A stretch of 47,703 nt of DNA, from contig JACCRC010000528.1 of the NCBI GenBank assembly GCA_013813765.1, forward strand, positions 1 through 47,703, given 5' to 3'. Origin of the DNA: Deltaproteobacteria bacterium (lineage in GTDB: Bacteria; Myxococcota_A; Polyangia; Haliangiales; Haliangiaceae). The notes beneath the pieces are model-generated. The model did no database searches. It was not told the DNA's origin and saw only the letters and a program-made list of their open reading frames with translations. A program made the position numbers and the translations under genes. Of this stretch, positions 1 to 47,703 are shown in pieces. The number at the start of each line of letters is the position of its first letter. Positions within the stretch are counted from its first letter, which is position 1.

Positions 1-892
1 CGCACCACATGCTCGCGTACGACGCGATGCTCGAGCGCGATCGCGGCCGGATCGTCGACGCGCAGCGCCGCGCGGACCTGTCGCCACTGGGCTCGGGCGC
101 GCTCGCGGGTACGACGCTGCCGATCGATCGCGAGCTCGTCGCTCGCTCGCTCGGCTTCGCTGGTGTCACGCGCAACTCGCTCGATGCGGTCGGTGACCGC
201 GACTTCGCGATCGAGCTGGTCGCGGCGTGCGCACTCCTGCAACTCCACCTGTCGCGCCTCGGCGAGGAGCTCGTGCTGTGGACGAGCCAGGAGGTCGGCT
301 TCGTGCGCGTCGGCGAGGCGTACTGCTCGGGCTCGAGTCTGATGCCGCAGAAGATGAACCCCGATCTCGCGGAGCTGCTGCGCGCGAAGTCGGGCCGCAG
401 CGTCGGTGCGTGGGTCACGCTGATGACGGTCGTGAAGGGCCTGCCGCTGGCCTACAACAAGGACCTCCAGGAGACCCAGGAGCCGCTCTACGACGCCGTC
501 GAGACGGCGCTCGCCACGCTCGCGGTGGCCAAAGGGATGGTCGCGTCGCTCGTGTTCGACACCGCGAAGCTGCGTACCGCGATCGACACCGGTTATCTGC
601 TGGCGACCGAGCTCGCGGACTATCTCGTCACCAAGGGCGTGCCGTTCCGGGAGGCACACGACGTCGCCGGGCACCTCGTCCGCGTGGCCGTCGATCGCGG
701 CATCGAGCTCGCGGCGCTCCCGCTGGCCGATCTGAAGGTGGCCCACCCGCTGTTCGAGGCTGATGTCGCGAGCTGGCTCGACCCGGCGCGCGCGGTCGAT
801 CGTCGCGATCTTCCTGGCGGCCCCGCGCGCACGCGGGTGCTCGCCGAGATCGATCGGATCTCCGCCGAGCTTGCGGTACAACCGCCAGCCTG

Positions 893-893
<1 letters not shown>
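1..893 (+). CDS. argH: Argininosuccinate lyase, C-terminal part (5' end outside window)
   Basis: Last step of arginine synthesis: splits argininosuccinate into arginine and fumarate, in the cytoplasm. The reading frame is open from base 3 and begins with [16 protein letters not shown], which matches the internal ArgH stretch before the second conserved region, so the gene is cut by the window edge rather than starting at the ATG at 9. The fumarase/aspartase superfamily signature [12 protein letters not shown] is present around residue 110 of the visible part; it carries the mobile loop with the catalytic serine. The C-terminal domain then runs to a TGA at 891-893. That stop shares its A with the lysA start codon (TGATG), so the two are translationally coupled and probably one amino-acid biosynthesis operon. 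Confidence 0.95.
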
Positions 894-2167
<1,274 letters not shown>

Positions 2168-2173
2168 TATCCT
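2168..2173 (+). promoter_or_regulatory. -10-like hexamer TATCCT 7 nt before a GTG start
   Basis: TATCCT lies 7 nt upstream of the GTG at 2181. It fits a leaderless arrangement seen repeatedly in this window. A GGAG at 2175-2178 also lies here but is only 2 nt from the start, which is short for a ribosome-binding site. Confidence 0.4.
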
Positions 2174-2180
2174 CGGAGCC

Positions 2181-3482
2181 GTGTGGTCCCGGTACTGGCT
2201 CGCGCTGGTGCTCGCTTCAGGTTGTGGTGACAACCTCGAGGGCGAGGAGCGTCAAGGCGGCGAGCTGACGGTCTACGACCGCACGAACCTCGCGTACACG
2301 CACCCGGCGCCGACCCTCGACCCCGAGCAGCGCAACACCCACCAGCTCGGCAAGGGTCCGTTCAACTTTGCGTGGGCGCCGCCGCAGCTCGGACCGATGT
2401 TCAATCACACCGGCTGCCTCGCCTGTCACGGCGGAGACGGCCGCGGGCTCTCGGAGATCATGCAGGGCCCGGCGCCGTTCGGCTCGCAGGCGCTCGTGCG
2501 TGTCAGCCTCGGTGTCGGCACACCCGACGTCCCCGGTGGCAACGTGCCGCTGCCAGGTTACGGCGAGCAGCTGCAGGACCACACCACGGTCGGTCTGCCG
2601 GAGGTGTTCGTCACGCTGACGTGGCGCGAGACCGTCGTGATGTACGAGGACGGCGAGGCGCAGCCGATGCGGTCGCCGTTCATCGACGTGCGCACGCCGA
2701 CCGGAGTGCCGATGCCCGCGGGTACCGAGATGTCGTATCGCCAGGCACCGGCGGTGTTCGGCCTCGGCCTCCTCGAGGCGATCTCCGACGACACGTTGCG
2801 CGCTCTCGAGGATCCCAACGACGAGAACGGTGACGGCATCTCCGGCCGCGTCAACATGGTGTGGGATCCGATCGCCGCCGCGCCCGCCATCGGCCGGTTC
2901 GGTCACAAGTCGAACGTGTCGAACCTCGTCGTGCAGACCGCCGCCGCGTTCGTCAACGACATCGGGCTGACGAACAAGCTGTTCCCGGAGCCCGATGGGA
3001 TGCGCGACGTCAACGACGAGCAGCTCGATCAGACGACGTTCTTCGTCTCGACGCTCTCGGTCCCCGCTGCCGCTGGTCGCACCGGCGCCGCCCAGCGCGG
3101 GCGCACGCTGTTCGACGACTTCCAGTGCGCGAGCTGCCACATCCCGACGCTCGAGACGGGAGACCACGCGATCCCGCAGCTCGCGTACCAGCGGATCCAT
3201 CCGTACACGGACCTCCTCCTGCACGACGTCGGCGACCTGCTGAGCGACGCACGCGCGGACTTCCAGGCGACCGGCGTGGAGTGGCGCACGCCGCCGCTGT
3301 GGGGAATCGGGCTCGTGCAGACCGTGCTCCCGGGCGCGACGTTCCTCCACGATGGCCGCGCGCGCACGCTTCCCGAGGCCATCCTGTGGCACGGCGGGGA
3401 AGCGGAAGAGGCCCGTGAGGCATTTCGCAGGGCGTCGAAGCGCGATCGAGATGCGCTCATCGCGTTTCTCCAGTCGCTCTGA
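2181..3482 (+). CDS. Dihaem cytochrome lipoprotein of the DUF1111 (thiol oxidoreductase-like) family
   Basis: The 433-aa product has two CxxCH haem c motifs: CLACHGGDGRG near residue 80 and CASCHIP near residue 317. The later blocks WRTPPLWGIGL and FLHDGRARTLPEAILWHGGEA are characteristic of DUF1111 proteins, which are related to MauG/cytochrome c peroxidases. The N-terminus MWSRYWLALVLASGCGDN is a lipoprotein signal with lipobox LASGC, so the protein is probably membrane-anchored and periplasmic. Start is GTG at 2181, the only start leaving a full signal peptide. Substrate unknown; the family is often annotated as thiol oxidoreductase without firm biochemical support. No partner gene (imelysin or iron transport) that often accompanies the family is seen nearby. 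Confidence 0.88.
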   Translation: MWSRYWLALVLASGCGDNLEGEERQGGELTVYDRTNLAYTHPAPTLDPEQRNTHQLGKGPFNFAWAPPQLGPMFNHTGCLACHGGDGRGLSEIMQGPAPFGSQALVRVSLGVGTPDVPGGNVPLPGYGEQLQDHTTVGLPEVFVTLTWRETVVMYEDGEAQPMRSPFIDVRTPTGVPMPAGTEMSYRQAPAVFGLGLLEAISDDTLRALEDPNDENGDGISGRVNMVWDPIAAAPAIGRFGHKSNVSNLVVQTAAAFVNDIGLTNKLFPEPDGMRDVNDEQLDQTTFFVSTLSVPAAAGRTGAAQRGRTLFDDFQCASCHIPTLETGDHAIPQLAYQRIHPYTDLLLHDVGDLLSDARADFQATGVEWRTPPLWGIGLVQTVLPGATFLHDGRARTLPEAILWHGGEAEEAREAFRRASKRDRDALIAFLQSL

Positions 3483-3486
3483 GCGC

Positions 3487-3492
3487 TACAAT
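3487..3492 (+). promoter_or_regulatory. -10-like hexamer TACAAT 8 nt before a GTG start
   Basis: TACAAT lies 8 nt before the GTG at 3501 in the 18-nt gap after the previous stop. There is no Shine-Dalgarno sequence, so a short or leaderless transcript is likely. Confidence 0.4.
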
Positions 3493-3500
3493 CGACGCGC

Positions 3501-4865
3501 GTGGTCGACGAGAGGGATAACCACATCACGCACGTGGATGCCTACGAGCCCACGCACGTGGAGCAGCGGTTGCAGCCCGGCACCGACGTGAACGGTTACA
3601 TCGTCGAGGGCATCCTCGGCCAGGGCGGCATGGGCACGGTCTACAGCGCGACCCACGCGGTGATCGGCAAGCGCGCCGCGATCAAGGTCTTGCGCTCCGA
3701 TGTCTCCTCGTCCGCAACGACCGTCGAGCGATTCGTTCAGGAAGCGCGTGCGGTAAATCAGATCGGCCATCCGAACATCATCGACATCTTCGACTACGGC
3801 ACGCTGCCCGACGGGCGCGCGTTTCACCTGATGGATCTGCTCGAGGGCGAGTCGCTGCGCAAGCGACTGCGCCGCGGCCCGCTCCATCCGAGCGAGGCAG
3901 CGAACGTGATCGAGGGCATCTCGTGCGCGCTGATCGCCGCGCACGACAAAGGCTTCATCCACCGCGACCTCAAGCCCGACAACGTCTACCTGATCAACAA
4001 GGACGACGGCTGGCCCGACATCAAGCTCCTCGACTTCGGCCTCGCGAAGCTGATGCCCGAGGCCGGCCAGGCCGCGTTCATCACGAAGACCGGCGTGATG
4101 ATCGGAACGCCCGAGTACATGTCGCCCGAGCAGGCGCGCGCACTCCCCGTCGACTACCGCACCGACATCTACGCGCTCGGCATCCTGATGTTCGAGATCC
4201 TCGCCGGCGAGCGTCCGTTCCCGTCGATGGGGGGCGATGCCTTCGCGATGCTGCAGTGCCACGCCGAAGAGCCGGCGCCTGCACTCGCGTCGGTGATCTC
4301 CGGTCTACCCGACGAGATGAACCAGCTCGTCGACGCGATGTTGTCGAAGGAGCCTGCCGCCCGCCCGTCGCTCGCCGCGGTACGCACCGTGATCCGCCGG
4401 CTGCGCTCGATGAAGCTGCCCACGAAGTCGGTCGCCGGCCTCGAGATGGCCGCGTTCTCCAATCCCGGCATGAGCGCGCAGATCGGCATAGACCCCGCAC
4501 GCGTCGGTGCGCAGCCCGTGGTCACGACGTCGCTCCCCACGCAGCCGTCGGTGCCGTCGCTGAAGACCCCCGAGGAGCCACCCGCAGCTCCGCCGGAGGC
4601 TGAAGACATCATGGCCACCACGCCGCGCCGCGCGCCGAGGAGCTCGTCGCAGCCCCCGCAGAACAGCGGCCTCGCCGGCGCGTCGGGCCCGATTCACGGC
4701 TCGACGAAGCTCGGTGTAGGGGCACCAACGAAGACCATCCAGTCACCGCTCACGAACGCGGCGGCACCGGCCGACGCCCAGCGCGGCGGCAGAAGCTGGA
4801 TCCTCTTCGGCGCGATCCTCGCGATCCTCGCCGGCGTCGGGCTCGCGCTCGTGCTGATGCGCTAG
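3501..4865 (+). CDS. Membrane-anchored Ser/Thr protein kinase (PknB/Hanks type)
   Basis: The 454-aa protein has a complete kinase domain at about residues 33-300: glycine loop GQGGMGTVYSA, catalytic Lys62 in AIKVL, the HRDLKPDN loop with Asp156, DFG with Asp178, and GTPEYMSPEQA in the activation segment. A Pro/Ala/Ser-rich linker follows (about 320-430). A single C-terminal helix WILFGAILAILAGVGLALVL ends two residues before the stop, giving a tail-anchored layout with no extracellular sensor. Such kinases are abundant in Myxococcota. The GTG start at 3501 follows a TACAAT box. Its 3' end overlaps the opposing zinc-ribbon gene by 4 bp. Target and signal are unknown. Confidence 0.93.
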   Translation: MVDERDNHITHVDAYEPTHVEQRLQPGTDVNGYIVEGILGQGGMGTVYSATHAVIGKRAAIKVLRSDVSSSATTVERFVQEARAVNQIGHPNIIDIFDYGTLPDGRAFHLMDLLEGESLRKRLRRGPLHPSEAANVIEGISCALIAAHDKGFIHRDLKPDNVYLINKDDGWPDIKLLDFGLAKLMPEAGQAAFITKTGVMIGTPEYMSPEQARALPVDYRTDIYALGILMFEILAGERPFPSMGGDAFAMLQCHAEEPAPALASVISGLPDEMNQLVDAMLSKEPAARPSLAAVRTVIRRLRSMKLPTKSVAGLEMAAFSNPGMSAQIGIDPARVGAQPVVTTSLPTQPSVPSLKTPEEPPAAPPEAEDIMATTPRRAPRSSSQPPQNSGLAGASGPIHGSTKLGVGAPTKTIQSPLTNAAAPADAQRGGRSWILFGAILAILAGVGLALVLMR

Positions 4866-5566
4866 GGAACGTCGGCTGCGGCGATCACTTCATCGACACC
4901 CTCGAGGAACAGCACCGGTAGAGTCGCTTCCGATACGAGCTGCGCTCGGAGCGTGTCGGACGCCTCGATGAAGAGCTCGCGTTCCCCGATCGTGACAAAT
5001 CCGGGCCGCAACGCGCGCGCGTCGACGACGCGCCCCTCGGCAAGCAGGCGCAGGCGGTGCTCGACCCGCTTCGCCGCGCCGCTCACGCGGAACCCGTTGA
5101 TCACCAACGCGACGACGAACATCACCGAGACGATCGAGAGGAACACCCAACGCCAGGTGGGCGTGACGTGCGCTGGCCATAGCGACGGCCCGGCGAGACA
5201 CAGGAACGCCATCGACAACGTCACGATGCCTACGAGGCACCCCCCCACCTTGTTGCCCCTGCTGTCCGCCGAGGACTCGTAGTTGGCAAAGATGATTCCC
5301 ACGATGAACACCGGGAACACGAACGTGAGGAACAGCGTCTCGAGCAGCTTGCTGAAGTAGCCCTCCGCCGTTCCCACAAACGCGCGTTGCTCCGCGGTGA
5401 TCACGCGAGGCGGGTCAGAGAGCCGAAACGTGCCACCGACGCGGACTGGCGGAGGCGCCTCCACGATGGGAATGGGAGCTACCTTTGCTCCGCATCCAGC
5501 GCAGAGCCCGGCGTTCGCGGGCAAGGGCGTACCGCATGCCGCGCAGAATCGACTCGGGGTCGCCAC
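4862..5566 (-). CDS. Zinc-ribbon membrane protein of unknown function
   Basis: The 234-aa protein starts with a zinc ribbon of two CxxC pairs (Cys8/Cys11 and Cys22/Cys25; FCAACGTP and CAGCG). A proline-rich linker and about three hydrophobic helices follow, between residues ~75 and 165. The C-terminal ~65 residues are soluble and end in a LFLEGVDEVIAAADVP-type stretch. Zinc ribbon plus membrane helices is a common but functionally opaque layout. It is the last gene of a minus-strand run headed by a kinase. GTG start at 5566; the stop overlaps the kinase gene on the other strand by 4 bp. The product is not recognised beyond its architecture. Confidence 0.75.
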   Translation of the reverse strand: MATPSRFCAACGTPLPANAGLCAGCGAKVAPIPIVEAPPPVRVGGTFRLSDPPRVITAEQRAFVGTAEGYFSKLLETLFLTFVFPVFIVGIIFANYESSADSRGNKVGGCLVGIVTLSMAFLCLAGPSLWPAHVTPTWRWVFLSIVSVMFVVALVINGFRVSGAAKRVEHRLRLLAEGRVVDARALRPGFVTIGERELFIEASDTLRAQLVSEATLPVLFLEGVDEVIAAADVP

Positions 5567-5573
5567 CCCTCGA

Positions 5574-5579
5574 AGGATA
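5574..5579 (-). promoter_or_regulatory. -10-like hexamer TATCCT 7 nt before the zinc-ribbon gene
   Basis: On the minus strand TATCCT is followed by 7 nt and the GTG at 5566. This suggests the zinc-ribbon gene can be transcribed on its own besides reading through from the oxidoreductase gene. Confidence 0.4.
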
Positions 5580-5585
5580 ACCTCT

Positions 5586-7592
5586 CTAGACGATGCGCTC
5601 GACCTGCACGCGCGCGTCGTTGAACGCGGCCTGCCCGCCGAGGTCGGCGACGTCCGGAGGGATCAGCGCGTTCGACGTGTAGCCGTTGGCGGTGTGCTTG
5701 TTCCACAGGCCCTTCGGCAGCACGCACACGCCATCACGCACGTCGCCGTCGACCTTCGCGAGGCAGTGCACCTCGCCATACAAGTTCCAGATGCGGATCC
5801 GATCTCCGTCGGAGATCCCGCGAGCGGCGGCGTCCGCGCGAGACATCTGGAGCGCGCCGGGTGCGGTGCGGAGCTGGCCGAAGTACGAGCTGATCTGCGT
5901 GGCGAGCGCGGGCGAGATCAGCGCGAGCGGGAACTCGGTGGTGCGCGGATCTGCTCGATAGGTGTAGAGGCCGCCGGGCGCAGCCGCGTCGAGCGCGACG
6001 GGCACGAGATCGATCTTGCGATCGGGCGTGCCGGGGAACACGTCGACGAACGGTACCGGGCGCGCGCCGGAGGAAGGTGTTGCCACGCCCTTCTCGGCGA
6101 GCTGCTGCTGGTACGACGCTCCTTCGGGGGCGGCGGCGAACACCTGCGCGACGATCGCGTCGTCAGTCATCGCGTCGCCCTCGCGCACGAGCCCGAGCCG
6201 CTCGAGCAGCGCGCCGGCGACGGCGTTGTTACTGCGCGATTCGCCGACGGGCGCGACGACCGCGGGACTGTCAAACATCCGCATCGTCCCGTACCCACGG
6301 CGCAGCTCGCGGTGCTCGAGGAACGTGGTCGCGGGCAGGATCACGTCGGCGAGCTCGCAGGTGTCGGTCATCACCTGCTCGTGAACGACCACGAACAGAT
6401 CCTCGCGGGCGAGCTGCACGCGGAGCTCGCGCTGATCGGGCGCGGTCGAGGCCGGGTTGCAGTTGTAGACGAACAAGCACTCGATCTTCGGATCACGCAG
6501 GTCGCGCAGCGCCGTCGAGATCTGGCTCATGTTCACGGACCGCGTCGGCGGCTTTGGCTCGGACACGCCGCCCTCCGCCGAGACCACCCAGCGCGCATCG
6601 CTGTTCTGCATCGTGTAGCCGCCGCCACGCACGCCGAGCTTGCCAGCAACCGCGGGGATCGCGAGGACGCTGGCGATCGCGGCACCGCCGTTGCGGTTGC
6701 GCTCCATGCCCCAGCCGGTGCGGATCAGAGCGGGCGACGAGCCTGCGTAGAGCTCGACGAACGCGTCGAGGTCCGTCGCCGAGATGCCGGCCTCGGTTGC
6801 GGCCTCTGCGAGAGGCCAGACGGAGGCGCGACGCGCGAGCTCTGCCGCGCCATTCGCGTGGCGATCGAGAAACGCATGATCGGCGTGACCGCGCTCGAAC
6901 AGCGCGTGGATGATCGCGAGCGCCACCGGCAGATCCGCACCGGGGCGGATCGGCAGGTGCAGATCGGCGCGGCGCGCGAGCGGCGTGCGCCGTGGATCGA
7001 CGACGACGAGCTTCGCTCCGGCCTCCCGCGCGCGCTCGATCACCGGGACGAGGTGGATGCCGGTCGCCGACGGGTTCACGCCCCACAGCACGATCAGCTT
7101 CGCGTGCTCGATGTCCTCGAGCGCGGTGCCTGGCATCACGCCGTAGAGACCCTGCACCGCCGCCGACGTCGCCGCCGCGCAGAACGTGCGATCGAGGTTC
7201 GATGCACCGAGCCGGCGGAACAGGCGGCGCATCAGCGCACCCTCGGTGAGCCAGCCGTTGGATCCGCCGTAGTGATACGGCAGGATCGCCTCGCCGCCGG
7301 AGCGCGCCTGGATCGATTGCAGGCGATCTGCGACGAGCCCGAGCGCCTCGTCCCACGAGACGGGGCGCCACTGTCCGCTTCCCTTCGCACCGGTGCGCAC
7401 GAGCGGCCGCATCAGCCGGTGCTCGCCGTACATGTGATCCGTGAACTTGCGGACCTTGCCGCAGATGAAGCCGTCGGTCAGCGGACCGCGGTGATCACCG
7501 TCGAGCTGCGTGACCCGACCGTTCTCGACGGTCACCGTCAGTCCACACAGGTCCGGGCAATCGAGCGGGCACGCGCTGGACCGCTTCTCCAT
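5586..7592 (-). CDS. Molybdopterin-dependent oxidoreductase (formate dehydrogenase/BisC-like MopB family)
   Basis: The 668-aa protein has an N-terminal [4Fe-4S] site with Cys8, Cys12, Cys16 and Cys44 (CPLDCPDLCG ... GFICGK). Molybdopterin-binding domains follow, including LIVLWGVNPSATG and the C-terminal molydopterin dinucleotide-binding domain (ISPALATQISSYFGQ ... GDRIRIWNLYGEV). A Cys in RTFCAAATSAA sits where the family places the metal ligand (Cys, Sec or Ser), so a thiolate-ligated Mo or W is likely. No Tat signal is seen, so it is probably cytoplasmic. It stands alone, without a small iron-sulfur or cytochrome subunit, so electron partner and substrate cannot be read from the sequence. 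Members of this stand-alone group are usually annotated only as anaerobic dehydrogenases. Confidence 0.9.
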   Translation of the reverse strand: MEKRSSACPLDCPDLCGLTVTVENGRVTQLDGDHRGPLTDGFICGKVRKFTDHMYGEHRLMRPLVRTGAKGSGQWRPVSWDEALGLVADRLQSIQARSGGEAILPYHYGGSNGWLTEGALMRRLFRRLGASNLDRTFCAAATSAAVQGLYGVMPGTALEDIEHAKLIVLWGVNPSATGIHLVPVIERAREAGAKLVVVDPRRTPLARRADLHLPIRPGADLPVALAIIHALFERGHADHAFLDRHANGAAELARRASVWPLAEAATEAGISATDLDAFVELYAGSSPALIRTGWGMERNRNGGAAIASVLAIPAVAGKLGVRGGGYTMQNSDARWVVSAEGGVSEPKPPTRSVNMSQISTALRDLRDPKIECLFVYNCNPASTAPDQRELRVQLAREDLFVVVHEQVMTDTCELADVILPATTFLEHRELRRGYGTMRMFDSPAVVAPVGESRSNNAVAGALLERLGLVREGDAMTDDAIVAQVFAAAPEGASYQQQLAEKGVATPSSGARPVPFVDVFPGTPDRKIDLVPVALDAAAPGGLYTYRADPRTTEFPLALISPALATQISSYFGQLRTAPGALQMSRADAAARGISDGDRIRIWNLYGEVHCLAKVDGDVRDGVCVLPKGLWNKHTANGYTSNALIPPDVADLGGQAAFNDARVQVERIV

Positions 7593-7601
7593 CCGAGGTG
7601 C

Positions 7602-9287
7602 TTACCAGGTGCCGCCCACGCCGTACAGGCTGGTCTGCCTGCCGTCGGTGCCGGTGACCGTCTGGATGGTCGGGCGGATCGGGATCTTGGGCTCGTCGAA
7701 GTCGCGCGTGATCACGGCCGCTCCGATCAAGCCGACGAGCATGCCGCCCAGCGCGTAGTTCGCGAGGTGCTCCGTGTTGCGGCCGGCCTCGGCCTCGCTC
7801 GTCGTCTTCTGCGGGTACACGAGGCTCTCGATCGCGAGGCCGCCGGCCATGCCGATCAGTCCGCCGATATCGACGAGCAGCGCGTGCGTGCGGCTGATCG
7901 TGAACTGTTTCGTCAGCAGGATGCCGGAGATGCCGCCGAGGCCGAGCCCCGAGAGCACGATGCCCGCGGCGACGTCGCGCGGTGGGTCGAACGACACCGC
8001 GAACAGCGCTCCGGCGGTCGTGCCCCAGAGGATCGAGCTGTTGAACAGCGCGGCGTCGCCGGGCTTCACGTTCAGGCGCTCGCCGACGTAGTAACCCAGC
8101 CCCGCACCGAGCAAGAGGCTCGCACCCGCGATCGGCTGTACGTACTCGTCCTCCTCGGTGAACACCGACGCCGTGGCCGTGCCCGCGATCGCCGCGGAGA
8201 TGCCGCTCGTGATCGTCAGGTTGCTGGTGCCGAGCGAGAGATCGCGCGGCAAACCGAAGTACGAACCCGCGAGCCCCACGCCGCCGCCGATCACGGTGCC
8301 GACACCGACGATGCCGGTGTTCTCGAACGCGAACAGCAGCGAACCGGAGGCGAACGCCCCGCCGATACCGGACGCGATGATCAGCTGGCGGCGCCCGGTC
8401 TGCGGTATCGCCTCGAGCTCGACGAGCTCGCGCTTCACCGAGCTCGGCAACAGCTCGACCTCCTTCGTCGTCGGCACGTAGCCCGGCGCCTCGGCGCTGA
8501 TCGTGTACGTGCCGGCCGGCAGCACCTCCTCGTAGCGGCCGAGGCCGACGAGGCGATCACCGACGAAGATCCGAGCATCAGGCGGCGACACGTGTACGGC
8601 GAGCCGCCCCTTCTGCGGCAACAGCTTCACGAAGTAGGTGTACGGCTTTCCGATCTTCACCTCGATCTGCTGCGAGTACGGCTCGTAGCCCGTGAGCTCG
8701 ACGGTCATCGTGTACGTGCCGCCGAGCAGATCGAACACGCTGCCCGAGGTCGGGTTCGCCTGCGTGCCGGAGTCGTTGCCGATCGTGATCCGCGCGCCGG
8801 GCGGCGAGCTCTCGACGTAGACGTGGCCCTGCAGGCGCTTCAGGACCGCGATCCGGCGATCGATGATGCCCTTGTCCTCCTTCGGATCGGGGGAGCATGC
8901 ATTCGCGGGCTGCGCATCGGGTGGGATCTCGGAGACGTACTTCTCGAAGTAACCGATCGCCATCTCGTAGTTGAGCGACCGCTCGTACGACTGGGCGATG
9001 TTCTTCAGAATCTGGTAGTTCGGCAGCGTGCAGTAGGCCGACAGGAACTCGAGGACCGCGCCCTCGTAGTCGCCCTGCAGGTAGAGCGTCTCGCCGCGGC
9101 GGTAGTGCTCCGAGCCCTTCGCGCGCAGCGCATCGTTCGATGCCGTGGGATCGCTCTGGCGGCAGTCATCGATCTCGAGATGGATCGTGCCCTGACCGAG
9201 GTAGCCCGACGCATCGCGCGGGGACGACTGCGCACTCGCGCTCGACGCGAGAGCGACCAGCAGCAGCAGCGCGGGCCCGATCCTCAC
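7602..9287 (-). CDS. Exported TPR/PEGA-domain protein with multi-helix membrane tail
   Basis: The 561-aa protein has a cleavable signal peptide (ALLLLVALASSASAQ). Tetratricopeptide-like helices follow at about 55-120 (EHYRRGETLYLQGDYEGAV), then two PEGA beta-domains at about 150-225 and 228-295 (ESSPPGARITIG ... PPDARIFVGDRLVG). The C-terminal half (about 300-530) is Gly/Ala-rich and contains roughly eight hydrophobic segments. PEGA domains are typical of myxobacterial surface-associated proteins but have no fixed function. The GTG start overlaps the upstream kinase stop by 4 bp (GTGA), so the pair is translationally coupled. Since that kinase also ends in a PEGA domain, the two may act in one periplasmic or envelope complex (inference). 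Confidence 0.82.
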   Translation of the reverse strand: MRIGPALLLLVALASSASAQSSPRDASGYLGQGTIHLEIDDCRQSDPTASNDALRAKGSEHYRRGETLYLQGDYEGAVLEFLSAYCTLPNYQILKNIAQSYERSLNYEMAIGYFEKYVSEIPPDAQPANACSPDPKEDKGIIDRRIAVLKRLQGHVYVESSPPGARITIGNDSGTQANPTSGSVFDLLGGTYTMTVELTGYEPYSQQIEVKIGKPYTYFVKLLPQKGRLAVHVSPPDARIFVGDRLVGLGRYEEVLPAGTYTISAEAPGYVPTTKEVELLPSSVKRELVELEAIPQTGRRQLIIASGIGGAFASGSLLFAFENTGIVGVGTVIGGGVGLAGSYFGLPRDLSLGTSNLTITSGISAAIAGTATASVFTEEDEYVQPIAGASLLLGAGLGYYVGERLNVKPGDAALFNSSILWGTTAGALFAVSFDPPRDVAAGIVLSGLGLGGISGILLTKQFTISRTHALLVDIGGLIGMAGGLAIESLVYPQKTTSEAEAGRNTEHLANYALGGMLVGLIGAAVITRDFDEPKIPIRPTIQTVTGTDGRQTSLYGVGGTW

Positions 9288-10999
9288 TTCGGCTTGACGT
9301 TACCGCTGCCCGCGTACGGATCGCCAGTCAGCTCGCCGCCCGTCTTGTCCCGGGGCACCGTCGTCGACGAGCCCGACTCGGTTCCCGGATCCTTCTTGAT
9401 CACGGGGTTGACGCGCTGGATCGGCGTACCTTTCGGCGGCTTCTTCATCGAGTAGCTCACCTTGTTGCCCTCGGGCAGCTCGAGCGGATTGATGCCGATC
9501 TCCTGATCGTTGAAGCCCTCGAGCGTGATCGTGCCCTTGACCTTGTTGTTCTGCTTGACGAGCTTGACCTTGAACGGCGTGGTGCCGCTCTGGCCGTTCT
9601 CGAGCTGAACGTTCGCGCCGCGCGGGTTCGAGTCGATCTGCACCTCGACGTACTCCGTCGCCGGCGCATCGATCGGCGGGGAGACAACGCCCGCATCGAT
9701 CGCGGCTGGCGGCGGAGTCACCACGCCAGCACCCGCATCCTTCGTGGTCTTCGTCGAGGAGCCCGCGAGCCGCGTGACGCTGAACACGACCGCGGCGAGC
9801 ACCACGGCGATGCCGGCGATCCACACGATGTAGCGCGTCGAGCCATCGCTCTTCTTCGCGAGCGAGCGCCGGCGCGGACCGGTGATCTTCGCGCGTTCCG
9901 TCGAGCGTGTCGGATCGTCGAGCAGTGACGTGACATCGGCGAGCATGTCGTTCGCGCTCGCGTAGCGCTCCTTCACGTCCTTGGACATCGCCTTCATGAC
10001 GACGGCCTCGAACTCCTCGGACAGGTCGGGTCGGAGCTCGCGGAGCGGCTTGGGCTCCTCGTTCAAGACCTGCGAGATCACCGAGAGGTAGTTGTTGCCG
10101 ACGAACGGCACGCGCCCCGCGGCGGCCTCGTACATGATCACGCCGAGCGCGTAGACATCGACGCGATGGTCGAGCTCGTCGTCGCCGCGCGCTTGCTCCG
10201 GCGACATGTAGAGCGGCGTGCCGAGCACCATCCCGGTCTGGGTCAGGCGGATCTGGTCCTCGTCCTCGCCGGTCGAGCGGAGCGACTTCGAGATGCCGAA
10301 GTCCACGACCTTCACGAAGTCGGTCTCCTTGCGCTTCAGGAGGAACAGATTCTCCGGCTTGATGTCGCGGTGGACGACGCCCTTCGCGTGCGCGGCTGCG
10401 AGCGCGGAGCACGCCTGCGAGATGATCCGCAGGATCCGTTGTTCGGGAAGAACCTGCTCGCGTCCGAGACACTCGGCGAGCGATTCTCCGTCGAGGAACT
10501 CCATCACGACGAACGTGCGGCCATCGTCCGTCGTACCGAAGTCGGTGATGTCGATGATGTGCTCGTTGCCGACCGACGACGCGAGCTGCGCCTCCTGCTT
10601 GAGACGCTTCACGATCGCTTCGCGCTGCGCGTACTTCTCGAGCAAGACCTTCACCGCGACGCGCTTGCCGATCAGCGTGTGCGTGGCCTCGTAGACCTGG
10701 CCCATGCCGCCCTGCCCGACCTTGCGCGTGACGAGGTAGCGACCGCCGAGCGTGACCCCGACGAGATCCTGCGTGAGCGCCCGCGTTCCTGCGGACGGCG
10801 TCTTCGCCGAGCCGATCATCGATTCGCCCGACATCGAAGTTTCACCAGGGTTTGACTTCATCGCGACCGCAGTGTCATTCGCGCCGATCAACGAATCGCC
10901 ACCGTCCAGTGAGCGGACCACGAGCCGCTGCGGGGTATCGGCCGCAGGCCGCCCCGGCTGGCTACCACTTCCTGGTTTGCCGCCCGAACCCGAAGACAT
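9284..10999 (-). CDS. Transmembrane Ser/Thr kinase with extracytoplasmic PEGA domain
   Basis: The 571-aa protein has a Ser/Gly-rich N-terminal tail (1-80) and a complete kinase domain at about 85-350: GQGGMGQVYEA, Lys117, HRDIKPEN with Asp212, DFG with Asp233, GTPLYMSPEQA. A transmembrane helix YIVWIAGIAVVLAAVVFSV follows, then an Asp/Pro/Ala linker and a PEGA domain (VQIDSNPRGANVQLENGQ) that would face the periplasm. The tail ends in a charged Gly/Pro/Lys-rich stretch. It heads a minus-strand run and overlaps the exported PEGA gene by 4 bp. ATG at 10999. Upstream on the minus strand lie TAGAAT and GATAGT, possible -10 elements. The promoter region is shared, divergently, with the ArsR-methyltransferase gene. 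Confidence 0.92.
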   Translation of the reverse strand: MSSGSGGKPGSGSQPGRPAADTPQRLVVRSLDGGDSLIGANDTAVAMKSNPGETSMSGESMIGSAKTPSAGTRALTQDLVGVTLGGRYLVTRKVGQGGMGQVYEATHTLIGKRVAVKVLLEKYAQREAIVKRLKQEAQLASSVGNEHIIDITDFGTTDDGRTFVVMEFLDGESLAECLGREQVLPEQRILRIISQACSALAAAHAKGVVHRDIKPENLFLLKRKETDFVKVVDFGISKSLRSTGEDEDQIRLTQTGMVLGTPLYMSPEQARGDDELDHRVDVYALGVIMYEAAAGRVPFVGNNYLSVISQVLNEEPKPLRELRPDLSEEFEAVVMKAMSKDVKERYASANDMLADVTSLLDDPTRSTERAKITGPRRRSLAKKSDGSTRYIVWIAGIAVVLAAVVFSVTRLAGSSTKTTKDAGAGVVTPPPAAIDAGVVSPPIDAPATEYVEVQIDSNPRGANVQLENGQSGTTPFKVKLVKQNNKVKGTITLEGFNDQEIGINPLELPEGNKVSYSMKKPPKGTPIQRVNPVIKKDPGTESGSSTTVPRDKTGGELTGDPYAGSGNVKPK

Positions 11000-11070
11000 C
11001 GCTAACTATCCAAGATTCTAGGCTCCGGGGAACCCTCATTCAAGCCGTTCACGCGAAGCTCACACGACCG

Positions 11071-11107
11071 TTGCCTTCATGCGCATGATGGAATATATAC
11101 ATCCTCG
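11071..11107 (+). promoter_or_regulatory. Promoter with palindromic operator in the spacer, upstream of the ArsR-methyltransferase/ahcY unit
   Basis: TTGCCT (11071-11076) and TATATA (11094-11099) are spaced exactly 17 nt and resemble -35 and -10 elements. The spacer contains a perfect 12-bp palindrome TCATGCGCATGA (11077-11088), ideally placed for a repressor such as the ArsR-type protein encoded just downstream. The GTG start at 11107 lies 7 nt after the -10, where transcription should begin, and no Shine-Dalgarno precedes it. A leaderless, autoregulated transcript is the simplest reading. The region is notably AT-richer than its surroundings. Confidence 0.6.
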
Positions 11108-12048
11108 TGAGCCTCTCCCCGCGCGCAGATCTGTTCCGTCTCCTCGGGGACGAGGATCGCCTGCGTCTGCTCGCGCTGTGTGCCGAGGAGGAGTTGACCG
11201 TCGGCGAGCTCGCCGCGTTGCTTGGCGAGAGCCAGCCGCAGGTGACCAAGAAGTCGCAGCCGCTGCGCGAGGTTGGCCTGCTCTCGGCCCGGCGCGACGG
11301 CACCCGTACCCTGCTCCGTGCGCAGGTCGATGACGATGTCGTGATCGATGCGGCGCTGGCCGAAGGCCGTTCGCTGTGCACCCGCGACGGCAGCCTGGCG
11401 AAGATCGCCGGCGTGCTCGCCGCCCGCGAGGAGCTCTCGCGCCGGTACTTCGACGAGGCGGTCCCCGCCGACGCCGCGGCCCCGCTCGCGGACTCCGAGC
11501 TGATCGCGTGGCTGCCGGTGCTCGCGCCCCTCTTGCCCGGGCGAGGCCTGGCGATCGATGTCGGGACCGGTGAGGGCACGCTCTTGCCGCTGCTGTCGCC
11601 GCTCTACGATCGCGTCGTCGCCGTCGATCGCAGCCCCGCTCGCCTCGCGCGTTGCGGTGGAAAGATCGCCGCGTGGGGCCTTCCGAACGTTCGGCTTCGC
11701 GAAGGCGACGTCGATGATGCCGGTCTCGCCGAGGACATCGGCTCGCGTGGCGGTGCGGATCTCGTCGTCATGGCGCGCGTGCTTCATCACTCTGCGCGAC
11801 CGCAGGATTCGATCGCTGCGGCTGCGCGCCTCTTGCGCGCCGGCGGTCATCTCGTGGTCGTCGACTACCTGCCGCACGACGACGAATCGATGCGCGAGCA
11901 GGGCGATGTCTGGCTCGGCTTCGAGCCGCAGAAGCTCCGCACGTGGATCGAGGGCGCGTCCCTCGAAGTTCTCACGTTGAACCCTCTCTCGAGTCCGCAG
12001 CGTCCTGCGCTGCAGCTCGCTGTTGGACAGAAGCCCACCCGCAACTAA
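11107..12048 (+). CDS. ArsR-family regulator fused to a SAM-dependent methyltransferase domain (SahR-like)
   Basis: The 313-aa protein has an ArsR winged helix at about residues 5-80 ([17 protein letters not shown] ... [19 protein letters not shown]). A class I methyltransferase fold follows at about 130-300, with motif I as [15 protein letters not shown] and the [10 protein letters not shown] and [13 protein letters not shown] strands. The same two-domain architecture is known for SahR-type regulators of the S-adenosyl-methionine cycle, in which the methyltransferase-like domain is thought to sense S-adenosylhomocysteine. The immediate downstream neighbour is ahcY (14-nt gap), the enzyme removing that compound, which supports this role. 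GTG start, probably leaderless. Assignment to SahR rather than to a catalytic methyltransferase is inference. Confidence 0.85.
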
Positions 12049-12062
12049 CTGGAGACGAGACC

Positions 12063-13520
12063 ATGGATAGCCGCAACGAGTTCCCCGCGTACAAGATCAA
12101 GGACAAGAGCCTCGCCGAGCTGGGCCGCAAGAAGATGCGGATGGCCGAGAAGGAGATACCCGGCCTGATGTCGCTGCGTGCCGAGTACGGCAAGGCCCAG
12201 CCGCTCAAGGGCGCGCGCGTTGCCGGCTGCCTCCACATGACGATCGAGACGGCCGTCCTCATCGAGACGCTCACGGCGCTCGGCGCCGAGGTCACCTGGA
12301 CCTCGTGCAACATCTACTCGACGCAGGACGAGGCCGCCGCGGCGATCGCGGCCACCGGCGTCCCGGTGTTCGCGTGGAAGGGCGAGTCGCTCGAGGAGTA
12401 CTGGCAGTGCATCGAGCTCCAGCTCAACGCGTTCAAGGGCGGCAAGGGTCCGAACCTCATCCTCGATGACGGTGGCGATCTGACTCTCCTCGTCCACAAG
12501 GGCGCCGAGGCGGAGAAGAAGGGCACCGCGCCCGATCCGAAGACCGCGACGAACGAAGAGATGCGCGTGATCTACTCGGTGCTCACGAAGAGCCTCGAGG
12601 CGAGCACGACCCGGTTCAGCACGCTCGCGAAGGAGATCAAGGGCGTCTCCGAGGAGACCACCACCGGTGTCCACCGTCTCTACGAGATGGCGAAGACCGG
12701 CTCGCTCCTATTCCCGTGCATCAACGTGAACGACTCGGTCACCAAGTCGAAGTTCGACAACCTCTACGGCTGCCGCGAGTCGCTGTTCGACGGCATCAAG
12801 CGCGCGACCGACGTGATGGTCGCGGGCAAGGTCGTCGTCGTCGCCGGCTACGGTGACGTCGGCAAGGGCTGCGCGCACGCCGCGCGCGGCCTCGGCGCTC
12901 GCGTCCTCATCACCGAGATCGATCCGATCTGCGCGCTGCAGGCGGCGATGGAAGGCTACGAGGTCACGACGATGGAGGACGCCGTCCCGCAGGGCGACAT
13001 CTTCGTCACCGCGACCGGCTGCATGGACGTCATCCGCGCAGAGCACTTCCAGGCGATGAAGGACGAGTCGATCCTCGCCAACATTGGCCACTTCGACAGC
13101 GAGATCCAGGTCGCCTGGCTCGAGAACAACAAGGAGATCAAGGAGGAGAACATCAAGCCGCAGGTTGATCAGTTCATCTTCCCGAACGGCAAGCGCATCA
13201 CGCTGCTCGCGCGCGGTCGCCTCGTGAACCTCGGCTGCGCGACGGGTCACCCGTCGTTCGTGATGTCGAACTCGTTCACCAACCAGACCATCGCGCAGAT
13301 GGCACTGTGGGCGAACGCGACCAAGGGCCAGGACGAGATGACCGGCATGAAGTTCGAGAGCGGTCAGGTCTACGTGCTGCCGAAGAAGCTCGACGAGAAG
13401 GTCGCGCGTCTTCACCTCGAGAAGGTCGGCGTCAAGCTGACCGTGCTCTCGAAGGAGCAGGCCGAGTACCTCGGCGTTCCGCTCGACGGCCCGTTCAAGC
13501 CCGACCACTACCGCTACTAA
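12063..13520 (+). CDS. ahcY: Adenosylhomocysteinase (S-adenosylhomocysteine hydrolase)
   Basis: NAD-dependent enzyme that hydrolyses S-adenosylhomocysteine to adenosine and homocysteine, relieving product inhibition of methyltransferases. The 485-aa length matches the long proteobacterial form. Conserved stretches include [52 protein letters not shown] with the catalytic Lys, the NAD loop [18 protein letters not shown], and the C-terminus [10 protein letters not shown] with the Lys and Tyr that contact the partner subunit's NAD. The frame is open from 11943, but the ATG at 12063 is preceded by GGAG at 12050-12053 and begins with the family N-terminus, so that start is chosen. It probably forms an operon with the upstream ArsR-type regulator. 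Confidence 0.97.
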
Positions 13521-13528
13521 CCCGGTGT

Positions 13529-13534
13529 TAGGCT
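13529..13534 (+). promoter_or_regulatory. -10-like hexamer TAGGCT 7 nt before a 17-codon ORF
   Basis: TAGGCT lies 7 nt upstream of the ATG at 13542 and begins 9 nt past the ahcY stop. The spacing matches other putative leaderless starts here. Confidence 0.3.
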
Positions 13535-13541
13535 CGCCGCG

Positions 13542-13595
13542 ATGTCCAGGTGGCTCGCGGCGAGCATCGTCGTGTTGATGAAAGCGTGGCCCTGA
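13542..13595 (+). CDS. Possible 17-aa leader peptide, start-stop coupled to the next gene
   Basis: ATG at 13542 opens 17 codons (MSRWLAASIVVLMKAWP) ending in TGA at 13593-13595, whose A is the first base of the ATG of the next gene. The TAGGCT box sits 7 nt upstream, in the same geometry as other first genes here. The peptide is hydrophobic. It could be a real microprotein, a leader that sets translation of the following membrane peptide, or chance. Only the geometry supports it. Confidence 0.3.
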   Translation: MSRWLAASIVVLMKAWP

Positions 13596-13831
13596 TGTGG
13601 TGGCTCAGCTGGTGGAACGTCCTCTGGGGTCTCGTCGGCGCGTTCGGTACCGCGGCGATGCACCAGCACACTGGCCGCGATCCGCGGACCGGCGGGCTGA
13701 TCGGTCTCGCGGTCGGGTTCCTGCTCGGGCCGTTCTATCTGGTCTCGTTCTGGGTCTGGCTGTACTACACGCGCCTGAACACGCACGTGATCCGCAAGTA
13801 CCGTCGCTGGTACGAGTGGTGGCGCCCGTAG
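13595..13831 (+). CDS. Small Trp-rich membrane protein, unknown function
   Basis: The 78-aa protein starts MWWLSWWNVLWGLVG and has two likely membrane helices (about 5-22 and 32-56), then a basic aromatic tail (IRKYRRWYEWWRP). Ten of the 78 residues are Trp. The frame extends upstream to 13550, but the ATG at 13595 sits in a TGATG overlap with the 17-codon ORF and gives a clean membrane-protein N-terminus, so it is preferred. It lies just after ahcY on the same strand; no functional link is evident. The stop is 1 nt from the convergent Cys-rich lipoprotein gene. Family not recognised. Confidence 0.6.
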   Translation: MWWLSWWNVLWGLVGAFGTAAMHQHTGRDPRTGGLIGLAVGFLLGPFYLVSFWVWLYYTRLNTHVIRKYRRWYEWWRP

Positions 13832-13832
13832 G

Positions 13833-14834
13833 TCAGATGCAGATCGGCTCGACCTGACACGTGCGCGCGCCGGCCATGCCGTCGCAGAAGTTCGTCTCGC
13901 ACTGATTGCTCGACGTGCACGTCGTTCCCACCGGCTGCGGTGGCTTGCACGTCATCGTCGTCGAGTCGCAGAAGTTGCCGATATCCGCGCAGCGGGTCAT
14001 CGCGTTGCACGCCTGTCCCTCGTGCGCTCCTTCGAAGCAGCGCATCGTCGCATCGCAGCTGTAGAACTGCCCGCAGTCCGCGCGCGAGGTGCACGCATCG
14101 CCCGGCAGTCCGACCTTCGCGCAGACCATCCCCGGCGAGCTGCAGTACGTGCCCTCGTCGCGGCACTGACCGTCGGGGCACGGCGCACCGAGCGCCGGCA
14201 GCGCCTTGCACACGCGCGGTTGTCCCGCGCAGCCCAGCCCGTATTCACACTCGGTCGTCGTGATGCACGTCGACGCGGCCGGCTTCAGCGCGGCGCAGGT
14301 TCCGCTCGCGCAGTACGTCTGCGATGCGCAGTCGTTCGTGGACTCGCATGACTCGCCGAGCTGTCGTGGAAAGCGAAGCGGTTCGTCACCCACGCAGGTT
14401 CCCTGACAGCACGCATCCGGGCACTCCGGCACGTCGCACTCGCGGGACTTGCACACCGCGTCGACGGCGCACTGGCCACCTGCCCCGACGGTTCCGGTGA
14501 TCGCGTTGGCGCAATCTGCACCGCCGAACGTGCGGCCCTTCTCGTCGGTTCGATCGCACGAGGCCGATCCGAGCTGCTCGTAGCAACGCGCGAGCAGATC
14601 ACCGTCGTACTTCACCTTGCCCGCATCGATCGCCGCCTGCAGGCTCGGATCGACCGTCAGCGAGATCCCGATGTTGAGCTCGGCGCACGCAGCCTCGCTC
14701 GGCACGACTCCGCACCTCGCGAGGTAGCGGCAGTACTCCGAGCGAAACTTCTCCGGAAGCTCGTCGATCGACACACCGTCGTCTCCGCAGCCGACAGCAC
14801 CAATGACTACGAGCGCGAGCGCGAGTCCACGCAT
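13833..14834 (-). CDS. Cys-rich secreted lipoprotein with repeated disulfide modules
   Basis: The 333-aa protein has a lipoprotein signal (ALALVVIGAVGCGDD, lipobox AVGC). From about residue 110 to the end it is a chain of short Cys-rich units of the type C-x-s-x-x-D/E-C...Y/F-C...C (CESTNDCASQTYCASGTC, CTSRADCGQFYSCD, CTSSNQCETNFCDG), which resemble dickkopf/EGF-like modules. Such proteins are typical of Myxococcota and presumably sit on the outer membrane, held by disulfides. No enzymatic motif is seen. The ATG at 14834 is chosen because it begins directly with the signal peptide. It ends 1 nt from the convergent small membrane gene. Confidence 0.85.
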   Translation of the reverse strand: MRGLALALVVIGAVGCGDDGVSIDELPEKFRSEYCRYLARCGVVPSEAACAELNIGISLTVDPSLQAAIDAGKVKYDGDLLARCYEQLGSASCDRTDEKGRTFGGADCANAITGTVGAGGQCAVDAVCKSRECDVPECPDACCQGTCVGDEPLRFPRQLGESCESTNDCASQTYCASGTCAALKPAASTCITTTECEYGLGCAGQPRVCKALPALGAPCPDGQCRDEGTYCSSPGMVCAKVGLPGDACTSRADCGQFYSCDATMRCFEGAHEGQACNAMTRCADIGNFCDSTTMTCKPPQPVGTTCTSSNQCETNFCDGMAGARTCQVEPICI

Positions 14835-14849
14835 GCGATCCCCCGAAGC

Positions 14850-15260
14850 TCAGGATCGCACGTACGCCTCGTAAAATGCCGGCAAACCTTCGCCCTCACC
14901 GAGAGCTACCCGTTTCACGACCTTGCCGATCGGGTTGATCCACGCCTCTCCGCACCGCACCCACACCGTCCCCGTATCGCGCGCGATCTCCGGAAGCTCG
15001 TTGTCCTTCCACTCGGCGCTCGCGTTGCGCACGAATACCTCGCCGACGTAGCAGCCGAGACACCAAAGCGTCTCGCCCACGCGATCGTCGAGCTGCACGT
15101 GCTCGGCGCGCATCTGCTCGAGCAACGCATCCACCGCGGCGAGGCTCTCGACCGAGTAATCGAGCTCGACGTCGAACCGCCGACGCACCCAGCGCGCGAC
15201 ATCCTCGGCGAACCTCGGCGCCGAGATCGCATTGGGTGGACGAGCAAGCCGGATGTTCAT
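14850..15260 (-). CDS. Conserved hypothetical protein
   Basis: The product is 136 aa from the ATG at 15260 (MNIRLARPPNAISAPRF); the frame is open 14 codons further upstream but those residues look non-coding. It is predicted soluble, with alternating helices (FAEDVARWVRRRFDVELDYS, AAVDALLEQMRAEH). The centre WCLGCYVGEVFVRN and the later VWVRCGEAWINPIGKVVKR look like a small alpha/beta domain. I do not recognise the family. A TACAAG box lies 6 nt before the chosen start, supporting it. Confidence 0.6.
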   Translation of the reverse strand: MNIRLARPPNAISAPRFAEDVARWVRRRFDVELDYSVESLAAVDALLEQMRAEHVQLDDRVGETLWCLGCYVGEVFVRNASAEWKDNELPEIARDTGTVWVRCGEAWINPIGKVVKRVALGEGEGLPAFYEAYVRS

Positions 15261-15266
15261 ACGCCG

Positions 15267-15272
15267 CTTGTA
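15267..15272 (-). promoter_or_regulatory. -10-like hexamer TACAAG 6 nt before a start codon
   Basis: On the minus strand TACAAG is followed by 6 nt and the ATG at 15260, with no Shine-Dalgarno sequence. It supports the shorter start of that gene. Confidence 0.4.
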
Positions 15273-15379
15273 CCCCGCGACTCCGACGCAGAAGCGACAC
15301 AAGAGTTACTGAATTGGTCCGATCAATTCGGGGGCGGGTGCAACCTCATTGCAACAGTCACGCGGGCTGCGGCGATCGG

Positions 15380-15799
15380 CTACTCGCTCGCGCGGCGGTT
15401 CTTCTTGATCTCGGCCTTGTGACGCTTGTCGGCGACGCGACGGCGCTTCGCTCCGCGCGAGACCTTCGTTGCTTTGCGCGGGCGCGGGCGATCGAGCGCG
15501 GTGCGAACGATCAGCGTCAGCTTCGACTCGGCGTCGTCGCGGTTCTTGATCTGATCGCGCGTGAGCGTCGAGGTCACGATCAGCGTGCCGTCGCTGGTCA
15601 GCTTCGAGCGCAGCTGCTGGAGCAGCCAGGTCTTGTCGTCGGGATGGAGCGCCGCGGAGGTCTCCACGTTCCACCGCAGGTCGACCTTCGAGGAGACCTT
15701 GTTGACGTTCTGCCCGCCGGATCCGCCGGAGCGAGCGAACGACATCGTCAGCTCGCCTGCAGGGATCGTCAGCCGTGGCGTGATGACGAGATCGTGCAC
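15380..15799 (-). CDS. arfB: Ribosome-rescue peptidyl-tRNA hydrolase ArfB (YaeJ)
   Basis: The 139-aa size is typical. The release-factor-like domain carries the catalytic GGQ at residues 28-30 within FARSGGSGGQNVNKVSSKV. The C-terminus (from about residue 105) is a strongly basic tail (RGAKRRRVADKRHKAEIKKN) that enters the empty mRNA channel of stalled ribosomes. ArfB hydrolyses peptidyl-tRNA on non-stop ribosomes without needing a stop codon. It differs from RF1/RF2 by lacking the codon-recognition domains. ATG at 15799. It lies between a Fic-like gene and an unknown gene on the same strand, with no obvious functional link. Confidence 0.95.
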   Translation of the reverse strand: MHDLVITPRLTIPAGELTMSFARSGGSGGQNVNKVSSKVDLRWNVETSAALHPDDKTWLLQQLRSKLTSDGTLIVTSTLTRDQIKNRDDAESKLTLIVRTALDRPRPRKATKVSRGAKRRRVADKRHKAEIKKNRRASE

Positions 15800-15827
15800 G
15801 ACATCACCGCGCCCACGAACCCGGGAC

Positions 15828-16646
15828 CTAGGTCGCCTGGCCGGTCGAAGACTTCTTCGCGCGACGCTTCGTCGGACCCTTCTGCGCCTCGTCGTACACG
15901 CGCATCTCGGTCTCGGCGGTGGTCTGCACGGCCTCGAGGTAGAGCGACGTCAGGCCGAGGTGATCACCGCGCAGCGCCTCGTAGTAGCGCTGGCGATCGA
16001 TCGAGTGAACGATCGCGATCGGATAGCCACCCTCCTGGAGGAGGAGGTTCGACGCGACGCGGATCGTGCGACCGGACTCCTTGGCCCACGGAAAGATCGC
16101 CATGAAGCGCGAGTGCAGCGTCGCGACCTTCTCGATCACGTGGAGGTGCTTCGTCGCCGGATCATCGATCCACTCGCCGAGCTTTCGCATGCCGGGGAGG
16201 ATTTTCTCCGGCGCAGCGATGTCGTGATAGTAGAGCCGGTGGAGCGGGTTCTCCTTGCGGAAGGGGAGGCCCTTCGCCTTCTCCTCCGGCGCGAGGATCG
16301 AATAGATCTCGCGGACCGTATCGAGCTTGAACGGCTTCTTCTTGTTCGCAGCCTGCTCGGCGGCGAAGTTGCAGCTGTCATCGAACCGACGGATCTCTTC
16401 GTACGAAGGGATCAGCGATGGATCGCTGATGATGCTCGGATCAACCGCGGCCTTGATCTCGCTATACGAGAGCACTTCGCCTTCGAGCGCGGCGTCGTGG
16501 TGGATCAGCGAGATGCGGAGCCGGTTGTTGAACTCGGTGCGCGCGACGGGATTCGCGGTCGCGACGCGAGCGCGCCACGCCGTGACGATCCGCTCGACCT
16601 CACTGAATCGAGCGTCGATGTCCTCGGTTTCTTTGTACCTAAGCAC
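15828..16646 (-). CDS. Fic-fold protein with a degenerate active site (no catalytic His)
   Basis: The 272-aa protein matches Fic proteins in layout. An N-terminal segment SLIHHDAALEGEVLSYSEI (about 46-64) aligns with the S/TxxxE(G/N) inhibitory-helix region, with E55-G56 in place. A helical core follows, and LHSRFMAIFPWAKESGRTIR (about 177-196) aligns with the Fic motif HPFx(D/E)GNGRxxR. At the key positions the usual His is Phe185, Pro186 is kept, Asp/Glu is Lys189 and Asn is Ser191, while Gly192, Arg193 and Arg196 are kept. Classical AMP transfer needs the missing His, so this is either a pseudoenzyme or an altered chemistry. The GTG start at 16646 is the only upstream start; a basic tail ends the protein. 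Confidence 0.7.
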   Translation of the reverse strand: MLRYKETEDIDARFSEVERIVTAWRARVATANPVARTEFNNRLRISLIHHDAALEGEVLSYSEIKAAVDPSIISDPSLIPSYEEIRRFDDSCNFAAEQAANKKKPFKLDTVREIYSILAPEEKAKGLPFRKENPLHRLYYHDIAAPEKILPGMRKLGEWIDDPATKHLHVIEKVATLHSRFMAIFPWAKESGRTIRVASNLLLQEGGYPIAIVHSIDRQRYYEALRGDHLGLTSLYLEAVQTTAETEMRVYDEAQKGPTKRRAKKSSTGQAT

Positions 16647-16792
16647 CTGTTATCCTGTCGGGTTCAGAACCGAGGGAGTCTACGAGACACCATCCGGATC
16701 GTCAAGGAAACGTGGGCAACTTCCCTACAAGCCATTGCACACGGTCCGCGGTCAGACCGCAAGATTTCTGCAACGTTGCGCGCATGCCGTGG

Positions 16793-16798
16793 TAACGA
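16793..16798 (+). promoter_or_regulatory. -10-like hexamer TAACGA 6 nt before rsmH
   Basis: TAACGA is followed by 6 nt and the rsmH GTG at 16805, with no Shine-Dalgarno. The preceding 158-nt intergenic space also holds a small GCGGT-CAG-ACCGC hairpin (about 16748-16760). No MraZ-binding repeat is evident and no mraZ gene precedes. Confidence 0.4.
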
Positions 16799-16804
16799 CA
16801 CCGC

Positions 16805-17809
16805 GTGTCCGGGTTCGAGCACGCGTCCGTCCTCGCCGCGGAGGTGATCGAGCACCTAGCCCACCGAGATCATGGGCTTTATGTCGATGGGACCCTTGGG
16901 GGCGCGGGCCACTCCGCGGCGCTGCTCGAGGCTCTCCCGAACGCCTCGCTGATCGGCATCGATCGCGATCCGTCCGCGCTCGGAGCGGCCCGGGAGAAGC
17001 TGGCTCCCTTCGGCGCCCGGGCGCGCCTGATCCACGGTGAATACGCGGATCTACAGTTCATCCTCGCCGAGTTGAAGATCCCTCAGGTCGACGGGATACT
17101 GCTCGATCTCGGCGTGTCCTCACCGCAGCTCGATCATCCCGAGCGCGGATTTTCGTTCACGAAGGCCGGTCCGCTCGACATGCGGATGGATCCGACGCGG
17201 GGTCGGACCGCGCTCGAGCTGATCGAGGAGCTGAATCCGACCGAGCTCGCGGACGTGATCTTCGAGCTCGGCGAGGAGCGCCACTCCAAGAAGATCGCCC
17301 GGCTGATCAAGGAGGCGCTCGAGGCGGATCGGATCCACACGACGATCGATCTCGCGGCGGTCGTCGCCCAGGGGATCCCGCCGGCGGAGCAGCGCAAGTC
17401 GAAGATCCACCCCGCGACGCGCACGTTCCAGGCGCTGCGCATCGCGGTCAACGCCGAGCTCGAGCAGCTCGAGAAGCTGTTGTTCGCGTTCCCGGATCTG
17501 CTGACCCTCGGGGGCCGCTGCGCGATCATCAGCTTCCACTCGCTCGAGGATCGGCTCGTGAAGCAGCGGTTCCGCGACCTCGCATGGACCAGCTCGCTGC
17601 CGCGTCATCTGGCCGACAAGGACGGCGAGCGCTCCGATGCCGTGTGCGAGCTCGTCACCAGGAAGGCGATCGTCGCCACCGACGAGGAGACCGCGAGGAA
17701 CCCGCGTGCTCGCTCGGCGCGCCTCCGCGTCAGCGAGCGTACGGCAGCGCCGAATGTGCCGGCGATGCGGTTCCCGCCGCCCCCGCCGGTCGATCGCCGC
17801 CGGCGCTGA
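16805..17809 (+). CDS. rsmH: 16S rRNA m4C1402 methyltransferase RsmH (MraW)
   Basis: The 334-aa SAM-dependent enzyme N4-methylates C1402 of 16S rRNA. Motifs seen are HASVLAAEVIEHLA at the N-terminus, YVDGTLGGAGHSAALLE (SAM loop), GIDRDPSA, DGILLDLGVSSPQLDHPERGF, DMRMDP, HPATRTFQALRIAVN and ISFHSLEDRLVK. It opens the dcw cluster as in most bacteria, but without mraZ before it. The C-terminal ~30 residues, rich in Pro and Arg, overlap an opposing lipoprotein gene by 80 bp. GTG start at 16805, placed after a TAACGA box. The next dcw gene, ftsL, is nearly 900 bp downstream because two opposing lipoprotein genes intervene. Confidence 0.96.
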   Translation: MSGFEHASVLAAEVIEHLAHRDHGLYVDGTLGGAGHSAALLEALPNASLIGIDRDPSALGAAREKLAPFGARARLIHGEYADLQFILAELKIPQVDGILLDLGVSSPQLDHPERGFSFTKAGPLDMRMDPTRGRTALELIEELNPTELADVIFELGEERHSKKIARLIKEALEADRIHTTIDLAAVVAQGIPPAEQRKSKIHPATRTFQALRIAVNAELEQLEKLLFAFPDLLTLGGRCAIISFHSLEDRLVKQRFRDLAWTSSLPRHLADKDGERSDAVCELVTRKAIVATDEETARNPRARSARLRVSERTAAPNVPAMRFPPPPPVDRRRR

Positions 17810-18047
17810 ACACCGGGGTCTTCTTCGGCACCGGCCGGCCTGCGACGATCGCGACGATGCCGGCGACCACGAGCGGCGCAGCGATCGCGAGCGCGTCGCC
17901 GAGCGAATCATCCGGGCTCTGCACGGCATACGACGCCGCGAACACGACACCACCCTCGATCGTCATGCCGTAGCCGAGCGTCCGTACGACCTTCGCACGC
18001 TCCGGTGAGCAGCCGAGCAGCGCGAGCGGGAGCAGCCAGCGAACCAC
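17730..18047 (-). CDS. Small lipoprotein with two hydrophobic segments, antisense within the dcw cluster
   Basis: The 105-aa protein from the GTG at 18047 begins MVRWLLPLALLGCSPERAK, a lipoprotein signal with lipobox LLGC. Hydrophobic stretches around 30-45 and 52-68 and a Pro/Ala tail follow. Its last ~80 bp lie over the rsmH 3' end on the other strand, so the C-terminal tail sequence is constrained by rsmH. It follows the next lipoprotein gene on the same strand with a gap of about 18 nt, making a two-gene antisense unit inside the dcw cluster. Function unknown. Confidence 0.55.
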   Translation of the reverse strand: MVRWLLPLALLGCSPERAKVVRTLGYGMTIEGGVVFAASYAVQSPDDSLGDALAIAAPLVVAGIVAIVAGRPVPKKTPVFSAGGDRPAGAAGTASPAHSALPYAR

Positions 18048-18065
18048 GGCGATCAGTATGGCAGG

Positions 18066-18602
18066 TCAGGGCGCGGGATCGGAGGACGGCGCGACCGGGC
18101 CAGGATCGAGGCCCTTCGGGATCGCCGGGACGTCGCCTTCGATCGCGGGCGGCGGCGGCGGTGCCTCGAGGCAGCGCAGGATCTCCGGGTCCCGCATGAA
18201 CACGAAGTCGTGGATCTCGCGGTTGTAGACGTGGACGCGCTTCTCGAGCCGGCGCACGCGGCGGCAGTTGCCCTCACGCGCTGCACCGCCCGCGCGCTGG
18301 GTCAGGATCTTCGCCCACCGGAGGTGCTTCTCTCGCTCGGTCTCGGGTCGGGGCCCGGGCGTCGGGTCGGTGAGCTCACCGGCGGCGAACAGGCCGATGC
18401 CGACGGCCGACATGATCGAGAAGCCGGCCATGATCTCCTTCGTGTGCCCGGTGTACGGGGTGATCAGCGCGCCTCCGATCAGACCGACGACGCCGGAGAT
18501 CGCGAAGATCTCGCCGGCGAGCCGCGCCTTGGGTGCGGTCGTGCGCGTGCACCCGGTCAGGAGCGCGGGAACCAGGAGCAGCGTGAGCGCGCGTCGCCGC
18601 AT
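18066..18602 (-). CDS. Lipoprotein with glycine-rich membrane-like segments, antisense within the dcw cluster
   Basis: The 178-aa protein from the ATG at 18602 begins MRRRALTLLLVPALLTGCTR (lipobox LTGC). Two hydrophobic Gly-rich segments follow (IFAISGVVGLIGGALIT and IMSAVGIGLFAAGELT), then a basic helical stretch (REGNCRRVRRLEKRVHVYNR) and a Pro-rich C-terminus. The frame is open to 18842, but residues before the ATG look non-coding and would cross the ftsL start. It is transcribed away from ftsL, so their promoters are back to back in 18603-18701. Function unknown. Confidence 0.65.
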   Translation of the reverse strand: MRRRALTLLLVPALLTGCTRTTAPKARLAGEIFAISGVVGLIGGALITPYTGHTKEIMAGFSIMSAVGIGLFAAGELTDPTPGPRPETEREKHLRWAKILTQRAGGAAREGNCRRVRRLEKRVHVYNREIHDFVFMRDPEILRCLEAPPPPPAIEGDVPAIPKGLDPGPVAPSSDPAP

Positions 18603-18655
18603 CCTCTCAGTCTGGATCAGAACGAGAGAACTGCCTACGACCACGGAATGAGGCG

Positions 18656-18692
18656 AAAAAATTGCCCCTCCCCCCCGGCGCGCGTGTAGTGG
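18656..18692 (+). promoter_or_regulatory. Probable ftsL promoter sharing the A-tract/TTGCCC element
   Basis: Six A residues (18656-18661) run into TTGCCC (18662-18667). With a 17-nt spacer comes TGTAGT (18685-18690), a plausible -10. The A-tract plus TTGCCC is the same as upstream of ftsQ and ftsZ, but here the following bases are a C-run rather than GGGTGATCC. GGAG at 18691-18694 may act as a weak ribosome-binding site for the ATG at 18702. Confidence 0.45.
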
Positions 18693-18701
18693 AGCGACGC
18701 C

Positions 18702-19052
18702 ATGGCGCTGCCTGCATCGATGTACCGGATCTTCAGGCGGCCCGACGGAGAAGCGCCCTCCGTCCGCATCGTGATCATCGCGATGGTCCTGGTGGCGCTG
18801 ATGCTCACCGCGATCGGCGTGATCCGCGTGACCCGCCAGCACGAGGTGCTGCGGCTCGGCCTTTCGCTGTCGAAGAAGTCGGAGGACGTGCGGCGCCTGC
18901 GCGAGACGCGACGTCAGCTCGAGCTCGAGCTCGCGACCCTGACGGCACCGGATCGGATCCGGCGGCTCGCGACGCAGCTGGGCATGACGAGCGTGCCGCC
19001 CGACAAGATCCGCGTGATCGCTCCGCGCCCGAACAAGGTGGCGTCGCGATGA
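18702..19052 (+). CDS. ftsL: Cell-division protein FtsL
   Basis: The 116-aa bitopic protein has a short cytoplasmic N-terminus, one helix (about 21-42: VRIVIIAMVLVALMLTAIGV), then a periplasmic coiled coil with Leu/Arg heptads (SKKSEDVRRLRETRRQLELE) and the LTAPDRIRRLATQLGM block typical of FtsL/FtsB-like proteins. It bridges FtsQ/FtsB to the FtsWI septal synthase. Sequence identity is always low in this family, so the call rests on topology and on position: its TGA overlaps the ATG of ftsI (ATGA), exactly where ftsL belongs. Confidence 0.85.
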   Translation: MALPASMYRIFRRPDGEAPSVRIVIIAMVLVALMLTAIGVIRVTRQHEVLRLGLSLSKKSEDVRRLRETRRQLELELATLTAPDRIRRLATQLGMTSVPPDKIRVIAPRPNKVASR

Positions 19053-21127
19053 AGTCGAAGATCAAGCCGATGACTCCGGGCGTGCCGCACTCGGCGCGCA
19101 TCCGGGCCTACCTCGCAGGAGCGGTGGTGACCGCGGGGCTATGTGGAGTCGCGTGGAGCGCGTATGCCCTTCAAGTCCACGAGGCGGACCACTATCGCCA
19201 GCTCGCCGAGCGGCAGCACGCGCTCAACGTCGACATCCCGGCGCCGCGCGGCGACGTGATCGATGCGGTCGGCCGCCCGCTCGCGGTCAGCGCGGATGCG
19301 GATTCGATCTGGGCGAACCCACGCGAGATCAAGGACGTCACCGATACCGCGGAGAAGCTCGCGAAGCTCACCGGCGGAGATGCAGGCGCGCTCGAGCTGA
19401 AGCTCGGTGTCGACCGGAAGTTCGTGTGGGTCCAGCGCCAGGTGTCGCGCGAGACCGCTGCCAGTGTCCGCGCCGCGAAGCTGCCGGGCATCGTGGTCGC
19501 GAAGGAGCCGCGCCGCTGGTATCCGGGCAAGACGATCGGCGGCCCGGTGATCGGCCGCGCCGATATCGATAACCGCGGCCTCGAGGGCATCGAGCTGTCG
19601 ATGAACGACGCGCTCGTCGGCTCGCGCGGCGAAGGCCAGGCGGTGCGCGATGCGCGCGGGCGCAAGATGTTCGCGGATGGTCTCTCGCAGCCCGAGCCGG
19701 GCGCGACCGTCCAGCTCTCGCTCGACCGATCGATCCAGGCGATCGCCGACAAGGCACTCGCGGACACGGTGATCGCGAACAAGGCGAAGAGCGGCACGGT
19801 GGTCGTGCTCGAGGTCTCGACCGGCCGCGTGCTCGCGATGTCGAGCTACCCGACCTACGATCCGAACTCGACCGAGAGCCACGGCGGCGCGCGCAACCGC
19901 CCGGTGACAGATGCGTTCGAGTCGGGCTCGGTGATGAAGGTGTTCACCGTCGCGGCAGCGATGGAAGAGGGCATGATCAAGGCCGACACCGGCTTCGATA
20001 CCGCCTCGTTCGTCGTCGGTCCGAAGCGGATCATCGACGTCCACCCGTACAAGTACCTGACGGTCAACGACATCATCAAGCACTCGTCGAACGTCGGCGC
20101 CGCGAAGATCGCGCTGCGCCTCGGCCGCGAGAAGCTGTACGCGTATCTCCTGCGGTTCGGCTTCGGTGCGAAGACCGGGATCGAGCTGCCGGGCGAGCAG
20201 GTCGGCATGATGCGAAACGGCTCGCGCTGGCGCGAGATCGAGCTCGCGACGATCGCGTACGGCTACGGCCTGACCGTGACGCCGCTGCAGATCGCGGCGG
20301 GACTCGCGGCGCTCGGCAACCGCGGCGTCTATCACCCGCCACGGATCATCGACAAGGTGATCGATCCCGATGGCACCGTGCTCTACCAGCCGCTCGGCGA
20401 GAGCCGGCAGATGGTGACGCCGAAGACCGCCGAGGCGATGCGGAAGATCCTCGGCACGGTGTTCGAGGGCGGCAAGGAAGGCGGCACGGCGAAGGACATC
20501 ATCGTCCCCGGCTTCAAGTGCGGCGGAAAGACCGGCACCGCGCACAAGTACGATCACGAGACGAAGAAGTACGCGCCCGATCGCTACCTGTCGTCGTTCG
20601 CCGGGCTCGCGCCGATCGACAACCCCCGCCTCGCGATCGTCGTGATGGTCGACGAGCCGAGCGGCGGCGTTTACTACGGCGGCAAGGTCGCCGGCCCGGT
20701 GTTCGGCACGGTCGCGAGCGAGACGCTGCGCTACCTCGGAGTTCCCGGCACGACGATGGTCTGCCCGCCGCCGCCACCCGGGTACAACCCGTACCTCGAT
20801 CCGGCGGTGAAGACGTGTCTGCCGGGTCCGAAGTCGGTGGCGGTGCCCAAGCCCCTCGCCGCCGCAACACCCGCCGTGCCCGTGCCGGCGCCGGTGATCG
20901 AGGATGTCGAGGTCGCCGCGCCGATCGCTCCGGAGCCGGGTTCGATCGTGATCCCCGACTTCACGGGCCTCGGTGTGGCCCGCGCGCTGGACCTGGCGCG
21001 CGAGGCGCATCTCCCCGTCGATCTGAAGGGCTCGGGCCGTGTCGTCTCCCAGGATCCCGCGCCAGGATCGGTTGTTGCGCCGGTGCGTATCACGCTCACG
21101 TTCTCCGACGGTGCAGCGCCTCGCTGA
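19049..21127 (+). CDS. ftsI: Septal peptidoglycan transpeptidase FtsI (PBP3) with C-terminal PASTA domain
   Basis: The 692-aa class B penicillin-binding protein has a cytoplasmic N-terminus, one membrane helix (about 13-34), a dimerisation domain beginning RGDVIDAVGRPLAVS, and a transpeptidase domain. Its catalytic Ser294 lies in SVMK, with SSN (second motif) and KTGTA (third motif) following. A Pro-rich linker (about 565-625) leads to one PASTA domain (IVIPDFTGLGVARALDLA ... VVSQDPAPGSVV), more typical of SpoVD-type proteins and of some Myxococcota FtsI than of the E. coli form. The frame is open from 18662, but the ATG at 19049 overlaps the ftsL stop and starts the proper N-terminus. It crosslinks septal wall together with FtsW. 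Confidence 0.95.
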   Translation: MKSKIKPMTPGVPHSARIRAYLAGAVVTAGLCGVAWSAYALQVHEADHYRQLAERQHALNVDIPAPRGDVIDAVGRPLAVSADADSIWANPREIKDVTDTAEKLAKLTGGDAGALELKLGVDRKFVWVQRQVSRETAASVRAAKLPGIVVAKEPRRWYPGKTIGGPVIGRADIDNRGLEGIELSMNDALVGSRGEGQAVRDARGRKMFADGLSQPEPGATVQLSLDRSIQAIADKALADTVIANKAKSGTVVVLEVSTGRVLAMSSYPTYDPNSTESHGGARNRPVTDAFESGSVMKVFTVAAAMEEGMIKADTGFDTASFVVGPKRIIDVHPYKYLTVNDIIKHSSNVGAAKIALRLGREKLYAYLLRFGFGAKTGIELPGEQVGMMRNGSRWREIELATIAYGYGLTVTPLQIAAGLAALGNRGVYHPPRIIDKVIDPDGTVLYQPLGESRQMVTPKTAEAMRKILGTVFEGGKEGGTAKDIIVPGFKCGGKTGTAHKYDHETKKYAPDRYLSSFAGLAPIDNPRLAIVVMVDEPSGGVYYGGKVAGPVFGTVASETLRYLGVPGTTMVCPPPPPGYNPYLDPAVKTCLPGPKSVAVPKPLAAATPAVPVPAPVIEDVEVAAPIAPEPGSIVIPDFTGLGVARALDLAREAHLPVDLKGSGRVVSQDPAPGSVVAPVRITLTFSDGAAPR

Positions 21128-21175
21128 CAGCTTGCCTCGTTGCACGAAATCGGGGAGGCTGCGCGTTCGATCGGT

Positions 21176-23974
<2,799 letters not shown>

Positions 23975-25141
23975 GTGCTGTTCCACCTGCTGTACGGAAC
24001 ACTCAGCGACGACATCGGATGGCTCCGGGTCTTCCGCTACCCGTCGACCCGCCTGCTCGCTGCCGCGATCACGGCGCTGCTCCTGTCGTTCGTCATCGGC
24101 CCGTGGTTCATCGAGCGCCTCAAGTCGCGCCAGATCGGCGAGACGATCCGCGCCGATGGACCCGAGACCCACAAGAAGAAGGCCGGCACGCCGACGATGG
24201 GCGGCTCGCTGATCCTGTTCTGCCTCGCGATGTCGGCGCTGCTCTGGTGCGACCTGCGCAACGAGTACGTCGTGCTCGCGCTCATCGTCACGATCTCGTT
24301 CGGCGCGATCGGCTTCGCGGACGACTACCAGAAGGTCGTGCACAAGAACAAGGCCGGCATCAGCGGCAAGCTGCGCCTGTTCCTCGAGTTCGCGATCGCC
24401 GGTGGCGCGATGGCCTATCTATTCTATTCGGACGTGATGCCGGCGGAGGTCCGCCTCCAGCTCCAGGTCCCGTTCACGAACTTCTACACGCATGACGTCT
24501 CGATGCCGGCGTGGATGTACTCCATCTTCGGCGCGGTCGTCGTCGTCGGCACTGCAAACGCGGTCAACCTCACCGACGGCCTCGACGGCCTCGCGATCGG
24601 CCCCTCGATCATGAACGCAGGGACGTTCATGGTGTTCGCGTACATCGCGGGCGTGAGCACCACGCTCGTCGTGGGTGGTGGTAACGAGGTCACGATCGCC
24701 GAATACCTCCACGTCGCGCGGATCCCCGGTGTCGAGGAGCTCGCGATCTTCGCGGCCGCGCTGTTCGGAGCCGGCATCGGCTTCCTCTGGTACAACACGT
24801 ACCCCGCGCAGGTGTTCATGGGCGATGTCGGCTCGCTCGGCATCGGTGCCGCGATCGGCATGTGCGCCGTGCTCACGAAGAACGAGCTCGTGCTGCTGAT
24901 CGTCGGCGGCCTGTTCGTGGTCGAGGCGCTGTCGGTCATCATCCAGACCGGCGTCTACAAGGCCACGAAGAAGCTCAATCCGGCGACCGGCAAGATGGAG
25001 GGCAAGCGCATGTTCCGGATGGCACCGATCCACCACCACTACGAGAAGCTGGGCTGGGACGAGCCGAAGATCATCGTCCGGTTCTGGCTCGTATCCGCGC
25101 TGCTCGCGATGGTCGCGCTCGGCACCCTGAAGATGCGCTGA
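23975..25141 (+). CDS. mraY: Phospho-MurNAc-pentapeptide translocase MraY
   Basis: The 388-aa polytopic protein has about ten helices and transfers phospho-MurNAc-pentapeptide to undecaprenyl phosphate (lipid I). Family motifs: HKKKAGTPTMGG, GFADDYQKVVHKNKAGISG, NAVNLTDGLDGLAIG, VFMGDVGSLGIG and FRMAPIHHHYEKLGW with the HHH catalytic cluster. The GTG start is immediately after the murEF stop with zero spacing (TAAGTG). An ATG start would cut into the first helix, so the GTG is kept. The stop overlaps the murD ATG by one base. Confidence 0.97.
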   Translation: MLFHLLYGTLSDDIGWLRVFRYPSTRLLAAAITALLLSFVIGPWFIERLKSRQIGETIRADGPETHKKKAGTPTMGGSLILFCLAMSALLWCDLRNEYVVLALIVTISFGAIGFADDYQKVVHKNKAGISGKLRLFLEFAIAGGAMAYLFYSDVMPAEVRLQLQVPFTNFYTHDVSMPAWMYSIFGAVVVVGTANAVNLTDGLDGLAIGPSIMNAGTFMVFAYIAGVSTTLVVGGGNEVTIAEYLHVARIPGVEELAIFAAALFGAGIGFLWYNTYPAQVFMGDVGSLGIGAAIGMCAVLTKNELVLLIVGGLFVVEALSVIIQTGVYKATKKLNPATGKMEGKRMFRMAPIHHHYEKLGWDEPKIIVRFWLVSALLAMVALGTLKMR

Positions 25142-26541
25142 TGATGGACCTCGACGGAAAGACAGTCGTCGTCGTGGGCCTCGCGCAGACCGGCATCGCG
25201 GTCGCGAAGTTCTGCGTGAAGCGCGGGGCGCGCGTGACGATCACCGACGGCAAGCCCGCCGACCAGCTCGCCGATCAGATCAAGCAGCTCCACGGCGTGC
25301 CCGTGCGGTTCGCGCTCGGCGGCCACGACCTGACGACGTATCTCGCGGCGGAGCTGATCGTGATGTCACCCGGCGTGCCCTCGCTGCGGGAGACACGAGC
25401 GGCCGCTGCCGGCGGCATCCCGGTGATGGCGGAGATCGAGCTCGCGTATCGGTTCCTCGATCCCGGCGCCACCGTGCTCGCGGTCACCGGAACGAACGGC
25501 AAGTCGACGACCACGGCGCTGACCGGCAAGCTGTGCGAGGCCTCGGGCCGTCCCACGTTCTGCGGCGGGAACCTCGGCAACATGCCGATGATCGATGCGG
25601 TCGACCATCCGGCGAACGTGCCCGGCGGGTTGATCGTCGTCGAGGTCGCGGCGTTCATGCTCGAGAACTGCACCACGTTCCGCGGCAAGACCGGCGTGCT
25701 CACGAACATCACCGAGGATCACCTCGATCGGTTCGGCACGATGGAGCGCTACGCCGAGATGAAGGGCCGGATCTGGGACTTCCAGCGGCTCGACGATCTC
25801 GCGATCGCGAACGCCGCCGATCCGTGGGCGATGAAGGAGGCCGAGGGCATCCGCTCGCAGCTCTACACGTTCGACTCGCGCCCCGGCGCGAAGGTGGAGC
25901 AGGGCGCTGTCATGTCGGACGATCGCAGGCACCTCGTGCTGCGGATGCCGAGGATCGGCGAGGAGCTCTACCCTGTCGACGATCTCGTGATCGTCGGCAA
26001 CCACAACATGGAGAACGCGATGTGCGCGTATCTCGCGACGCGCGGCATCGGCCTGCCGGTCGACGCGATCCGCGCCGGTGCCCGCGCGTACCGTCCGCTG
26101 CCGCATCGCATGGAGCTCGTCGGCGATCGGGACAACGTCTACTACTACGACGACAGCAAGGGCACGAACGTCGCCTCGGTCGCCGCCTCGGTCCGCGGCT
26201 TCCCCCGCCCGCTCGTGTTGATCGCCGGCGGCGTCGACAAGGGCGGCTCCTACGAGCCGATGCTCGAGGCGCTCGACGGTGTCTGCAAGGGCATCATCCT
26301 GATCGGCAAGGCCGCACCGCTGATCCGCGAGGCGGCCACGGCGCACAAGGCGAGCTATCCCGTGATCGATGCGACCGACATGCACGATGCCGTGAAGCGC
26401 GCGACCGAGCTCTCCACCGCCGGTGATGCCGTAGTGCTGTCGCCCGCGTGCGCGAGCTACGACATGTTCCAGAACTTCGGGCACCGCGGACACGTGTTCC
26501 GTGAGGCCGTGTCTGCCGTCGGCGCGAAGCGCCTCGACTAG
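25141..26541 (+). CDS. murD: UDP-MurNAc-L-alanine:D-glutamate ligase MurD
   Basis: The 466-aa Mur ligase adds D-Glu to UDP-MurNAc-L-Ala. Motifs: VVVVGLAQTGIAVAKF (N-terminal Rossmann), TGTNGKSTTTALTG P-loop around residue 120, NITEDHLDRFGTMERYAEMK with the carbamylated-Lys position, HRMELVGDRDNVYYYDDSKGTN and SPACASYDMFQNFGHRGHVF. The family's ELSSFQLE stretch reads EVAAFMLENC here, keeping the acidic residue but replacing SS by AA and Q by M. The ATG overlaps the mraY stop (TGATG). It is the last gene of the first co-oriented dcw block; a tetR gene follows after 63 nt. Confidence 0.95.
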   Translation: MMDLDGKTVVVVGLAQTGIAVAKFCVKRGARVTITDGKPADQLADQIKQLHGVPVRFALGGHDLTTYLAAELIVMSPGVPSLRETRAAAAGGIPVMAEIELAYRFLDPGATVLAVTGTNGKSTTTALTGKLCEASGRPTFCGGNLGNMPMIDAVDHPANVPGGLIVVEVAAFMLENCTTFRGKTGVLTNITEDHLDRFGTMERYAEMKGRIWDFQRLDDLAIANAADPWAMKEAEGIRSQLYTFDSRPGAKVEQGAVMSDDRRHLVLRMPRIGEELYPVDDLVIVGNHNMENAMCAYLATRGIGLPVDAIRAGARAYRPLPHRMELVGDRDNVYYYDDSKGTNVASVAASVRGFPRPLVLIAGGVDKGGSYEPMLEALDGVCKGIILIGKAAPLIREAATAHKASYPVIDATDMHDAVKRATELSTAGDAVVLSPACASYDMFQNFGHRGHVFREAVSAVGAKRLD

Positions 26542-26583
26542 AGCTGGCGATCGCGAAAGGATCGCGATTGACCCGCCTCGCGC

Positions 26584-26610
26584 TTTCATGTTAGTCGTAT
26601 TAACATGAAA
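26584..26610 (+). promoter_or_regulatory. Perfect 10-bp inverted repeat overlapping the tetR start codon (probable operator)
   Basis: Arms TTTCATGTTA (26584-26593) and TAACATGAAA (26601-26610) are exact reverse complements separated by 7 nt. The right arm contains the ATG at 26605. TTGACC at 26568-26573 could be a -35 and TAGTCG at 26592-26597 a weak -10, giving transcription from the start codon itself. The block is strikingly AT-rich for this genome. A TetR dimer bound here would block both initiation of transcription and the start site. Confidence 0.7.
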
Positions 26611-27201
26611 TCTGCGAGGCGCTCGTATCGGCAGGGAGCTCGCGCGCACGCCGCCGAGCAGACCCGCGAACGGATCCTCGACGCCGCGGTGGCGTTGTTC
26701 TGGGAGCGCGACCCCGACGACATCACGCTCGACGATCTCGCGGCATATGCGGATGTGACCCTGCAGACGGTGCTGCGAAAGTTCGGTTCCAAGGACGCCG
26801 TGTTCTCCGCCGCACTCGAGGAGCGCAGCGGCACCGTGATGGAGACGCGCGAGCCGCCGGCGCCTGATCCGAAGTCTGCGATCGCGGTGCTGGTCGCGAG
26901 CTACGAGCAAATCGCCGACTGGAACTGGCGCGTGCTCCGTCACGAGACCGCGCAACCGATGCTGCGCAAGGTGCTCGCGGCGGCGCGCGTGCAGCACCGC
27001 GCGTGGATCGAGAGCTCGTTCGCGAGCGCCCTGCCCGCGCGAGGCCGCGCACGCGAACGCATGATCGACGCGCTGTTCACGGCGCTCGACTTTTACGTCT
27101 GGAAGCTGCACCGCCGCGATCTCGGGCGCAGCCGCGAGGACACCGAGGACCTGATGCTCGGGCTCGTCGAAGCGATCATCAGGGCAAGGAGCGATCGATG
27201 A
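26605..27201 (+). CDS. TetR-family transcriptional regulator
   Basis: The 198-aa protein has an N-terminal TetR HTH at about 18-65 (EQTRERILDAAVALFWERD, then TLDDLAAYADVTLQTVLRKFGSKDAVF). The helical ligand domain follows and is not assignable to a known ligand. The start codon lies inside a perfect inverted repeat, so autorepression is likely. Its TGA overlaps the ATG of the glycosyltransferase (ATGA), so regulator and enzyme are one operon, probably induced by the enzyme's substrate. The pair sits between murD and murG and has no evident role in wall synthesis; it looks like an acquired accessory module (inference). Confidence 0.92.
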   Translation: MKSARRSYRQGARAHAAEQTRERILDAAVALFWERDPDDITLDDLAAYADVTLQTVLRKFGSKDAVFSAALEERSGTVMETREPPAPDPKSAIAVLVASYEQIADWNWRVLRHETAQPMLRKVLAAARVQHRAWIESSFASALPARGRARERMIDALFTALDFYVWKLHRRDLGRSREDTEDLMLGLVEAIIRARSDR

Positions 27202-28517
27202 GTCGGTTCATGTTCGTCATGTTCGAGGGCGGGGGAAATGTTCCGGTCCAGCTGGCGATCGCGAAGCGTCTGGTCGCTCGCGGACACGCGGCGCACGTTC
27301 TCGCGGATGCGCCGCTTCGCGAGCAAGCGCTCGCCGCGGGGTGCACGTTCGCGACGTTTCCCACCGCGCCGGCGCAGAACTTCCGTGATCGCGAAGCCGA
27401 CCGCGTGCGTGACTGGTCGATCGCCAATCCGATGAAGCAGCTCGCACGCGTCGCCAGCGAGCTCGTGTTCGGACCTGCCGAGCGTTACGCGCGCGACGTG
27501 CTCGCGGAGATCGAGCGGCATCCCACCGACGCGATCGCCGTCGACTGTCTGCTGTTCGGCGCGATGGTGGGAGCGGAACGGTCGGGACTACCGACCGCGC
27601 AGCTGCATCACATCCCGTTCTCGTGGCCCACGCGTGGCGTGCCGCCGTTCGGCCTCGGGCTGCACCCCGCGCGCGGTCCTCTCGGCCGCTTCCGCGACCG
27701 CATGCTCGGCGCGATCACGACCCGCACGTTCGAGCGCAACGGTCTGCCGCCCGTGAATGCCGCGCGGGTCGCGCTCGGGATGCAGCCGCTCGCGAGTGTG
27801 TTCGAACAGGCCAAGCGTCAGGACCGCGTACTCGTGCTGACCTCGAAGCGCTTTGACTTCGCAGGACACGTCGAGCTACCGGCGAACGTCGTCCATGTCG
27901 GGCCGCAGCTCGATGATCCGGCGTGGGTCGCGCCGTGGACCTCGCCGTGGACAGCGGACGATCAGCGGCCACTCGTCCTGGTCGCTCTCGGGTCGACGTT
28001 CCAGAACCAGGGCTCGATCACCCAGCGCGTGATCGACGCGCTCGGATCCCTTCCGGTACGCGGCCTCGTCACGCTCGGCGGTGTGCTGTCTCCGAGCGAC
28101 TTCGTGCTGCCGCCCAACGTGAGCGCGGTCGGATCCGCGCCGCACCAAACCGTCATGCCGCTCGCGCGCGCCGTCGTCGCGCACGGTGGACACGGCACCG
28201 TGATGAAGGCGCTGTCGTATGGCAAGCCCCTGCTCTGCGTGCCCCTCGGCCGCGATCAGGCAGACAACGCGGCGCGCGTCGAGGTCGCCGGCGCGGGGCT
28301 GCGGGCGAGCGCGAAGGCGAGCGCGTCGACGCTTCGCACCGCCATCGTGCGGCTGATCGATGAGCCCTCCTACGCCGAGCGTGCGAAGGAGATGGCCGAT
28401 GACATCGCGAGAGACGTCGCCGCGGATCGTGCGGTCGCCGAGCTCGAGAGTCTCCCCCGCTCGACGGGGCGCCGCCTGCCGGTGCTCGCGACGCTCGCCG
28501 ATACGGTGTGCCCGTAG
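27198..28517 (+). CDS. UGT/MGT-type glycosyltransferase (GT1, macrolide-glycosyltransferase-like)
   Basis: The 439-aa GT-B fold enzyme begins MSRFMFVMFEGGGNVPVQLA, followed by an acceptor-binding N-terminal half. The donor half starts at LVLVALGSTFQNQG and contains the UGT signature around HGGHGT (329-334) followed by KPLLCVPLGRDQADNAARV. Relatives glycosylate macrolides, flavonoids, sterols or sugars of natural products, usually from UDP or TDP sugars. The frame extends to 27003, but the ATG at 27198 has AAGGAG at 27186-27191 with 6-nt spacing and overlaps the tetR stop. With the tetR gene it resembles a substrate-inducible detoxification pair. No membrane segment is seen. It is not MurG, which is encoded at 29905-30987. 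Confidence 0.88.
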   Translation: MSRFMFVMFEGGGNVPVQLAIAKRLVARGHAAHVLADAPLREQALAAGCTFATFPTAPAQNFRDREADRVRDWSIANPMKQLARVASELVFGPAERYARDVLAEIERHPTDAIAVDCLLFGAMVGAERSGLPTAQLHHIPFSWPTRGVPPFGLGLHPARGPLGRFRDRMLGAITTRTFERNGLPPVNAARVALGMQPLASVFEQAKRQDRVLVLTSKRFDFAGHVELPANVVHVGPQLDDPAWVAPWTSPWTADDQRPLVLVALGSTFQNQGSITQRVIDALGSLPVRGLVTLGGVLSPSDFVLPPNVSAVGSAPHQTVMPLARAVVAHGGHGTVMKALSYGKPLLCVPLGRDQADNAARVEVAGAGLRASAKASASTLRTAIVRLIDEPSYAERAKEMADDIARDVAADRAVAELESLPRSTGRRLPVLATLADTVCP

Positions 28518-28524
28518 CGTCGGC

Positions 28525-29778
28525 TCAAGGCGGGCAGCCCGGCGCGCCGGTGGGCTGACCGTTCTGCACGCACGGCGCACACTTGTTGTTCGCGGCACAG
28601 TTGCCGCGAGAGAGGGCGATGCCCTGGATGCCGAAGTCGAGGCAGTCGGAGAGGCAGACGCCGGCGTAGCTGCCGAGGATGATGCTGTTCGCGTTGCACG
28701 TCGGGAACGGTCCGTCGTTGAGGATCTGCGTCGGCACGCAGAGCTCCGCGGTCATGCAGCTGTCTTGCTCGAGGTTCTCCTCCTGCGCATCGGGGATCGC
28801 GGCCGAGGGCACGCACTTCGCGCGCGCCGAGCAGCAGCTCGCGAACGTCTTCGCCGGCTGCGTCGGACCAACATCGCACGACAGGTTGCACGCGCCGGTC
28901 GAGGTCCCGTCGATCGGGTTGTAGCAAGGCGTGCAGAGCTCGTTCGCGCCGCACGTCGCCTGCGGCAGGAGATCCTCCTGGCCAGCGACCGCAGGCAGCA
29001 CGCGCGACAGGCAGCGTCCCTCGGCGCCGGCGACGCTGGTGCACGACGCGGGCGTGAACTTGCCGCCGGTCTTGATGAACACGTCGGGCACGCAGAGCTT
29101 CGCGGGATCGGTGCACTTCGCGAGCTGCGCGGACTGCGCCGGATCGGTGATCAGCGCGGCATCGAGGCAGTGCGCATCGGCGCCGCAGGACGTGAGCGCG
29201 GTCGGATCGATCACCGGCGCGCAGCTCGCCTCGTAGTTACATGTACTCGGATCATCACACGCCGCGCTCGGCGGCGGGTTGGTGCCCCCGCCCTCGCCGA
29301 CGCACGTCGCGAGCTCGAGCAGATCGCACGCTCCGGTCGGCATGTTGTCGAGCGGGCTGATGCACGGCACGCACAGCTCGTCGGCACCGGTGCAGGTGTC
29401 GGCGCGCAGGAGGCCGGCGTTCTCAGCGACCTGCGGGATGCAGCGCGAGAGGCACACGCCGCTACCGCCGAACGCGGTGCACGTGGCGGGCGGCTCGGCT
29501 GCGCCAGTCTTGAGGAAGCTATCCGGCATGCACGAGCTCCCCGAGTCACATGCCTCGAGGAAGCCCCTCAGCTCCGCGGGCATCTTGTCGTTCGGCAGGC
29601 AGTGGGCCTGGCCCTGTTCCGCCGCGCAGCACGACGGCATCGCGGTCAGCGCGGCGCCGGTGATCGGCTTGCCGAGCGGCCCCTCGCAGACTTCCCCGGT
29701 GGTCGTCCCGTCTCCGATCGTTCCGATCTCGCAGCCGCCGACGAAGACGAGCACTGCCACTACCCGGGTGAGGCGCAT
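28525..29778 (-). CDS. Cys-rich lipoprotein with repeated modules
   Basis: The 417-aa protein starts at the ATG at 29778 (MRLTRVVAVLVFVGGCEIGT; lipobox VGGC). The frame is open upstream to 29853, but the signal peptide fixes the start. The body has about three repeats, each with a CCxA..C.P unit, a C(M/V)P(D/T)xFxKTG-type unit, a GxCLSRxxP unit, and a (D/E)LC.PCxxPxDxxxTGAC unit (for example ELCVPCISPLDNMPTGAC and ELCTPCYNPIDGTSTGAC). Dozens of Cys imply disulfides outside the cytoplasm. No enzyme motif is seen; presumably a cell-surface or outer-membrane protein of the myxobacterial type. It lies antisense between the glycosyltransferase and murG. Confidence 0.85.
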   Translation of the reverse strand: MRLTRVVAVLVFVGGCEIGTIGDGTTTGEVCEGPLGKPITGAALTAMPSCCAAEQGQAHCLPNDKMPAELRGFLEACDSGSSCMPDSFLKTGAAEPPATCTAFGGSGVCLSRCIPQVAENAGLLRADTCTGADELCVPCISPLDNMPTGACDLLELATCVGEGGGTNPPPSAACDDPSTCNYEASCAPVIDPTALTSCGADAHCLDAALITDPAQSAQLAKCTDPAKLCVPDVFIKTGGKFTPASCTSVAGAEGRCLSRVLPAVAGQEDLLPQATCGANELCTPCYNPIDGTSTGACNLSCDVGPTQPAKTFASCCSARAKCVPSAAIPDAQEENLEQDSCMTAELCVPTQILNDGPFPTCNANSIILGSYAGVCLSDCLDFGIQGIALSRGNCAANNKCAPCVQNGQPTGAPGCPP

Positions 29779-29904
29779 GGCTGGAGTAGGTTTCACGATC
29801 CGTTCCAGCGGTTTACGGGCGATTCCCGGCCGCAACTGGGCATTCGTGCGCAACTTGCGCGGGGCTCTATTCGGACCCTCGGGTGGGGCCGGCCTCCCTC
29901 GATG

Positions 29905-30987
29905 TCAGCGGGTTTGACTTGCGGCCCAGTCGATCACCGCCTGGGCGGCGCCGGGTTTGGCCAGCGACTTCATCGCCGCGCCCATCTTCGCGCGCACGCC
30001 GGCGTCGGCGACCAGGGGGCGCAGCGCCTCGAGCAGCTTGTCGGCGGTGAGCTCGGACTGCCGGAACATCAGCGCGGCGCCGGCGGTGGCCATCTCGCGC
30101 GCGTTGATCTCCTGGTGGTTGTCGGCGGCGAACGGGTACGGGATGAAGATCGCCGGCTTCCCCGCGATGGCGAGCTCGGCGACCGTGGTCGCTCCCGCAC
30201 GGCCGATCACGACGTCGGCGGCGAGGTACGTCGACGCCATGTCCTTGATGAACGCGCGGCAATCCGCGATCACGCCGGCATCGGCGTAGAGCTTCTGCGT
30301 CGCCTCGAGGCCCTTCTCACCGGTCTGATGCGTGATCGTGATGCCCTGCGGAGTTTCCGCCGCGATCCGGATCAACGCGTGCGCCGCGAGCTCGTTGACC
30401 GCGACGGCGCCGAGCGAGCCGCCGGAGACGAGAACATGCACGCGTTCTCCCGCCGGCGGCGGCGCGGCGAGCAGTCGCTGCACGAGCTCTCGCCGCACGG
30501 GGTTGCCGGTCAGGTGGATCTTCTTCGGCGTGAAGAACCGCCGGCTCTCCTCGAACGACAGGAACACCGCGCGCACCATGCGGCCGAGGATCTTGTTCGT
30601 CAGGCCGGGGATCGAATTCTGCTCGCAGATCGCGGTCGGGATCCCGCGCAGCTTCGCCATCATGACGATCGGGCCCGACGCGTAGCCGCCGACACCGATC
30701 ACCGCATCGGGCTTGAACTTCCTCAGGATCCGCCGCGCCTGCCACAACGCTCGAGGGAGCCGGAACAGTCCGCGCGCTGCGCCGAGCGCACCGACGGTCT
30801 TCAGGCCCGACACCTCGATCAGCTCGAGCTGCCAGCCGAGATCGGGGAGCACGCGCGCCTCGATGCCGCGCTTCGTGCCGACGAACAGCACCGGTGCCTC
30901 GGGCTCTCGCGCGCGCAGCTCCTCGGCGACCGCGACGCCGGGGAATAGATGCCCGCCGGTGCCGCCGCCCGCGATCAGGAGGCGCAT
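29905..30987 (-). CDS. murG: Lipid II synthase MurG (UDP-GlcNAc transferase)
   Basis: The 360-aa GT28 enzyme adds GlcNAc to lipid I on the inner membrane surface. Motifs: LLIAGGGTGGHLFPGVAVAE (first G loop), VIGVGGYASGPIV, EQNSIPGLTN, VLVSGGSLGAVAVNE, DVVIGRAGATTVAEL and PYPFAADNHQEINA (UDP-GlcNAc site). Its start lies within the ftsW end (13-bp overlap), so the two are coupled. Both are on the minus strand, opposite to the rest of the dcw cluster. In the classical order they would read ftsW-murG on the plus strand between murD and murC; here that block is flipped. Confidence 0.97.
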   Translation of the reverse strand: MRLLIAGGGTGGHLFPGVAVAEELRAREPEAPVLFVGTKRGIEARVLPDLGWQLELIEVSGLKTVGALGAARGLFRLPRALWQARRILRKFKPDAVIGVGGYASGPIVMMAKLRGIPTAICEQNSIPGLTNKILGRMVRAVFLSFEESRRFFTPKKIHLTGNPVRRELVQRLLAAPPPAGERVHVLVSGGSLGAVAVNELAAHALIRIAAETPQGITITHQTGEKGLEATQKLYADAGVIADCRAFIKDMASTYLAADVVIGRAGATTVAELAIAGKPAIFIPYPFAADNHQEINAREMATAGAALMFRQSELTADKLLEALRPLVADAGVRAKMGAAMKSLAKPGAAQAVIDWAASQTR

Positions 30988-32324
30988 GCGGGCGAGCTCG
31001 GGCGATTCGTCAGGACGCGGACGCGCACTCTCTTACGACGCGCGAGCTCGCGCCCTTGTTCCGTCGTCACGGTCTTTCGCTCGGGCCGGCGACCGACGTT
31101 GAGCAAGAGGCCGATGAAGAACATCGTGATCACGAGCGAGGAGCCGCCGTAGCTGACGAGCGGCAGCGTGATGCCTTTGTTCGGCACGATACCGAGCACC
31201 ACGCCCACGTTGAACAGCACCTGCACGCCGAACATGATCGTGATGCCGAACGCGAGGTAGCCGCCGAACACGTCACGCGCGCCGAGCGCCGCGCGGATGC
31301 CACGCCACATCAGGAGGCCGAACATCACCAACACGAACGCCACGCCGATGAAGCCCATCTCCTCGCCGATCGTGGCGAGCACGAAGTCGTTGTGCCCTTC
31401 GGGCAGGTACCCGAGCGACTGGTGGCCATCGCCGAGGCCGGCGCCCCACATGCCGCCGGATCCCATCGCGAGCCGCGCCTGGAGGAACTGATAGGCTTGA
31501 CCGCTCGCGTACGCCTCGGGGTTGAAGAACGCGAGCACGCGCTGCAACCGCCACGGCGTGCCGACGACGAAGTGATACGCGATCGGCGCTGCGCCGAGCA
31601 CCGCGAGCATGATGTACGAGACGCGCGTGCCGGCCATGAACAGCATGCCGAGCGTCGTCGCGCCGAGGACGATCGACGAGCCGAGGTCCGGCTGCTTGAG
31701 CAGCAGCACCATCATGATGCCGCACACCACGAGGTGCGGAACGAACCCGACGGTGAACGTCTTCACGCGATCGGCCTTGCGGCCGAGCGAGTACGCCAGG
31801 TAGGTGACGAGCCCGAGCTTCGCGATCTCGACCGGCTGGAACGTCATCGGTCCGAGCGGGATCCAGCGCGACGCTCCGTTGCGCGCCGGCGCGAACAGCG
31901 CGAGGCCGAGCAAGGCGATCGAGAGCAGCAGGAGCGGATACGTCAGCTGACGCAGGCGGCGATAGTCCACCCGCGCGCCGATCCACATCGCGAAGCCGCC
32001 GATCGCGACGAACGCGAGCTGCCGCTCGAGGAAGTACATCGAGTCGTGATAGCGAGTCAGGCCGTCGGCCGCGGTAGACGAGTAGATCGCGATCGTGCCC
32101 ATGCCCATGAGCCCCAGCACGGCGACGAGCAGCCACAGATCGAACGCACGCTCGGGCAGCGCCGCGCTCGGGTGCTGGACCGCGATCACCTGCGCGGCGG
32201 CCGGCAGCGTCGGATCGATCACCGGCTCCGCCGCCTGCTTGCGCTCGCGGAGCTTTCGAACCGCCGTGCCGATCAGCCGCGCGATCCGCGACGGCTGACG
32301 ATCCGGGCTGGGCCGTACGGGCAT
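30975..32324 (-). CDS. ftsW: Septal SEDS glycosyltransferase FtsW
   Basis: The 449-aa polytopic SEDS protein polymerises lipid II at the septum with FtsI. A cytoplasmic N-terminal extension of about 60 residues precedes the first helix (LWLLVAVLGLMGMGTIAIYS). Motifs: GASRWIPLGPMTFQPVEIAK, LLKQPDLGSSIV with the essential Asp, a large extracytoplasmic loop with YQFLQARLAMGSGG and GYLPEGHNDFVLATIGEE, and LPLVSYGGSSLV. The Arg-rich C-terminus overlaps murG by 13 bp. Position rather than sequence separates FtsW from RodA. It is transcribed against the cluster direction, so it needs a promoter of its own near 32325-32380; no clear -10 is seen there. Confidence 0.95.
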   Translation of the reverse strand: MPVRPSPDRQPSRIARLIGTAVRKLRERKQAAEPVIDPTLPAAAQVIAVQHPSAALPERAFDLWLLVAVLGLMGMGTIAIYSSTAADGLTRYHDSMYFLERQLAFVAIGGFAMWIGARVDYRRLRQLTYPLLLLSIALLGLALFAPARNGASRWIPLGPMTFQPVEIAKLGLVTYLAYSLGRKADRVKTFTVGFVPHLVVCGIMMVLLLKQPDLGSSIVLGATTLGMLFMAGTRVSYIMLAVLGAAPIAYHFVVGTPWRLQRVLAFFNPEAYASGQAYQFLQARLAMGSGGMWGAGLGDGHQSLGYLPEGHNDFVLATIGEEMGFIGVAFVLVMFGLLMWRGIRAALGARDVFGGYLAFGITIMFGVQVLFNVGVVLGIVPNKGITLPLVSYGGSSLVITMFFIGLLLNVGRRPERKTVTTEQGRELARRKRVRVRVLTNRPSSPACAS

Positions 32325-32376
32325 CGGGTCATCCTCGTCACAGCGTCGGTGAGGGGCCAGTTTTCTGCACGCCAGA

Positions 32377-32675
32377 TCACACGAGCGTCACCGGGTCGCC
32401 CACCGCGATGTAGCCCGGTGTGGTCACCTCGGCCTCGAGCGCGATCTCGCCGCCGAACCGGCGATGGATGTCGAGCAGCGTGCGCCCGGGCCAGGCGCGC
32501 ACCGCTTCGGTCGGGAGCGTGACGTGGCGACGCGGCCGCGCACATCCACGGCATGAACGACGCGGTCTCCAGGAATTCCCTGTGCGCCTAGTGCCGTGTG
32601 CCGCAGCTGTTCGCCCGCCATCGACTTCACCGGATAGCGCCAGATGGCGTCGAGCCGCAGTTCGCTCTCGGGCAC
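32377..32675 (-). pseudogene. Remnant of a MOSC-domain protein (frameshift and internal deletion)
   Basis: From the ATG at 32675 the frame gives MPESELRLDAIWRYPVKSMA, then GDRVVHAVDVRGRVATSR, which matches the N-terminus of MOSC-domain proteins (IWRYPVKSMxGE, GDR). About 32500-32520 the likely reading shifts to another frame that ends with RFGGEIALEAEV and PGYIAVGDPVTLV, the usual C-terminus of the same family. The central core with the conserved Cys is missing, so about 100 residues remain of an expected 200 or more. Both frame change and deletion argue for a decayed gene. Direction and neighbours offer no functional hint. Confidence 0.55.
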
Positions 32676-32709
32676 GTCGCTTGCTCCTTACTCGTTCAGG
32701 AGAAAACCA

Positions 32710-32790
32710 ATGAGCACCACCGCATGGATCGTTGTCGCCCTTCTCGTCTTCCTTCTCATCGGCGGAGGTGGCTACTTCTACCGCCGTTAG
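32710..32790 (+). CDS. 26-aa single-helix membrane microprotein
   Basis: The ATG at 32710 is preceded by AGGAG at 32698-32702 with a 7-nt gap, one of the better Shine-Dalgarno sites in the window. The product begins MSTTAWIVVALLVFLLIGGG and ends YFYRR: one hydrophobic helix with a positive C-terminus. The TAG stop shares bases with the TAA of the convergent lipoprotein gene. It resembles small one-helix proteins common in proteobacteria, but no family is assigned. Confidence 0.55.
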   Translation: MSTTAWIVVALLVFLLIGGGGYFYRR

Positions 32791-33188
32791 TCGACGCGCC
32801 ACCAGGTCTGGCCGTCGTACGCCGCCCGGCGTTCGCACGAGTCCGAGACCTTGGTAAATCGAATACCGATCTTCGAGAGGACGATCTTGTAGACGCCCTC
32901 CTTGGTGCCGGATGACTCGGCACATTGACCCTTGCCGGCGATCAGCGTGAGCTGGTCGCCGGCAACTTTATAGGTACCGGTTTGGACCGGAGGCTCGATG
33001 TCGAACTGCATCCGGTTCTTCGCCACGCGGTAACTGCCGCTGGCGTCGAACCGGATCGCGGTCTCGCCGTCGGGCTTGTGCCGTTCGTAGACACCGGTGA
33101 TCAGCTCGGTGTTCGGACGCTTCGGTGGGATGGGCTGCGCTGCGGGACACGCGGCGAGAAGCACCGCGAAGAGGGGCGTGACCTTCAT
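32787..33188 (-). CDS. Small lipoprotein with beta-rich domain (unknown function)
   Basis: The 133-aa protein starts at the ATG at 33188 (MKVTPLFAVLLAACPAAQ; lipobox LAAC). The mature part alternates polar and hydrophobic residues in short strands (ITGVYERHKPDGETAIRFD, GSYRVAKNRMQFDIE, GTYKVAGDQLTLIAGKGQC), suggesting a small beta barrel or sandwich of the type found in META/lipocalin-like or DUF-type lipoproteins. The frame extends to 33413, but only this ATG gives a signal peptide. Its start overlaps the stop of the preceding small membrane gene by 4 bp (ATGA), so they are co-translated. Function unknown. Confidence 0.7.
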   Translation of the reverse strand: MKVTPLFAVLLAACPAAQPIPPKRPNTELITGVYERHKPDGETAIRFDASGSYRVAKNRMQFDIEPPVQTGTYKVAGDQLTLIAGKGQCAESSGTKEGVYKIVLSKIGIRFTKVSDSCERRAAYDGQTWWRVD

Positions 33189-33397
33189 TTGCGCTCGAGA
33201 CGCCTCTTCTGCTGGAAGTAGGCGACCGCCGCGCAGATCGCTCCGAGGATGCCGACGCCTTGACCGACCTTCTGGCCCCGCGAGTACGGCTCGTCGCTGA
33301 GGTGGCCGTTGATGCCAAGGATCGAGATCGAGATGATCATGCCGATCAGCACGACCGCGCCGAACGTGATCACCGCGACACGCAAGGGGGAGCGCAC
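33185..33397 (-). CDS. Small two-helix membrane protein
   Basis: The 70-aa protein from the GTG at 33397 has helices at about 6-28 (VAVITFGAVVLIGMIISIS) and 47-61 (VGILGAICAAVAYF), with a basic end QQKRRLERK. It overlaps the lipoprotein gene downstream by 4 bp, forming a two-gene minus-strand unit just before murC. Family not recognised. Confidence 0.6.
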   Translation of the reverse strand: MRSPLRVAVITFGAVVLIGMIISISILGINGHLSDEPYSRGQKVGQGVGILGAICAAVAYFQQKRRLERK

Positions 33398-33496
33398 CTG
33401 CCAATGTTCCCACGGGAGCCCTCGAAACCTATCGTCATTTCGGGAGCATCTTCACGGAAGTGATCTCTGGTAGAAAGCGTTCTTCCAGCAGGTCCC

Positions 33497-34938
<1,442 letters not shown>

Positions 34939-34942
<4 letters not shown>

Positions 34943-35214
34943 AGAGCGCGCTCGCGATAGCCGCAGCGCTCGTGCTCGGTGCCTGCAAGCAGGCGTCCGA
35001 ACCGACGCCGGCGAGCGAGGTGCTCGCGAAGTCCCGCGCGCTCGCGGCGCAGCTCTGCGCGTGCAAGGACAAGGCATGCGCGACGCCGCTGCTCGCCGAC
35101 TGGAACGAGATGTCGAAGCTGTTGCACGGCGCGACGTTCACGGAGGAGCAAGTCGAGGGCTTGACCACCGAGGACACGCGCGTCGAGCGGTGCATGGCCG
35201 CGCTCGCGAAGTGA
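34939..35214 (+). CDS. Small Cys-containing lipoprotein inserted between murC and murB
   Basis: The 91-aa protein from the GTG at 34939 (MKSALAIAAALVLGACKQAS; lipobox LGAC) has a mature part with predicted helices and four further Cys (LCACKDKACATPLL ... VERCMAALAK). The frame is open to 34648 but only this start yields a signal. The GTG overlaps the murC stop (GTGA) and its TGA shares a base with the murB ATG (TGATG), so it is coupled at both ends and must be co-expressed with wall-precursor genes. Four Cys in about 70 mature residues suggest two disulfides. Function unknown; a wall- or outer-membrane-related role is suggested only by position. Confidence 0.75.
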
Positions 35215-36254
35215 TGCGGGACGTCGTACTCGCCCAGCGCACCACCCTCGGGCTCGGCGGCCCGGCGCGCCGGTTCGCGAAGGCGGAGACGATCGATCAG
35301 CTCACCGACGCGCTCGCCTCTGCCGGCGATGATCCGGTGCTCGTGATCGGCGGTGGTTCGAACCTCGTCGTGCGCGACGGCGGCTGGCCCGGCCTCGCGA
35401 TCCAGATCGCGATCCCCGGCGTCACGATCCGCGAGGGGGACGGCGATCACGCGATCGTCACCGCGTTCGCCGGCGTCGTGTGGGACGACCTCGTCGCGCA
35501 GATGGTCGACGCGAAGCTCTCCGGCGTGGAATGTCTGTCGGGCATCCCCGGCCTGGTCGGCGCGACGCCGATGCAGAACGTCGGGGCGTATGGCCAGGAG
35601 GTCGCCGACACGATCGTGCTCGTGCGCGTGCTCGATCGCCAGACCGGTGAGATCGAGTCGTTCGAGCCGGCCGCGTGCGGCTTCGCGTATCGCACGAGCG
35701 TGTTCAAGGGGAGCGAGCGCTGGGTGGTGCTGGAGGTCCGGTTCCGCCTCGCCCGCAGCAGCGAGAGCGCCCCGATCAGGTACGCGGAGCTGTCGCGTGC
35801 GCTCGGTGTTCCCGAGGGAGGTCGCGCGCCGCTCGCTCGCATGCGCGAGACCGTGATCGCGCTGCGGCGGGGCAAGGGCATGGTCGTCGATCCGGGCGAT
35901 CCCGATTCGCGCAGCGCCGGGTCGTTCTTCATGAACCCGATCGTCGACGCGTCCACGCTCTCCGCGCTCGAAGCGAGGCTGCCCGCAGGCACCGCGCTTC
36001 CGAAGTGGGCCGCGCCCGACGGCAAGACGAAGCTCTCGGCAGGCTGGCTGATCGAGCGCGCCGGCTTCGTGAAGGGCACGTCGCGCGGCAACGTCGGGAT
36101 CTCGAGCAAGCATGCGCTCGCGCTCGTCACCCGAAGCGGCGCCACGACGCGCGAGCTGCTCGCCCTCGCCGCGGAGATCCAGGCCGGCGTGAAAACGCAG
36201 CTCGGAATCGACCTCGTGCCCGAGCCCGTGATCGTCGGCGCCGATAAAGAGTAA
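35214..36254 (+). CDS. murB: UDP-N-acetylenolpyruvoylglucosamine reductase MurB
   Basis: The 346-aa FAD enzyme reduces UDP-GlcNAc-enolpyruvate to UDP-MurNAc. Motifs: TTLGLGGPARRFAKAET, VIGGGSNLVVRDGG and LSGIPGLVGATPMQNVGAYG (FAD binding), YRTSVFKG with the conserved Tyr, SAGSFFMNP with the proton-donor Ser, and AGWLIERAGFVKG. The insert between the SAGSFF block and FAD region is of the long (type I) form. The frame is open to 35061, but the ATG at 35214 in TGATG with the lipoprotein gene gives the normal N-terminus. It sits in its classical place between murC and ddl. Confidence 0.96.
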   Translation: MRDVVLAQRTTLGLGGPARRFAKAETIDQLTDALASAGDDPVLVIGGGSNLVVRDGGWPGLAIQIAIPGVTIREGDGDHAIVTAFAGVVWDDLVAQMVDAKLSGVECLSGIPGLVGATPMQNVGAYGQEVADTIVLVRVLDRQTGEIESFEPAACGFAYRTSVFKGSERWVVLEVRFRLARSSESAPIRYAELSRALGVPEGGRAPLARMRETVIALRRGKGMVVDPGDPDSRSAGSFFMNPIVDASTLSALEARLPAGTALPKWAAPDGKTKLSAGWLIERAGFVKGTSRGNVGISSKHALALVTRSGATTRELLALAAEIQAGVKTQLGIDLVPEPVIVGADKE

Positions 36255-36262
36255 AAGAGCGC

Positions 36263-37198
36263 ATGTCGCATCCATTCGCCGGAAAGCGCGTCGCCGTTGT
36301 CATGGGCGGGCTCTCGGCCGAGCGCGAGGTCTCGCTCAACACCGGTGCCGGCGTGCTCGCCGCGCTGCAGGCCAAGCAGTGGGACGTCGTCGCGATCGAC
36401 TGGCACACGGTCACCAGCATCGCGCAGCAGATCGAGACCTCGGGCGCGCAGGTCGTGTGGAACGCGCTGCACGGCACCTGGGGCGAGGATGGTGCGCTGC
36501 AGGGCCTCTGCGCGTGCCTTCGCATCCCGTGCACGGGCTCGGGAATCCTCCCGAGCGCGCTGGCGATGGACAAGGTCATGTCGAAGCGGATCTTCGAGAG
36601 CAAGGGCGTGCCGACGCCGCGCTGGCAGCTGTTGCCGCACGACGCACCAGCCGACGACGAGAGCGCGGTGGTTCGCGCGTTCGGCCTGCCCTGCGTGATC
36701 AAGCCCGCCAACGAGGGCAGCTCGGTCGGCGTCAGCGTCGTCGAGCGCGAGGACCAGATCACCGAGGCGCTCCTCGAGGCGAGGAAGTTTCACGGCCCGG
36801 TGCTCATCGAGGACTACATCGCGGGGACGGAGGTCTTCGTCGGCATCCTCAACGGCCGCGTGCTCGGCTCGGTCGAGGTGCGGCCCGCGACGAAGTTCTA
36901 CGACTACGAGGCGAAGTACAAGCGCACCGATACCAAGTACCTCGTGCCGCCGGAGCTGCCCCAGTCCGTGATCGATCGAGCGCAGGAGCTGGCGCTCGCC
37001 GCGTACGACGCGCTCGGCTGCTCCGGTCACGCGCGGCCCGATCTGCGCATCACTCACGCCGGCGAGCCGTACGTGCTCGAGGTCAACACGCTGCCCGGGA
37101 TGACCGCGACGAGCCTGCTGCCGAAGATCGCGAAGTCGGTCGGGATGGACTACGCCACGCTGTGTGAGGAGATCCTCGCGAGCGCGACGACCGTCTGA
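36263..37198 (+). CDS. ddl: D-alanine:D-alanine ligase
   Basis: The 311-aa ATP-grasp enzyme supplies the D-Ala-D-Ala dipeptide used by the MurF half of the fusion. Motifs: VAVVMGGLSAEREVSLNTG, WNALHGTWGEDGALQGLC, PCTGSGILPSALAMDKVMSK, CVIKPANEGSSVGVS, EDYIAGTEVFVGIL and YVLEVNTLPGMTATSLLPK with the metal-binding Glu and Asn. The length is that of the short (DdlB-type) form. ATG at 36263, 8 nt after the murB stop. It ends the murC-ddl operon; the next gene faces the other way. Confidence 0.97.
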   Translation: MSHPFAGKRVAVVMGGLSAEREVSLNTGAGVLAALQAKQWDVVAIDWHTVTSIAQQIETSGAQVVWNALHGTWGEDGALQGLCACLRIPCTGSGILPSALAMDKVMSKRIFESKGVPTPRWQLLPHDAPADDESAVVRAFGLPCVIKPANEGSSVGVSVVEREDQITEALLEARKFHGPVLIEDYIAGTEVFVGILNGRVLGSVEVRPATKFYDYEAKYKRTDTKYLVPPELPQSVIDRAQELALAAYDALGCSGHARPDLRITHAGEPYVLEVNTLPGMTATSLLPKIAKSVGMDYATLCEEILASATTV

Positions 37199-37204
37199 TC
37201 GAGC

Positions 37205-37750
37205 TCAGTGATGCCCTAGCTCCTCCGCGATCCCTGCGAACACGCCGAACAAGGGCATCGTCAACGCGAGCTCGATTCCAAGCGACCAACCGGAGCGTCC
37301 GGCCTCGTCGGTCACGAACGCACTCGTCGCGTACAGCGCGAATGCGCCGGGGCCATACCTGTACGAGAGCACCGTGCCGCCCGGACCGAGCGCGATCTCG
37401 GTCGTGCGGACACCTCCGTCGCGACCATGGAGCACCCTGCCGACCACCGCGAAGCTGCCGTAGCCGTCTTCACGGTCAGCCGTCGACGGTTTCAGGGCGA
37501 TCGCGAGCTCGCCGCCGGCGCTGAAGCTGGGCGAATCCCCGTCTAGCCTCAGCGAGCCGAGCGCGGTCAACGTTCCGTAACGGGCCCCCCAGCCGGCTCC
37601 GCCCGTGATCCGGAAGACGCCACCGCCGGGGCGTGGAGCCGGTGACGCGCGCATCGAGCGAGCGCCGCCGGCGCCCCACCCGACGGTGCAGCCGCCGAGC
37701 AGCGAGAGAACGAGACATAGACACGATGCGAGGACGAAGAAGCGTGGCAT
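37205..37750 (-). CDS. Lipoprotein of unknown function
   Basis: The 181-aa protein starts at the ATG at 37750 (VLASCLCLVLSLLGGCTVG; lipobox LGGC). The mature part is Gly-rich with alternating strands (FRITGGAGWGARYGTLTALGS, SYRYGPGAFALYATSAFV), which looks like a beta-barrel or surface beta sheet. The C-terminus LALTMPLFGVFAGIAEELGHH is hydrophobic. It lies antisense between ddl and the next block. The 200-nt space upstream (37751-37951) contains no feature that I can name. Function unknown. Confidence 0.65.
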   Translation of the reverse strand: MPRFFVLASCLCLVLSLLGGCTVGWGAGGARSMRASPAPRPGGGVFRITGGAGWGARYGTLTALGSLRLDGDSPSFSAGGELAIALKPSTADREDGYGSFAVVGRVLHGRDGGVRTTEIALGPGGTVLSYRYGPGAFALYATSAFVTDEAGRSGWSLGIELALTMPLFGVFAGIAEELGHH

Positions 37751-37951
37751 CGCGCTGGAACATGCCGGCGCCGAGCCGACGCGAGATCGCGGTTCACGCG
37801 ATGTTCACTCGTTGCACGTCATCTCGTGCGTCCTTTTCCGCGTCTTGCCATCGAGCTGCCGCACGGACATCGCGAGAACCGCGATGCGAATCATGACGAG
37901 AACGTCGTGAGGCCGCCAGGAGCTCCCTCGCGTGTTCACGGGAAGCTCACG

Positions 37952-38461
37952 TCATTTCTTGCAGCTGATCTCGACGACCTTCGACCAGGTCTTGCCCTTG
38001 TCGAGGGAGACCTCGCCGGAGAACTTGAGCGACTTCGGATCCGCGATATCGAAGTGCTCGCGAACCTGCGCGCCAACGCTCCCGCCGGTCATCACGTCGA
38101 GGTTGAAGGCCAGCTTGCCGTCCTTGATCGGGTCGGCGCTGCCGATCATCTGCTGGCCGAAGCCGCCGAACTCGGCGCGGCGCCACTTCTTGCCGTCGTA
38201 GGTCATGAAGGCCTCGGACCTCGACTTCACCTTGCCGACCCTGGACTCGGTGCTCTCGCGGATGAAGTAGCCATCGAGGTCGGCCTTGAACTTGAGGACC
38301 GCCGTGGTCGCGAGCATCTCTGGCTCGCCGGGCGCCCGCGCGTTGCCCGTACACTTCCAGGTCCCCGTCACGATCTTCGCGAGGTCCGTGACGTCCTGCG
38401 GGACCTTGGGATCGGCGTGGACAACGCCACCGATCATCAGGACGAGCAGGACCGACTTCAT
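37952..38461 (-). CDS. Secreted DUF1579-like protein
   Basis: The 169-aa protein from the ATG at 38461 has a short signal peptide (MKSVLLVLMIGGVVHADP). The mature part begins LAKIVTGTWKCTGNAR and contains KADLDGYFIRES, EAFMTYDGKKWRRAEFGGFG and FSGEVSLDKGKTW, a pattern like DUF1579/lipocalin-type proteins that begin with a G-x-W motif. The frame extends to 38839, but the signal peptide and a TATAGT box 6 nt before the ATG fix the start. It is predicted periplasmic and its ligand is unknown. Confidence 0.65.
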   Translation of the reverse strand: MKSVLLVLMIGGVVHADPKVPQDVTDLAKIVTGTWKCTGNARAPGEPEMLATTAVLKFKADLDGYFIRESTESRVGKVKSRSEAFMTYDGKKWRRAEFGGFGQQMIGSADPIKDGKLAFNLDVMTGGSVGAQVREHFDIADPKSLKFSGEVSLDKGKTWSKVVEISCKK

Positions 38462-38467
38462 TCCGGC

Positions 38468-38473
38468 ACTATA
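38468..38473 (-). promoter_or_regulatory. -10 hexamer TATAGT 6 nt before a start codon
   Basis: On the minus strand TATAGT is followed by six bases and the ATG at 38461. It is the closest match to TATAAT among the putative leaderless starts of this window. Confidence 0.5.
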
Positions 38474-38504
38474 CGTGGAAACCTGTGACCCGTTCGTGAG
38501 TCCC

Positions 38505-39842
38505 ATGGAAGTGACCCTGCGCTGCTCGCTCGTGGCCCTCGTGCTCGCGGCGTGCGGTCGCACGCCCAAGCCCGCCGCCGTGACAGGTCCGGTCGCTCCG
38601 GCACCACCCACCGACGCCGCCGAAACGCGCCCGCCGGATCCGGATCTGAACCGCACGCCGCCGAAGCCGCTGCTCTCGATCGACTGGGCGACCGTCCCGC
38701 TCGCGACCGAGGCCGACGCGAACGCCGTGTGGAAGCAGATCGCTCCGACCGGCGACGACTGGGAAGCGAAGCTCGACGAGATCCCGGTCGCGAAGGCCGG
38801 CCCGCTCGCGATCGCGCTGCTGCGCGGTGGCAACTTCACGTGCGTCCCGCCGCAGCCTCCGCGCGACTGCGCCGGACTCGTGCTCGATGTCGATGACCCT
38901 ACCCCGACCGCAACGATGGCGGACCCGTGCCTGCGCCGGCTGCTCGCGCTGTGGTCGATCGGAGCGCTCGAGGAGGCCGACCTGCCGCAGGTGATCGATG
39001 CCCTGAAGGCGGTCGCCGCGATCCCACCACCGGAGTCGCAGCTCGTCGCCGCGGCGATCCAGGCCGTGCCCGAGTCCGATCACGACCGGCGCCTCGAGCT
39101 GCTGTCGATCGCGTTCAAGGCCGGGCAGCGCGATCTCGCGAACGGGCATGTCGGCATGCTGGACGAGGCACACCTGATCACGGCCGTGCAGAAGCACCAC
39201 CTCGATGGCGCGCTCGACGCGCTCTCGGCGGAGAGCCACCGCAAGGTGTTCCTCGCGGCGATCACCGATGAAGCGCTCGCCCCCAAGGCCCGCGCCGAGG
39301 CGATCTCCGAGCTGGTCGCTGCGGATGACAAGCTCGCCCCCGACGCGAAGACCGCGCTCGTCACCGCGACGAGGTCCAAGGACTGCTACGTCGCCGCGCA
39401 GGCCGCCCGCTCGCTCGAGGTCCGCGGCGACAAGCGGTTCGTCCCGCGCCGGCCGCGAACGAGGTCGCCCGACGTGATGATGCGAGCGCTGTGCGTGCTC
39501 GCGAGCTACGAGCGCCTCCAGCCCAACGACGAGAGCTCGCTGCTGCCCTCGTTCGTGCCGCCGAAGGGGCTCGAGTACGTGAAGGTGCTGTTCGATCCGC
39601 TCTCGGAGACCGACACCGATGGCGATGGCGATCCGCGCACCGAGCGCAGCGTGAACTTGATCCCGAAGGCGGACGTGCTCGTCCCGGAGGTCGACGACAT
39701 GATCCGCGCGTTCCGTCGCTGCAAGGGCACGACCTGCAGCTCCGACGAACGCGACTTCCGGTTCGGCTTCAAGGCGGTGTCCGGAGAGCTCTGGTTCGCA
39801 TCGATCGATCTCGTCGATCGTCCGCCGTGCCCAGGTCGATAA
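38505..39842 (+). CDS. Large lipoprotein with helical-repeat body (unknown function)
   Basis: The 445-aa protein from the ATG at 38505 begins MEVTLRCSLVALVLAACGRT (lipobox LAAC) and has a Pro-rich linker (about 20-55). The middle is built from short helices rich in Ala and Leu (LPQVIDALKAVAAIPP, AHLITAVQKHHLDGALDALS, ARAEAISELVAADDKL), suggestive of HEAT-like repeats. The C-terminal part has a DTDGDGDPRTE stretch resembling a Ca-binding loop. The frame is open from 38286, but only this ATG gives a signal peptide. It is divergent from the DUF1579-like gene. Function unknown. Confidence 0.7.
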   Translation: MEVTLRCSLVALVLAACGRTPKPAAVTGPVAPAPPTDAAETRPPDPDLNRTPPKPLLSIDWATVPLATEADANAVWKQIAPTGDDWEAKLDEIPVAKAGPLAIALLRGGNFTCVPPQPPRDCAGLVLDVDDPTPTATMADPCLRRLLALWSIGALEEADLPQVIDALKAVAAIPPPESQLVAAAIQAVPESDHDRRLELLSIAFKAGQRDLANGHVGMLDEAHLITAVQKHHLDGALDALSAESHRKVFLAAITDEALAPKARAEAISELVAADDKLAPDAKTALVTATRSKDCYVAAQAARSLEVRGDKRFVPRRPRTRSPDVMMRALCVLASYERLQPNDESSLLPSFVPPKGLEYVKVLFDPLSETDTDGDGDPRTERSVNLIPKADVLVPEVDDMIRAFRRCKGTTCSSDERDFRFGFKAVSGELWFASIDLVDRPPCPGR

Positions 39843-39910
39843 CGCCAGCGATTCTCGATCCTTGCCCTGCTGTCATGGATCTTCTTCACGGCTATGGCAC
39901 CATTTGATCC

Positions 39911-40222
39911 GTGACGCGCTGGATGCTCGCCCTGTTGATCGCCGTGTTCGCCGCGTCCTCCGTGGGTGATGCCGAGGCGCAGGCATTCAAGCCGAAGAAG
40001 ACACCCGCGAAGGGCAGCGCCGCGAAGAAGGCGCCAGCACCCGCCGCGAAGAAGGCCGCCGCTCCGCGCCGCGTGGTGACGTCGAAGAAGGCGGCCAAGA
40101 AACGTCCGAATCGCGCCGCGGAGAGCGGTCGCGCCGATGATCTGACGCCGGACGAAGGCGCGCCTTCGTCCAAGACGACGAGGGACGATGACTACGTGCT
40201 GATCGAAGACGACGACGAGTAG
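39911..40222 (+). CDS. Exported Lys/Ala/Pro-rich protein resembling a histone H1 tail
   Basis: The 103-aa protein from the GTG at 39911 has a signal peptide (LALLIAVFAASSVGDAEAQA). A repetitive basic region follows (KPKKTPAKGSAAKKAPAPAA ... KKAAKKRPNRAA), then an acidic end (DDDYVLIEDDDE). H1-like Lys/Ala/Pro repeats are common in myxobacterial DNA-binding proteins, but the signal sequence suggests this one is exported, so a role in binding wall teichoic-like or nucleic polymers outside the cytoplasm is possible (inference). The start is chosen because it produces the signal peptide; an alternative, non-exported start is not present. Confidence 0.55.
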   Translation: MTRWMLALLIAVFAASSVGDAEAQAFKPKKTPAKGSAAKKAPAPAAKKAAAPRRVVTSKKAAKKRPNRAAESGRADDLTPDEGAPSSKTTRDDDYVLIEDDDE

Positions 40223-40259
40223 CGAACGACGAAGCGTTCAGCTCGATGACGGACGTCGA

Positions 40260-40393
40260 GCGAGACCGAGCGATCCGGCGCGAGTCGGAGCGCACGCCCG
40301 GACCGCAGCGATGGCCCGTGGTGGTTCCACGGGCCGAGCGAGGACCGGACGTACGCTCCGAATCGCCCGGAGCGCGACGGTCGCAGCCGACGG
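40260..40393 (+). repeat. Intergenic repeat, copy A, with perfect hairpin
   Basis: This block lies in the 280-nt gene-free space before ftsQ and shares its outer parts with a second copy at 47476-47653: GCGAGACCGAGCG at the left end, CGCACGCCCGGA in the middle, CCGG/C-CGTACGC next, and an identical 25-nt end (40369-40393 versus 47629-47653). Between them is a hairpin GGCCCGTGG (40313-40321), loop TGGTT, CCACGGGCC (40327-40335). At the same place copy B has a hairpin of different sequence but intact pairing. No protein is apparent. The rest of the space (40394-40460) holds no named feature. Confidence 0.65.
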
Positions 40394-40460
40394 GCACGCT
40401 TGTTCAGGTCGGATACGCAGCACGCGCGTCGTCGGAAACCGAAGTGATCCGGAGCGGGTC

Positions 40461-40496
40461 AAAAAATTGCCCGGGTGATCCACGCGTGCGTATTTG
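40461..40496 (+). promoter_or_regulatory. ftsQ upstream element: A-tract, TTGCCCGGGTGATCC and -10
   Basis: AAAAAA (40461-40466) runs into TTGCCCGGGTGATCC (40467-40481), followed by TATTTG (40491-40496), 6 nt before the ATG at 40503. TTGCCC resembles a -35 with an 18-nt spacer to TATTTG. The 15-nt TTGCCCGGGTGATCC recurs exactly upstream of ftsZ, so the spacer half is probably a regulator site as well as part of the promoter. No Shine-Dalgarno precedes ftsQ. Confidence 0.6.
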
Positions 40497-40502
40497 CAGA
40501 GC

Positions 40503-41408
40503 ATGGATCGATCCCGCCGTGGGGGGAGCAGCGAGAGGACTGTCCCCGCTGAATCCCGGCTGACCGTTCGCGGGAAGAAGAACCGCAAGCGGCCGGGATC
40601 GGTGTGGTCGCGCTTGCCGCGGCCCAAGACGATCGTCGATGCGTGCGGCCGCGCGGTCCGTCGGTCGTTGCCGGCGCTCGCCGCGACCGCAGGGATCACC
40701 GTGATCGGCGCTGGTCTGTGGGCCGGCTATCGGTTCGTGACGACCTCGGAGCGGTTCGCGATCACCTCGATCGAGGTTCATGGCGAGACGCACCTGACCG
40801 ACGATCAGATCCGCGCGTCCCTGCCGGTGAAGCTCGGCGACAACGTGTTCGCGACGAACCTCGGCAAGGTCGCCGCCGCGACGCGCGCGCTGCCCTGGAT
40901 CGCCTCCGCCGAGGTCCACCGCGTCCTGCCGCATACCCTCGTCGTCGAGGTCCGCGAGCACGCACCCGTCGCGATCGTCGAGCTCGGCGAGCTCTACCTC
41001 GTCGACGCCGCCGGCCACCCGTTCAAGCGCGCCCAGCTCGAGGCCGGCGACGGTGCCGACCTGCCCGTGATCACCGGGCTCGAGCGCGCGGTCTACGAGG
41101 CTGCCCCGGGGCCGACCGCTGCCACGATCGTCGCCGCGCTCGGCGCGCTCGCGACCTGGCGCGCGGAGCCGGACCGCCCCGAGATCGGCGAGCTCCACCT
41201 CGACGCCCACCACGCACTCACGCTGCGCACCTACGAGCACGCGACCGCGATCCAGCTCGGCCAGCTCGGCCCGGAGCTGCCGGCGCGCATGCGCACGTTC
41301 GACGCCGCGTGGGCAGAGCTCTCCGAGCCCGAACGCCTCCGCGCCCGCGCGATCCACGTCGACGCGCGCATCGATCAAGTCACCGTCGCACTGAACACGA
41401 AGGACTAG
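40503..41408 (+). CDS. ftsQ: Cell-division protein FtsQ (DivIB-like)
   Basis: The 301-aa bitopic protein has a basic cytoplasmic N-terminus of about 50 residues (RGKKNRKRPGS), one helix (SLPALAATAGITVIGAGLWAGY), and a POTRA domain beginning FAITSIEVHGETHLTDDQIR. An FtsQ domain with LPWIASAEVHRVLPHTLVVEV, EHAPVAIVELGELYLVDAAG and DLPVITGLE follows. It links FtsK/FtsL/FtsB at the septum. A TTG nine bases upstream is possible, but the ATG at 40503 fits the box spacing. It is followed by ftsA after 9 nt. In the shuffled order it is separated from ddl by five unrelated genes. Confidence 0.93.
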   Translation: MDRSRRGGSSERTVPAESRLTVRGKKNRKRPGSVWSRLPRPKTIVDACGRAVRRSLPALAATAGITVIGAGLWAGYRFVTTSERFAITSIEVHGETHLTDDQIRASLPVKLGDNVFATNLGKVAAATRALPWIASAEVHRVLPHTLVVEVREHAPVAIVELGELYLVDAAGHPFKRAQLEAGDGADLPVITGLERAVYEAAPGPTAATIVAALGALATWRAEPDRPEIGELHLDAHHALTLRTYEHATAIQLGQLGPELPARMRTFDAAWAELSEPERLRARAIHVDARIDQVTVALNTKD

Positions 41409-41417
41409 AAGCACCAC

Positions 41418-42647
41418 ATGGCAAAGCCCAAGAGCAGCGAGATCATCGTCGGACTCGACATCGGCACCACCAAGATCGCCTGCATCGTCGGCGAGGTGAC
41501 CGAGGACGGCGTCGACATCATCGGCATCGGGACGTCGCCGTCGAAGGGAATGCGCCGTGGCAACGTGGTGAACATCGACGCCACCGTGCAGTCGATCCGT
41601 GCCGCGGTCGACGAGGCCGAGAACATGGCCGGTTGCGAGATCTCGAGCGTGTACGCGGCGATCTCCGGACCGAATGTCCGCGGCATCAACAACAACGGCA
41701 TCGTCGCGATCAAGGACAAGGAGATCCGCGCGAGCGACATCGCCCGCGTCCTCGAGCAGGCGAAGGCCGTCGCGATCCCGATGGATCGTGAGGTGCTCCA
41801 CGTGCTGCCGCAGCAGTACCTCGTCGACGATCAGGACGGCATCCGCGATCCGCTCGGCATGGCCGGGGTGCGGCTCGAGGCAAAGGTGCACATCGTGACC
41901 TCGCTCGTGTCCTCGGTGCAGAACGTCATCCGCTGCGCAAATCGCTGCAACCTGCAGGTCGCCGACATCGTGCTCGAGTCGCTCGCCGCATCGCAGGCCT
42001 GCCTCGAGGATGACGAGAAGGAGCTCGGCGTCGCGCTCGTCGACATCGGCGGCGGCACCTGCGACATCATGATCTACGCCGACGGCGCGATCGTGCACAC
42101 CAGCGTGATCGAGCTCGGTGGCGAGCGCGTCACGAACGACATCGCGACGCTGCTCCGCACGCCGCTCGAGGCCGCCGAGAAGCTGAAGCGCAAGTATGGC
42201 TGCGCATGGCGCGAGCTCGTCGACAACGGCGAGATGATGGAGGTCCCGTCGACCGGCGGCCGCGGTGCGCGCACGATGCCGCGGCACAAGCTCGCCGAGG
42301 TGATCGAGCCGCGGATCGAGGAGATCTTCGAGTACGTGAAGAAGGACCTGGTGCGGTCCGGCTACTACGACGCGCTCGCGGCTGGCGTGGTGCTGACGGG
42401 CGGCGCGACCGTGATGGAGGGCGTCGCCGAGATCGCCGAGCAGGTCCTCAACGTGCCCACCCGGCGCGCGGCGCCGACGAAGATCGGTGGCCTCGTCGAT
42501 GTGGTCCGCTCGCCGAGCTACTCGACCGGCGTCGGCCTCGTGATGTTCGGCGCCCAGCAGGGCAAGAGCGTGCAGCTTCCCGCTCGCGGTGAGGATCGCC
42601 CCGGCATGTTCAAGCGGGCCTGGAGCCGCCTCGCGGAGATGTTCTGA
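41418..42647 (+). CDS. ftsA: Cell-division protein FtsA
   Basis: The 409-aa actin-like ATPase tethers FtsZ to the membrane. Motifs: IIVGLDIGTTKIACIVGE (phosphate 1), the 1C insert with YAAISGPNVRGINNNG, VALVDIGGGTCDIMIYADG (phosphate 2), GGERVTNDIATLLRTPLEAAE, GVVLTGGATVMEGV (adenosine motif). The C-terminus FKRAWSRLAEMF is an amphipathic helix typical of membrane targeting. ATG at 41418, 9 nt after ftsQ. Its TGA overlaps the ATG of a 57-aa ORF (TGATG). ftsZ is not adjacent: about 2.1 kb with four other genes intervenes. Confidence 0.97.
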   Translation: MAKPKSSEIIVGLDIGTTKIACIVGEVTEDGVDIIGIGTSPSKGMRRGNVVNIDATVQSIRAAVDEAENMAGCEISSVYAAISGPNVRGINNNGIVAIKDKEIRASDIARVLEQAKAVAIPMDREVLHVLPQQYLVDDQDGIRDPLGMAGVRLEAKVHIVTSLVSSVQNVIRCANRCNLQVADIVLESLAASQACLEDDEKELGVALVDIGGGTCDIMIYADGAIVHTSVIELGGERVTNDIATLLRTPLEAAEKLKRKYGCAWRELVDNGEMMEVPSTGGRGARTMPRHKLAEVIEPRIEEIFEYVKKDLVRSGYYDALAAGVVLTGGATVMEGVAEIAEQVLNVPTRRAAPTKIGGLVDVVRSPSYSTGVGLVMFGAQQGKSVQLPARGEDRPGMFKRAWSRLAEMF

Positions 42648-42820
42648 TGGCTGACTCGCGGTCCCTGCTGCGCCCGCACCAGCTGCTCGCGCTCGTGAAG
42701 GAGCTGCGCAAGGTGGAGGGTGCCGAGCCGGTCGATCCCGAGCAGCAGCCGCTCGAGGTGGTCGATGGCGTCGAGGTGTTCGAGCGCGAGCACACGTCGG
42801 GTTCCGTCCTCGGCGGCTGA
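42647..42820 (+). CDS. 57-aa protein start-stop coupled to ftsA
   Basis: ATG at 42647 shares its A with the ftsA stop (TGATG) and opens 57 codons to a TGA at 42818-42820. The product begins MADSRSLLRPHQLLALVKEL and continues with an acidic, Glu/Val-rich half (EQQPLEVVDGVEVFERE). It is predicted soluble: an N-terminal helix with Leu on one face, then a short beta-prone segment. Codon use is that of the neighbours (G/C in third positions). No signal peptide or membrane segment. Translational coupling suggests stoichiometric expression with FtsA. Not recognised. Confidence 0.6.
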   Translation: MADSRSLLRPHQLLALVKELRKVEGAEPVDPEQQPLEVVDGVEVFEREHTSGSVLGG

Positions 42821-42835
42821 TCGTGGACGTTCGTG

Positions 42836-42841
42836 TATGGT
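42836..42841 (+). promoter_or_regulatory. -10-like hexamer TATGGT 6 nt before a start codon
   Basis: TATGGT lies 6 nt before the ATG at 42848 with no Shine-Dalgarno, in the same geometry as the next gene's TAGGGT. Confidence 0.45.
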
Positions 42842-42847
42842 CGGCGG

Positions 42848-43501
42848 ATGCTGCGTGCGTCGCTGATCCTCGGGCTGGTGGCAGTCGTGTCGCGCGCGAA
42901 CGCGGGACCGGGTCCATGGACGCTACCGATGGGGCCGGAGTGGAAGGACATCACCGCCGAGGCGATGACCGATCCCGCCATCGCGGCAGCCGCAAAGGCC
43001 GTTCGCGACAAGGGCGGCACGTTCGACGCAAAAGCCTACAACGATGACGCCAACGTGCTGTTCATCGCGGTGATCGACGTGCCCGACATCGGGCACACGA
43101 TGGCCGAGCTGAAGGCGTTCGAGTCGAGCGCCCATCGACGCGCGAACGAGGCCGGCAAGCCGCTGGACTACCGGCCCGAGCGCACGGACCTGACGCTCGG
43201 GTCCACGGAGCTCGTACAGGGTCCGGACTCGACGATCCATACGCGGCGGATCGCCGGGTTCGTCAAAGGAGCCGGCCTTCGCGCGGTGACGTTCAACTGC
43301 TACGGCGAGACGCCGCGGTGCGAGCTGCTGCTCGCGTCGGCATCGCTCGACACCTCGGCGTTCGTCAAGCTCTCGACGATCGACGCGTCGCCCAAGGAGC
43401 CCAAGCTACGGCTGATGTTCGTGGTCGCGTGCTCCGTCGTCGTCCTCCTGCTGGTCGCCGCGTACGTGATCATGAAACGCCGCCGTTCTGCGGCAGCCTG
43501 A
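42848..43501 (+). CDS. Exported protein with C-terminal membrane anchor, first of a paralogous pair
   Basis: The 217-aa protein from the ATG at 42848 has a signal peptide (MLRASLILGLVAVVSRANAG). An ectodomain follows (WTLPMGPEWKDITAEA ... HTRRIAGFVKGAGLRAVTFN) and a C-terminal helix (LMFVVACSVVVLLLVAAYVI) with a basic tail. The ectodomain contains two Cys (CYGETPRC) that align with CTGTKETC in the next gene, so they probably form a disulfide. The pair occurs between ftsA and ftsZ. A GTG 15 nt upstream would also be in frame, but the ATG fits the TATGGT spacing. Function unknown. Confidence 0.7.
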   Translation: MLRASLILGLVAVVSRANAGPGPWTLPMGPEWKDITAEAMTDPAIAAAAKAVRDKGGTFDAKAYNDDANVLFIAVIDVPDIGHTMAELKAFESSAHRRANEAGKPLDYRPERTDLTLGSTELVQGPDSTIHTRRIAGFVKGAGLRAVTFNCYGETPRCELLLASASLDTSAFVKLSTIDASPKEPKLRLMFVVACSVVVLLLVAAYVIMKRRRSAAA

Positions 43502-43506
43502 TCGTG

Positions 43507-43512
43507 TAGGGT
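43507..43512 (+). promoter_or_regulatory. -10-like hexamer TAGGGT 6 nt before a start codon
   Basis: TAGGGT is followed by 6 nt and the ATG at 43519. The sequence around it parallels the upstream paralogue's start. Confidence 0.45.
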
Positions 43513-43518
43513 CGCGCC

Positions 43519-44133
43519 ATGGCGCGCTGGTGGACGATCACGATCCCTTCCGGGTACACGGACGTCACGGAGGAGGCGAAGCAGGCGCCGCAGATGGCGC
43601 AGGTGCTCCAGAAGACGCGCGAGAAGGGCGGCGTCCTCGAGATGCAGCTCCACCAGAGCGCGGACGGCGAGAACCTGATCGTCCTCGACAGCACGTTCCG
43701 CGACATGCCGGTGACGAAGGCCACGCTCGACGGCTTCGAGGAGGGCGCGCGCGGCACCTCGTTCGGCACGGGGCGGCAGCTCACGTATCACATCGACTAC
43801 ACGCCGACGATGGTGGTCGGGACGCAGCAGACGAGCGCGCCCGACGGCACGATCGTCTGGCACAAGCGGTGGACGGGCTTTGGCAAGGACGAGCAACTGA
43901 AGAGCCTCGCGATCGGCTGCACCGGCACGAAGGAGACGTGCCAGCCGATCTTCGACTCGGTCATCGTCGAGCCGTTCCAGTTCAAGGCCGTCGCCTCGCT
44001 CGCGAAGGGCAGCTCCGGCGGCGGCGATGACACGGCGTACAAGATCGGTCAGGCCGTCGGCGTGGGCCTCGTGTGCGCGATCGTGCTCGCGCTCGTCGCG
44101 CGGAGCCGCAAGAAGTCAGCGGCAAACCGGTAG
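43519..44133 (+). CDS. Membrane-anchored paralogue of the preceding gene, without signal peptide
   Basis: The 204-aa protein begins MARWWTITIPSGYTDVTEEA and lines up along its length with the previous product: WT(I/L)..P.G(Y/W)xD(V/I)TxEA at the start, a KGG-(V/T)-(L/F) block, a (T/R)..(R/W)(I/T)GF segment, Cys-x6-Cys (CTGTKETC), and a C-terminal helix (AVGVGLVCAIVLALVARSR) with a basic end. No signal peptide is seen, so topology may differ (the helix alone anchors it) or the true N-terminus may be missing. The last 18 bp overlap the convergent lipoprotein gene. Function unknown. Confidence 0.7.
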   Translation: MARWWTITIPSGYTDVTEEAKQAPQMAQVLQKTREKGGVLEMQLHQSADGENLIVLDSTFRDMPVTKATLDGFEEGARGTSFGTGRQLTYHIDYTPTMVVGTQQTSAPDGTIVWHKRWTGFGKDEQLKSLAIGCTGTKETCQPIFDSVIVEPFQFKAVASLAKGSSGGGDDTAYKIGQAVGVGLVCAIVLALVARSRKKSAANR

Positions 44134-44697
44134 CGGCGCGCCGGCGTACACGGTCGCGGTCGCCGGATCGATCTGCATCGTGCCCGCGGGCTTCTCGAGC
44201 ACGACGAACACGCGATCGAACCAGGGCAACACCATCGCGACGGTGCCGGGCATCGTGAACGTGCCGGCGCGCTTCAGGGCGACCGGATCGGCGACCTGGA
44301 CCTTGGTGCCCTGGTATGCGACGACAGCGCCGGGCTCGATCACGTCGAGCCGATCCCCGGGGGAGCCGACCGGAATCGACTGACCGGTCTCGGTGTTCCG
44401 CAGCGTCCACTGGCCGGAGGGATCTCGGGCCACCACCCGGCCGGTTCCGACCTGGCGGTCCTGCTGGACCTGGGGCGGTGGGCGCGGAGGGGTGGTCGTC
44501 GTCGGAGCGGTCGGTTTGCCGTCGCGATCGAGGATCACGCACGTGGCCTCGACACAGACGATCGCCTTGCCATTCGAGATCACGCCGTAGGCAGATCCCT
44601 GGGCGGGCACGCAGAGCTCGGTGGGGGGATCTGCTCTCTTCGACGAGCACGAGCACCCGACGAGGAACACGATGATCGCGGCACGAGCTGTGCTCAT
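44116..44697 (-). CDS. Lipoprotein of unknown function, divergent from ftsZ
   Basis: The 193-aa protein from the ATG at 44697 begins [20 protein letters not shown] (lipobox LVGC). The mature part has short strands ([21 protein letters not shown]), a Thr/Pro-rich linker, and a second beta-rich part ([17 protein letters not shown] ... [20 protein letters not shown]). The frame is open to 44799, but the signal peptide sets the start. The 91-nt space to ftsZ contains the ftsZ promoter. The 3' end overlaps the anchored paralogue gene. Function unknown. Confidence 0.65.
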
Positions 44698-44747
44698 CGA
44701 ACCCACATCTTCCGTCGAAAAATGCGCGAACGGCTCAGCTTCGCAAC

Positions 44748-44783
44748 AAAAAGTTGCCCGGGTGATCCGCGCCCTTTCATATG
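44748..44783 (+). promoter_or_regulatory. ftsZ upstream element sharing TTGCCCGGGTGATCC with ftsQ
   Basis: AAAAAG (44748-44753) runs into TTGCCCGGGTGATCC (44754-44768), identical to the ftsQ element, then TCATAT (44777-44782) 6 nt before the ATG at 44789. Over 25 positions (A-tract to CGC) ftsQ and ftsZ differ at two bases. A 17-nt spacer separates TTGCCC from TCATAT. GGGG at 44783-44786 is only 2 nt from the start, too close for a normal ribosome-binding site. Confidence 0.6.
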
Positions 44784-44788
44784 GGGCC

Positions 44789-46207
44789 ATGGCACTCATC
44801 GAATTCGACGACGTCAGTCACGCGAAGATCCTCGTCATCGGTGTCGGCGGCGGCGGAGGCAACGCGGTCAACACGATGATCAGCGGCAACCTCGACGGCG
44901 TCGAGTTCGTGGTGGCGAACACCGACCTCCAGGCCCTCGAGGCCAACATGGCGCCTCACAAGATCCCGCTGGGCAGCTCGCTCACGAAGGGGCTGGGTGC
45001 CGGCGCGAACCCCGAGGTGGGTCGCCGCTCGGCCGAGGAGAGCATGCAGCAGATCGCCGACCTCATCTCGGGCGCCGACATGGTGTTCGTGACGGCGGGC
45101 ATGGGCGGCGGCACGGGCACCGGCGCGGCGCCGGTGATCGCGCAGATCGCCCGCGACTGTGGTGCGCTGACGGTCGGCGTCGTGACGAAGCCGTTCGGCT
45201 TCGAAGGCAAGAAGCGCGCGCGCCAGGCCGTCGAAGGCATCGAGCGTCTGTCGGCCTCGGTCGACACGCTGCTCGTCATTCCGAACAACCGCCTGCTCGC
45301 CCTCGTCGGCGCGCAGACGTCGATGGTCGAGGCATTCCGCAAGGCGGATTCCGTGCTGCTCAACGCGGTGCAGGGCATCAGCGATCTGATGACGGTCCCC
45401 GGTCTCGTCAACGTCGACTTCGCCGACGTGCGTACGATCATGAAGGACATGGGCCGCGCGCTCATGGGCTCGGGAATCGGCACCGGCAAGCGCCGCGCGC
45501 AGGAAGCCGCGGAGATGGCGATCAGCTCGCCGCTCCTCGAGGACGTCAACATCGAGGGCGCGACGGGCATCCTGATCAACATCACCGGCGGCCCGGACCT
45601 CACGCTGCACGAGGTCAACGAGGCGTCGTCGCTGATCGAGGCCGCGGCGCACGAGGACGCGAACATCATCTTCGGCTCGGTGATCGATCCGAACCTGACC
45701 GAGGAGATCCGGATCACCGTGATCGCCACCGGCTTCGACCGCGAGGCGAAGACGCAGATGCTGGTGCCCGAGCCGACGAAGACGCCGGTACAGTCCGCGC
45801 CGACCGGTGGCCGCCGCCTCAGCGCCGCGCAGATCATCCTGCCGTACGACGTGTCGACGCAGGTCACGAAGGAGTACCCGGCTCCGCGCCCGCCGGTGCG
45901 GCAGTCCGCGCAGGTCGTCGCCGACGAGCCCGACATCGACGTGACGTGGGACGAGCGCGAGGGCATGCACGAGCAGAGCGAGGTCGAGCGCGCGCTCGCC
46001 GAGCTCTCGAAGCCGATCCCCGAGGACGCCGCTCGCATGGCGTCTGGATCCGGACCCGCGCCGTCGAACGGCGAGGTGCTGGTCCAGCCCGAGCGCAAGC
46101 GCGCGCAGTCGCGGCCGAGCATGAAGGCCGTGCTCTCCGGCGAGATCGATACCGACAACGAGCTCGACGTGCCGGCGTTCATCCGCCGCCACGGCGCTCA
46201 TCAATAG
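44789..46207 (+). CDS. ftsZ: Cell-division GTPase FtsZ
   Basis: The 472-aa tubulin homologue forms the division ring. Motifs: [18 protein letters not shown] (N-terminal nucleotide loop), [30 protein letters not shown] (tubulin signature), [17 protein letters not shown] with the T7 catalytic Asp region. The C-terminal linker (about 325-455) is long and Pro/Glu-rich, ending in [12 protein letters not shown], which matches the conserved terminal peptide that binds FtsA. The frame is open from 44621, but the ATG at 44789 starts the protein at MALIEFDD and fits the promoter. It is transcribed from its own element and followed by a hairpin terminator. Confidence 0.98.
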
Positions 46208-46304
46208 GTTCGTGCTCGGCGCCACCCGGCGCGCGCATCACCCGGTGCGGAGCAGGTGATTTAAGACTCTCCCTAGCGCTGACCTCACCTCAGCGGCGAT
46301 TCAA

Positions 46305-46335
46305 GAGGCCCCGATCCTGGGGCCTCGATCGTTTT
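46305..46335 (+). terminator. Probable intrinsic terminator after ftsZ
   Basis: GAGGCCCC (46305-46312), loop GATCCT, GGGGCCTC (46319-46326) is a perfect 8-bp hairpin about 100 nt after the ftsZ stop. GATCGTTTT follows, so the T-tract is short and displaced by 5 nt. Strong stem, weak tail. The rest of 46208-46304 shows nothing recognisable. Confidence 0.6.
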
Positions 46336-46341
46336 CGGGGG

Positions 46342-46347
46342 TATCTC
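46342..46347 (+). promoter_or_regulatory. -10-like hexamer TATCTC 7 nt before a start codon
   Basis: TATCTC is followed by 7 nt and the ATG at 46355, directly after the ftsZ terminator. No Shine-Dalgarno is seen. Confidence 0.45.
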
Positions 46348-46354
46348 TAGGCGC

Positions 46355-47167
46355 ATGAAGATCACGCTCCTCGCGCTCCTCTGCATGACCACCGCCGCCG
46401 TGGCGCAGCCCGCCGACAAGAAGCCGGCGGTGAAGGTGAAGACGATCGTCACCTGGTACGGCCACGCGGCGTTCAAGATCGAGACGCCGGGCGGCAAGAC
46501 GATCCTCGTCGATCCGTGGCTCACGAATCCGACGAACCCGACCGGCAAAGACGACGTGAAGGCGGTGAAGGCCGACCTGATCCTGGTCACGCACGGGCAC
46601 TTCGATCACATCGGTGATGCGACCGAGATCGCGAAGCGCACGAAGGCGAAGCTCGTGGCGACGTTCGATCTCGGCAACGCGCTCGTCGGCAGCGGCTACC
46701 CGAAGGATCAGTTCGGCTTCGATACCGGCGGCAACTTCGGCGGAACGATCACCGCGCTCGACGGCGAGGTCGCGGTCACGTTTGTTCCTGCGGTGCACTC
46801 GAGCACGCTCGGCGAGGCGCCGAACACGAAGCCCGGCGGAAACCCCGGCGGCTTCGTCATCGCCGTCAAGAACGGCCCGACGCTCTATCACACGGGCGAC
46901 ACCGACGTGTTCGGCGACATGGCGCAGATCGGAAAGTTCGCGAAGATCGATCTGATGCTCGCCTGCATTGGCGACCACTTCACGATGGGTCCCGACCGCG
47001 CGGCGGAGGCGGTGAAGCTCGTGAAGCCGAAGCAGGTCGTGCCGATGCACTTCGGCACGTTCCCGGTGCTCAAGGGAACGCCCGCGGACTTCGCGAAGGC
47101 GGTGAAGAAGGCGGGCGCGGCCGCGAAGATCGTCGAGCTGAAGATCGGAACGTCGATCACGCTGTGA
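46355..47167 (+). CDS. Exported UPF0173-type metallo-beta-lactamase-fold hydrolase
   Basis: The 270-aa protein has a signal peptide (ITLLALLCMTTAAVAQP). A metallo-beta-lactamase fold begins VTWYGHAAFKIETPGGKTI, with metal ligands in VTHGHFDHIGD, a later His in VPAVHSS, an Asp in LYHTGDTDVFGD and a His in PMHFGTFPVL. The pattern matches the UPF0173/UlaG-like group, most of whose members are cytoplasmic with unknown substrates. A signal peptide is unusual for that group. ATG at 46355. It lies alone between ftsZ and a small lipoprotein, and its substrate is unknown. Confidence 0.85.
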   Translation: MKITLLALLCMTTAAVAQPADKKPAVKVKTIVTWYGHAAFKIETPGGKTILVDPWLTNPTNPTGKDDVKAVKADLILVTHGHFDHIGDATEIAKRTKAKLVATFDLGNALVGSGYPKDQFGFDTGGNFGGTITALDGEVAVTFVPAVHSSTLGEAPNTKPGGNPGGFVIAVKNGPTLYHTGDTDVFGDMAQIGKFAKIDLMLACIGDHFTMGPDRAAEAVKLVKPKQVVPMHFGTFPVLKGTPADFAKAVKKAGAAAKIVELKIGTSITL

Positions 47168-47181
47168 CACAGAGGCTGTGG

Positions 47182-47187
47182 TAGGAC
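47182..47187 (+). promoter_or_regulatory. -10-like hexamer TAGGAC 6 nt before a start codon
   Basis: TAGGAC is followed by 6 nt and the ATG at 47194. It lies in the 26-nt gap after the hydrolase gene. Confidence 0.4.
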
Positions 47188-47193
47188 GAGGCC

Positions 47194-47448
47194 ATGCGCA
47201 TCTTCGCCGTCTCTGCCGCTCTGATCGTCGGTCTCATCGCGTGCTCCGGTCCTTCGAAGAAGAAGACCGAGATCGGCGCCACGGAAGGGTCCGATCAGGC
47301 CGGTGAGACCTGCTGCTGCAAGTCCAACCCGATCGCCGCCAATGACGGCCAGCCGATCTACGAGGTCGGCAACCGGATGGAGTGCTCGTCGAAGCAGGGC
47401 GAGTGCGTGCCCGACGTGCAGTGCGCGCAGGCCGCGCAGCCCGAGTAA
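47194..47448 (+). CDS. Small Cys-rich lipoprotein
   Basis: The 84-aa protein begins MRIFAVSAALIVGLIACSGP (lipobox LIAC). The mature part is Lys/Thr-rich, then has six or more Cys including a CCC run (GETCCCKSNPIAA, MECSSKQGECVPDVQCAQ), so disulfide-linked. It resembles other small Cys-rich lipoproteins of this window in style but not in sequence. No function is recognised. Confidence 0.7.
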   Translation: MRIFAVSAALIVGLIACSGPSKKKTEIGATEGSDQAGETCCCKSNPIAANDGQPIYEVGNRMECSSKQGECVPDVQCAQAAQPE

Positions 47449-47475
47449 GGGGCGAGAGGTGCGGCCCAGCGCGGC

Positions 47476-47653
47476 GCGAGACCGAGCGGCGCGAGGCGGA
47501 TCGGGGCGCACGCCCGGAAGCGGAGCGAGAGCGCGTCCTTGCTGGACGCGCCGAGTGAGAACCGGCCGTACGCCACGAGTTGGCCCCTGCGAGCGGCGAA
47601 GCTGCGAGCTGCAACCACGTCGCTGCGCGGAGCGCGACGGTCGCAGCCGACGG
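47476..47653 (+). repeat. Intergenic repeat, copy B, with a covarying hairpin
   Basis: Second copy of the element at 40260-40393. GCGAGACCGAGCG is followed at the same distance by CGCACGCCCGGA, then a hairpin GCGCGTCC (47531-47538), loop TTGCT, GGACGCGC (47544-47551), then CCGGCCGTACGC. A stretch of about 45 nt absent from copy A comes next, and the shared 25-nt end is at 47629-47653. The stem bases differ from copy A but pair perfectly. The remainder of the window (47654-47703) and 47449-47475 show no gene. Confidence 0.65.
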
Positions 47654-47703
47654 ACTGGTGAATGATCCGGGCTAGCACTGACCGCGCGCGCAACCGCAGC
47701 GAA

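Follow-up and report, generated by a model that had tools for sequence, protein, structure and literature searches.

The window analysed here (47,703 nt) contains two similar intergenic stretches, and the question raised by this locus is what kind of repeat they represent and whether pairing that persists through sequence change reflects selection on an RNA structure. The initial annotation described two copies, each with conserved ends around a central hairpin, and offered a structured RNA or a non-autonomous mobile repeat as explanations. At 40260 and 47476 the shared left end of 13 nt is present as described, as are the blocks GCGCACGCCCGGA and CCGG.CGTACGC, whereas the exact right end comprises 26 nt by alignment, not 25. 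Apical stems were also found as claimed, of 9 bp in copy A (40313-40321/40327-40335) and of 8 bp in copy B. Copy A and its site consist of the following features:

40220..40222, plus strand: TAG that terminates the small gene lying upstream (39911-40222)
about 40223-40252, plus strand: degraded left outer arm of copy A, in which GAAC..AAGCG and CGCTTGTTC match in part, as judged from the sequence
40256..40391, plus strand: complete core hairpin of copy A, scoring 127.9 bits with R1, a model built from 30 sequences that include copy A
40259..40264, plus strand: left side of the conserved outer internal loop, AGCGAG, flanked by CGTCG (40254-40258) and ACCG (40265-40268)
40313..40335, plus strand: apical stem-loop of copy A, GGCCCGTGG / TGGTT / CCACGGGCC, the stem of the initial annotation
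40382..40387, plus strand: right side of the conserved outer internal loop, CGCAGC, flanked by CGGT (40378-40381) and CGACG (40388-40392)

Open reading frames do overlap copy A, for example 40246-40563.

Full copies are represented by a single hairpin of 169-206 nt between the edges, in which a variable outer arm, a conserved loop, a conserved core and a variable tip follow one another from the outside in; the core and, in most copies, the outer arms form one continuous hairpin. The repeat itself is real, but larger than first described: tip stems exist, but the 8-9-bp stem taken for a central hairpin is merely the tip of the larger one, and the conserved ends, formerly regarded as separate blocks, pair mutually within it. 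Two C.A mismatches are retained, at columns 62/146 in 36 of 38 copies and at columns 66/142 in 33 of 38. The element appears to be non-coding, judging from the pairing and from single-base indels, and like bacterial palindromic MITEs it is short, multi-copy and built of inverted repeats.

The alignment of 38 copies was obtained from 47 candidate full copies, picked for diversity out of 72 non-redundant profile hits, the last few of which are reverse-strand echoes; a smaller alignment comprised 30 of the 38 copies. In the larger alignment, 95.2% of 2145 cells are paired, against 28-36% in slid controls, and double-sided changes occur at 41 of 57 pairs. The covariation score is 0.522, compared with 0.161 in shuffled and at most 0.102 in slid controls, and pairing conserved despite sequence change, claimed originally from two copies, therefore holds over 38.

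The second copy lies at the end of the contig, where the following features were found:

47446-47448, plus strand: TAA stop of a small lipoprotein-like gene
47449..47474, plus strand: left outer arm (26 nt) of a probable real second element, beginning immediately 3' of the TAA stop
47472..47606, plus strand: core of copy B as assembled, 67.1 bits with R1
47655..47675, plus strand: right end in copy B, CTGGTGAATGATCCGGGCTAG, arm type T4, showing no pairing with the left arm of copy B itself

The left arm has its exact complement at positions 63-88 of contig C390 and nowhere within the window, the longest exact complement between the two halves of copy B is 7 nt, and the gene order of relatives places C390 beyond the end of the window. 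For these reasons, copy B, which ends 50 nt before the contig end, is very probably an assembly chimera and not one element; its left half is probably genuine and its right half derived from another copy.

Search of the 8.1-Mb genome with copy B as the query found copy A at E=1.7e-11; further matches were located in C427, C373, C216 (left half), C390 (right half) and C238 (short), the latter being a full copy when searched with copy A. Clear matches are present in 12 of 56 genomes, including the own genome, with G032, G043 and G045 (E of 6e-4 to 1e-3) set aside, or in 15 if these are counted. A covariance model gave matches in 20 of the 289 genomes of the class, again including the own genome. 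Copy numbers per genome are lower bounds, since at most 14 candidates per genome were scored in the set of 56 and at most 11 in the set of 289; G019, a 99% complete genome, contains at least 11 model hits in the latter. The match to copy A, the occurrence in several genomes and the pairing over 38 copies rule out that these are GC-rich spacers alike by chance. Among the named stretches carrying the core motif, 46 of 63 belong to Kofleriaceae, Myxococcales or 'Deltaproteobacteria', and the host group is one of soil and water bacteria. The core pattern was absent from viral contigs; in the plasmid and phage collections the whole T2 element had no match, and the T4 arm and T4 element gave no more than weak scattered matches, in plasmids. 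In some distant copies (G122, G127) the outer arms are not convincing, and the consensus fold of the distant alignment, with 24 pairs, retains the core incompletely.

Comparison of orthologous sites showed both presence and absence of the element. The region upstream of ftsQ lacks copy A in all 12 readable relatives (14 loci fetched), and a profile search of these loci gave no match to the element. A non-coding RNA in a fixed ftsQ leader was ruled out on this basis. An empty site for locus L073 was found in G029; the right-hand gene of L073 seems short of its last codons, so that the event was apparently not a clean insertion. The gene pair formed by the lipoprotein gene and the gene on C390 is devoid of the element in G003, G004 and G013, and presence or absence was thereby seen at three sites (A, L073 and B/C390). 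The absence of copy A from all 12 relatives, together with the other empty site, argues that the element is mobile and not a fixed ftsQ leader. TA is present at both edges of many copies, and readable ancestral sites mostly had a TGA stop. The ancestral TGA would not represent a clean TA or CTAG target, and mobility is read here from the sites, not from observed transposition.

According to gene calls made by our own base-composition rules, no gene finder being involved, 33 of 76 copy sides face the 3' end of a gene and 15 the 5' end. TAG occurs at 40 of 76 edges, and at 16 of these 40 the edge TAG is precisely where a coding-like frame of 60 codons or more stops, while no such frame reaches the TAG out of phase. 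The count of 16 follows a fixed rule that leaves out the borderline L032; it is 14 in the separate gene-position count. At five more edges, all non-TAG, a coding-like frame runs up to the edge. Arm types recur among the copies: the T2 left arm is identical at 18 of 18 positions between L292 (f18) and L037 (f1), the cores of which share 82 of 125 positions, and at 15 of 18 between L293 and L037. Different cores were found inside the same arms, namely T2 arms in G024 and T4 arms in G034; R1 gave a best E of 0.063 on the loci L119 and L122-L124 (G034) and L188-L192 (G024), so that their cores are not convincingly of the same family. Arms and cores appear to reassort, which would be unusual.

The folding as one hairpin, the unrelated sites, the absence in relatives, the bias toward gene 3' ends and the edge TAG stops together suggest that the element is probably a non-autonomous mobile palindrome of a new, modular family, foldback MITE-like, of about 170-210 nt and without an obvious gene. 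Of the two candidates initially offered, the mobile repeat is the one that fits. Two sub-cases of mobility, both in line with this reading, concern the enzyme involved. As a DDE-transposase MITE, the element could carry as its arms the terminal inverted repeats of several different insertion sequences that target TA or YTAR, the shared core being a passenger palindrome; this is possible, but less likely than not. The TA or TAG at both edges of many copies and the recurrence of arm types with divergent cores are consistent with it, but the ancestral TGA stops are unlike a simple TA duplication, and the pattern search for T2, T3 and T4 ends revealed no autonomous copy. G019 contains T2 ends 25 times in forward and 23 times in reverse orientation (up to 2 mismatches), including two inverted pairs spaced by 0.6 kb on C79 and by 2.3 kb on C32; no transposase family was detected between them, and the protein found in the C32 stretch is a repeat protein whose domains are InlB-type and glycine-rich. 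In 9 viral contigs, T4 ends showed no inverted second end (up to 3 mismatches), and Pfam analysis of 9 open reading frames near or between ends (L194, L206, L119, L123, L116, L315, L312) detected no transposase family; no transposase partner was found for the element in these searches. Movement of a REPIN- or REP-like single-stranded DNA hairpin by RAYT, a Y1 tyrosine transposase, is rather doubtful. The hairpin with conserved irregularities and its 3'-end location agree with such movement, as do REP dimers within long palindromes, reported in PMC3733652, and Y1_Tnp matches in 8 of the 9 genomes searched. However, the copy-rich G019 has no Y1_Tnp (RAYT-type) match at E<=0.001, and none of 30 inspected Y1_Tnp loci, of 63 matches, has an element profile hit in its flanks; no RAYT partner was found in these searches. 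In many copies the outer loop follows a CGTC, but this is paired, the unit is far longer than the 20-40 nt of a REP hairpin, and a consistent GTAG tag was not noticed in an informal look.

Two further explanations account for the pairing itself. Selection of a structured RNA or UTR element, one of the candidates in the initial annotation, for its RNA fold is unlikely. Besides the covariation, it agrees with slightly better plus-strand folding of 26 of 38 copies (RNA parameters; plus favoured by 2.8 kcal/mol on average, p=0.009, copies being treated as independent) and with an excess of G-U over A-C in the contiguous outer helix of the plus strand (27 vs 11, p=0.014, treating as independent cells that are not). 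However, this modest lean is equally strong with DNA parameters (32 of 38) and absent from the core, where the minus strand folds better in 17 of 38 copies; both conserved mismatches read C.A on the plus strand and become wobble pairs on the minus strand alone, and the element is not retained at orthologous genes. Rfam gave 5 matches in 39900-47703, none at the gathering score (best MIR1151, 40.9 bits against a cut-off of 90), and no terminator-like site was found at 40150-40560. The arms change in matched blocks where cores are nearly identical: L033 and L057 (core identity 97.8%) differ by 7 double-sided changes and 1 single-sided change, single-sided changes predominate in other close pairs, and all 40 close pairs, which are non-independent, show 82 double-sided and 51 single-sided changes. 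Concerted rewriting of DNA arms fits these changes as well as selection does. Template switching in a quasi-palindrome, a mechanism known for imperfect palindromes (PMC7202029, PMC8604942), would yield such blocks, but that it alone maintains the pairing, without selection, is improbable, since core mismatches and loop positions escape homogenisation and are unchanged in 33-37 of 38 copies.

For the mobile palindrome, a trans-acting enzyme would recognize the single strand once folded, or else the arms once paired, reading in the core the conserved internal loops and the two C.A mismatches, with the arms as a second, exchangeable module. One or two transcripts would carry the inserted hairpin within their 3' end, and there it could restrict read-through or shield the mRNA; template switching between arms at the DNA level probably helps to keep them matched. 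More tentatively, it may be a modular mobile hairpin with interchangeable arm pairs, each perhaps read by a recombinase of its own, and a structural core common to several bacterial families. Its arms would be rewritten in concert, and its edges would supply TAG stops, so that a gene receiving an insertion at its end stays properly terminated.

If correct, this adds a widespread repeat family to Myxococcota, makes arm and core reassortment a natural test of which features are read by a hairpin-recognising transposase, and shows how a mobile element can settle at stop codons without harm to the gene. It would also caution that covariation within a repeat need not imply RNA function, and that such hairpins can break metagenome assemblies, leaving chimeric contig ends.

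Among known systems, integron attC sites are imperfect hairpins with unpaired conserved bases and a variable tip, located after stop codons; the element resembles these sites but, unlike attC sites in cassette arrays, occurs mostly as single copies. Independent variation of arms and core and use of the edge TAG as a stop, both seen in the element, are not known from other palindromic MITE families; no related insertion sequence was found. The element has in common with ERIC/IRU, RUP, Nemis, Nezha and other palindromic MITEs that all are short, gene-free, multi-copy inverted repeats adjoining coding sequences, as summarized in the background of PMC3733652. Like the element, REP, BIME and REPIN sequences are, according to PMC3733652, palindromes that adjoin the 3' ends of genes, in many cases where two genes converge, and some REP dimers lie in long palindromes. 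The element differs in being an unbroken hairpin some 170-210 nt long and, as noted, was not found in the flanks of the 30 Y1_Tnp loci inspected, nor does G019 have a Y1_Tnp match. TIRtrons/TIRYT are described there as long inverted repeat families adjoining tyrosine transposases; some Y1_Tnp loci here do have inverted repeats, but these are other than the arms of the element.

Two copies of the element are located at 40260–40393, upstream of ftsQ (copy A), and at 47476–47653, near the contig end (copy B), as the initial annotation had placed them; sequence reading and alignment recovered the shared blocks and both tip stems. The pairing that it had seen persisting while the sequence changes is real, but the stem it described is only the apical part of a hairpin spanning the whole element. 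On folding, full copies form one single hairpin, and in 38 aligned copies the length between edges, defined by alignment columns, is 169–206 nt (median 182). From the outside inwards, the hairpin consists of the following parts:

Edge, outermost: TAG at 40 of 76 edges
Outer arm, inside the edge: about 16–20 bp
Short stem, inside the outer arm: CGTCG or similar
Conserved internal loop, inside the short stem: AGCGAG versus CGCAGC in the type of the window's own genome (G000)
Core stem, inside the conserved internal loop: two conserved C.A mismatches
Inner loop, inside the core stem: GCAGCGA versus GAGCGAG
Apical stem, innermost: variable; the part noticed in the initial annotation

Compensatory pairs are abundant. 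The 38-copy alignment (MAFFT, RNAalifold) contains 57 pairs, 41 of them with at least one double-sided change that keeps pairing, and double-sided variation is seen at each of the 17 outer-helix pairs. Pairing is retained in 95.2% of 2145 paired cells versus 75.2% after shuffling and 28–36% with partners slid by 1–3 columns, the scored structure being derived from the same sequences and hence biased in its favour relative to the slid versions; double-sided cells number 412 versus 128 in shuffled data. The plus strand of the whole element folds modestly better in 26 (RNA parameters) or 32 (DNA parameters) of the 38 copies, and the core alone shows no such advantage. No terminator-like site was found at 40150–40560.

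In copies with cores at least 93% identical, arm changes are double-sided in 82 cases and single-sided in 51 (40 non-independent pairs). The arms of loci L033 and L057 differ at seven matched positions and one unmatched, those of L049 and L059 at none matched and three unmatched, and some close pairs have single-sided changes only. Such a pattern points to whole arms being rewritten together in some lineages, so covariation in this element does not on its own prove an RNA function.

When the genome containing the window (8.1 Mb in 562 contigs, 88% complete) was searched with copy B, copy A was recovered at E=1.7e-11. Contigs C427 and C373 gave additional matches, C216 carries a left half, and C390 begins with a right half; contig C238 gave a short match with copy B and a full copy with copy A. 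Chance similarity of the two copies is ruled out by these matches.

A blastn search with copy A gave 15 of 56 genomes, of which G032, G043 and G045 were set aside, leaving clear copies in 12, including the window's own; G028 has at least 14 matches and G019 at least 10, and one of the two matches in G003 covers flanking DNA only. The covariance model R1, built from 30 copies, matched 20 of the 289 class genomes, the window's own included, with full-length matches in families f2, f4, f14, f18 and f22; its E-values are rough, the weakest genome having 4.6e-5. In named genomes, the core motif occurs in 63 stretches, 46 of them in records of Kofleriaceae, Myxococcales or 'Deltaproteobacteria'. The other 17, for example in Streptomyces and Treponema, are probably due to chance, since none is among the profile hits to the element. 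The core motif had no match in viral contigs, nor did a whole element with T2 arms (T1–T4 denote outer arm types) in plasmid and phage collections.

Presence and absence at particular loci were observed repeatedly. Fourteen ftsQ loci of relatives were fetched, two of them too short to read; the upstream region lacks the element in all 12 readable ones, and a profile search of these loci gave no hit. The closest relative, G003, retains the flank GCACGCTTGTTCAGGTCGGAT at the empty site. The block AAAAAATTGCCC..GTGATC..GCGTGCGTATTTGC..ATGGATCGATC before the ftsQ start (40443–40503), which by eye is conserved across most of these 12 relatives from the same genus, could be the promoter of a nearly leaderless mRNA; a consensus promoter scan reports none there. 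The convergent genes around the element at L073 (G028) abut directly in G029 and are separated by other sequence in G026, and the site between the lipoprotein gene and the C390 gene is empty in G003, G004 and G013. The left gene at L087 (G019) is common to six sister genomes; on this side, which was the one compared, similarity stops at the stop codon, where G019 carries TAG and the element. No clean empty site was obtained for L058.

A different repeat of ~260 nt, with many copies in G026 (e.g., C383, C454) and relatives, matches L087:1704–1971, right of the G019 element. At L084 and L163 of G019, two copies of the element lie close together (482 and 324 nt apart). Several copies in this genome (L082–L085) have about 50 nt of left flank in common, so the element seems to be part of a larger repeat unit there.

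The element is biased towards gene 3' ends: 33 of 76 sides face 3' ends and 15 face 5' ends, the rest being far from genes or uncalled. At 16 of 40 TAG edges the TAG is the exact end of a coding-like frame (defined by base composition and a length of at least 60 codons), with no out-of-phase coding-like frame at any of the 40; at five non-TAG edges such a frame runs up to the edge. A separate gene heuristic gave 14 exact gene ends on an edge TAG, and at L036, L058 and L073 both neighbouring genes end on the two edges. Because orthologues of the left genes at L087 and L073 stop at the same codon with TGA, once with TAA, the edge TAG seems either to be brought by the element or to have taken the place of the earlier stop.

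Copy B is probably composite. Its 26-nt left arm has an exact complement at C390:63–88 and none in the window, the longest exact complement between its own halves being 7 nt; the right half bears a T4 arm and ends 28 nt short of the contig end. A homologue of the small gene preceding copy B flanks the C390-gene orthologue in 8 of 9 relatives: by reading, the two are adjacent in G003, G004 and G013, their stops 0 to about 55 nt apart, and are separated by about 0.7 kb in G007. The C390 gene of G013 lies about 4.4 kb past ftsQ on the same contig. From the arm complement and gene order, the window (C425) and C390 are probably neighbours separated by a single element, the right half of copy B having probably been joined on from another copy in assembly; less probably, copy B may have arisen by real recombination.

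Judging from arm types recurring around different cores, arms and cores seem to have partly separate histories. The T2 left arm is identical (18/18) between f18 (L290, L292) and f1 (L087, L037), the cores of these copies sharing 80–82 of 125 positions; L293 (f18) matches the L037 arm at 15/18. Within f1, L037 and L003 share 7/18 arm and 85/125 core positions. T2 arms in G024 and T4 arms in G034 surround different cores without convincing R1 matches; R1-type cores occur in G034 as well, some between T4-like arms and some between others. The different core in G024 (L188–L192) contains the REP-like stretches CCCTGAGCGAGG and GTCGAAGGGCG, and several contigs of this genome start with such a T2-type end. 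Minimal copies of about 60–70 nt, with arms kept and the core almost gone, occur at L194:2910–2965 (G019:C32) and L123 (G034), the former consistent with a deletion between two GTCGC repeats. A T4-armed copy, L120 (G015:C100), has lost the core tip and has an extra stretch.

The element would be moved by an enzyme acting in trans, which might recognize the arms, the core through its conserved loops and mismatches, or the two together. Matches to the tyrosine transposase domain Y1_Tnp (63 in all) were found in eight of nine genomes searched, G019 having none; the element was absent from the flanks at the 30 loci inspected. Some of these loci bear other inverted repeats: at L258, L259, L263 and L266, the match is surrounded by long imperfect ones (70–165 nt), which seem to form a repeat family of their own in the same hosts. 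G019 contains 48 T2 ends at up to two mismatches (reversed control, 0), including two inverted pairs spaced 0.6 and 2.3 kb; no transposase family was found between either pair, the one on C32 enclosing a repeat protein and that on C79 short ORFs without a transposase family.

No earlier description of the element family was found within the literature searched, including for palindromic MITEs in Myxococcota, and the term 'myxococc' is absent from the main text of PMC3733652. The same text describes REP families and their 3'-end location, and reports REP dimers inside long palindromes and tyrosine transposases associated with TIRs (PMC3733652, main text).
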